This document shows, piece by piece, positions 1-36,517 of a stretch of 36,517 bases of DNA (position 1 is the first letter of the stretch; the number at the start of each line of letters is the position of its first letter). The stretch is from Candidatus Saccharimonadota bacterium (GTDB lineage Bacteria > Patescibacteriota > Saccharimonadia > Saccharimonadales > Saccharimonadaceae), in NCBI GenBank assembly GCA_016290315.1, contig JAEETK010000010.1:1-36517 (forward strand), given 5' to 3'. A program made the position numbers and the translations under genes. The notes under the pieces are model-generated. The model saw only the letters and a list, made by a program, of their open reading frames with translations, was not told the DNA's origin and did no database searches.

Positions 1-983
1 TTGTTCTGAAGATTTAATAGGACCGTGGTCTCTTTTACCTTGCGCTCTTTGAGGACCTGTTTAACGATTTCTTTGCGCGAAAGACCCTCTTCGCCAGCTT
101 TTCTAAGAATTTTGGTAATAATATCCGATACGGTTCCCTTTTGGTATCCCCAACTATCTAGTGCGTAGATGCCGCGGCCGATTAGAACGAAGCGCGAATC
201 TTTAATGAGTTCGTTATGAATAGCTTGCACAGTAACGTCTTTACGCTTGAAGTCTGAAGAGCTAATTGCTCTGGCGATATCGTTAAAATGCATTGGCTCT
301 TTATGCTCTTCGAGCACGACGTATATTTTGTCGCGGATATTCTTTGGATTAACGGTTGGCCATTTCGTAAGTCCCCATTGGCCATTAAGAGTGGAAAGTA
401 GCTTGCTAACATGTGCGACCGCCTCAATATGACTAGGGTGTTCATAGTTGAGTTTTTCGTCGAGCTCATCGATGCTCATCGGCTTCTTATTGCTTTTTAC
501 GAGCGCAACGATTTCGTCAACTTTGCCGCGAATGGCTTTTTCATCGCCGTATTCCGCGATGCCGATTGCATTGTGATATTTGTCGTTTTCGGAGATGATG
601 GTCAAGACTGGCGAGATCTCGCCGAGGAAGCTAAAATTGGCTTTTTCGACAGCGCTAGCTTCGTGGTTGAGAATTTTTTGCGCTAGGTCAGAAGCGCGAG
701 CAATGCGGCCCATTTCGGTTAAGTTTCGTACGATTAGTTTTTCGGCTGGTGCTAGGTCGCTAATCTTGCCTTCTTCTGCAGCGATGCGGAGACGGATAAG
801 AATTGCTTTTTCGAGTTGGCGAACACGTTCGCGTGTGATTGAAAGCATTTCGCCAATTTGTTCTAGTGTTTCTTTGTGCCCGTTTAGGCCGAATCGGCGA
901 GAGATGATTTCCCTTTCGCGCTCTTGTTCGATGATGCTGAGGCTACTAGAAATAGCCTTAGTAATTGTTTCCGCATTATTCAT
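1..983 (-). CDS. Sigma-70 region 4 / HARE-HTH domain protein (3' end beyond window)
   Basis: The first 327 residues are visible and the frame is still open at the window edge. Residues about 20-65 look like sigma-70 region 4.2, with the helix-turn-helix signature TLEQIGEMLSITRERVRQLE. Residues about 215-275 match the HARE-HTH (RpoE-delta/ASXL-like) domain, around KNIRDKIYVVLEEHKEPMHF and GRGIYALDSWG. There is no region 2, so it is not a complete sigma factor. It is more likely an RNA-polymerase-associated or DNA-binding regulator of the kind annotated in Patescibacteria. The ATG at 983 is preceded by an AAGGA-like site and a 50-nt leader from a consensus promoter. The domain call is strong; the role is inferred. 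Confidence 0.8.
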   Translation of the reverse strand, partial: MNNAETITKAISSSLSIIEQEREREIISRRFGLNGHKETLEQIGEMLSITRERVRQLEKAILIRLRIAAEEGKISDLAPAEKLIVRNLTEMGRIARASDLAQKILNHEASAVEKANFSFLGEISPVLTIISENDKYHNAIGIAEYGDEKAIRGKVDEIVALVKSNKKPMSIDELDEKLNYEHPSHIEAVAHVSKLLSTLNGQWGLTKWPTVNPKNIRDKIYVVLEEHKEPMHFNDIARAISSSDFKRKDVTVQAIHNELIKDSRFVLIGRGIYALDSWGYQKGTVSDIITKILRKAGEEGLSRKEIVKQVLKERKVKETTVLLNLQN

Positions 984-1040
984 GCTGCTGTTTTTCCTTA
1001 CTTCTCCGTCTACTTAGGTTTAATATCTTGACTTTTAAAT

Positions 1041-1069
1041 ATAATAACATGACTATCACACGTTGTCAA
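1041..1069 (-). promoter_or_regulatory. Sigma-70-type promoter of the sigma4/HARE gene
   Basis: On the minus strand there is TTGACA (1064-1069), a 17-bp spacer and TATTAT (1041-1046). The predicted start near 1034 gives a leader of about 50 nt before the ATG at 983. The rest of the 984-1306 gap is AT-rich with only weak small hairpins and holds no credible gene. Confidence 0.75.
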
Positions 1070-1236
1070 CAAGTAAAATGACTTTCACTTAGAAATAATT
1101 GTACCATATTTTTGGCATCATTTCGAAAAAAGTATATAAAACTATAAGCTTGAGCTTAATTATGATGAAAAGCTTGCGCTTTTTGGTTTTTGAGACGTGG
1201 TTTAATAGTCAAAACTGAGCAAAAAGGCGCTGTTAC

Positions 1237-1265
1237 TTGCATTTTTTCACGTTTTGTGATATAAT
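1237..1265 (+). promoter_or_regulatory. Promoter of ORFan gene 1307
   Basis: TTGCAT (1237-1242), a 17-bp spacer and TATAAT (1260-1265). A strong AGGAGG ribosome site follows at 1294-1299, 7 nt before the ATG. Confidence 0.8.
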
Positions 1266-1306
1266 TATACTGTTGCAAAACGCAAAGTAGTTTAGGAGGA
1301 AACAAG

Positions 1307-1834
1307 ATGGTAAAAGCTATGTTGGATATTATTAACTTCTTCAGGCCGCGTAAGCCGGTGATGTTCGCGTTGGATACTTCGAGCAGCCACGTGGCGAAGC
1401 TGATCTACAAGGTTAACGGCGATGCGTGCGGGAATACTGCTCTCAGAACCGTATATGGGATTCCGTGTTCTTCGACGGCGTTCGGGGCTCCGTGCGAGAC
1501 TGAGATCAGGCTTGCGAGTTATGGCTTTGTACGCGCCTACAGGAAAGGACGGCGTATTGTGATCGAGAGGAATCCGTCAGAAACTCCTCCGGCAGAGGTG
1601 GAGAGCTGGCTCGTATGCCCTGATATGGCCCTGATGATTCCGGAGTATTACGGCAGTAATCCTAATAACGTGTACGTATTTGTACGCGCTCCCTTCGGTG
1701 ACGTCGAGGACCACTACGCAGAAGAGCATGGATGGCCTCGGTACTATCTCGGCGATCTGGTTGTTTCGGATGGCGTTGAGGGGCGGAGGAAATTCTTCGA
1801 GGAGGTGGTAGACAGGGTCTATAACATTCGTTGA
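1307..1834 (+). CDS. Unknown protein, paralogue of the next gene (175 aa)
   Basis: No known family is recognised. The protein is soluble-looking, with no signal peptide or clear membrane segment. It shares four blocks in the same order with the product of 1975-2703: GFVRAYRK (73-80) versus GYVRIYRK, PPAEVESWLV (94-103) versus PPEDCASFLV, PEYYG (112-116) identical, and YYLGDLV (146-152) versus YLLGDTV. The gene is a self-contained unit with a consensus promoter, an AGGAGG site 7 nt before the ATG, and an intrinsic terminator just after the TGA. Coding is certain from the framing and conserved blocks; function is unknown. Confidence 0.85.
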   Translation: MVKAMLDIINFFRPRKPVMFALDTSSSHVAKLIYKVNGDACGNTALRTVYGIPCSSTAFGAPCETEIRLASYGFVRAYRKGRRIVIERNPSETPPAEVESWLVCPDMALMIPEYYGSNPNNVYVFVRAPFGDVEDHYAEEHGWPRYYLGDLVVSDGVEGRRKFFEEVVDRVYNIR

Positions 1835-1853
1835 GCATAGCTTCAGTAGTCAC

Positions 1854-1879
1854 GGCCACGCAGTAGCGTGGCCTTTTTT
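1854..1879 (+). terminator. Intrinsic terminator after gene 1307
   Basis: Perfect 8-bp stem GGCCACGC / GCGTGGCC with an AGTA loop, followed by six T. Confidence 0.9.
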
Positions 1880-1901
1880 ATGGTTTCTAAGAGTGTTTTA
1901 T

Positions 1902-1930
1902 TTGACCGCTAGCGATATTTATTGTATAGT
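1902..1930 (+). promoter_or_regulatory. Promoter of ORFan gene 1975
   Basis: TTGACC (1902-1907), a 17-bp spacer and TATAGT (1925-1930). The ribosome site TTAGGAGG lies at 1961-1968. Confidence 0.8.
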
Positions 1931-1974
1931 CGAAACTATTGTAACTTTATTACATGCTCTTTAGGAGGTAAAAA

Positions 1975-2703
1975 ATGGATAGAAAACGATTGGCATTGTT
2001 TATTATGCCTCATTCTTGCGATTTGGACGAGGATATTGGCCCTGAATTGAGGCGGGACTGGGCGGCTATTTACTATGCGAGTCCGAATATGACTTCGGCA
2101 GTAGAACTGATCGGCACTGCTCAGGAGCGAGCGAAAGACGGTAAAAATGAAGCAAGATGGAGTTTCGATGAAGTTGCTTCTATAAGTCTGCCGCCTACGG
2201 AGTCGCCGGATATAATATTTGGCGTGACTCCTATAATGGTCGAGCGAAGCCTCATTAGGCGTCCACTTCTTTTTGAAGATTTAGGTAGCGTTTATGGCGA
2301 GGGGGCGAAGGGGTGTTTTTACTGTAGCCTTTCGGATTTTGGCTACGTCAGGATTTATCGCAAGCGTGGCGCAACTGGAAGAGTCGATCTTTACGACGAA
2401 GATGTAATACGGCGCCAGTTTCGAATTGAGCGCGATTTGAGCTATATGCCGCCCGAAGACTGTGCTAGCTTCCTTGTGCGAATTGGAATAGACGCGAAGG
2501 GCGTGGAAGCGACTGAGGTCTATCCCGAGTATTACGGTGCTGACTGGAAGAGCCACATATGGAGCGGTTATAGAAACACACATCCATACTTTTGTCGTAG
2601 CAACAAAAGATATCTGCTTGGCGATACGGTGTATTACGATTATTATTTATACTCTGCCAACTTTGTTGTCGGTGTGGCGAGGATATTGATGTCCGACAAG
2701 TAA
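1975..2703 (+). CDS. Unknown protein, paralogue of the preceding gene (242 aa)
   Basis: Not a recognised family. The C-terminal 120 residues carry the blocks shared with the 1307 product: GYVRIYRK (123-130), PPEDCASFLV (159-168), PEYYG (184-188) and YLLGDTV (213-219). The N-terminal 110 residues are longer and differ. The protein is rich in Tyr and has no obvious signal or membrane segment. The start is set by an AGGAGG site 6 nt before the ATG. The gene has its own promoter and terminator, so it is a second cassette rather than part of an operon. Confidence 0.85.
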   Translation: MDRKRLALFIMPHSCDLDEDIGPELRRDWAAIYYASPNMTSAVELIGTAQERAKDGKNEARWSFDEVASISLPPTESPDIIFGVTPIMVERSLIRRPLLFEDLGSVYGEGAKGCFYCSLSDFGYVRIYRKRGATGRVDLYDEDVIRRQFRIERDLSYMPPEDCASFLVRIGIDAKGVEATEVYPEYYGADWKSHIWSGYRNTHPYFCRSNKRYLLGDTVYYDYYLYSANFVVGVARILMSDK

Positions 2704-2737
2704 TCGGCGGGCTACCGTTCGTTTTATCCATTCAAAC

Positions 2738-2766
2738 AAGCTGCGCGTGTGATGCGCAGCTTTTTT
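2738..2766 (+). terminator. Bidirectional terminator between gene 1975 and topA
   Basis: Nine-bp stem AAGCTGCGC / GCGCAGCTT with loop GTGTGAT and a T tract on the plus side. The minus-strand side reads GCTTGTTT, so it may also stop topA transcripts. Confidence 0.85.
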
Positions 2767-2767
2767 A

Positions 2768-5041
2768 TTATTTCTTCGTTGATTTTTTTGTGGCGGTGCG
2801 GCGTTTGGTCGGGCGGCGCGTTTTCTTGGGTTTGTTGGCGAGGTATTCCTCTGCCTGTTCTTTTGTGACGGTTTTCGGATCGACGTCCTTGGGGATACGC
2901 ACAAAATTGCGGCGGCCAGGGCCTTTGACGTATGGTCCGTAGGCGCCTTCTATTATTTGAATTTCTCCCCAATCGGCTATATAAGAGTCGCGTTTTTTCT
3001 CATAGAGCGGTTCGGCTTCTTCTAATGTAATGGTGTATGGATCAAATTCTTTGCCAAGTGGGATGTTATATTTGCCACCTTTTAGATATGGACCGAATGG
3101 GCCAGCGGCGGCAATAATCTCAGCACCATCTTTTGCTTTGCCGAGTAGCCTTGGTAATTGTGGCAGGTCGAGTTGCTTGAGGGCTTGCTCTAGGGTGACG
3201 GTTTTGACGCTTTTGCGTTTTGGTAATGGCGCAAAGACAGGCTTTTCGCCGGATTCTTTTTCGTTTTCGCCTAGCTGGATAAAACCGCCATTTTTGCCCA
3301 CTTTCGCGTAGATGGCTTTGCCGGTTTTAGGGTCGTGCCCAAGCAGACGAGCGTTGTTGTAGCGCTCGATGCCTTCGCTAGCTAGGACTTCGTCATTAAA
3401 AGGTCCGTAGAAATCGCGAAGCATTTTGACGCGGTCGAGCTTTGCGTCGGCGATTAGGTCGAGGTCTTTCTCGATATTAGCGGTAAACTTGTAGTCGACG
3501 ATGTTCTTGAAATTGTCGGTCAAAAAGCCTGAGATAAGTTCGCCAATTGGTGTTGGTAGCAATTTGCCTTTGTTGGCGCCGAACTTTTCTTTGACGGTTT
3601 CTTTGCTGATTTGATTATTTTCCAGCTTTAACTCGGCAACTTCACGCTCTTCCCCGTCGCTTTCGCCCTTTACGACGTAGCCGCGAGCTTGAATTGCGGT
3701 CATGATGCTAGCGTAAGTACTTGGACGGCCAATGCCGAGCTCTTCAAGCTTCTTGACCAGTGAGCCTTCGGTATAGCGCGCTTGTGGTTTAGCAAAGCTT
3801 TGGCGAGCGATGATGCTGTGAGCTGTGAGTTTGTCGCCGACTTTGTAATGTGGGAGTTCATTCTCTTTAATGCGGCCATAGACTTTCAGAAAGCCGTCGA
3901 AGGTTACGATTTCTCCCTTGCCGATAAAGTTGTATTCGGTTGGCGTAGCTATGGTAATAGTAGTACTTTCGATGCGGGCGTCGGCCATTTGCGTAGCGAG
4001 TGCGCGACCGCGGATCAAAGCGTAGAGGCGCTTTTCGTAATCGTTTTTGCCGGCAGTTTCGCGGTTGATGTCGGTTGGGCGAATGGCCTCGTGTGCCTCT
4101 TGTGCGCCAGCGGACTTAGTCTTAAAATTGCGCACTTTGACGTATTCTTTGCCGAATGTAGATTCAACATAGCTAGCCATGCTAGCGATGGCTTGCTTAC
4201 TGAGGTTAAGGCTGTCGGTGCGGTGGTAAGTAATAAGGCCGGCTTGATAAAGAGACTGGGCGGCCTGCATAGTCGTGCGCGTAGAATAGCCAAGCTTACT
4301 GTTAGCCTCGATCTGCATTGAGGCGGTCGTGAAAGGCGGGGCGGGCTTGCGCGTACCGGGGGTAGTCTCGACGGCGCTAGCGGTAAAGTCTGCATTGATT
4401 AGTTTTTCGAGGAAAGCGCGCGCTTCGTCTTCGGTCTCGAATTCATGATTGAGTTTAGTATCGAATCCGAAATCGCCAGAAACCTTATAGGTAAACTTGC
4501 TAGCGAATTTTTCGATAGCCTGTTCCCTTTCGACGATTAGGCGGAGGGCGGGACTCTGAACACGCCCAGCCGAAACGGCGCCAGGAACTTTCTTACGTAC
4601 GACGCCCGAGAGATCGAAACCGACTAGCATATCGAGAGTTTGGCGTGCCTGCTGCGATGAAACCATGTTCATGTCGACAGTGCGGGGATTTTTGATAGCT
4701 TCTTCGAGTGCGGACTTGGTGATTTCATGGAAAGTAATACGGGCAGTATCCTTTGGTAACTTAAGAACTTCGCATAGGTGCCAAGATATAGCTTCTCCTT
4801 CGCGGTCTTCATCCGTCGCGAGCCAGATTTTGTCTGCAGATTTAGCGGCCTTTTTAAGGTCAGTAATAACACTCTTGTGCCCAGGGTCAACTTCATAGGT
4901 GACGTCAAAAGTATTCTTATCGACCTTCGTGTCTTTGCGAATATGTCCAACAGAAGCTAATACGACAAAATCTTTACCGAGATATTTCTCGATGGTATGA
5001 GCTTTAGCTGGAGACTCTACGATAACTAAGTTTTTACTCAT
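2768..5041 (-). CDS. topA: DNA topoisomerase I
   Basis: Type IA topoisomerase of 757 aa that relaxes negative supercoils. The TOPRIM domain opens the protein (VIVESPAKA, E9) and holds the metal-binding block TDEDREGEA (D77, D79, E81). The catalytic tyrosine is Y272 in ITYHRTDS; most homologues have ITYMRTDS. After about residue 600 there are topoisomerase C-terminal repeats with GPFGPYLKGGKYNIPL and GAYGPYVKGPGRRNFV in place of zinc fingers. The protein ends in a Lys/Arg-rich tail of about 20 residues. No Shine-Dalgarno precedes the ATG; a TATTAT box sits 7 nt upstream, so the mRNA is probably leaderless. It diverges from gene 5100. Confidence 0.97.
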   Translation of the reverse strand: MSKNLVIVESPAKAHTIEKYLGKDFVVLASVGHIRKDTKVDKNTFDVTYEVDPGHKSVITDLKKAAKSADKIWLATDEDREGEAISWHLCEVLKLPKDTARITFHEITKSALEEAIKNPRTVDMNMVSSQQARQTLDMLVGFDLSGVVRKKVPGAVSAGRVQSPALRLIVEREQAIEKFASKFTYKVSGDFGFDTKLNHEFETEDEARAFLEKLINADFTASAVETTPGTRKPAPPFTTASMQIEANSKLGYSTRTTMQAAQSLYQAGLITYHRTDSLNLSKQAIASMASYVESTFGKEYVKVRNFKTKSAGAQEAHEAIRPTDINRETAGKNDYEKRLYALIRGRALATQMADARIESTTITIATPTEYNFIGKGEIVTFDGFLKVYGRIKENELPHYKVGDKLTAHSIIARQSFAKPQARYTEGSLVKKLEELGIGRPSTYASIMTAIQARGYVVKGESDGEEREVAELKLENNQISKETVKEKFGANKGKLLPTPIGELISGFLTDNFKNIVDYKFTANIEKDLDLIADAKLDRVKMLRDFYGPFNDEVLASEGIERYNNARLLGHDPKTGKAIYAKVGKNGGFIQLGENEKESGEKPVFAPLPKRKSVKTVTLEQALKQLDLPQLPRLLGKAKDGAEIIAAAGPFGPYLKGGKYNIPLGKEFDPYTITLEEAEPLYEKKRDSYIADWGEIQIIEGAYGPYVKGPGRRNFVRIPKDVDPKTVTKEQAEEYLANKPKKTRRPTKRRTATKKSTKK

Positions 5042-5048
5042 GTGCTAT

Positions 5049-5054
5049 ATAATA
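5049..5054 (-). promoter_or_regulatory. Putative -10 of topA (leaderless)
   Basis: TATTAT on the minus strand ends 7 nt before the topA ATG. No convincing -35 and no Shine-Dalgarno are seen. Confidence 0.5.
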
Positions 5055-5086
5055 TCATACAAAATTTCGCAAGAAAGCATAAGTGT

Positions 5087-5092
5087 TATAAT
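5087..5092 (+). promoter_or_regulatory. -10 of gene 5100 (leaderless)
   Basis: TATAAT with 7 nt before the ATG at 5100. The flank GCATAAGTGT matches the spacer of the promoter at 13514. The -35 is weak. Confidence 0.6.
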
Positions 5093-5099
5093 TTACGTT

Positions 5100-5522
5100 A
5101 TGAGTACTGATGGAGAAAAAGAAAAAGAAATATTATTTAGACTTGGGGCGCGCTTAGTTTCGATGCCGCAAGATGCTCCAAATACTTTTGGTCGTTTTGG
5201 ATACCAGAAACGATTCATTGAGCGCATCTTGAATCATGAAAATTTGAGTTTTGAACATAAAAAAGAAATAATTGAGAAACTGGCTTTGCTGGCAATGTTT
5301 ATGAATTCCGGACTTATACACGTCGGCTCGAACGTCGCGGAATTTGATATGATTGGCGATGCTTTGCTAGTTTTTAAAGTTAAAGATGATACAGATTTTC
5401 AGGAGAAAATTGGACACCTTGATAAGGTTTTGCAAGCTTTTGAAGATAGCGCGATGCATCCATTTGCGACCATGGAGAAGATAGTCCAATACGAAGAGCG
5501 ACTCGGAGGGGCGTACGTATAA
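5100..5522 (+). CDS. Unknown small cytoplasmic protein (140 aa)
   Basis: Not recognised. It is predicted mostly helical, with charged N-terminal residues and no signal or membrane segment. The ATG at 5100 was chosen because a TATAAT box ends 7 nt before it. An earlier in-frame ATG at 5040 would lie upstream of that -10 and overlap the topA start codon. There is no Shine-Dalgarno, so translation is probably leaderless. The starts of this gene and topA are only 58 bp apart, so the two promoters share one short intergenic region. The 3' end lies 9 bp from the terminator end of the convergent RNA at 5531. Confidence 0.75.
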   Translation: MSTDGEKEKEILFRLGARLVSMPQDAPNTFGRFGYQKRFIERILNHENLSFEHKKEIIEKLALLAMFMNSGLIHVGSNVAEFDMIGDALLVFKVKDDTDFQEKIGHLDKVLQAFEDSAMHPFATMEKIVQYEERLGGAYV

Positions 5523-5530
5523 TTGGGCAC

Positions 5531-5829
5531 CAAAAAGCCCCAGGTAAGGGTGGGCATCACCTGGGGCTATTTGGCCCTACAACACACCTCCTAAGGCATC
5601 CGGAGAACTCCGGAAGCGTGACCCACCTCACACATGGGGTCCGCCGGTTATAGGGATTGCTAGCTTTAGAAATGATCTTTCTAAGTGGAGGTAATACTTT
5701 TCACTTCAAACTATAGGAGAAATTTGAAGGCCGAAAGGGTTTCTAAAGCATGCAACAATTGCTAAAATAAATTTAGCAACGTTTCTAAAATTTTTAGGTG
5801 CGGTTTTTTGGTCCTTTCAGACCAAAACT
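5531..5829 (-). ncRNA. Structured non-coding RNA, about 300 nt, unassigned
   Basis: No ORF is credible here, yet the minus strand has a consensus promoter (5836-5864) and a strong terminator (T run at 5532-5536). Between them are clean hairpins: 5806-5827 (8 bp, at the predicted 5' end), 5761-5777, 5704-5729 (7 bp, 12-nt loop), 5666-5684, 5620-5641, 5599-5614 and the terminator 5537-5567. The loop of the third reads UUUCUCCUAUAG, and UACCUCC occurs at 5687-5693; both are anti-Shine-Dalgarno-like. UUAGGAGGUG near the 3' end could pair with either. I see no tmRNA T-arm, no RNase P GAGGAAAGUC or ACAGAA core and no SRP GGAAGGAAGCAG, so those were set aside. A trans-acting regulatory RNA is possible. 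Confidence 0.7.
5537..5567 (-). terminator. Intrinsic terminator of the structured RNA
   Basis: Stem GCCCCAGGT / ACCTGGGGC closes a GC-rich loop, followed on the minus strand by five T (5532-5536). The plus-strand side lacks a T tract. Confidence 0.85.
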
Positions 5830-5835
5830 GTTTTG

Positions 5836-5864
5836 ATTATAGCACGGATTTGCAATTTATGCAA
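5836..5864 (-). promoter_or_regulatory. Promoter of the structured RNA
   Basis: Minus strand TTGCAT (5859-5864), a 17-bp spacer and TATAAT (5836-5841). The predicted start near 5829 falls 2 nt before the first 8-bp hairpin. Confidence 0.85.
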
Positions 5865-6039
5865 TAGTTTTTACATCTTTTTTTGTAAAAACTATGGTAA
5901 AGTGGCCATTTTGCAACAGATTAGCAGGTAAATTACAGGGGTGAAAATGCTTATTGTTATTTTGTGAGAATGTGGTATAAAATAGGCAATTTAGTGCGGT
6001 TTTTGACAGATTTTTTGGCTTTTGCAAAGACGATAATTA

Positions 6040-6073
6040 AAAATGGATACCATTTTTTGATAAAAAATAGTGG
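6040..6073 (+). repeat. Overlapping inverted repeats upstream of gene 6188
   Basis: AAAAATGG / CCATTTTT (6040-6058) overlaps a second possible pairing of CCATTTTTT with the A run and TGG that end at 6073, so two mutually exclusive hairpins are possible. The rest of 5870-6085 is AT-rich with no credible gene. Confidence 0.4.
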
Positions 6074-6089
6074 CAATTCGATGCATGTG

Positions 6090-6118
6090 TTGACTATTCT
6101 GCTTAAATATGTTACAAT
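6090..6118 (+). promoter_or_regulatory. Promoter of gene 6188
   Basis: TTGACT (6090-6095), a 17-bp spacer and TACAAT (6113-6118). The leader contains a small hairpin, CCCAA/TTGGG (6139-6156), before the ribosome site. Confidence 0.75.
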
Positions 6119-6187
6119 ATTGAATGTTGTTATAAACTCCCAAGAATAACGTTGGGAATATGGTTCTTTAAAATTGGAGGTTTTTGC

Positions 6188-8092
6188 ATGAAGAAGAGAA
6201 CTCGACTGATATGGCTAATAATTGCATTATTAGTAGCCGCGATTGTGTCCTGGTTTAAGTTGTTGCCGGCATTTAATATTAAGGACGGCAGATTCTTAGG
6301 CTGGGTAGTGTCCGTAACTGCTGGCATTGTCCTGATCATGATTTCGACGGCTGGTAATTGGTGGTTTGGCAGCTACAACACCTTCTTTGAGTCGGTGGAG
6401 GCCGTATGGAAATCGAAAAACAAGGTGTTGAGGCGTTTCTTCAGGGTAGAAGTAGGTCTTTTAGGTATTTTTGGCGTATTGTCGCTATATAAGATAATAC
6501 TTCCGTACACTGGATCGTTTTGGGCATGTCTTTCTGGCGCGACGATATTAATCGTCGGCGTCCCGTTAGTGGCCTATCTGCGAAAGAGGCATCGGAAGAG
6601 AATGAGGCGGCGTACGACTATGGATGGAGAGTCGCAGAATCCGAAATCGAAGAAGCGCAAGATATTTGGCTATATTGTCGCTATTCTTATCACTCTTATC
6701 GCAGCTTCGTTTATTGGATACATCTGCGGGGCTCAGGTATTCAGAGCAAAAGAATACTATAATCTTCTGCGTATAAACGCCGAAGAGGGGACTATCGATG
6801 ATATACCCTCAAGCCTTGACAGTATTGCGATAATGGATACGGAAAGCGCGAAGGCGCTTGGAGATACTGAGATTGGTAGTATTTCGGCTAAATCTCAGTT
6901 TGAAGTGTCAGATAATTATGTTCAGCTTAACGTGAATGGAAAGCCATTAAAAGTGGCGCCATTGAAGTATGCTGATTTCGTAAAATGGCTGATGAACTTC
7001 GATAAGGGTATACCGGGCTACGTTGAAGTTGACCCGGCGGTCGACAACGGCAACTCGGAATATATTCCGTTCGACGAAAAAGAGGGCGGTATGATCTATG
7101 ATAATTCCGCTGCTTTATGGCAGAACATAGAGCTTAGGCTGCGTTTGGCGCATCCTACGATGATGTTCCTTACTCCTCACTTGGAATGCGATGACGAGGG
7201 TGGAAAGTGGCTGATTGCCCCGGTCTATGATTATAAGATTGGACTATTCGGCGGCCAAGACATGGTGGGCGCCATTATTGTTAATCCATTCAAGGATAAA
7301 TGGAGCGAGAATTATTATCGTCTGGATCAAATTCCGGACTGGGTGGATTACGTATTTGATGGCAATCTGCTGTGCGATCAGTATAACTTCTACGGTAAAT
7401 ACGCTGAAGGCTTTCTCAATGGTAATTTTGGCCAAGTCGGTTGCTCTAAGGTGACTGAGGACAATGGGGCTGGAATCGATTACGGCTATCTTACGACTGG
7501 TGCCGATATATCGATTTATACTGGTATCAAGTCGATGACCGCTAGTAGCTCTGACCATGGTTTTCTGTTGGCGAATGGGCGAACTGGTGAAGCGACGTAT
7601 ATTGAATATGCATCCGTAGATGAATTTTCGGCTATGACTTCCGCTGCGCAAGATGCGAGCGAGAAGCAGTATACGCCTTGCTTCCCCTCACTTACGAGGC
7701 AGCAGGTCAACAATCGCGAGTATGTGGTATATTTTGGAGCACTAAAGGATGCGCGCGGATTTATCAAGCGGTACTACGTAGTCGACGCGACTCAGGGCTC
7801 AATTGCTTCTGTAGGCGATAGCCGTAAGAAAGCGCTCGAGAATTTTGCAAACAAAGTCGGCGGTTTTCCGACAATGGAAAGCGAAGAGGAGATTGATCTG
7901 TCGAGTTACCATAAGGTAAAGGTGACGATTGACCGAATCGTGTTCACTTCTGATGGCGTGGTCTATCTAGTAACGGACGACTACAAGCGATATTATACGT
8001 CCAAATTCCGGGCAGATTATGTACTGTTGAAGGAAGGGGGCGATTATGTCATTCTGACCGATGATGTCCACTTCTACTATGAGGCAAAGTAA
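6188..8092 (+). CDS. Large membrane protein with extracytoplasmic domain, unknown function (634 aa)
   Basis: Five hydrophobic segments lie at about 7-26, 37-54, 88-105, 111-131 and 159-181, with a very basic loop at 132-158. About 450 residues after the last segment are probably outside the cell. The C-terminal 60 residues (from YHKVKVTIDRIVFTS) look like a small beta barrel. No family is recognised with confidence. The start at 6188 is preferred over the in-frame ATG at 6152 because TTGGAGG ends 7 nt before it and the next residues start a membrane segment. It is a single-gene unit with promoter and terminator. Confidence 0.8.
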   Translation: MKKRTRLIWLIIALLVAAIVSWFKLLPAFNIKDGRFLGWVVSVTAGIVLIMISTAGNWWFGSYNTFFESVEAVWKSKNKVLRRFFRVEVGLLGIFGVLSLYKIILPYTGSFWACLSGATILIVGVPLVAYLRKRHRKRMRRRTTMDGESQNPKSKKRKIFGYIVAILITLIAASFIGYICGAQVFRAKEYYNLLRINAEEGTIDDIPSSLDSIAIMDTESAKALGDTEIGSISAKSQFEVSDNYVQLNVNGKPLKVAPLKYADFVKWLMNFDKGIPGYVEVDPAVDNGNSEYIPFDEKEGGMIYDNSAALWQNIELRLRLAHPTMMFLTPHLECDDEGGKWLIAPVYDYKIGLFGGQDMVGAIIVNPFKDKWSENYYRLDQIPDWVDYVFDGNLLCDQYNFYGKYAEGFLNGNFGQVGCSKVTEDNGAGIDYGYLTTGADISIYTGIKSMTASSSDHGFLLANGRTGEATYIEYASVDEFSAMTSAAQDASEKQYTPCFPSLTRQQVNNREYVVYFGALKDARGFIKRYYVVDATQGSIASVGDSRKKALENFANKVGGFPTMESEEEIDLSSYHKVKVTIDRIVFTSDGVVYLVTDDYKRYYTSKFRADYVLLKEGGDYVILTDDVHFYYEAK

Positions 8093-8133
8093 GTCAAGAG
8101 ATGTAGCTTCCAATAGCTCCTAACATGGAGCAC

Positions 8134-8162
8134 GACCCCTAGTTTATCTGGGGGTCTTTTTT
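8134..8162 (+). terminator. Terminator of gene 6188 overlapping the pth stop codon
   Basis: Stem GACCCC(TAG)/(CTG)GGGGTC with loop TTTAT and a T tract on the plus strand. The 3' arm lies inside the last codons of the convergent pth gene. Confidence 0.85.
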
Positions 8163-8675
8163 ATTGATAAAGCTGGATATCTCCTTAAGTATCTGAGGGA
8201 GTTTTTCGTATTCCGCTTCGTTGAAGCGTGATAAAACGAAGTCCGTATCGCCAATTTTGCTACGGAGGTTGTCGTTGGCAGTGCCGATGCGAAGACGTGG
8301 AAAGTCTTCCGTACTGAGGTGTGAGATGATGGACTTTAAGCCATTATTCCCGCCTGCGCTTCCCCGTTCGCGAAAACGAATTTTGCCGAATTCTAAATTA
8401 AAATCATCGCAGACTACTAAAATGTCTTGTGGTGAAAGTTTGTAAAAATCGAGGATCGATCGGACGCTTTGGCCAACTTCGTTGTAGTAGGTTTGGGCTT
8501 TAACTAACAAGATATCATGCTCATCATCTTTGGCGATAAGCGCATTAAACTTAGGCTTATTTTGCCAGTTCAGCTTGTGAATTTTGGCATAAAAATCGAG
8601 TGCCAAAAAGCCAAGATTATGGCGCGTAAAATTGTATTTACTGCCAGGATTACCAAAGCCGACAATGATTTTCAT
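8139..8675 (-). CDS. pth: Peptidyl-tRNA hydrolase
   Basis: Cleaves peptidyl-tRNA released from stalled ribosomes. The 178-aa length is typical. Diagnostic blocks are IVGFGNPGSKYNFTRHNLGF with catalytic H19, QTYYNEVGQS with N65, VVCDDFNLEFGKIRFRERG with D91, and GSAGGNNGLKSI. No Shine-Dalgarno is present; TACAAT preceded by TGC (extended -10) ends 7 nt before the ATG, so the mRNA looks leaderless. The 3' end overlaps the terminator hairpin of the convergent gene at 6188. Confidence 0.97.
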   Translation of the reverse strand: MKIIVGFGNPGSKYNFTRHNLGFLALDFYAKIHKLNWQNKPKFNALIAKDDEHDILLVKAQTYYNEVGQSVRSILDFYKLSPQDILVVCDDFNLEFGKIRFRERGSAGGNNGLKSIISHLSTEDFPRLRIGTANDNLRSKIGDTDFVLSRFNEAEYEKLPQILKEISSFINKKDPQIN

Positions 8676-8682
8676 AAGATAG

Positions 8683-8688
8683 ATTGTA
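8683..8688 (-). promoter_or_regulatory. -10 of pth (extended, leaderless)
   Basis: TGC-TACAAT on the minus strand, 7 nt before the ATG; no clear -35. Confidence 0.55.
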
Positions 8689-8731
8689 GCATATCTGAGT
8701 GGTAGGAGTTCTTAAAGAAGCGTTGTGACAT

Positions 8732-8760
8732 AAAAAAGGCCAACATGTTGTTGGCCTTGA
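8732..8760 (-). terminator. Terminator of the PhoH-like gene
   Basis: Minus strand AAGGCCAAC / GTTGGCCTT, 9-bp stem with a 5-nt loop, followed by a T run. The GGCCA opening resembles terminators at 1854, 13465 and 14324. Confidence 0.9.
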
Positions 8761-8779
8761 ACCTAACAAGCGTTGTTTT

Positions 8780-10345
8780 TTAACGCGGCCAAGATCGAGC
8801 GATAATCTGTGCGCCGGGGCGAATGATATTCCCGCCGTCGAAACAGATTATGGCTACGCTCGGGTCTTTGCTGAGGTATCGAACGGCGCGCATTAATGGA
8901 TTGCCATACCATCCGAAAGGATTGTCGACCTGACTCGGATCTCCACAGAACACTATTTTTGTTCCGATGTCGCAGCGCTCTATGAATGCCTTTAGCTGGG
9001 CCAGGGAGTTAAATTGCGCCTCGTCGCAGATGATGAACCTGTTCCAAAAATCTCGACCGTTAATTTGGCCAGGTGTGCATAATTCGAAACGATTAAAAAT
9101 CGCCTCTGCCCGATAAGCGATATTTGACTCGGAAGCCTGGCGACCGCCGCGCGCCTTATCGTTTAATGTGCGTAAAAAGTTGCGTATATTGTCTCGATAG
9201 GCATCGGCTTTGTCATTTAACTTTGCGCGCTTATCTCCCGGTACGGCTCCGAGATCTCTGCCCAACATACCGTCAGGCAAACAAACGCTAATGCCCTGGT
9301 ACGGATATGTCTTGAGCTCTTTGGGTTCCGGAATAAAAAGGAGTGGCGTATCTTTTTCTTTTGCGCAGTTAGCGTTGTCGGCTTTGTCGGCTTTGTTACG
9401 CTTTCTACGAGCGCCCTTGCGGTTTGCATTGTTGTCGGATTCGTGGTCTGAGTCGATTACTCTAGTAGAATCCATTATGCTTGTTTGCGCTAATGCGGCT
9501 GAGACTGTTGAAAATGTTTTACCCGATCCGGCATTACCGTAAAGTATGACCGTACTAATTATGTTTGCGGGGGCCATCATCGCTTCGAATGCCATTGCTT
9601 GTCTTTCGCCAATAGGTTTAATTCCAGATATGTTTTGGTAATAGGTAAGCGGTACGATAGTCTCCGTGGCTGCGTCGTATCTGCCGATGTGGCCGAACGA
9701 ATTGCCTCTTGCATGTCCGAATAGAATAAATTCATGAGGCTTGAGCGGGTCAGTGTTCGGCGACTCTTCCTGCCATACGTCGAGCGGCATTTTCTTGTAT
9801 CTTTGCCAGAAAGCGATGGCATTCTCATTCTCTGTGCGATAATAACCGGTATATGGAGCCGGAGAGGCCGTAATGACATTCAAGTTGGGCTTGTATATTG
9901 TCGACGGCTTCATTTCTGAGCTGTTGGTTAGGAGAACTACATTGTCGTTACCCAGCAGGCCGCCCCAGTGCTCGGAAAGGGCAATAGAGTTCATCAGATG
10001 CTCGCCTTCTATCCTCGCTCCGCTGTATTTATGCTCATCGTAGTCAAATGCAACAGACAAGTTGTTGATGGTGTAGACCTTGACCGCCGTTTTGCCAAGT
10101 GTGCTTTCGTGGCCATAAGTGGTGATGTTCTTCAGGTGGGCGATGAGTTCGCTCGCGGCAACTCCTCGATCTGTTTTTTCTCCGGACATACGATGTGCAG
10201 CTCTTTGGTACAAATCGGAAATGATCAGATGTCGTTCCGGCAGATCTGCGGTCGGATCGAAATATTCCGGGAAGTTCAGTGCCGTATTATAGTCTATGAC
10301 GTAGTGAATATTGGGCCTAAAAACAAACGATTCTTCCTTGCACAT
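8780..10345 (-). CDS. PIN/PhoH-like ATPase (521 aa)
   Basis: The C-terminal half is a PhoH-family P-loop ATPase: Walker A GNAGSGKT (270-277), Walker B FIICDEAQ (437-444) and FCGDPSQVD (466-474). The N-terminus HYVIDYNTAL resembles the start of a PIN nuclease domain, and VVLLTNSSEMK (136-146) sits where PIN domains have a TND-type motif; here the aspartate is lost, so the nuclease may be inactive. A charged low-complexity insert (about 296-332, Lys/Arg/Asn/Asp-rich) follows Walker A, making the protein longer than usual. PIN-PhoH proteins are known as RNA helicase/RNases. The start at 10345 has AGGAGGG 9 nt upstream. Confidence 0.85.
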   Translation of the reverse strand: MCKEESFVFRPNIHYVIDYNTALNFPEYFDPTADLPERHLIISDLYQRAAHRMSGEKTDRGVAASELIAHLKNITTYGHESTLGKTAVKVYTINNLSVAFDYDEHKYSGARIEGEHLMNSIALSEHWGGLLGNDNVVLLTNSSEMKPSTIYKPNLNVITASPAPYTGYYRTENENAIAFWQRYKKMPLDVWQEESPNTDPLKPHEFILFGHARGNSFGHIGRYDAATETIVPLTYYQNISGIKPIGERQAMAFEAMMAPANIISTVILYGNAGSGKTFSTVSAALAQTSIMDSTRVIDSDHESDNNANRKGARRKRNKADKADNANCAKEKDTPLLFIPEPKELKTYPYQGISVCLPDGMLGRDLGAVPGDKRAKLNDKADAYRDNIRNFLRTLNDKARGGRQASESNIAYRAEAIFNRFELCTPGQINGRDFWNRFIICDEAQFNSLAQLKAFIERCDIGTKIVFCGDPSQVDNPFGWYGNPLMRAVRYLSKDPSVAIICFDGGNIIRPGAQIIARSWPR

Positions 10346-10390
10346 TAGAATTACCCTCCTATGCTTGCTAAGTTGATAAGATACTAACAA

Positions 10391-10425
10391 AATAAGCTCA
10401 AGCAAATGCTAGAGCCCACCTTATT
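10391..10425 (-). promoter_or_regulatory. 5'-terminal leader hairpin of the PhoH-like mRNA
   Basis: AATAAG pairs with CTTATT, and inside it GCTC-AGCA pairs with TGCT-GAGC. The hairpin begins at about the predicted transcription start and could stabilise or regulate the mRNA. Confidence 0.5.
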
Positions 10426-10431
10426 TATTCT

Positions 10432-10440
10432 ATTGTACCA
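10432..10440 (-). promoter_or_regulatory. Extended -10 of the PhoH-like gene
   Basis: TGG-TACAAT on the minus strand; no clear -35. The predicted start is near 10425, giving a leader of about 80 nt. Confidence 0.5.
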
Positions 10441-10459
10441 CAAATGGGACTATTGTGTT

Positions 10460-10488
10460 TTGATTTTGGTCTAGCAATGTGATGTAAT
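10460..10488 (+). promoter_or_regulatory. Promoter of gene 10546
   Basis: TTGATT (10460-10465), a 17-bp spacer and TGTAAT (10483-10488), divergent from the PhoH-like gene. Confidence 0.5.
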
Positions 10489-10545
10489 AATGACTAGAAA
10501 CTGAAACCGTTAAACTGTTTAGCACATTTTTTATGGAGGTGAAAG

Positions 10546-11202
10546 ATGAGTTTGTCAGAAGTAATGGATGTTCCCGAGCCGTCTCTTGCTAGGATGGACG
10601 AAAAAGAATGTCTGGATAAGTTAAGGAGAATCGGACTTATTCCGGGTTGGCCAAATCCTGACGATGAGCGCGATAGGAAGCGATTAAGCTATTCGGGAGG
10701 TTTCTCGATAGATGGCTATTGTGCTGTGCGGATACAAAATATGTTGCGTTCCGCAAAGAAAGAGAGTCTCGATCAGATAATCGTTGGCCTGATAGTGGAC
10801 GCTGTTGCGCCGGTGGTCGATTTGGTAGTGTTAGCAAAGAGGTTGGTTGAGGAAATGAGTGTTGGCGGCCATATTGATTGCGGCGACGTTCCAGACGATC
10901 TTCTTATGACTATTACTAGCGAAGAATTTCAGCCGGTAGTTGCCTGCGTAATTGCGAACTTGGAGAGCGAACAGCTTAAGGCGTTGGTCGCTAAACTTGC
11001 TCGGAGTAGCATTCGGCTAATTGGTGGGTATCGCGCAGAAATCGTGCGCGCCATTTACTGTTGCAACATCGTAGACGATGGCGTGTTACTGGGCTGTCTA
11101 GCCGACAGTATGTTTGAGGTTGTAGACGACGGCGAACATTATGTCATATGGAGCTCGGATCGCATTCCTGTTTTGCCTATTGCGATTAACGAGGCGAGAT
11201 AA
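10546..11202 (+). CDS. Unknown protein (218 aa)
   Basis: No family is recognised. It is predicted mostly helical and acidic, with hydrophobic helices at about 80-104 and 129-160 that look amphipathic rather than clearly membrane-spanning. A Cys pair occurs at YCC in the third quarter. The start follows ATGGAGGTG, 5-6 nt before the ATG. It is a single-gene unit divergent from the PhoH-like gene, with a strong terminator after the stop. A partner role with PhoH is possible only from position. Confidence 0.75.
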   Translation: MSLSEVMDVPEPSLARMDEKECLDKLRRIGLIPGWPNPDDERDRKRLSYSGGFSIDGYCAVRIQNMLRSAKKESLDQIIVGLIVDAVAPVVDLVVLAKRLVEEMSVGGHIDCGDVPDDLLMTITSEEFQPVVACVIANLESEQLKALVAKLARSSIRLIGGYRAEIVRAIYCCNIVDDGVLLGCLADSMFEVVDDGEHYVIWSSDRIPVLPIAINEAR

Positions 11203-11245
11203 TATCTTCGCAAAAAACACGAAAAATGAAGCGCACTTTTTCGCT

Positions 11246-11272
11246 AAGACCGTACGTCGTACGGTCTTTTTT
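11246..11272 (+). terminator. Terminator of gene 10546
   Basis: Stem AAGACCGTACG / CGTACGGTCTT with almost no loop, followed by T residues on the plus strand. Confidence 0.85.
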
Positions 11273-11280
11273 GTAAAAAC

Positions 11281-12582
11281 TTAATCGCGATTACGAAAAC
11301 TAAAGAAGATTGGTGTGCCAGTAAAGTCAAAAGCCTCGCGAAGACGACGTTCGAGATAGCGCTTGTAGCTCCAGTGTAGGAGACTAAGATTACTACCGTA
11401 TACAACAAACCATGGCGGACAAGTATCAGTCTGTACCATATAGCGGAGTTTTGGGTGCGTATTCTTGAGGCCGGCCGGCGGATGTGAGCGCACGGCGTCT
11501 TCGAGGAGCTTATTAAGGTCGGAAGTTTTAAGCTCGGCATGGCGGGCTTGGTCGATTTTTTGCGCTAACTCAAAGATTTTAGTAACATTTTTGCCGGTAA
11601 GGCTAGATGTCATGATGACGGGTGCATATGGAATGAAGTTAAAATCATACTCGAGGTTGTCGAGAATTTCGTCGGATTCTTTATGCTCGAGGTCGGTTTT
11701 TGTAACTACAAGAATAATACCTTTGCCAGCTTTGACGATTTCGCCAGCAAGTGATTGGTCGAGTTTGGAGTGTGGCTCGGTACTATCTATGAGTAAGCAA
11801 CAGACGTCGGCTTCTTCGATGGCGGCAAGGCTACGCAAGGCGCTGAATTTTTCGATGCCCACTTCCCTTTTGCCGGGCTTGCGTAGGCCGGCAGTGTCGA
11901 GCAGCTCGATGGTTTGACCTTTATATTTGAGCTCGGTACGGTTAATGTCACGGGTGGTGCCAGAAAGATTTGCCACGATAGCTTGTTGTTTTTTGGCCAA
12001 GGAATTAAACAGGCTGGATTTACCAACATTTGGGCGGCCAATGAGAGCAACTTTTAATGCGTTGGAGTCTGGCTCTTTCTTGCCAAGATTAAGGTTGAGA
12101 GCTTTGAGTTCTTGTTCGATATTGTTGCGCAATTCGTTGAGGTGAAGCCCGGTTGTTGCGGAGACGCGAAGCGGGTTTTTGATGCCGAGGCTATAGAATT
12201 CTTCTAGAGGAAGGGCTTCGCCCATATCGGATTTGTTTAGTAGTAGTAAGACTGGTTTGTTGGATTTGAGGGCCTTCTTGGCAATAAGCTTATCGTCTTG
12301 GTTTGGATATTTAGTGGAATCCATGGCGATTAAGATTAGGTCTGCAGAGGTGACGGCGTCATCGATTTGGTCTTGAATGTGCGTCTCGAATTCGTCGTCT
12401 GGATCTTTGAGGCCAGCAGTATCAATGAGGATATATTTGCCTTCTACTTTTCCGACTACGTTATCGCGAGTGGTGCCAGCCTCGCGCGCGACGATTGCCT
12501 GAGGCTTGCGGACGAGCCGATTGAATAAGCTAGATTTACCGGCGTTAGTTTGGCCGATGATTGCTACTACTGGTAATTTCAT
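11281..12582 (-). CDS. der: Ribosome-assembly GTPase Der (EngA)
   Basis: Tandem GTPase of 433 aa needed for 50S subunit maturation. The first G domain has GQTNAGKS (10-17), DTAG (54-57) and NKSD (116-119). The second has GRPNVGKS (182-189), DTAGLRKPGKR and TKTD. The KH-like C-terminal domain ends with the family's GTPIFFSFRNRD. No Shine-Dalgarno is seen. A minus-strand promoter TTGCGC (12612-12617), 17 bp, TAAACT (12589-12594) ends 6 nt before the ATG, so the mRNA should be leaderless. This promoter interlocks with that of the divergent gene 12682. Confidence 0.97.
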   Translation of the reverse strand: MKLPVVAIIGQTNAGKSSLFNRLVRKPQAIVAREAGTTRDNVVGKVEGKYILIDTAGLKDPDDEFETHIQDQIDDAVTSADLILIAMDSTKYPNQDDKLIAKKALKSNKPVLLLLNKSDMGEALPLEEFYSLGIKNPLRVSATTGLHLNELRNNIEQELKALNLNLGKKEPDSNALKVALIGRPNVGKSSLFNSLAKKQQAIVANLSGTTRDINRTELKYKGQTIELLDTAGLRKPGKREVGIEKFSALRSLAAIEEADVCCLLIDSTEPHSKLDQSLAGEIVKAGKGIILVVTKTDLEHKESDEILDNLEYDFNFIPYAPVIMTSSLTGKNVTKIFELAQKIDQARHAELKTSDLNKLLEDAVRSHPPAGLKNTHPKLRYMVQTDTCPPWFVVYGSNLSLLHWSYKRYLERRLREAFDFTGTPIFFSFRNRD

Positions 12583-12588
12583 AGTCTT

Positions 12589-12617
12589 AGTTTAGCAAAA
12601 TTGACAAAAACGCGCAA
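12589..12617 (-). promoter_or_regulatory. Leaderless promoter of der
   Basis: TTGCGC, a 17-bp spacer and TGC-TAAACT, then 6 nt to the ATG. The -35 lies in the spacer of the opposite promoter (12601-12629). Confidence 0.7.
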
Positions 12618-12629
12618 GTGTTCTATAAT
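12601..12629 (+). promoter_or_regulatory. Consensus promoter of gene 12682
   Basis: TTGACA (12601-12606), a 17-bp spacer and TATAAT (12624-12629). The segment AAGTGTTCTATAATAT is identical to that of the promoter at 13514. Confidence 0.9.
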
Positions 12630-12681
12630 ATATAGGTTACCTATCAACAATGGTTTGTACTTTTGAAGGGAGGCAAGAAGG

Positions 12682-13458
12682 ATGTGTCACTACAGAATAG
12701 CCACATTGGTACGAAGGGTCGTTCGAGAGCGAGATGGGGTGAGAAGATATCGATCTTCGGTGCCCGGTCTGCCTCTGGCGACGTATGAGCTCCTCGAGGA
12801 GGTGTGTGATGCGATTGAGTTTGCGCCACGCAAGACTCAGGATCTCTTTGCTAGAGAGATGGCCGAGGCGATCGAGCGACTCTTTGCAAAAGAGCACGAT
12901 TCAAGATGCGATGAACGCCCAACGGAGAGCAACTTCATGATAAGAGTGTACGCGTTTAGTGAGGGGCGCGCTTTTCAGGCCATCGACATTGCTACGGCAA
13001 CCAATCATCTATATGAGTTGTTGTTAGCGTTAAGCAACGACGATAGCTTTTGCTTGTCGGTATGCAAAAAAATTAAAGCATACGGGGCGAACGGTTGCCA
13101 CGGCGGTTATTGCTTGACCAATTACGGCTACAATAATGTTTCTGCTCGCGCGATCGTGCCAGACGAGATCGTCGACGTGTCGAGTGAGTGGTGCCTTCAG
13201 CTGAAAAATATGAATGCCCAATTGTCTACCGATTGGCTGCGGCATTTGGAAGTGGCCATCGAGAGGCGTATCGTTCAGATATTAAGCTATTATCTCGACG
13301 ATGGGGCAAATTCAACCTCTGTGGTTGTCGATGATGCGTTTGTCTCGAGCGTGATCTATGAGATTGTGCCGAGTGGGCACGAGCTGACAATGCCGACTCC
13401 GCCGCTTCGGAAGGTTGTATACTATTCTCGGGTTGCAGGCTGCTCCCTTACCTGCTAA
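12682..13458 (+). CDS. Unknown Cys-rich protein, paralogue of gene 13586 (258 aa)
   Basis: No named family is recognised. It shares with the 13586 product SVPGLP (26-31), a helix at 183-197 (TDWLRHLEVAIERRI against DKWFLHFEAALARRI) and VVDDAFV (215-221). It has ten cysteines, several in a central cluster (124-144, including NGCHGGYC), which the paralogue lacks; metal binding or disulfides are possible. There is no signal peptide. The start has GGGAGG 8 nt upstream. The unit has a perfect consensus promoter and its own terminator. Function unknown. Confidence 0.85.
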   Translation: MCHYRIATLVRRVVRERDGVRRYRSSVPGLPLATYELLEEVCDAIEFAPRKTQDLFAREMAEAIERLFAKEHDSRCDERPTESNFMIRVYAFSEGRAFQAIDIATATNHLYELLLALSNDDSFCLSVCKKIKAYGANGCHGGYCLTNYGYNNVSARAIVPDEIVDVSSEWCLQLKNMNAQLSTDWLRHLEVAIERRIVQILSYYLDDGANSTSVVVDDAFVSSVIYEIVPSGHELTMPTPPLRKVVYYSRVAGCSLTC

Positions 13459-13464
13459 AAATAC

Positions 13465-13491
13465 GGCCACCAGTTAAACTGGCGGCCTTTT
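13465..13491 (+). terminator. Terminator of gene 12682
   Basis: GGCCACCAG / CTGGCGGCC stem with one mismatch and loop TTAAA-like, followed by four T. Confidence 0.85.
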
Positions 13492-13513
13492 ACTGCTCTC
13501 GAGTTTCTATTTA

Positions 13514-13542
13514 TTGACAAAAAAGCATAAGTGTTCTATAAT
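13514..13542 (+). promoter_or_regulatory. Consensus promoter of gene 13586
   Basis: TTGACA (13514-13519), a 17-bp spacer and TATAAT (13537-13542), nearly identical to the promoter at 12601. Confidence 0.9.
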
Positions 13543-13585
13543 ATAAAGATAGATTCATTGTTGAATAGAACTTTCGGAGGTGATT

Positions 13586-14317
13586 ATGTACTATATTTCA
13601 GAACGCGTATGGCGTGGTCTTATGCGGGAAAATTTCGAGTATCGAGATTCCGTCCCTGGATTGCCGGTAATTACGTACTGGATTTACGAGCGGGCTTGCT
13701 CGAAGTTTGGAGAATATGAACAGTCCGAGGAGGGGTTCGCATATGCAATTGCGGATGCTATTAAGCAGTATGTAGATATTATTGGCGAAGAGCTCCCCTC
13801 GAGTTATCGGGTAAGATGCTCTGATGGTGAGATGTGGCCCTGCCACAAGCGCACCCTTGAGTATGCTCGCTATATCGGGCAGATAATCAAGGTTCTGGGT
13901 AGCTTCGACCGAGAAAAATCTGATCAGGAAAAGGCGGAGCAGTGTCAGATGATCATTGATCTGGTGAAGGAGCATGGATTCAATATTAATCCTCGCCACC
14001 AGTTTGTGTCGCAGGAACGGTGGCCGGAGTATGTTTCTAAGGCTACTGAAAAGTGGCGAGACCACCTGAAAGAGCTCTGCGCTATCGACAATGCGACGCT
14101 CGACGACAAATGGTTCCTGCATTTCGAGGCGGCTCTGGCCAGACGAATAATCGAGCGCACGAGGGGTCGCGAGAGGGTGTCCTTCGCTGTCGATGAAGCT
14201 TTCGTGATGAACGTAATGGCGGAGATTGACTGCACTTTTATGTTTGGCTACGATGTAAAATTGCAGACCTTCTCCGTGTTGTTAACAAAAAAGAAGAGGG
14301 GGCATGTTGCCTCCTAA
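13586..14317 (+). CDS. Unknown protein, paralogue of gene 12682 (243 aa)
   Basis: It shares SVPGLP (22-27), the helix DDKWFLHFEAALARRI (173-188) and AVDEAFV (201-207) with its upstream neighbour, in the same order and with similar spacing. It has far fewer cysteines and a basic C-terminus (KKKRGH). The ATG at 13586 follows TCGGAGG by 5 nt; the in-frame GTG at 13580 overlaps that site and is less likely. It has its own consensus promoter and terminator. Function unknown. Confidence 0.85.
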   Translation: MYYISERVWRGLMRENFEYRDSVPGLPVITYWIYERACSKFGEYEQSEEGFAYAIADAIKQYVDIIGEELPSSYRVRCSDGEMWPCHKRTLEYARYIGQIIKVLGSFDREKSDQEKAEQCQMIIDLVKEHGFNINPRHQFVSQERWPEYVSKATEKWRDHLKELCAIDNATLDDKWFLHFEAALARRIIERTRGRERVSFAVDEAFVMNVMAEIDCTFMFGYDVKLQTFSVLLTKKKRGHVAS

Positions 14318-14319
14318 CA

Positions 14320-14349
14320 AAAAGGCCACCGCTTTGGCGGTGGCTATTT
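14320..14349. terminator. Bidirectional terminator between gene 13586 and vanZ-like gene
   Basis: Nine-bp stem GGCCACCGC / GCGGTGGCT with a TTTG loop. A T tract follows on the plus side and five T on the minus side. Confidence 0.9.
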
Positions 14350-14360
14350 TCATGGTTATG

Positions 14361-14810
14361 TTATCGGGAGACTTTTTTGATTTGTCGACGGATGCGCCAG
14401 CGACGCCAGAAACAGAAGATGGCGATATAGACTAGGGTGCCAAATATGCCAGCAATAAAATCCAAGAATATGTCGCTAATTGCGCCGTTGCGCCCCATGA
14501 TGGTGAGCTGATGAACTTCATCAATGGCGCCATAAGCGACGCAGAGGATGATTGGGTATAGTAGCAGAGTGAAATTTGGGAATTCGGCGGAATGTAAACC
14601 TTTGACGAAACTGGAGATGGAATAGCCGAGCGCGCCAAACAGCACGAAGTGTGCAAGTTTGCGAGCTAGTGCGTTAGAGATACCGAGCCACGCGGAAAAG
14701 ATACTCGATTGATTGTTGGAATTTTCTCCGTTAGCTGCCGAAAAATGCCAGATAAGAATGACGAAGAAAATCGGAAAGATAATGCGCCAATAGCGGCGGA
14801 TGATTTTCAT
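14361..14810 (-). CDS. VanZ-family membrane protein (149 aa)
   Basis: Small polytopic membrane protein with hydrophobic stretches at about 9-22, 52-68, 82-96 and 113-134. VanZ signatures are RKLAHFVLFG (50-59), DEVHQLTIMGRNG (97-109) and SDIFLDFIAG (112-121). VanZ relatives affect glycopeptide sensitivity in some Gram-positives, but most have no known role. The start at 14810 was chosen over longer frames that would run into the tRNA gene; GGGAG lies 11 nt upstream. A TATAAT at 14863-14868 on the minus strand is its likely -10. Confidence 0.85.
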   Translation of the reverse strand: MKIIRRYWRIIFPIFFVILIWHFSAANGENSNNQSSIFSAWLGISNALARKLAHFVLFGALGYSISSFVKGLHSAEFPNFTLLLYPIILCVAYGAIDEVHQLTIMGRNGAISDIFLDFIAGIFGTLVYIAIFCFWRRWRIRRQIKKVSR

Positions 14811-14862
14811 TATGATAGTAACTCCCAATTCGTCGCGGTTGATTCCGCTAGACGTTATATAT

Positions 14863-14868
14863 ATTATA
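14863..14868 (-). promoter_or_regulatory. -10 of the vanZ-like gene
   Basis: TATAAT on the minus strand. A palindromic TTGCAA at 14884-14889 could serve as -35, with a short 15-bp spacer, and is shared with the tRNA promoter. Confidence 0.5.
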
Positions 14869-14883
14869 CCATGTTTTTTCGGT

Positions 14884-14912
14884 TTGCAAAAGAGCAATGT
14901 TTCTGTTAGAAT
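14884..14912 (+). promoter_or_regulatory. Promoter of tRNA-Glu
   Basis: TTGCAA (14884-14889), a 17-bp spacer and TAGAAT (14907-14912), 9 nt before the tRNA 5' end. Confidence 0.7.
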
Positions 14913-14921
14913 ACAGGTATT

Positions 14922-14998
14922 GGTCCCGTCGTCTAGTGGTCTAGGACGTCTGGTTCTCATCCAGAAAATCGAGGGTTCGACTCCCTCCGGGATCACCA
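14922..14998 (+). tRNA. tRNA-Glu (anticodon CTC), CCA encoded
   Basis: The cloverleaf is clear: acceptor GGTCCCG / CGGGATC (one G-T pair), anticodon stem TCTGG / CCAGA with loop TTCTCAT giving anticodon CTC, T arm GAGGG-TTCGACT-CCCTC, discriminator A and an encoded CCA. Its last 18 bases recur at 15174-15191. Confidence 0.95.
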
Positions 14999-15098
14999 CG
15001 AGATAAGCTAAAAATGCCCGTAGGGTATTTTTTGTTTATCTTTGAGTGGCGCCCCGGGGGGAGAAGAACCCGAGGGTTCGTCCGAAGTAGGAGCCGAG
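14981..15098 (+). repeat. Direct repeat copy A: tRNA 3' end, terminator and downstream block
   Basis: Begins with the last 18 bases of the tRNA, then a terminator hairpin (ATGCCC/GGGTAT, T run, 15014-15033), then a GC-rich block with GGGTTCG-CCGAAG and GCCGAG. Copy B at 15174-15292 has the same order, ends at the same motif and is almost the same length (118 versus 119 bp), though internally diverged. Confidence 0.75.
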
Positions 15099-15149
15099 CG
15101 AAAGCGAGCGCTTCGCGCTTATCTTTCCGAGGCGACGCCCTGAGGTATA

Positions 15150-15170
15150 GTATTTTGCGTAGCAAAATAC
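15150..15170 (+). repeat. Perfect 9-bp inverted repeat before repeat copy B
   Basis: GTATTTTGC / GCAAAATAC with loop GTA, lying 3 bp before the start of copy B. It is a REP-like or recombination-site-like palindrome of unknown role. Confidence 0.6.
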
Positions 15171-15173
15171 GCT

Positions 15174-15292
15174 CTCCCTCCGGGATCACCATACCAGGAA
15201 AAGTAGATACCCGATGGGTATTTTTTGTTAGCTTATATTTGAGGTGTCCCCTAGCTGGAAGAGGTTCGGGTTCGCCCGAAGCAAGTGCCGAG
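15174..15292 (+). repeat. Direct repeat copy B: tRNA-Glu 3' end remnant with terminator
   Basis: The first 18 bases are identical to the tRNA 3' end (CTCCCTCCGGGATCACCA). A terminator ATACCC/GGGTAT with a T run follows at 15207-15226, then the GGTTCG-CCGAAG and GCCGAG block. No tRNA 5' part precedes it. Such a duplicated tRNA end is what an attachment site of an integrative element leaves. Confidence 0.75.
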
Positions 15293-15304
15293 TGGGGTAG
15301 GTTT

Positions 15305-15333
15305 TTGCGCATCCTGTACTTATTTAATATAAT
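15305..15333 (+). promoter_or_regulatory. Promoter of the dihydrofolate reductase gene
   Basis: TTGCGC (15305-15310), a 17-bp spacer and TATAAT (15328-15333). Confidence 0.8.
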
Positions 15334-15398
15334 TATTGCCAGTCGATGTATTCGATGTAGTTTTTTAGTGTTTTTGGTTTAAGAAAGGGGGTGGATAT

Positions 15399-15905
15399 AT
15401 GAATATAATTGTTGCAGTCGATCGGAATTGGGCTATAGGTAAAAAAGGCCAACTACTCTTTCGTATTCGGGAGGATCTTGAGTATTTTCGTACACTTACT
15501 ACTGGCAACTGTGTGGTATATGGTCGTAAGACTCTTGAGACCTTTCCGGGCGGAGAGCCGCTTCCGTATAGAGACAATGTAGTCCTTACGGAAAACGAGA
15601 GTTTTGAGGTGGATGCCATGGTTGCTCATAATCTTGACGAGCTTTGTCGGATTATCCATGATTATCCAACTGAACGTATATATGTGATTGGTGGCGCTAG
15701 CGTCTATAGACAGCTGTTGCCATATTGCGATACGGCTTATGTTACTAAGATCGATGCTAGTATTGAGGGGGCTGACGCTTTCTTTCCGAATCTTGACATT
15801 GATTCAAATTGGCAAATGACCGAGGAGGGAGAAAATCAGCAAAGTGGTAACAGCGTTCGGTTCCGGTTTGCTAAGTATCGAAACAAGCGGCCGAGAGACT
15901 TTTGA
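15399..15905 (+). CDS. folA: Dihydrofolate reductase
   Basis: NADPH-dependent reduction of dihydrofolate to tetrahydrofolate. The 168-aa length is normal. Family blocks: VAVDRNWAIGKKGQLLF, acidic D26 in REDLEYF, VVYGRKTLETFPGG, the PLPYRDNVVLT block and ERIYVIGGASVYRQLLP, then DAFFP. Two usually conserved positions differ: LPW is LLF (19-21) and the M before GRKT is Y, which could alter folate or inhibitor binding. GGGGGTGG lies just before the ATG. The gene follows the tRNA repeat and is a single unit with its own promoter and terminator, which would fit a transferred cassette. Confidence 0.93.
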   Translation: MNIIVAVDRNWAIGKKGQLLFRIREDLEYFRTLTTGNCVVYGRKTLETFPGGEPLPYRDNVVLTENESFEVDAMVAHNLDELCRIIHDYPTERIYVIGGASVYRQLLPYCDTAYVTKIDASIEGADAFFPNLDIDSNWQMTEEGENQQSGNSVRFRFAKYRNKRPRDF

Positions 15906-15934
15906 AATGTAGGAGTACCAAAAACGCGTAGAAT

Positions 15935-15961
15935 AGCCAGGCCTAAACGGTCTGGCTTTTT
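15935..15961 (+). terminator. Terminator of the dihydrofolate reductase gene
   Basis: AGCCAGGCC / GGTCTGGCT stem (one G-T pair) with loop TAAAC and a T tract. Confidence 0.85.
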
Positions 15962-15997
15962 ATTGAATTATAAGTATGGAGCTTCGCTTACGATGAA

Positions 15998-16021
15998 ATA
16001 TGCATGCTATCATATGCATAT
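15998..16021 (+). repeat. Inverted repeat upstream of gene 16042
   Basis: ATATGCAT / ATGCATAT, 8-bp arms with 8 bp between, ending 20 bp before the ATG. It could be an operator or a leader hairpin. No clear -35/-10 pair is seen for this operon. Confidence 0.5.
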
Positions 16022-16041
16022 AGGCTAATATAGGAGTCAAA

Positions 16042-16335
16042 ATGTTTAATATCGCGGACAACCATGAATTTCTTAGTGCTATTGGCATAGAGAATGCGCT
16101 GAATCGTGATGAAATCGTCGCTAATCTGGAAAAGATTGCCCAGCAAAAGCTTACTATTAAGATTTCCGAGAGACTGACTACTGCTCAGATGGAAGAATTC
16201 GATAATATAGCCGACGAAGAACAGGCTGCTAATTGGCTGATCACTAATCTTCCCGATCTTACGGATCTCGTTACTGCGTCTCTGTCTGAAATGAAAGACG
16301 AAATATTATCAACTAAAGCAGCCGTACTAGGCTAG
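16042..16335 (+). CDS. DUF5663-like small protein (97 aa)
   Basis: Small acidic helical protein. The layout (short N-terminal segment, LTTAQMEEFDNIADEEQAANWLITNLPDL, helical end) fits the DUF5663-type proteins common in Patescibacteria. Function is unknown. TATAGGAG precedes the ATG by 5 nt. It heads a run of three genes, of which the next two are damaged. Confidence 0.75.
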   Translation: MFNIADNHEFLSAIGIENALNRDEIVANLEKIAQQKLTIKISERLTTAQMEEFDNIADEEQAANWLITNLPDLTDLVTASLSEMKDEILSTKAAVLG

Positions 16336-16345
16336 AAAAAGCGAT

Positions 16346-16612
16346 ATGGAAATAGAAAAAGGTGAGGTCATTACGTTAACAGACAATAAAGAATATGTCT
16401 GTCTTAGTATTATTGTGATGTAAGACAATAAGAGGTTTCTCTACTTGGTGACAACTACGGAGCCAGTAAGTTTTTGTTTTGCCGAAGAGACTATAGAAAA
16501 TGATGCCATTAAATTGCGAAAAGTTGGCGGTAAAGACGAGAAGCATAAATTATTTGATTTACTAAAAAGCCAGATACAAATAAATTCTAATCGAGGTGAG
16601 CAATATATCTAA
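16346..16612 (+). pseudogene. Small conserved protein gene interrupted by a nonsense codon
   Basis: An 88-codon frame opens at ATG 16346 and runs to TAA 16610-16612, but codon 26 (16421-16423) is TAA. Both sides read as one protein: EKGEVITLTDNKEYVCLS before the stop and DNKRFLYLVTTTEPVSFCFA after it, resembling small DUF1292-like proteins. A single TAT/TAC to TAA change would explain it. It begins 10 nt after the previous gene and overlaps the start of the next, so it was part of the operon. A sequencing error is the alternative. Confidence 0.7.
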
Positions 16613-18855
16613 TCCTGATCGGTTATCATCGGCTAGCCGCAATAATGAGTCTACGGAATGGGATAGTCTTAGTGGCATAGAGGTCACGCCAATTTCTGTG
16701 CCAAAAGATGAAATATCCAAGATTGAACTTTCGGACGATCCGATGGGTGAAGATAGACAAGATAAACGGGTGGATGTTACAGATGCCTCAGGGATGGAAA
16801 AAAGAACCTCGAACTTAATGCTTGGCTACAATAAGAAAGGTGTCGAAATTGGAAAAACTTATCTTAGTCTTGAAGAATTTCGGGAGAAAGCGCTAGAAAG
16901 TCTCGAAGAAGACACTGAAGATGAGGTGGTTTATTTCATTAGAAAAGATGAAGGTAAGCGTTTTGCTGAGCCGCGCGAAGTTATTGACGATATGTTGGCG
17001 GCCATTGTTGGCGCCGGGCCAGAAGCTACCTTTGCGAACGACGATAGATTCCCGAATCAGGATGCTCGTTCTGTGAGGTTTGGCGGACCTAATGGCGAAG
17101 TCCAACGCGGGGTTTTATGCTTGGTAATGAGGGTATCCAGATGCCAAATGGAGTTTATGCCGAAGTTGGAACTATTGATTCCGCAATGGAAAACTATGCA
17201 AAAGTTACAAAAAAGGAAGTCCCAGTACCGCCGCCAGGTCCGTCAGGAGACGACCCTGAACCGCCAAGAGAGATACCGTTGCCGCCGGAACAAACTTCTG
17301 ATACGAAAGAAACGGAAGGCGCCTCAAAAAAGCCCTACACCAGGCTACTGTTGACTTGGCGGAGCTGTATGCTAGAAGTCGTCGACTTGTCGCTGGGCCA
17401 GGTACGCGTGAAAGGTTCGAAGAAGCCAGAAAAGAATACCAGCAACTTCTTGCTGAACACTTATCTAACTTGGGCCGCACTGAATACTCTGCTGGGTATG
17501 AGTCTCTATCTGCCGAGATTCAGGGCGAGGCTGACAAGCTAGCAGCCGAAAATGTCGAAAAATTAATCGATTTTGTGGGTGGCGACCTAGAACATCCGAC
17601 TAAGACACCTGAAGAAATTGAAGCTAAACGTGAAGAGCTTCGTAGAGAGGCTGAGGCCAAGATGAAGGAACGGTATCCAGGTATGGTGGATGAAGTTGAA
17701 ACCGCTGTTACTTCAAAAGTGATTGAAGAATATGCCAAAGCACGCACCGAACTAGAAGAAGCTACGATAGATGCTCTTGATAATGGATCTATTTGCCGCA
17801 AAGTAGTTAGTAAAATCATTACCAACAAGTGGGTAAAGCGTGCCTTAGTAGCTGCCGCTGCGGCTGGCTTAGCTGTCGCTGCGGTTGGTATTGGCCACGG
17901 TGTTGTGGCTGGAACATTAGCCGTCTCTCTTGGTTATACGGCTGGAAGTGCTATTGCTGGAGCTGTTCGTGGTGGATTGGCGGGTTTCTTTATGTCTCGC
18001 CAGGATTCTAAAACTAGCGCAATCCGTGGCTATGGTGGCAATGTTGGCGAAAGTGTAGAAGGAAGAGTTGAGTCTGGTGAACATATTACGGCCGAAACTC
18101 TTGCTTCGGAAGCTATGTCTGATTACGCTGCTGCTAATCGGGCAGATCTTCGCAGCAATAGGCTCAAGACGGCTGTTTCTACTGGTGCTGGTGTCGCAAT
18201 TGGCGCTGCGGCTAGCGGCATCCATGTCGATAACATAGCTCGCTCTACTGCTAAACCAGATCAAATTGGGACTAAGCGTGGACTGGAGATAACCGATACT
18301 AAGGTCGATCGGGTCCAGGTAGGAACTACGCCGGTAAAATACGAAGTTGACCTTGGCAAAATTGATGTTAATGAAGGGGCCGGTTTGGGCGAAGCGTTTA
18401 CTGATCTCGGCGGGGATCCTTCTAGGATATCTGAAGCTGTTAAAATTGCAAATCAATTAGACGCATCGTATGGCATGGTGCCGGGTAGTAATGGCGTTAT
18501 CCCTGGTGTCGGAGGGCAAGTTGGTGAATTTGCCCACACCTACCCAGGTACTATTGACACGTGGCCGCAGCAAGCTCGCGAGTATATTACCCAAGTTGCA
18601 CAGAAATGGGCCGAAAGTGGGCTCATAGATGCTACCAAAACTGGTGGCGATCCATTATATCTTGATGTTCCAAAGCCGGTTTTCTCCGTCGTAGAGACGC
18701 CAATTTTCTCAGACGTTGAAAAGACAGTGATTAGTTACCTTCCAAATCTGTTTTATCGAACCCTTGTCCAAGCCGAAGCGGCCGCCGTCTCTGGTGTTAT
18801 TGGCGGTACGGCTAGCCTGACGAGAGAATCGGAGCCGCAACAACACGATAGTTAG
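16596..18855 (+). pseudogene. Large membrane-associated protein gene with two frameshifts (about 753 aa if repaired)
   Basis: Three overlapping frames make one protein. Frame one runs from GTG 16596 to about 17109, frame two to about 17331, frame three to 18855. Each switch is equivalent to a lost base: at GGGG (17109-17112) and at six A (17326-17331). The second site reads A-AAA-AAG in frame, a canonical -1 slippery heptamer. The repaired product has an acidic N-terminal part, a Pro-rich linker (PVPPPGPSGDDPEPP), a coiled region and a Gly/Ala-rich hydrophobic hairpin (about 17840-17990), then a beta-rich C-terminus. Function unknown. The GTG start is uncertain because GAGG overlaps it. Confidence 0.7.
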
Positions 18856-18877
18856 GGCTTAAAAATCGAGTCTTAAA

Positions 18878-18901
18878 AATGCTTTTTTGATAGCATTATT
18901 T
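18878..18901. terminator. Weak bidirectional terminator between the damaged operon and the HerA-like gene
   Basis: AATGCT / AGCATT stem with a T-rich loop; the minus-strand side is followed by T residues. Confidence 0.45.
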
Positions 18902-20503
18902 AAATTTAAATAGTCCTTTAATACTCTTCGAGATAGTGCTCGAGATAGCATTGGTTACCCCACGCTGAACGCCAGTAGTGACAGTCTTTTCGATTTTGCC
19001 GCCAATACTATTAGCTTTTTTCTTTGCCTCGAGCGCTTCTTGTTGCTTTTTGATAGCAAGTTGTTGTTTTTCTTCGAGAGTCCTAGCACGCTCCTCGGCT
19101 TTGGCTTGTTTTTCCGCTTCCTTTGCCTGTTTTTCTGCCTCCTTGGCTTCGGCTAGCTTTTGCTTCTCCTCTTCTATATGTTGTTTTTCTGCTTCGGCGG
19201 CGGCAGTTTTTTCTTCGTTGTGTTTAGTAATCTTTTCGTGGGCGGATTCGTTATCGATAGCTTCGTCGTATTTGCCGCAAAGTGGGCTGTTGTTGATGAC
19301 TTTCATGCGGACCATATCGTTGATGGCACCCATGGAGCTTTGGGGCGGTAAGATTGTCACGCGTTCAACGATGGTTGGAGCACCCTTCTCGTCTTGGAAA
19401 GAAACAAGCGCTTCGCCGGTGCCGAGCTCGGAAATGGCTTTTTCCGTGTCGAAAGCTTTGTTGGCACGGAAAGCGCCAGCGGCTGCTTTAACAACCTTTA
19501 GTTCGCTAGGCGTGTAAGCGCGTAAAGAGTGCTGGACGCGGTTGCCGAGTTGCGAGAGGATGTCGTCCGGAATGTCAGTTGGCTTTTGCGAGATGAAATA
19601 AAGACCAATACCGCGTGAACGGATAAGCTTTACGACCTGAATAATTCGCTTGAGGCGGTAAGAAGGCATGCCGTTGAAAAGAAGATGCGCTTCGTCGAAG
19701 AAGAATACCATCTTCGGCTTTTCTAAGTCGCCAACTTCTGGCGAGGTGGTAAAGAGGGTGTTTAGTAGCCACAGCAAGAATGAGGCATAAAGATCGGGAC
19801 TTTGGAACAATTCGACAGCGTGAAGAATATTGATAACACCGCGGCCATCCGTATCGTTCGCAAAGAAGTCTTTAATTTCCAGTGCAGGCTCGCCGAAGAA
19901 TTTATCGGCGCCCTGCTTTTCTAGCGCAAGGAGGCTGCGTTGAATTACGCCAACGCTTTGAGTGGTGATATTCCCATACTTGGTGATATATTTGTCTTTA
20001 TTTTCAGCTACGTATTGCAAGGTTGAGCGGAGATCGGCGAGATTAATAAGTTGAAGACCTTCGTCTTTTGCGACTTCAAAGACAATATTGAGATTTCCCT
20101 CTTGTGCTTCAGACAGACCAAGCATCATAGAGAGAATGTCGGCACCTACCGCTTCTACGGTAGCGCGAATGGGGTGACCGTTTTGTCCGTAAAGATCCCA
20201 GAAGCGGACAGGAAAGTTTTTGCATTCGAAGCCGTATTTTTCTAGACCAAGCTTATCGATGCGTTTTTGGATATTTTCGTTGATTTCACCCTCAACGGCA
20301 GTGCCAGCTAGGTCTCCTTTGACGTCTGCGAGAAAAACTGGCACGCCGGCATCAGAAAAACTTTCGGCCATGACTTTTAGCGTGATGGTTTTGCCGGAGC
20401 CGCTTGCTCCCGTTATGAGGCCATGGCGGTTTGCCATATTGAGGAGGATTGATGATTCTTGTTTGTCGGATTTGCCGACGAGGATTTTGTCGTTAGTGTA
20501 CAT
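18896..20503 (-). CDS. HerA-like ATPase, DUF853 type (535 aa)
   Basis: P-loop ATPase of the HerA/FtsK group, DUF853 (YjgR-like). Walker A TGASGSGKT (31-39), VFLADVKGDLAG, Walker B MVFFFDEAHLLF, sensor ISQKPTDIPDDILSQLGNRV and the arginine-finger region HSLRAYTPSEL are all present. After about residue 415 there is a long Lys/Glu/Ala coiled coil (EAEKQAKEAEKQAKAEERA), then a short basic C-terminus. Relatives pump or remodel DNA, but the DUF853 branch has no settled role. The start lies about 20 nt after a TATAAT-like box, with only a weak GAGA before the ATG. Confidence 0.9.
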   Translation of the reverse strand: MYTNDKILVGKSDKQESSILLNMANRHGLITGASGSGKTITLKVMAESFSDAGVPVFLADVKGDLAGTAVEGEINENIQKRIDKLGLEKYGFECKNFPVRFWDLYGQNGHPIRATVEAVGADILSMMLGLSEAQEGNLNIVFEVAKDEGLQLINLADLRSTLQYVAENKDKYITKYGNITTQSVGVIQRSLLALEKQGADKFFGEPALEIKDFFANDTDGRGVINILHAVELFQSPDLYASFLLWLLNTLFTTSPEVGDLEKPKMVFFFDEAHLLFNGMPSYRLKRIIQVVKLIRSRGIGLYFISQKPTDIPDDILSQLGNRVQHSLRAYTPSELKVVKAAAGAFRANKAFDTEKAISELGTGEALVSFQDEKGAPTIVERVTILPPQSSMGAINDMVRMKVINNSPLCGKYDEAIDNESAHEKITKHNEEKTAAAEAEKQHIEEEKQKLAEAKEAEKQAKEAEKQAKAEERARTLEEKQQLAIKKQQEALEAKKKANSIGGKIEKTVTTGVQRGVTNAISSTISKSIKGLFKFK

Positions 20504-20557
20504 AATTAATCTCGCTTAATTGATTATATTGTACCAAAAACACTAAAAACTAGCGCA

Positions 20558-20566
20558 TGCTACAAT
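20558..20566 (+). promoter_or_regulatory. Extended -10 of gene 20589
   Basis: TGC-TACAAT, 22 nt before the ATG; no clear -35. GAGGAGG follows at 20577-20583. Confidence 0.55.
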
Positions 20567-20588
20567 AGAAATAGACGAGGAGGTTTTT

Positions 20589-21032
20589 ATGAAAGAAGAT
20601 AAGAAAGTTATAGGTATCATTGGGCTAGCGGCCGTTGTCGCGTTGGTAGTTATAGCTGTTGTGGCTGCAATTAATCTTAATAGGCCTGCGGAAAGGGGCG
20701 TCGAACGAGACCCCAAGATTGGTAGCTTCGTACTAGAAACGAGCGGCGGTGTAGCGTATGAGTGGCGATGTACTATAGATGACGATACGGTTGCTAAATT
20801 TGGGAATGTTAAGAGCAGAAACCTAGATGCAAATAGCGACGGTGGGCGAATTGAGGAAGTGCATGAGGTTATTGCGCTCAAAAAAGGTAATGCAAAAATT
20901 CATTGCGATTACAGTAATATGGTTGAATATGATGGTAAGCCAACTGAGAATAGAGATTATTTAGTTAATGTTAATGACGATCTGGACATTAATATAACCG
21001 ATATTACGGCCGAGTTCCACGAAGATGAATAA
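20589..21032 (+). CDS. Membrane-anchored chagasin-like (I42 inhibitor fold) protein (147 aa)
   Basis: An N-terminal anchor (residues 7-28) is followed by one extracytoplasmic domain of about 100 residues. Its order resembles chagasin/I42 cysteine-protease inhibitors: SGGVAYEWRCTIDDDTVAKF where chagasin has NPTTGY-W, then DGGRIEEVHEVIALKKGNAKIHCDY like the HTFTIEGLKEGTTTI strand pair. The NPTTG and RPW inhibitory loops are not intact, so inhibition is unproven. Two cysteines (61 and 106) could form a disulfide. GAGGAGG precedes the ATG by 5 nt. It diverges from the HerA-like gene. Confidence 0.6.
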   Translation: MKEDKKVIGIIGLAAVVALVVIAVVAAINLNRPAERGVERDPKIGSFVLETSGGVAYEWRCTIDDDTVAKFGNVKSRNLDANSDGGRIEEVHEVIALKKGNAKIHCDYSNMVEYDGKPTENRDYLVNVNDDLDINITDITAEFHEDE

Positions 21033-21057
21033 AAAAATCCCCTTTACGGGGATTTTT
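21031..21057. terminator. Bidirectional terminator after gene 20589
   Basis: AAAAATCCCC / GGGGATTTTT with a TTTAC loop; T tracts on both strands, so it serves the convergent gene at 21071 too. Confidence 0.9.
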
Positions 21058-21070
21058 TGATGGCTATTCT

Positions 21071-22195
21071 TTAACCATAGATTGCGCGTTGTTTGGATAG
21101 GTTTTCGTCGGTTGCGGCGGCGGCTTTAATTTGCTCTTCGTTGTTGATTAGAGCTTTCTTGGCGTCGTCATCTTCCGCGCTCTTCTCTGTTATGTTTGCT
21201 AATGTATTCGGATCGATTGGCTCGGCGCTATTTAATAAAGCTTCGTTGACGGCGTTTGGAGTAGTTGCAGTTTGGCCAAAGACCATTTCTGCAATGGGGG
21301 CGCTGTCGTCTGTTTCTTGGTCGGCTGGATTACCTGAACTGTCTTGTTTTTCGTTGGCCTCAGATTCTTCGGTTGTAATCCGCTCCGCTTCGCTCAGTAA
21401 GTCTTTAGACTTTTCCAATTCGGCTGTAATATCGGAGGCTCCTTTTTGCATTTTTGCCATTAATTCAGGGTCTTGCACTTGTTGAGCTGCTTGGTCGAGA
21501 CTGTCTCTTAGGCTGTCGGCTTTTTCGATAGATTCTTCAGCTTCGCTTTTGTCTATCGTGGCGTTTGGATGGTCGGTAGTCATTTCGATGGCGGCTTTTT
21601 CGGCCGCTACGCTGGCGCCAGCGGCGGAGACCATTGCGGCGTTAAGGATGTTTTCGCTTTCGGTCTTGCCATCAGACTCCCCGGCGGCAATTTTCGTAGA
21701 GAGGCCATCGGCGGCGCGTTGTGCCTGTTCTGCGTTAGTGGACGCAGTGTCAGCATCGCGAAGGATGGCTTCTTTGCCGCCAGGGGCGTCACTGGAGACG
21801 TCTTGCACTAAATTGCTGACGTCTACGTTATTATCATTGATTTGTTCTTCGGCGGCTCGTTCGGTGGCGTTCAGGGCAGTCCGCTGATTTTCGTTATCGG
21901 CATTAGGCGTACCGTCTATGGTTTTCTCAGTTGGTGCAATGGCGTCTACTATTCCGACCGTTGCGGCGGCGGCTACGGCGGCCTCTTGGCTGGCGACGCC
22001 AAATTCTGGTACGTCAGCCATCGCGGCGGCGAAATCTGGTTCCGCTTCTGGCTCTGCGCCGACTTTTTCTCGCCATTCGGCAGCGGCTTGTTCGCGCGCG
22101 GCGATTTCTTCTGCGCTTAATTCTTTTTCAACTCTCTTCCCTTCGAGTGATTCATGGTTTTCTAGTTGATTATCGCTTGTGTAGGCTGCATACAT
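21071..22195 (-). CDS. Ala/Glu-rich acidic coiled-coil or disordered protein (374 aa)
   Basis: No family is recognised. Composition is strongly Ala, Glu, Asp, Ser; helical segments such as AEKAAIEMTTD and IEKADSLRDSLDQAAQQVQD suggest coiled coils between disordered linkers. There is no signal or membrane segment. AAGGAGG stands 11 nt before the ATG, in the 14-nt gap after the DUF3048 gene, so the two are co-transcribed. A scaffold or binding partner of the DUF3048 protein is possible but only from context. Confidence 0.75.
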   Translation of the reverse strand: MYAAYTSDNQLENHESLEGKRVEKELSAEEIAAREQAAAEWREKVGAEPEAEPDFAAAMADVPEFGVASQEAAVAAAATVGIVDAIAPTEKTIDGTPNADNENQRTALNATERAAEEQINDNNVDVSNLVQDVSSDAPGGKEAILRDADTASTNAEQAQRAADGLSTKIAAGESDGKTESENILNAAMVSAAGASVAAEKAAIEMTTDHPNATIDKSEAEESIEKADSLRDSLDQAAQQVQDPELMAKMQKGASDITAELEKSKDLLSEAERITTEESEANEKQDSSGNPADQETDDSAPIAEMVFGQTATTPNAVNEALLNSAEPIDPNTLANITEKSAEDDDAKKALINNEEQIKAAAATDENLSKQRAIYG

Positions 22196-22209
22196 TCTCG
22201 TGTTCCTCC

Positions 22210-23550
22210 TTATTTTTTCCAGCTTACTCGGCCGCCGACGGTATTACTATAGATGCTTACCCAGGTGTGGCCACGGTTTAATTCGATTTCATTATTTTGA
22301 CTATCAAAGAATTTTAGCTCATCGGTGACGTTAGCGCGTCGCCAAGTGGCGGGTTGCACGGTGCCATTTTGGAAGACATAAGCTTCGCCAGAGCCAGTAG
22401 TTTTATGATCGTAGTACTTTGGCTCACTTGCGCGAGGAGTAGTACTAACCTTCATGGCGACTAGTACGTCTGTAGTGATTTGGGATTGCTGATTATTCTT
22501 TTTGCGGTCCATATGTGCACCGCCATAGGCATGTGAGCGATAGTATTTATTCGTATTGGCGTCATACTTCCAAATCGTGTTGTAACTGTCGTCTCCTGAC
22601 ATGACAATCGTAATATTTGTAGCATTGCGCTCTTGTGGCTCGACAATAGTGTCTGGTTTTATACGTTTGAAGCCGGAAAATTTCGATTCACGATAGCCCT
22701 TTGCAATATTCCACTTGTCTATATCGGAGAAACTCGTATAGACATTGTGTGGCGCCCAGCGGTCGGCGGTACGAAATACATAGGTACCCTCGAACCATCC
22801 GCCATCAAGGTCGCGATAGCCACTTTGTTTTAGGGTATTAATAGCGTTGGTAGCTCCGCCCACGTGGATGTAGCCGCAGTTATATGGACGAGCGAGTTCG
22901 ACGAAGGTTTGGCGTGCCGAGCGGATTGGACCAATCCAAGTTGGTTTTTCGTCTTGATAAAGCGCCATAAAGCGCGTAATGCCGCCTTCGGCAACGGCTT
23001 CATATACAACACCCGCTTCGCTGAGACCAGATTGTGGGCGCGCATCGACGCTATTTTCGATCATAATGCAAGTTACTTCGGCGATGGTAGCGTTTTTGTC
23101 CTTTGACTCTAGGCCAGTAAGAGTGGAATAGTATAGTTCGTCAGCAACGGCGTTTACTTGTTCAATGTCGCCGAGATTATTTGTAGTTAAAGATGGCTTG
23201 AAGAACCATAACCCACCAAAAACTACGACGGCCAGGATGATAATGGCGGCGAATATTTTAGCAGCAGTCCGCTTGATTGATTTATTGCGAACATCTCTTT
23301 CGTGTTCTTTTTTGCGTGCTTTTTGTACAGACTTTTTGACGGGTATTTTTTCTTCGTCAATACCTTCAGAATCGTTGATAAAGTCGTCAATATCTTGATT
23401 ACTGGAGTCGTCATCATCAAGTGCGTCAGAAGCGGCGTCTTCTTTCGTAAACTCGCTTTGTTTGTAAAGCTTTACAAGCGTATCGTCTTCTTTGTCCTTT
23501 TTGCGAACGTAAATTTTTGAGCCACGATACGGCCGCTTATAACTGTCCAT
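22210..23550 (-). CDS. DUF3048 (YerB-like) membrane-anchored protein (446 aa)
   Basis: About 95 charged cytoplasmic residues are followed by one membrane segment (roughly 96-117) and an extracytoplasmic DUF3048 domain. Signatures: IENSVDARPQSGLSEAGVVY, AEGGITRFMALY, IGPIRSARQTFVELA and RWAPHNVY. B. subtilis YerB is the named relative; its biochemical role is unknown. A -10 TGC-TAAACT (23557-23562) ends 6 nt before the ATG and there is no Shine-Dalgarno, so it looks leaderless, very like der. gltX ends 27 bp upstream. Confidence 0.92.
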   Translation of the reverse strand: MDSYKRPYRGSKIYVRKKDKEDDTLVKLYKQSEFTKEDAASDALDDDDSSNQDIDDFINDSEGIDEEKIPVKKSVQKARKKEHERDVRNKSIKRTAAKIFAAIIILAVVVFGGLWFFKPSLTTNNLGDIEQVNAVADELYYSTLTGLESKDKNATIAEVTCIMIENSVDARPQSGLSEAGVVYEAVAEGGITRFMALYQDEKPTWIGPIRSARQTFVELARPYNCGYIHVGGATNAINTLKQSGYRDLDGGWFEGTYVFRTADRWAPHNVYTSFSDIDKWNIAKGYRESKFSGFKRIKPDTIVEPQERNATNITIVMSGDDSYNTIWKYDANTNKYYRSHAYGGAHMDRKKNNQQSQITTDVLVAMKVSTTPRASEPKYYDHKTTGSGEAYVFQNGTVQPATWRRANVTDELKFFDSQNNEIELNRGHTWVSIYSNTVGGRVSWKK

Positions 23551-23556
23551 AGTTAA

Positions 23557-23562
23557 AGTTTA
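23557..23562 (-). promoter_or_regulatory. -10 of the DUF3048 gene (leaderless)
   Basis: TAAACT preceded by TGC on the minus strand, 6 nt before the ATG. The same box and spacing are seen at der. Confidence 0.55.
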
Positions 23563-23577
23563 GCATAAGCTAGACAA

Positions 23578-25023
23578 CTAGTCACGTGCGAAAGCAGTAA
23601 TCACGGCGTTGAGGCGCGAAATACTGGTATTTTTGCCCAATACGGCAAGCGTATCGTGAAGGGTTGGGCTGAACGGTGCAAAGCTAATGCTAAGACGAAT
23701 AAGACCAAATAGTACCATTGGTTTTTGCGAGTTTTCGGCAAGTAAATCATTTAATGCGTTTTGTAGGTTGTCGGCGGTCCAATCCTTAATATCGCTAAGT
23801 TTTGCGGTAGTCTTTCGGAGAAGATCACAGACTTCATGTTCGGATAGTTTCTTGAGGGCTTTATTTGTCGTAATCATATCCATGTTAACTTTGGGATCTT
23901 CGAAGAAATAAGTGGTCATGGTTTTGAGGTCGCCTAGCGTTTTGAGACGATCGTAGATAATGCTGAAGATTTTAAAGCGATAGTCTTCGTCGTAATTTGC
24001 AGCGGATGCTGGCCAAAAATCGGCGGTACGTTCAAATAATGCTTTGGCGTCTTCTTCGAATAAGCGACGTATCCATTGACCATTGAGCCAGAGAAGTTTT
24101 TGCTCATCGTAGCGGGCGCCGGCGCGTTGAATACGGTCAAGCCTGAATTTTTCGATTAAGTCTTGCTTGCTGTAAAGTTCCTGTTCGGTGCCGTCGTTCC
24201 AGCCGAGACAGGCGAGGAAGTTTAGCATGGCTTCTGGCAAAACGCCATCAAGGCGATAATCGTTGGCGGACTTGGCACCATCGCGTTTGCCGAGTTTCTT
24301 GTTCCCCGTTGGAGCTAGGATGTGTGGTAAGTGGACGAATTTTGGGCGCTCAAGGCCAAAAGCCTCGTAAAGCTCGAGATAATTGCCCATACTTGGCAGA
24401 TATTCTTGACCACGCATGACGTGAGTAACGCCCATGGTGGCATCATCGATAATGTGTGCGAAATTGTAGGTTGGAAGACCATCGGCCTTGATTAGGATGA
24501 TATCATCTTGAGTTTCTGGACCTAAATGTAGATCGCCATAAACTTCATCGTGATAATCGTAAGCCTTTGGCTCAGCCTTGAGGCGTAGCGGAAGGCCAAC
24601 TTTCCACTCGGGCGTGTCTTCTGGGCGATAATTGCGATACAAGAAAGCCTGCTTGTTCTTATTGGCCTCTTCGCGATATTTTGCAACCTGTTCACTAGGA
24701 GTAGGGTCGGCGTAGGCGCGACCTTTCGCAATAAGCTTTTGCGCCCATTCGTAATAGATTTCTTTGCGTTGGGTCTGATAGTATGGGCCATGTTCCCCGC
24801 CCCGATCTGGACCTTCATCCCAATCTAAACCTAGCCAAAGAAGAGTGTCTTTTATTAAATCGGTAGCGCCCTCAACATAACGAGCCTGGTCAGTATCCTC
24901 GATGCGCAAGATAAATGTGCCATTAGTCTGTTTGGCGATTAGATATGGGTAGATTGCCGAACGAACGTTCCCTATATGTATATAGCCGGTCGGCGACGGC
25001 GCAAATCGAGTTACTGCTTTCAT
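23578..25023 (-). CDS. gltX: Glutamyl-tRNA synthetase
   Basis: Class I synthetase of 481 aa that charges tRNA-Glu; a tRNA-Glu(CTC) gene lies in this window at 14922. HIGH motif: APSPTGYIHIGNVRSAIY (HIGN 16-19). KMSKS equivalent: NKKLGKRDGAKS near residue 245. GlxRS blocks RIEDTDQARYVEGA, LPTYNFAHIIDDATMGVTHV and RGQEYLPS are intact, and the C-terminal anticodon-binding helical domain is present. A TATAGT box ends 7 nt before the ATG without a Shine-Dalgarno, so the transcript is probably leaderless. Confidence 0.97.
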   Translation of the reverse strand: MKAVTRFAPSPTGYIHIGNVRSAIYPYLIAKQTNGTFILRIEDTDQARYVEGATDLIKDTLLWLGLDWDEGPDRGGEHGPYYQTQRKEIYYEWAQKLIAKGRAYADPTPSEQVAKYREEANKNKQAFLYRNYRPEDTPEWKVGLPLRLKAEPKAYDYHDEVYGDLHLGPETQDDIILIKADGLPTYNFAHIIDDATMGVTHVMRGQEYLPSMGNYLELYEAFGLERPKFVHLPHILAPTGNKKLGKRDGAKSANDYRLDGVLPEAMLNFLACLGWNDGTEQELYSKQDLIEKFRLDRIQRAGARYDEQKLLWLNGQWIRRLFEEDAKALFERTADFWPASAANYDEDYRFKIFSIIYDRLKTLGDLKTMTTYFFEDPKVNMDMITTNKALKKLSEHEVCDLLRKTTAKLSDIKDWTADNLQNALNDLLAENSQKPMVLFGLIRLSISFAPFSPTLHDTLAVLGKNTSISRLNAVITAFARD

Positions 25024-25030
25024 GATTCAT

Positions 25031-25036
25031 ACTATA
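25031..25036 (-). promoter_or_regulatory. -10 of gltX (leaderless)
   Basis: TATAGT on the minus strand, 7 nt before the ATG; weak -35. Confidence 0.55.
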
Positions 25037-25073
25037 ACATTTTTTTGTCCGCATAGCTATAGGGTGCTTAGTA

Positions 25074-25102
25074 TTGACAAAATTAGCGTTTGGTGATATA
25101 AT
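25074..25102 (+). promoter_or_regulatory. Perfect consensus promoter before the truncated cassette
   Basis: TTGACA (25074-25079), a 17-bp spacer and TATAAT (25097-25102). It drives only the 18-codon frame at 25151 and a terminator. Confidence 0.88.
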
Positions 25103-25150
25103 CTCCTTTTAGGAAGTATTTTTTCGAAAAACATAAAGAAAGGGGGTGTT

Positions 25151-25207
25151 ATGCGTACTATTAAAATTGTAGGTTTTTCGCTAGATGGACCCTTCCTGCA
25201 CGGTTGA
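25151..25207 (+). CDS. 18-codon peptide or 5' remnant of a truncated cassette gene
   Basis: An ATG with AAAGGGGGT 5 nt upstream opens MRTIKIVGFSLDGPFLHG and stops at TGA 25205-25207. In the same frame after the TGA the sequence still reads plausibly (VVVESIDIYGVPCDCREN) until the terminator. IYGVPC weakly recalls VYGIPC of the 1307 product. It may be a leader peptide with attenuator, or the stub of an ORFan cassette whose body was lost when the AT-rich gene at 25269 arrived. Expression signals are excellent; coding status is uncertain. Confidence 0.4.
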   Translation: MRTIKIVGFSLDGPFLHG

Positions 25208-25235
25208 GTTGTGGTTGAAAGTATTGATATTTATG

Positions 25236-25270
25236 GAGTTCCTTGCGACTGCAGGGAGAACTCTTTTTTT
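25236..25270 (+). terminator. Terminator or attenuator after the 18-codon frame
   Basis: GAGTTC-CCT-type stem closing on GAACTC (25236-25263), followed by seven T. The T run overlaps the 3' end of the convergent gene at 25269. Confidence 0.75.
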
Positions 25271-25925
25271 ATATAGTAACAATATTATCAATAATATAAT
25301 TAATATCTTCAATAGATTTTCCTATATTAAATCTACCATTGCCTACTGGATAAAATACCGAATAACATTTATATTTTTTACCATTAATATCTTTTTCAAA
25401 TTTCTTTTTTCTGCACTGAGAAACCGAAATTTTTTCATTTAAAACAATAGAAGAAACTTGATTACCAAATAATACTATTACCTTAGGGTTTATTATTTCG
25501 ATTTCTTTTTCTAATAAATGTAGATATTCTTTATATACACTATCAGGAAGGGGTCTTGCATCAATTTGAGTACATTTACCTAAATTTGTAATAAAGTATT
25601 TATGTTTTTTTACATTATTATAAACTTCACATGCAAATTCTTCCGTCCAATCAGTTCCTTTAATAGTTTTTATTTTATCATATATATCTTTATCTAATAG
25701 TTTTAATTCATAAAATAAATCCCAAATATTTTTAGTACCAATCCAAGGTGATTTTAATCCTTTCCAAGATTTACTTGATGCAATATTTTTTCCAGTAGGA
25801 TTCATAAATACAAAACATATATCCGGATTATCAGAACAACCACCATTATAAATAGAATCTAATTCCTTAGCACCATATTTAAGCTGCAATTTGTCATATT
25901 CTATTTTTAAATCATCTAAAGTCAT
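25269..25925 (-). CDS. Uracil-DNA glycosylase family protein, AT-rich (218 aa)
   Basis: UDG-superfamily signatures: CFVFMNPTGKN (motif 1 region), SPWIGTKNIWDLFYEL, YFITNLGKC (the yxTNxxKC strand), INPKVIVLFGNQVSS, and FYPVGNGRFN near the C-terminus where the family has its H-P-S type motif. The exact substrate is unclear. The ATG at 25925 was chosen because AGAGG lies 7 nt upstream; an in-frame ATG at 25967 has no such site. Codon use is strongly A/T-ending and Lys/Ile/Asn-rich, quite unlike its neighbours, so recent transfer from an AT-rich donor is likely. It sits between a promoter/start stub and an orphan plus-strand terminator. Confidence 0.8.
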   Translation of the reverse strand: MTLDDLKIEYDKLQLKYGAKELDSIYNGGCSDNPDICFVFMNPTGKNIASSKSWKGLKSPWIGTKNIWDLFYELKLLDKDIYDKIKTIKGTDWTEEFACEVYNNVKKHKYFITNLGKCTQIDARPLPDSVYKEYLHLLEKEIEIINPKVIVLFGNQVSSIVLNEKISVSQCRKKKFEKDINGKKYKCYSVFYPVGNGRFNIGKSIEDINYIIDNIVTI

Positions 25926-26039
25926 TTTATCGCCTCTTTTTATAAATATAAAATAGATCTCATTCACGAAAAAGTCTCATTTTATAAGGATTTCCTTGAT
26001 GTATAGTATAAATACAAGCCAACCACCTGTTTTAATCAC

Positions 26040-26069
26040 AGCCCCCTAGCCTTGTGCTAGGGGGCTTTT
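26040..26069 (+). terminator. Orphan plus-strand terminator
   Basis: Eleven-bp perfect stem AGCCCCCTAGC / GCTAGGGGGCT with loop CTTGT and four T on the plus strand. No plus-strand gene precedes it; it may belong to the cassette begun at 25074. Confidence 0.8.
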
Positions 26070-26104
26070 GTAATGTAAACTTCATCTTTAGGCCGTGATA
26101 AATA

Positions 26105-26644
26105 CTATCTAATCTTGGCGTAGATTATTGAATCGTAATATCTATCTATAAGATATTGTTCATCGTGTAGTATGGCTTCTTTTGTAAAGCCTAGCCGTTT
26201 CGCAAGGGCTATTGAGGCCTCATTACCTACTGCTGTTCTTATTTCTATTCTGTGCATATTTAGGCTAGCAAAAGCATAATCGATTAAGGTGGTGGCGCAT
26301 TGTGTTGCGATTCCTCTGCCACGATATAATTTATCGAGCCAATAGCCGAGTTTGCAATTATGGTTTCTTTCGGAGACATCGTATATTACGACGGATCCGA
26401 CGAATACTTTATTAAAAAAGACATTGTAGCCAAAGATGCATCCATGATCGAATTTCTTGATTTGGTTTTCAGTAAAAAGACGTACTTGGGTCGGAAAGTA
26501 TATATTGTCTACCCATGGTAGCCAGGGTAAGAGGTGGTCGCGATTCGATTGAATGGTCTTAAATTTTACATCATCAACGTCGTGCGCGAAGCGTTTTAAT
26601 GTAATCTCGTCATTGATGACGATTTTTGTGCTCGCTTTTAGCAT
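26105..26644 (-). CDS. GNAT acetyltransferase, RimJ/RimL type (179 aa)
   Basis: GCN5-related N-acetyltransferase. The acetyl-CoA loop is GYWLDKLYRGRGIATQCATT (R/Q-x-x-G-x-A type), followed by LNMHRIEIRTAVGNEASIALAKRLGF, typical of ribosomal-protein/RimJ-like members. The substrate cannot be told. It starts 3 bp after the mscS stop codon with no separate promoter, so it is the last gene of uvrB-mscS-GNAT. Confidence 0.9.
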   Translation of the reverse strand: MLKASTKIVINDEITLKRFAHDVDDVKFKTIQSNRDHLLPWLPWVDNIYFPTQVRLFTENQIKKFDHGCIFGYNVFFNKVFVGSVVIYDVSERNHNCKLGYWLDKLYRGRGIATQCATTLIDYAFASLNMHRIEIRTAVGNEASIALAKRLGFTKEAILHDEQYLIDRYYDSIIYAKIR

Positions 26645-26647
26645 ATT

Positions 26648-27427
26648 CTAGGCCTTGCGATGAACGTCAATCTGTGGGTATGGAACGCTCACCTTGTGCT
26701 TTTCGAGGATTTCGAGTGTTTTGTGTAAGATGTTGCGTTTAGCGTCGATGCGCTTGCCCTTCTCGCTCTTAGCAAAGAGGCGATATTCTATGGCGGATTC
26801 AGCAAGGCTGTTTACGCCGCGATATTGACAATCGACTACAAAATCTAGCCCATGAGATGCTTCGGCAATCTCGGTCATGATTTTTTCGGCATCGGAGAGC
26901 TTTAGTTCGTATGGAAGTGGAATGTTGAGATTGATGGTGGTAGCGGAAACTTCGGCTTTTTCGATATTTCGGTTGGCGATGGAAATAATATTGCCAGTGA
27001 GGCCATCTTTAAGCTTAGTAGAACGGATGCCAGAATAGACCACCGTGCCACTGTCGGAACCAATAGTGACATAATCGCCCATTTTGAAGTAGTCTTCTGA
27101 GATGATGGAAATGCCACGAATGATGTCCTTCAGGGTGTCTTGAACGGCAAGACCGATTGCAACGGAGGCTACTCCGACGCCTGCGAGGAGACCGTCTACA
27201 TTGACGCCGTTTATGCGTAAAATGAATAGTGCTACCAGTACAATGTAAGCCATGCGCGCAAAACTGCCAACCATAGCTGCATAGGTGTTGCGCTCTTTGT
27301 TCTTGTCGCGCTGAAAAGCCTTTTTGAAGGGTATCTTGATAATCTGATAAAAGATTATGGCGACGATGATCGTAACGCCGCTTGATATGATATTTTCCCA
27401 GTTAATATGCTTGATGATGTCACCCAT
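26648..27427 (-). CDS. MscS-family mechanosensitive channel (259 aa)
   Basis: Small-conductance channel releasing solutes on osmotic downshock. Membrane segments lie at about 14-32 and 52-72, with the pore helix VDGLLAGVGVASVAIGLAVQ (75-94), then the MscS beta domain (DYFKMGDYVTIGSDSGTV) and an alpha/beta C-terminal domain. It is about the size of E. coli MscS. The ribosome site AAAGGA is made of the last uvrB codons and the ATG is 3 bp past the uvrB stop, so the two are tightly coupled. Confidence 0.93.
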   Translation of the reverse strand: MGDIIKHINWENIISSGVTIIVAIIFYQIIKIPFKKAFQRDKNKERNTYAAMVGSFARMAYIVLVALFILRINGVNVDGLLAGVGVASVAIGLAVQDTLKDIIRGISIISEDYFKMGDYVTIGSDSGTVVYSGIRSTKLKDGLTGNIISIANRNIEKAEVSATTINLNIPLPYELKLSDAEKIMTEIAEASHGLDFVVDCQYRGVNSLAESAIEYRLFAKSEKGKRIDAKRNILHKTLEILEKHKVSVPYPQIDVHRKA

Positions 27428-27430
27428 TTT

Positions 27431-29407
27431 TTATCCTTTCTTGTGATTAAGTGCAGTTTTGATGTCCTCAATTTGATCACGAAGCTCGGCGGCGCGTTCA
27501 AACTCGAGATTGGCGGCGGCAAGTTGCATTTGTGACGATAACTCTTTGATGATTTGCGGCAACTCTTCATGCGGGATTTTGCGCAGATCGAGTTTTTTGC
27601 TTTTTTCTTTTTCTGGAATGATAGCGCGGAGACCTTCGCTAATCTCCTTAGCTACAGAACGCGGCGTAATGTGATGCTCTTCGTTATATTTTTGCTGAAT
27701 TTCGCGACGGCGATAGGTTTCTTCAATGGCGCGCTGCATACTGCCAGTCATATTGTCAGCATACATGATGACCTTCCCCTCAACATGACGAGCGGCGCGG
27801 CCGATAGTTTGGACAAGTGCGGATTCGGAGCGCAGAAAACCTTCTTTATCGGCATCAAGAATGGCCACGAGTGATACTTCTGGCAGATCGAGACCCTCGC
27901 GAAGCAGATTGATGCCGACTAGCACGTCGTAGGTGCCATTGCGAAGGTCGCGAAGGATATCGCCGCGCTCAAGTGTGTCAATGTCGCTGTGGATATAGGC
28001 GGTTTTGATGCCGAGTTCGAGGAGATGTTCGGACAAATCTTCGGCCATGCGTTTGGTGAGTGTCGTGACGAGCACGCGTTGTCGTTTGGCGATCCGTTGG
28101 TCAATTTCTTCTACTAAATCGTCAATCTGGTTGTCGCTGGGGCGAACTTCGATTTCTGGATCAAGCAAGCCGGTTGGACGGATGACCTGTTCGGCGGGTG
28201 TTGGTGAATGCTGAAGCTCATATTCGCCCGGCGTGGCGGAAACGTAGATTACTTGGTTGATATGGCGGTCAAACTCGGCAAAAGTAAGCGGGCGATTATC
28301 TAGAGCGCTAGGCAAACGGAAGCCGTATTCGACTAAGGTCTCTTTGCGCGCGCGATCGCCATTAAACATGCCGCGGACTTGTGGAAGGGTCATATGAGAT
28401 TCGTCGATTAGCATAAGATAATCTTCTGGGAAGAAATCTAACAGAGTGGCCGGTGGCTGTCCTTGGACGCGACCATCAAGGTGTCGCGAATAATTTTCAA
28501 TTCCCTTAACGAAGCCAGTAGTTTCGAGCATTTCTAGGTCGTATTTAATACGCTGGCTAAGGCGTTGTGCTTCTAGGTATTTATGCTCGGCGTTGAAGAA
28601 TTTGAGTCGTTCCTCGTATTCGGCGCGAATTTTGCGAATAGCTAAGTCGAGTGATTCTTTTGGTGTAGCGTAGTGGGTGTTTGGGAAGATGCCAATTTCT
28701 TCTGGCTCGGCAAGCACTTCGGCTGTGAGCGGATCAATTACCTTGATGCGTTCTAGCTGGTCGAAGCCGAATTCGAGCCGATATGCGCGATCGCCGGATG
28801 CGGGAAAGACGTCGATGGTGTCACCGCGAACGCGGAAGTTGCCGCGCTCAAAGGCGATATCGTTGCGGTGATATTGGATTTCGCTGAGTAGCTTGATAAA
28901 AAGTGACATATCGCGTTGTTCGCCTTTAGCCAGTCGGATAGCCATCGCTTTGTAATGCTCTGGAGAACCGATGCCATAGATGCAGGATACTGAGGCAACA
29001 ATTAAGGTATCACGACGCGTTAACAGTGCTTCAGTGGCGCCATGGCGAAGGCGATCGATTTCTTCATTAATAGCGGAGTCTTTTTCAATATAAGTGTCTG
29101 TACTGGCGATATAGGCTTCAGGCTGGTAGTAGTCAAAATAAGATACGAAATAATGAACTTCATTTTCTGGAAAGAATTCGCGGAATTCCGAGTAAAGCTG
29201 AGCGGCGAGAGTTTTATTATGCGCCAAAATCAGGGTTGGGCGATTGTATTTTTCAATAATGTTCGCCATCGTAAAAGTTTTGCCAGAACCCGTAACGCCA
29301 AGCAAGGTTTGTTCGCGTCTTCCCTGCTTTAAACCATTAAGCAAGGTTTCAATTGCTTGCGGTTGGTCGCCAGTGGGTTGGTATTTACTGTGTAATTTGA
29401 AATTCAT
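27431..29407 (-). CDS. uvrB: Excinuclease ABC subunit B
   Basis: Damage-verification helicase of nucleotide excision repair, working with UvrA and UvrC (not in this window). Walker A GVTGSGKT (37-44); the damage-clamping beta hairpin runs from [20 protein letters not shown]; helicase motifs [15 protein letters not shown] and [19 protein letters not shown] are intact; the C-terminal UVR motif ([20 protein letters not shown]) is present. 658 aa is typical. The ATG at 29407 is chosen over a TTG at 29428: the -10 TATAAT (29417-29422) lies between them, so the upstream start would not be transcribed. Near-leaderless first gene of its operon. Confidence 0.97.
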
Positions 29408-29416
29408 CTGTTTTAG

Positions 29417-29422
29417 ATTATA
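29417..29422 (-). promoter_or_regulatory. -10 of uvrB (near-leaderless)
   Basis: TATAAT on the minus strand 9 nt before the ATG, placed immediately after the upstream gene's terminator T run. Confidence 0.6.
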
Positions 29423-29423
29423 T

Positions 29424-29453
29424 ATCAAAAACCACCCTCATTGAGGGTGGTTT
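29424..29453 (-). terminator. Terminator of the DUF5684-like gene
   Basis: AAACCACCCTC / GAGGGTGGTTT, 11-bp stem with a 3-nt loop and a T run on the minus strand, 15 bp after the stop codon and abutting the uvrB promoter. Confidence 0.9.
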
Positions 29454-29467
29454 GGATGCTTACGCTG

Positions 29468-30046
29468 TTAGGACTGTGCTGGCGGAGTTTGGAAAGGATT
29501 CTCGCTTTCGGTGGTTGTTGGCGCTTCTGCTGCTGATGTTGTGCTATCGGTAGATGTCTCCGGCGTTGAGGCTGGATTATCGGTGGTTTGTGCGTCTTGA
29601 TTCGGCTGAGTGTCGAACGGCGATTGCGTATTAGCAGCATTATCTAATAGATAGGTGTCGCTGCCAAAGCCGAGGATACAATAGAAGATTGGCGCGAGTA
29701 GAATGAGACCGATGGCGAATCCAGTGCTCTTACCAAAGGCTGGTGCAATTTTTAACGCTACCATTATTTGCCAAATAATGGCACCGACGCCTGGAATAAA
29801 AATGAGTAAAAAGAGGAGGCCTTCTTGTCCAGAAATTTCGGTTAGAACATATTGACTATAAAACGGAACAATCGCATTCCACCCTGGTCGTCCAGCTTTT
29901 TCAAACAGCTTCCACATACCGATTAAATATACGATTCCCAAGATAAGAACCGGTATCATTATGATGGCGAGCATGCCAAAAATGACACTCATGCCCGTTG
30001 CTACTTCCGCGTCGTAGACGCTTGTGGCTAGTAATTGACTTAACAT
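29468..30046 (-). CDS. DUF5684-like membrane protein (192 aa)
   Basis: Three or four hydrophobic segments (about 20-43, 74-96, 104-124) enclose the motif MWKLFEKAGRPGWNAIVPFY, typical of DUF5684-like membrane proteins. The last 60 residues are Thr/Ser/Pro/Glu-rich and disordered. Function unknown. AAGGAA lies about 9 nt before the ATG, with TATAAT some 20 nt further up. It has its own terminator. Confidence 0.85.
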   Translation of the reverse strand: MLSQLLATSVYDAEVATGMSVIFGMLAIIMIPVLILGIVYLIGMWKLFEKAGRPGWNAIVPFYSQYVLTEISGQEGLLFLLIFIPGVGAIIWQIMVALKIAPAFGKSTGFAIGLILLAPIFYCILGFGSDTYLLDNAANTQSPFDTQPNQDAQTTDNPASTPETSTDSTTSAAEAPTTTESENPFQTPPAQS

Positions 30047-30073
30047 ATTAGTTATTCCTTATGTTTAAATTAA

Positions 30074-31363
30074 TTATATTTTAGCGTGTTTTTTAATTAA
30101 AGTACAATAATCTTTGCCGCGTTCTTCGAAGTTTTTGTAGAATCCATAGCTGGCGGCAGCTGGCGATAATAAACAAATTCGCCCCTCGGCGGTCTTTTCG
30201 AAAGCGAGATCTACGGCGTCAGCCATATTTGCAGCTGGAATTAGTTTTTGAGAGTACGGTGCTTCTTCGAATAGTTTTTGAAATACTGTGGTAGTATTCG
30301 GCAGGAGGATAATGTTCCGTACGTCGCTATTGCGCAAGAAGTCTACCAATGGATGATAATTTAGACCGCGGTCCATCCCTCCCAGAATTAGGGTGTCTAC
30401 ATCTTCGAGGGCTTTGACAGCATTGATGACCGCTTCTTGAGCAGTTGCTATGGAATCGTTGTAGAATCTAATGTGATTATATTCGCCAACATATTCCATG
30501 CGGTGCGGTAAACCACGAAAACTGTCTAAATGTTTGAGTGCCTCTTTGCGGTCGACGCCCATAGCTTCACAAGCGGCGATGGCGGCGTAAATATCGTGTA
30601 GATTATGATCGCCAACTAGATGCGTGTGGATTTCTTCTTTTGGAATATCGATGTCGTGGTAGATATCGATTTTATGCATAGGTAGATTTGCGATCTCTTC
30701 CCTACTAGCATGTTGGAAGATGTCGCCATAGATTAGCGTATCGTTTGTTCCCTGATACTTATAGATACTTTTCTTTGCGTTGTAGTAATCTTCGGCGCTC
30801 TTATAGTGGTCGAGATGTTCTTCGTAGAGATTGAGCAGTATGGCGACATGTGGGCTAGCCTGCACGAACTCTAATTGATGGCACGAGATTTCAAACACGA
30901 TTATGGTGTTTTCTTTGATTAGGTCAATTGCATCAAAGCAAGCAATGCCAATATTGCCGACTAGTATTGCGTCACGCCCGGCTTCTTTTAGGAGATGGCA
31001 AGTTAATGACGAAGTGGTGCTTTTGCCTTTGGTGCCAGTGACGCCAATGACGGGGTTTTGGCAAAAACGAAGGAATAAGTCAGTTAAAGAAGTTATTTTA
31101 GATAGCTGATCGTCATTGACAAAGTCTCGCGTCGGAATGCCTGGCGACTTAATGATAATATCGAATTCTTTGACATGTTCGAGGTAATTTTCTCCCGAAA
31201 ATGTTTTTACATCAACTAAGTCGAGCGCTTTTTGGTCGGCGATGGCAAGATTTGCGTCTGGCAGATTTTGCTGAATAAAGTTTAAGGCACTTTTGCCCTC
31301 GCGGCCATATCCTAATATGAGGATGCTTTTTCCGGTTAAATAATTTATGATGTCTTGTTTCAT
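30074..31363 (-). CDS. murD2: UDP-N-acetylmuramoyl-L-alanine:L-glutamate ligase (MurD2-type)
   Basis: Mur ligase of 429 aa. The N-terminal domain has ILILGYGREGKSALNF (14-29), the central ATP site is GVTGTKGKSTTSSL (107-120), and LGGMDRGLNYHPL and LLSPAAASYG lie in the C-terminal domain. By sequence alone it could be MurD (D-Glu) or MurD2 (L-Glu). The MurD2 call rests on its four-base overlap (ATGA) with murL, the epimerase that acts on the MurD2 product in Xanthomonas. Product and next step: UDP-MurNAc-L-Ala-L-Glu, then epimerisation to D-Glu. Confidence 0.85.
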   Translation of the reverse strand: MKQDIINYLTGKSILILGYGREGKSALNFIQQNLPDANLAIADQKALDLVDVKTFSGENYLEHVKEFDIIIKSPGIPTRDFVNDDQLSKITSLTDLFLRFCQNPVIGVTGTKGKSTTSSLTCHLLKEAGRDAILVGNIGIACFDAIDLIKENTIIVFEISCHQLEFVQASPHVAILLNLYEEHLDHYKSAEDYYNAKKSIYKYQGTNDTLIYGDIFQHASREEIANLPMHKIDIYHDIDIPKEEIHTHLVGDHNLHDIYAAIAACEAMGVDRKEALKHLDSFRGLPHRMEYVGEYNHIRFYNDSIATAQEAVINAVKALEDVDTLILGGMDRGLNYHPLVDFLRNSDVRNIILLPNTTTVFQKLFEEAPYSQKLIPAANMADAVDLAFEKTAEGRICLLSPAAASYGFYKNFEERGKDYCTLIKKHAKI

Positions 31364-32718
31364 ACTCTCGCCAACATATTTACGTATTCTTGTGGAATAT
31401 TATGTTGCGGGTTGTAATAATTTTCAACGTTATATAGTGCTTTAGGATTATAGAAGTGATCTTTGTAGTACTGTAGCAAGAATGGCAGATGGCCATTGGT
31501 ATGTTCGACCGCGAGCTTTAGCGAGTAGTTTATTTCTTCGCGCGTGCCGACGCATTCAAAAGGCTTAGTAGTATCTGGATTGACTAGGCCGATGAATATT
31601 TGTAACAAGCTTCGATCATTAAAAAGATTGTCGCCAAATATCAGCCCCAATCGCTCAAGAGGAACGAACGGGTATAACATAATGAAAACATAGAGACATT
31701 TGGCGCAATGGCTGCACCATTTATTTTCGTGCATACCAGCATTGCAACTGCGGAAAATGCTGAGATAGCGAGGATATTTGATGAACTTTTGAACGATTGT
31801 ATATTCGTTTATGCAGCGTAATAGGCTAAAGTATTCAATTTTTGGTGTAAAGTAATCGTTGCAATAGCTACGAAAATCGTTTTCGAACTCAATACTTTTT
31901 GAATATTGATGATTGATGTTTGTGCCTGCAACGTTCCCTTCGTTGGCGGAGGCCTCGTTCGAGAGGACGATGTATTTTTTATTGTTTAGATATGCCATAA
32001 TGTATGCCGCAAACGCTAAACAAGATGAGAATGGAATATGCCCATTAAGAAAGCCTTGCTTGTTTAGTTCGAGCATGTGTCCATCGAGGGTGAGATTGAA
32101 GTCGGCAATAGAATCCATTGAATAGCCGGCCTGCGTGATGCAGCTATGCGCGGCGAGGTTTTCTGGATAGATATTGCGATTATATTGAAGACAAATATTG
32201 TCGACATGCATATCGCGTAGCGCTTCTAGCGTAACAACAGAATCCTTTCCTCCGCCGACCGGGATTAGATTGCCGCTTGGTCTAAAATCTTCGAATTCAT
32301 AATCGGGGCGATTGGGCGACGGCTCGTCGGCAATAATCTCCATAAAATCTTCATAGGGGATATTGAGTTTATTGACATACATGAATTCGCCGAGGCCGTT
32401 GTAGAACAATTTTTTAAAGAATTCTTTTTGCCTTTCGTCGAGCGGGCCGGCTTTTATCTCGAATTTTGGTGAACAAGTTAGCTTGTAGTAATTGATAGCA
32501 TTGATGATGCCGAAGTTGAAAAACAAGTATTCTACGAATTGTATATTAAATACGGAGTTGCGAATATCTGAAACGGAAATATCGACAGTTGGCTCAAATG
32601 TATGCTTCCCTAGTTTGTAGACGAATTTGGCATGAATACCTTCGGCGTTGCGCTCTACGGTGTACGACTCGAAGATGAATTTAGGATATTGATTACGCAG
32701 TTGTGTGTTATCTTGCAT
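31360..32718 (-). CDS. murL: UDP-MurNAc-L-Ala-L-Glu epimerase
   Basis: MurL-type protein of 452 aa. It carries the PP-loop-like GNLIPVGGGKDSVVTLEALRD (GGGKDS 155-160) and a Cys block KWCSHCAKCLYVF, both features of the MurL family. In Xanthomonas, MurL converts the terminal L-Glu of UDP-MurNAc-L-Ala-L-Glu to D-Glu, so no glutamate racemase is needed for this step. The stop codon overlaps the murD2 start, showing coupled translation. A TATAAT (32727-32732) ends 8 nt before the ATG and no Shine-Dalgarno is seen. Confidence 0.9.
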   Translation of the reverse strand: MQDNTQLRNQYPKFIFESYTVERNAEGIHAKFVYKLGKHTFEPTVDISVSDIRNSVFNIQFVEYLFFNFGIINAINYYKLTCSPKFEIKAGPLDERQKEFFKKLFYNGLGEFMYVNKLNIPYEDFMEIIADEPSPNRPDYEFEDFRPSGNLIPVGGGKDSVVTLEALRDMHVDNICLQYNRNIYPENLAAHSCITQAGYSMDSIADFNLTLDGHMLELNKQGFLNGHIPFSSCLAFAAYIMAYLNNKKYIVLSNEASANEGNVAGTNINHQYSKSIEFENDFRSYCNDYFTPKIEYFSLLRCINEYTIVQKFIKYPRYLSIFRSCNAGMHENKWCSHCAKCLYVFIMLYPFVPLERLGLIFGDNLFNDRSLLQIFIGLVNPDTTKPFECVGTREEINYSLKLAVEHTNGHLPFLLQYYKDHFYNPKALYNVENYYNPQHNIPQEYVNMLARV

Positions 32719-32726
32719 ATGATTCT

Positions 32727-32732
32727 ATTATA
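32727..32732 (-). promoter_or_regulatory. -10 of murL-murD2 (near-leaderless)
   Basis: TATAAT on the minus strand, 8 nt before the murL ATG and 15 bp after the stop of the upstream gene. Confidence 0.6.
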
Positions 32733-32747
32733 GCTTATATGACAGTA

Positions 32748-34403
32748 TTAAAACTGGAAGATTTGCATGCCCATCCAGCTATCGCGTACGCCTTTGCTGG
32801 ACATGCAAGTGTCAAATAACTTATCGAGTGTATATTTGCCACTTTGGGAGATTGAATATCCGGAGCTGTCAATGAATTGGACATTGTTTTTGCTATCGTA
32901 ACCTAGCAATAAGAGCGCGTGATGCGACCCAGCGAGCTTTGGGCACTGGCTATGCGCTACAAACATTGCCACTGGTTGACCATTATTAAGCGCAATTTTG
33001 GCGAGACGCTTTGACTCTTTTACGCTAGTTTCGCCAAAGTAGGCTTTGGCCTTGGCGTTGAAGTGCTTAATAGTTTCAGCGTAGCCGTCTTTTGCGCGAA
33101 GAGTCCCATTATATAACCCTTTCTTCTTGAGGTTATTCTGAATATCGATAGTAGAGTAAAATGTTCCGCTAGTGGCATTATGCGCCGCCATAAAGGCATG
33201 CGCGCGACAAGAACCCTTATTGAGGCCTGGATTATTCTGATAACCGATGTAATATTCAACAGTCCTCTTTGGATAATTTACTATTGCGAGGGTTTTGCAA
33301 TAGCTGCCGTTTATAGTGCCGCAGCGGCCCTTGCTGTCCTTAACATTATGTTTGAAAGTGATATTGGTGGCTTTACAAAGTCCGCGTCCAGTTTCGGCGG
33401 TGCAATATTTGCCAGAGATTTTGGCGTTGGCGTTGTTTGAGACGGTTACTTTAGCGGTAGCGGTAATGTTGTTGGTGGTAGTGGCATATATGGTCGTAAC
33501 ACCCTCTTTTACACCGGTAACTCTGCCATTGTCGTCGACTGAGGCTATAGCTGAATTCGTGCTTACCCATTTGAGCGTTTTGTCATCGGTATTTGCTGGG
33601 GTAAAACGAGGGATAATATTTTTAGTGCCTTTCGGTGCAACGGTATAATTGTCGCTATCGAATGTAAGTGCAGTAGCTAAGATTGGTTTTGGGACAGTGA
33701 TTGTTTTGCTGTCGCTTTTGTCGTCGGCGGTGACGGTTATAGTGGCGGAACCTGGCGAAACGCCAACAACGCGACCCTTATTATCGACGGTCACGACATT
33801 TTCGTCACTAGTCTTCCAAGTGAGCTGGCGATTGGTGGCGTAATCTGGGATTACCGTAGCGCGCATGGCGGCATTCTGACCGATTTTGAGAGTAGATACA
33901 CCGCCGAGTACGACGGATTTTACGGGAATATTCTCGGACTGACCTCCGCTTCCGCCATTGCCGTTATTACCACCACTGCTAGATTGGCCGGCAGTCGGTT
34001 GCTTGCCATCGATTGAGTCGAGAATAAGGTTAGTGATTGCAAATGCCATTAGGGTGACGACTAATCCGATTAAGGAATACATAATGGTGCTTTTTGCGGT
34101 TCTAACTTTGTTGGAGTCGCCCATAGACGTCATGTAGGTAATGCCGCCAATGATGATAGTGACAACCGCCATAATACCTACCCAAAGATAGATTTGATTT
34201 AGAACGTTTTTGACGCGCTCTTGGAGTGCGGCTTCTTCGTTTTTGCCCTTTTCGCCACATAATCTAGGATCGTCTATTCCGGCCAATTCACAGGCGTCAC
34301 TTGCATAGGATAGTTGTGGCGTAAAGATTGTTAGGCTGGTAGCCAGCAGAATGAGCGCAAAAAATCCGATAATAATCCTAGGTAGCGAAGGCGCTTTTTT
34401 CAT
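32748..34403 (-). CDS. TrbC/VirB2-like membrane protein with BIG2 domains and C39-like peptidase domain (551 aa)
   Basis: Signal peptide (1-35, ending SYASDA), then a TrbC/VirB2-like pair of membrane helices (about 68-92 and 105-129), a Gly/Ser/Asn linker (138-156), two BIG2 Ig-like repeats (about 160-238 and 242-322, each with a TWKTSDENVVTVD or KWVSTNSAIASVD core) and a C-terminal domain. The last has the order of a papain-like C39 peptidase: C399 in KGSCRAHAFMAAHN, H494/H495 in GSHHALLLLGYD, D512 in FIDSSG. It also has paired cysteines. Probably a surface or secreted enzyme for contact with a host cell (inference). The start overlaps the upstream gene by 26 bp. Confidence 0.8.
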   Translation of the reverse strand: MKKAPSLPRIIIGFFALILLATSLTIFTPQLSYASDACELAGIDDPRLCGEKGKNEEAALQERVKNVLNQIYLWVGIMAVVTIIIGGITYMTSMGDSNKVRTAKSTIMYSLIGLVVTLMAFAITNLILDSIDGKQPTAGQSSSGGNNGNGGSGGQSENIPVKSVVLGGVSTLKIGQNAAMRATVIPDYATNRQLTWKTSDENVVTVDNKGRVVGVSPGSATITVTADDKSDSKTITVPKPILATALTFDSDNYTVAPKGTKNIIPRFTPANTDDKTLKWVSTNSAIASVDDNGRVTGVKEGVTTIYATTTNNITATAKVTVSNNANAKISGKYCTAETGRGLCKATNITFKHNVKDSKGRCGTINGSYCKTLAIVNYPKRTVEYYIGYQNNPGLNKGSCRAHAFMAAHNATSGTFYSTIDIQNNLKKKGLYNGTLRAKDGYAETIKHFNAKAKAYFGETSVKESKRLAKIALNNGQPVAMFVAHSQCPKLAGSHHALLLLGYDSKNNVQFIDSSGYSISQSGKYTLDKLFDTCMSSKGVRDSWMGMQIFQF

Positions 34404-34989
34404 TGGCTAATGCTCCCATGCATTGATTAATATAGGCTTCTGGCTTATGACGCATAATATCTGTCTCGCTATATTGTTGGCTAAGCTCGTGAAGCGCTTT
34501 CATGCCGACATTGAAGTAATCTTCTTCGCTGTGCTCTGGGTTATTGCGCGCGCGAATGCGAGCAATAACGCGAATATTATCGCCAAGGTCGCGGTAAACA
34601 TCGTGTAGACTATTTTCGTAATAGGTTTCGAGTTCTTGATAAATCCCGCTAACGCGATCGAGATCTTCCGTATCGAATGGTGGTTGGATATTGTCGTGAT
34701 TAAGGGTTATTTGAGCGTTATATTCCATGAGCCCTTTGATTTTGGTCGCATCGTCTGGATATCTATCAAAGGCAATGTCGCAAATTGCGATGTATTTGTT
34801 GATAGCTGTGCGTGCTAGCCAGCCGGGGTTGTGATCGATGAAGATGTTATAATCTGGATTATTTTGTTGCTGTTCGGCGATATCTTCGACGAGGGCTGCT
34901 TTTGCGATCGAAAACAAATCATCTTCTTCGTACGAAGAGTTTTCGTATTCGGGGACGATGGTATTGATTAGGCGATCTAGATCGTTCAT
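34378..34989 (-). CDS. Unknown cytoplasmic helical protein (203 aa)
   Basis: No family is recognised. It is acidic, mostly helical, rich in Asn/Asp/Tyr, and has no signal or membrane segment. It overlaps the start of the TrbC-BIG2-C39 gene by 26 bp, so the two form an operon and may act together. A TATAAT (35000-35005) lies 10 nt before the ATG; with no Shine-Dalgarno, its leader would be about 4 nt. Confidence 0.75.
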   Translation of the reverse strand: MNDLDRLINTIVPEYENSSYEEDDLFSIAKAALVEDIAEQQQNNPDYNIFIDHNPGWLARTAINKYIAICDIAFDRYPDDATKIKGLMEYNAQITLNHDNIQPPFDTEDLDRVSGIYQELETYYENSLHDVYRDLGDNIRVIARIRARNNPEHSEEDYFNVGMKALHELSQQYSETDIMRHKPEAYINQCMGALANEKSAFAT

Positions 34990-35046
34990 ACTTGTGCTTA
35001 TTATAACATTACGGCCTATTTCTGAGTATGTTATTCGTGGATAAGC

Positions 35047-35075
35047 TTGACTATTTTGCTATTTTATGCTATTAT
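35047..35075 (+). promoter_or_regulatory. Promoter of gene 35124
   Basis: TTGACT (35047-35052), a 17-bp spacer and TATTAT (35070-35075). Confidence 0.75.
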
Positions 35076-35123
35076 ATACAAGATATAGTAATTCGTTTAC
35101 TTTTTGCTCTTTGGGAGGTCATA

Positions 35124-35861
35124 ATGAAAACTATAGACAGAAAGGCGTTGAGGCTACTTGTCATTACGGCAGTATTAAGCATCCTGGGCCATTTTCGCAT
35201 TCAGGGCGGCTTCTTTATTGGTGGCATATGGATAGAATATGTGGCAATCGCGGTATTCTTCATACTGACCGTCGCAACGGTTGGTCTGTTGCTGTGTGTG
35301 TCTACCGAGCACCGTGCGAGAGGTTGGATGGAACTGCTGTTTTGCGCAACTTGCGGCAAGATCATCGGCGAGTCGTTGGCGATGTATTACGACTGCGGTC
35401 GCCTTGCGGTATATGCATTGATGCTGCTCTATGTGTCTGCATCTTGCACAGCTCTGATTGGTTTTTGTGGTGGCAAGGTAAAGACGATGATTCCGCAGAT
35501 CCTATTTGTCGCTGGTCTATCTCTGGTGTGCGATTATGTTCTTTACGGCATAATGGGACTTAGGGTCGGCGCCAAGTGGCTCTATTTTGTACATTCTCGT
35601 CCCGCCGTGGATTATAGCGTGATCCTGGTGGCGCAGTTGACTGTGCTCGCTGCCCTACTGGCCGAGAATCAAGTCATGTCTATGTCAATAGATAAAATTG
35701 GCATGTGTGGCGCTGTAGCCGTTGACGTTGTCTCAATACTGGCATCGCTGGATGAATTTGCATCTGGGAGTATGACAGGTCTGGCTTGGCGTACGGCGCG
35801 TCTGATTGCGCTATTGTTCTTGGTACTGTTAGCATTCTTGTGTCCGGACAAAAACAAGTAG
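35124..35861 (+). CDS. Polytopic membrane protein, paralogue of gene 36025 (245 aa)
   Basis: About seven hydrophobic segments, no recognised family. Conserved with the next gene: LGHFR (21-25), ATCGKIIGE (75-83) and CDYVLYGIMGLR (136-147). The Cys-Gly-Lys and Cys-Asp-Tyr sites fall at membrane edges and may be functional. The ATG at 35124 was chosen because GGGAGGT lies 3-4 nt upstream and the first membrane segment starts at residue 8; an in-frame ATG at 35028 lies upstream of the promoter. Single-gene cassette. Confidence 0.85.
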   Translation: MKTIDRKALRLLVITAVLSILGHFRIQGGFFIGGIWIEYVAIAVFFILTVATVGLLLCVSTEHRARGWMELLFCATCGKIIGESLAMYYDCGRLAVYALMLLYVSASCTALIGFCGGKVKTMIPQILFVAGLSLVCDYVLYGIMGLRVGAKWLYFVHSRPAVDYSVILVAQLTVLAALLAENQVMSMSIDKIGMCGAVAVDVVSILASLDEFASGSMTGLAWRTARLIALLFLVLLAFLCPDKNK

Positions 35862-35889
35862 TGCGACTCCTCCTCCAAAAAAATAATTA

Positions 35890-35914
35890 TGCCCCCGGCG
35901 AAGAGCTGGGGGCA
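35890..35914 (+). terminator. Hairpin after gene 35124
   Basis: Ten-bp stem TGCCCCCGGC / GCTGGGGGCA (one G-T pair) with a GAAGA loop. The T tract is weak (CTTTCG), so termination may be partial. Confidence 0.65.
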
Positions 35915-35942
35915 CTTTCGTTGTAGAAAAAAGAGGATAAGC

Positions 35943-35971
35943 TTGATTTTGTCTTCGCTTTGTGTTATAAT
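35943..35971 (+). promoter_or_regulatory. Promoter of gene 36025
   Basis: TTGATT (35943-35948), a 17-bp spacer and TATAAT (35966-35971), with GTGTTATAATAT resembling the promoters at 12601 and 13514. Confidence 0.8.
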
Positions 35972-36024
35972 ATACTGATATAGCGTTTTTTTGAAATGTT
36001 TGTACATTAAAAAGGAGGTGGACG

Positions 36025-36517
36025 ATGTTGAATAAAAATAAAAGTGCGCAAATGGCAATGCTGTTTGTCCTTGTTGCCGTATTCACGGTAATCGGGCACT
36101 ATCGTGACCGCATGCCCGTGCCTAATATGTATGTTTTCGGAATGTACATATATGGGGTCGCGGCTGTTGTTGCTGCTGTCATAGCGGTATTGTTCATGAT
36201 GACCCTGCTCTGGAGGCGCTTTGGATGGCCGATGAAAGAAACGATCGACTTGGCTCTCTATGCTGCTTGCGGAAAGGCGCTTGGGGAGACTGCTGCATTT
36301 TTTTCTCAACGCCCCTTTGGGTTTTTGCAGCCATACATCGTGGCACTGATTGGACTAGTCGTGCTGGTCGGCTATGTGGCAGCTAAAATATTTGGCGGCG
36401 GCAGATATGTCCCGTCTTATATCGTAGTCGCGACGGCCTATTGCCTTTTTTGTGACTACGTCCTACTGGGGGTGTGGGGTATAAAACATGGCCAAGGGCT
36501 GAGGTTCTTCGCCAATA
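36025..36517 (+). CDS. Polytopic membrane protein, paralogue of gene 35124 (3' end beyond window)
   Basis: The first 164 residues are visible. It shares IGHYR (23-27), AACGKALGE (80-88) and CDYVLLGVWGIK (143-154) with the preceding gene at matching spacing, and has the same pattern of hydrophobic segments. AAAGGAGGTG precedes the ATG by 4 nt. Own promoter, same orientation. Family and function unknown. Confidence 0.85.
   Translation, partial: MLNKNKSAQMAMLFVLVAVFTVIGHYRDRMPVPNMYVFGMYIYGVAAVVAAVIAVLFMMTLLWRRFGWPMKETIDLALYAACGKALGETAAFFSQRPFGFLQPYIVALIGLVVLVGYVAAKIFGGGRYVPSYIVVATAYCLFCDYVLLGVWGIKHGQGLRFFAN

Follow-up and report, generated by a model that had tools for sequence, protein, structure and literature searches.

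The window, which is the whole stretch of 36,517 nucleotides that was analysed, is contig 46 of a 1.2-Mb Saccharibacteria genome in 74 contigs, and we focused on the interval between der and a gene encoding a membrane protein that we take, from general knowledge of the family, to be VanZ-like. This interval holds two tandem genes, each preceded by its own promoter (P1 and P2), the coordinates of which are collected in Table 1; all promoters and terminators here are predictions. On the plus strand, the hairpin downstream of gene 1 reads GGCCACCAGTTAAACTGGCGGCC followed by TTTTA. The best start of gene 2 is an ATG preceded by GGAGG, and the start given in the ORF list, the GTG at 13580, overlaps this ribosome-binding site. 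When the window was compared with Rfam, a tRNA was the only match.

Table 1. Genes and predicted signals in the interval between der and the vanZ-like gene (window coordinates)
Feature	Position	Strand	Remarks
der (EngA, double-GTPase ribosome assembly factor)	11281–12582	-	ORF list; divergent from gene 1
der promoter, inferred	12589–12617	-	-35 TTGCGC 12617–12612, 17 nt, -10 TAAACT 12594–12589; interleaved with P1
P1, predicted promoter of gene 1	12601–12629	+	perfect TTGACA-N17-TATAAT
Gene 1, orphan protein of 258 aa, 10 Cys	12682–13458	+	ORF list, BLASTP, motifs
Hairpin and T-run 3' of gene 1, candidate terminator	13465–13487	+	scored on minus strand
P2, predicted promoter of gene 2	13514–13542	+	perfect TTGACA-N17-TATAAT
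Gene 2, paralogue of gene 1, 243 aa	13586–14317	+	adjoins vanZ-like gene
Bidirectional terminator, gene 2/vanZ-like gene	14324–14345	+	predicted from sequence
vanZ-like membrane protein gene	14361–14810	-	ORF list; conserved right neighbour

The two products are clearly related, as an earlier note on this DNA had claimed on the basis of shared motifs. BLASTP aligns them with 59/221 identities (27%, E 4e-14), and their local alignment score of 142 compares with a mean of 32 (sd 4.7) and a maximum of 55 in 1000 shuffles. All of the named motifs were found: SVPGLP is in both products, together with DWLRHLEVAIERRI/KWFLHFEAALARRI and the pair VDDAFV (gene 1)/VDEAFV (gene 2). The further claim, that ten cysteines are present in the first copy only, is correct as a count (10 in the gene 1 product, 6 in that of gene 2), and the gene 1 orthologues have 10–12, with nine cysteine columns invariant in all four sequences, but 4–8 cysteines are present in copy 2 and its orthologues, and likewise in the outgroup copies described below. 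Since the three lineages of the family form a star, the direction of gain or loss between the copies is not polarised. Four of the invariant cysteines in gene 1 are arranged as C-x3-C-x10-C-x4-C (residues 124–144), a candidate metal-binding site. No membrane segment or signal peptide was found in the family proteins, in which 19-residue hydropathy reaches a maximum of 1.2, and we infer that they are soluble and mostly helical. The structural model of gene 1, which is helical (mean pLDDT 71, pTM 0.73), probably comprises a helical bundle at the N-terminus and an alpha/beta domain at the C-terminus, while the model of gene 2 (pLDDT 64.6) is too poor for fold searching. Two other orphans of the window, starting at 10546 and 1975, were considered as members of the same family and rejected, with hhalign probabilities of 0.2 and 0.1%, respectively.

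The family is indeed an orphan one, as had been proposed. Among the 394 genomes of the taxonomic family that were searched, full-length matches occur in six species of a single Saccharibacteria genus; the 392 genomes of the class added no new member, a species-wide contig collection has five loci with the family, and viral contigs have none. The genome of the window was likewise searched for additional members, and the count stayed at six species. Furthermore, no match at a convincing E-value was obtained in Pfam, NCBIfam, PHROG, PADLOC, PDB or viral libraries. Several small matches were set aside as chance, namely a seventh listed match that is a 46-column fragment with a stop (G194, E 0.009), matches in G136, G237, G058 and G129 that contain stops or span only fragments, a short open match in G109 that was unconfirmed by profile search, and a 37-column match in G441 from the class search.

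Both genes are found at the same place in three near species (L020, L021 and L022), with 85–91% identity (86–91% for the gene 1 orthologues), while der and the vanZ-like gene are 98–100% identical there, with 99–100% for der itself. Two outgroup species (L023 and L024), in which der is ~88% identical, have a single copy between der and the vanZ-like gene, two genes that are adjacent across most of the genus. In a Der tree, the carriers of the pair form one group and the carriers of the single copy another, inside a 10-genome clade that also includes four species without the family gene. The dN/dS values among orthologues (0.11–0.23 for gene 1, 0.14–0.24 for gene 2) and between the two single copies (0.32) are well below 1, and the genes therefore encode real proteins under purifying selection. 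The same comparisons give 0.005–0.016 for der and 0–0.04 for the vanZ-like gene, and genes 1 and 2 evolve 10–40 times faster than neighbouring der. The protein tree is a star with three branches of 1.27, 1.29 and 1.42 changes per site leading to gene 1, gene 2 and the single copy, and it therefore shows neither which copy is older nor whether the duplication came before or after the split from the single-copy species. As a separate observation, the leader of the single copy (L023 9822–9955, L024 9823–9955) has an inverted repeat, TATCGCATG...CATGCGATA, around a ribosome-binding site and a possible reading frame of 8 codons.

P1 turned out to be an element of the whole genus. Upstream of der, 29 of 30 genomes have it right after the start of the gene and reading away from it, and the thirtieth (L091) has it with a decayed -10. 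TTGACA and the 17-nt spacing are present in all 30 genomes and AAGTGT in 29, while the -10 is an exact TATAAT in 25 and differs from it by one base in four, L091 making up the remainder. The opposite strand of the same 40 bases reads TTGCG or TTTAC, 17 nt and TAnAAT across the 30 genomes, a pattern that evidently represents the der promoter. The -35 of each promoter falls within the spacer of the other, and AAGTG in P1 borders and partly forms the der -35, which explains much of this P1 motif. An intrinsic terminator lies no more than 70 nt downstream of P1 in 20 of the 26 genomes that lack the pair (1.7 expected from shuffles); in the regions upstream of der in L068–L093 it is usually common to the convergent vanZ-like gene. 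P1 without a gene is thus predicted to yield a transcript of a few dozen bases. P1 was also sought upstream of der in other genera of the taxonomic family, where it was not found as a shared element. Because P1 is so widespread in the genus and 24 of the 30 genomes have no family gene beside it, its distribution indicates that P1 is older than gene 1, by which it would have been captured rather than brought along.

The history that we consider likely is that the orphan tandem pair was inserted between der and the vanZ-like gene, where P1 is the older element and one copy, gene 1, was placed under it. The order of features in the two groups of species is what suggests this: L023 and L024 have P1, a terminator, a second promoter, one gene and vanZ, and the window clade has P1, gene 1, a hairpin, P2, gene 2 and vanZ, with no terminator after P1. 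The original copy with its own promoter would have sat where L023 and L024 still have it, in the stretch from the P1 terminator to vanZ; in the ancestor of the window clade, P1 would have lost its terminator and a second copy would have come to follow it directly; and duplication of promoter plus gene, or conversion, would have made the promoter cores of both copies alike. Gene 2 probably occupies the original place, because both its position and its leader match the outgroup gene. When leaders were compared, that of gene 2 was the best match to the leader of L024 (ranks 1–4 of 62) and took ranks 1, 5, 8 and 9 of 62 against that of L023. Gene 1 would then most likely be the copy that P1 came to drive upon loss of the terminator. 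The promoter of the outgroup gene was also considered as the direct parent of the P2 spacer, which is unsupported (spacer ranks 37–54 of 62), and its spacer bears no clear resemblance to P1 or P2. The gene is missing from four species that der places at least as near, and a loss or a separate gain is therefore required.

Alternatively, both copies could be old, the duplication having preceded the split, in which case the single-copy species would have lost gene 1 while retaining P1 and a terminator, and the likeness of the promoters would reflect later gene conversion. The star-shaped protein tree with its equally long branches fits such a history, and the outgroup has retained two promoters in the interval. 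We nevertheless find this rather unlikely, given that the 24 genomes of the genus in which P1 occurs without a family gene, usually with a terminator, include the four close species, so that the P1-terminator arrangement of the outgroup requires no gene loss. Furthermore, visual inspection of the outgroup interval revealed no remnant of gene 1.

The earlier note described the two promoters as near identical and took this to mean that the whole unit, including its regulation, had been duplicated. Our pattern searches and comparisons of genome stretches show that the 16-mer AAGTGTTCTATAATAT occurs exactly only at P1 and P2 in the 1.2-Mb genome, with two mismatches at the next best places, and that the two spacers are identical at 14/17 positions. 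However, other promoter pairs in the genome reach 13/17, a margin of one match. In one comparison, of 435 promoter pairs, no other pair equals P1/P2 in spacer likeness, and in another, of 561 pairs, two others tie with it. P1/P2 thus rank first or joint first, with little separating them from other pairs.

In a rival reading, the two promoters would be alike only through their closeness to the strong housekeeping consensus of this genome, the genes having been duplicated and their regulation acquired or kept independently. TTGACA-17-TATAAT with at most one mismatch is found at 103 sites in the genome versus 13 for a control pattern, and the hexamers themselves therefore say little about kinship between P1 and P2. 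In 22 of the 30 perfect sites, TG lies ahead of the base preceding TATAAT; unrelated promoter pairs reach 13–14/17; and the P1 and P2 flanks are not unusually alike, with 6/12 identities in the 12 bases upstream and 6/12 in the 12 downstream. We still regard this explanation as unlikely, because it accounts neither for the 16-mer confined to P1 and P2 nor for TTC directly before TATAAT, which among the 30 perfect sites is found at P1 and P2 only. It also leaves aside the likeness being kept in four species and the outcome of a search of the whole genome for the composite der/P1 element with at most three mismatches, in which P1 ranks first, P2 second and controls give nothing. P2, where AGTTTC stands in place of the AGTTTA at the der -10 of the window clade, further shares with P1 the AGT at the place of the der -10 and AAGTG, and includes AAGTGTTC. 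The ranking of the composite element and the AGTTTC suggest, without proving it, that promoter and gene were duplicated or converted together. The likeness of P1 and P2 is therefore modestly above background and in part a matter of the general promoter consensus of this genome, and P2 does look P1-derived or P1-homogenised. To this extent the proposal that regulation was duplicated with the gene finds partial support; it does not extend to P1 itself, which appears to predate gene 1 and to have been captured.

In the capture history that we favour, genes 1 and 2 would each be read as a single-gene message by the housekeeping RNA polymerase. Since each -35 lies inside the spacer of the other promoter, polymerase is not expected to occupy P1 and the der promoter together: a polymerase bound for gene 1 would exclude one bound for der, and gene 1 should be expressed at the expense of der and vice versa. 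Such a trade-off, which would involve an essential gene, should be measurable. Opposed overlapping promoters at which one polymerase excludes the other are a property of the bidirectional promoters of Warman et al. (PMC12825309), in which the -10 is shared and the start sites are 10–23 bp apart in the five tested cases. The parallel, which we draw from sequence, has its limits, because at P1/der the -10s lie outside and the -35s are interleaved, the starts would be ~50 bp apart, and instead of a shared symmetric -10 there are separate hexamers at 12589–12594 and 12624–12629. It is conceivable, though unlikely, that P1 has been kept since polymerase competition sets the level of Der, and that gene 1 turned a terminator-RNA by-product into a message, coupling the orphan protein to ribosome assembly capacity.

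As to what the proteins do, we tentatively suggest, with more doubt than confidence, that they act inside the cell as binding proteins of an immunity- or adaptor-like kind, a guess prompted by their arrangement as tandem duplicates, their rapid change and a match to Imm3 (PF14425) that lies below threshold. Structural comparisons of the gene 1 model gave as best matches a BTG/Tob fold for the C-terminal half (mouse TIS21, 3djn; Z 7.3 over 93 residues) and a spidroin N-terminal domain for the N-terminal half (4fbs; Z 7.0). The BTG/Tob score ties with unrelated folds, both scores are in the range reached by unrelated helical folds, and a Z below 8 on a model with a mean pLDDT of 71 is to be read with that in mind, so that the two matches may reflect a common arrangement only. 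Foldseek searches of the same model against PDB and viral libraries gave no match with E below 0.8.

More specifically, the pair could be a tandem array of immunity proteins or antitoxins, directed against toxins of hosts or kin. Tandem duplication, fast divergence and the cytosolic prediction all fit, and the Imm3 match is seen in three members (best E 0.0099); in gene 2 it is a weak profile similarity over residues 39–118, between proteins that are both soluble and helical. This is nonetheless quite unlikely, because the score is 12.5 bits, far below the gathering cut-off of 25, and unrelated families score about equally, no toxin gene adjoins the pair, and no PADLOC family was matched (best E 0.049). 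It is improbable that the proteins are effectors directed at the host and exported through the type IV-like apparatus of these epibionts: the genes are orphan, fast-evolving and monocistronic with strong predicted promoters, and cultivated Saccharibacteria live attached to host bacteria (PMC10633639), but the proteins lack both a signal peptide and a membrane segment, their dN/dS values are far from reaching 1, and no link to secretion genes was seen in the window.

Genes 1 and 2 resemble other tandem lineage-specific orphan genes of bacteria, being adjacent, on the same strand, restricted in distribution and fast under purifying selection, with their own promoters. They differ in that the promoter of one copy predates the gene itself and elsewhere usually leads into a terminator. 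The gene pair is thus a new orphan family of an ordinary kind, and a further example of Saccharibacteria expanding fast-changing proteins, while the geneless, genus-wide promoter and its capture are more interesting. The origin of the promoters of new bacterial genes is an open question, and since three states occur among related genomes, namely the promoter alone, a family gene with a promoter of its own, and a family gene driven by the older promoter, the steps are testable.

Several minor observations concern other fast-changing or duplicated genes. Another orphan pair in the window (1307–1834 and 1975–2703) is also paralogous (E 5e-6), and apparently only one related gene is present at this locus in L023 and L024. 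At L055 (G000 C69:14000-18500), two tandem orphan membrane proteins are encoded on the minus strand (1793–2251 and 2437–3333; 33% identity, E 3e-20), and their promoters share 14/17 spacer positions, the same pattern as in genes 1 and 2. The PhoH-like ATPase gene at 8780–10405 of the window has counterparts at the same place in near-identical genomes that are 23–29% identical, with flanks at 93–100%, and would be a hypervariable or swapped gene. L101 contains three diverged duplicates (3625–4347, 7065–7703 and 8824–9483) with a CxxxxCxM plus CxxC pattern; they had no Pfam match, and the pattern presumably resembles that of archaemetzincins, with a catalytic HExxH that looks altered (HVLGH in one). 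Distant relatives of the window orphan on the other side of der (10546–11202) occur in this genome and G094 (L101 4478–5092, L103 1204–1935), and each of the two has, no more than ~1 kb away, a transposase-like gene that shows an integrase-type pattern.
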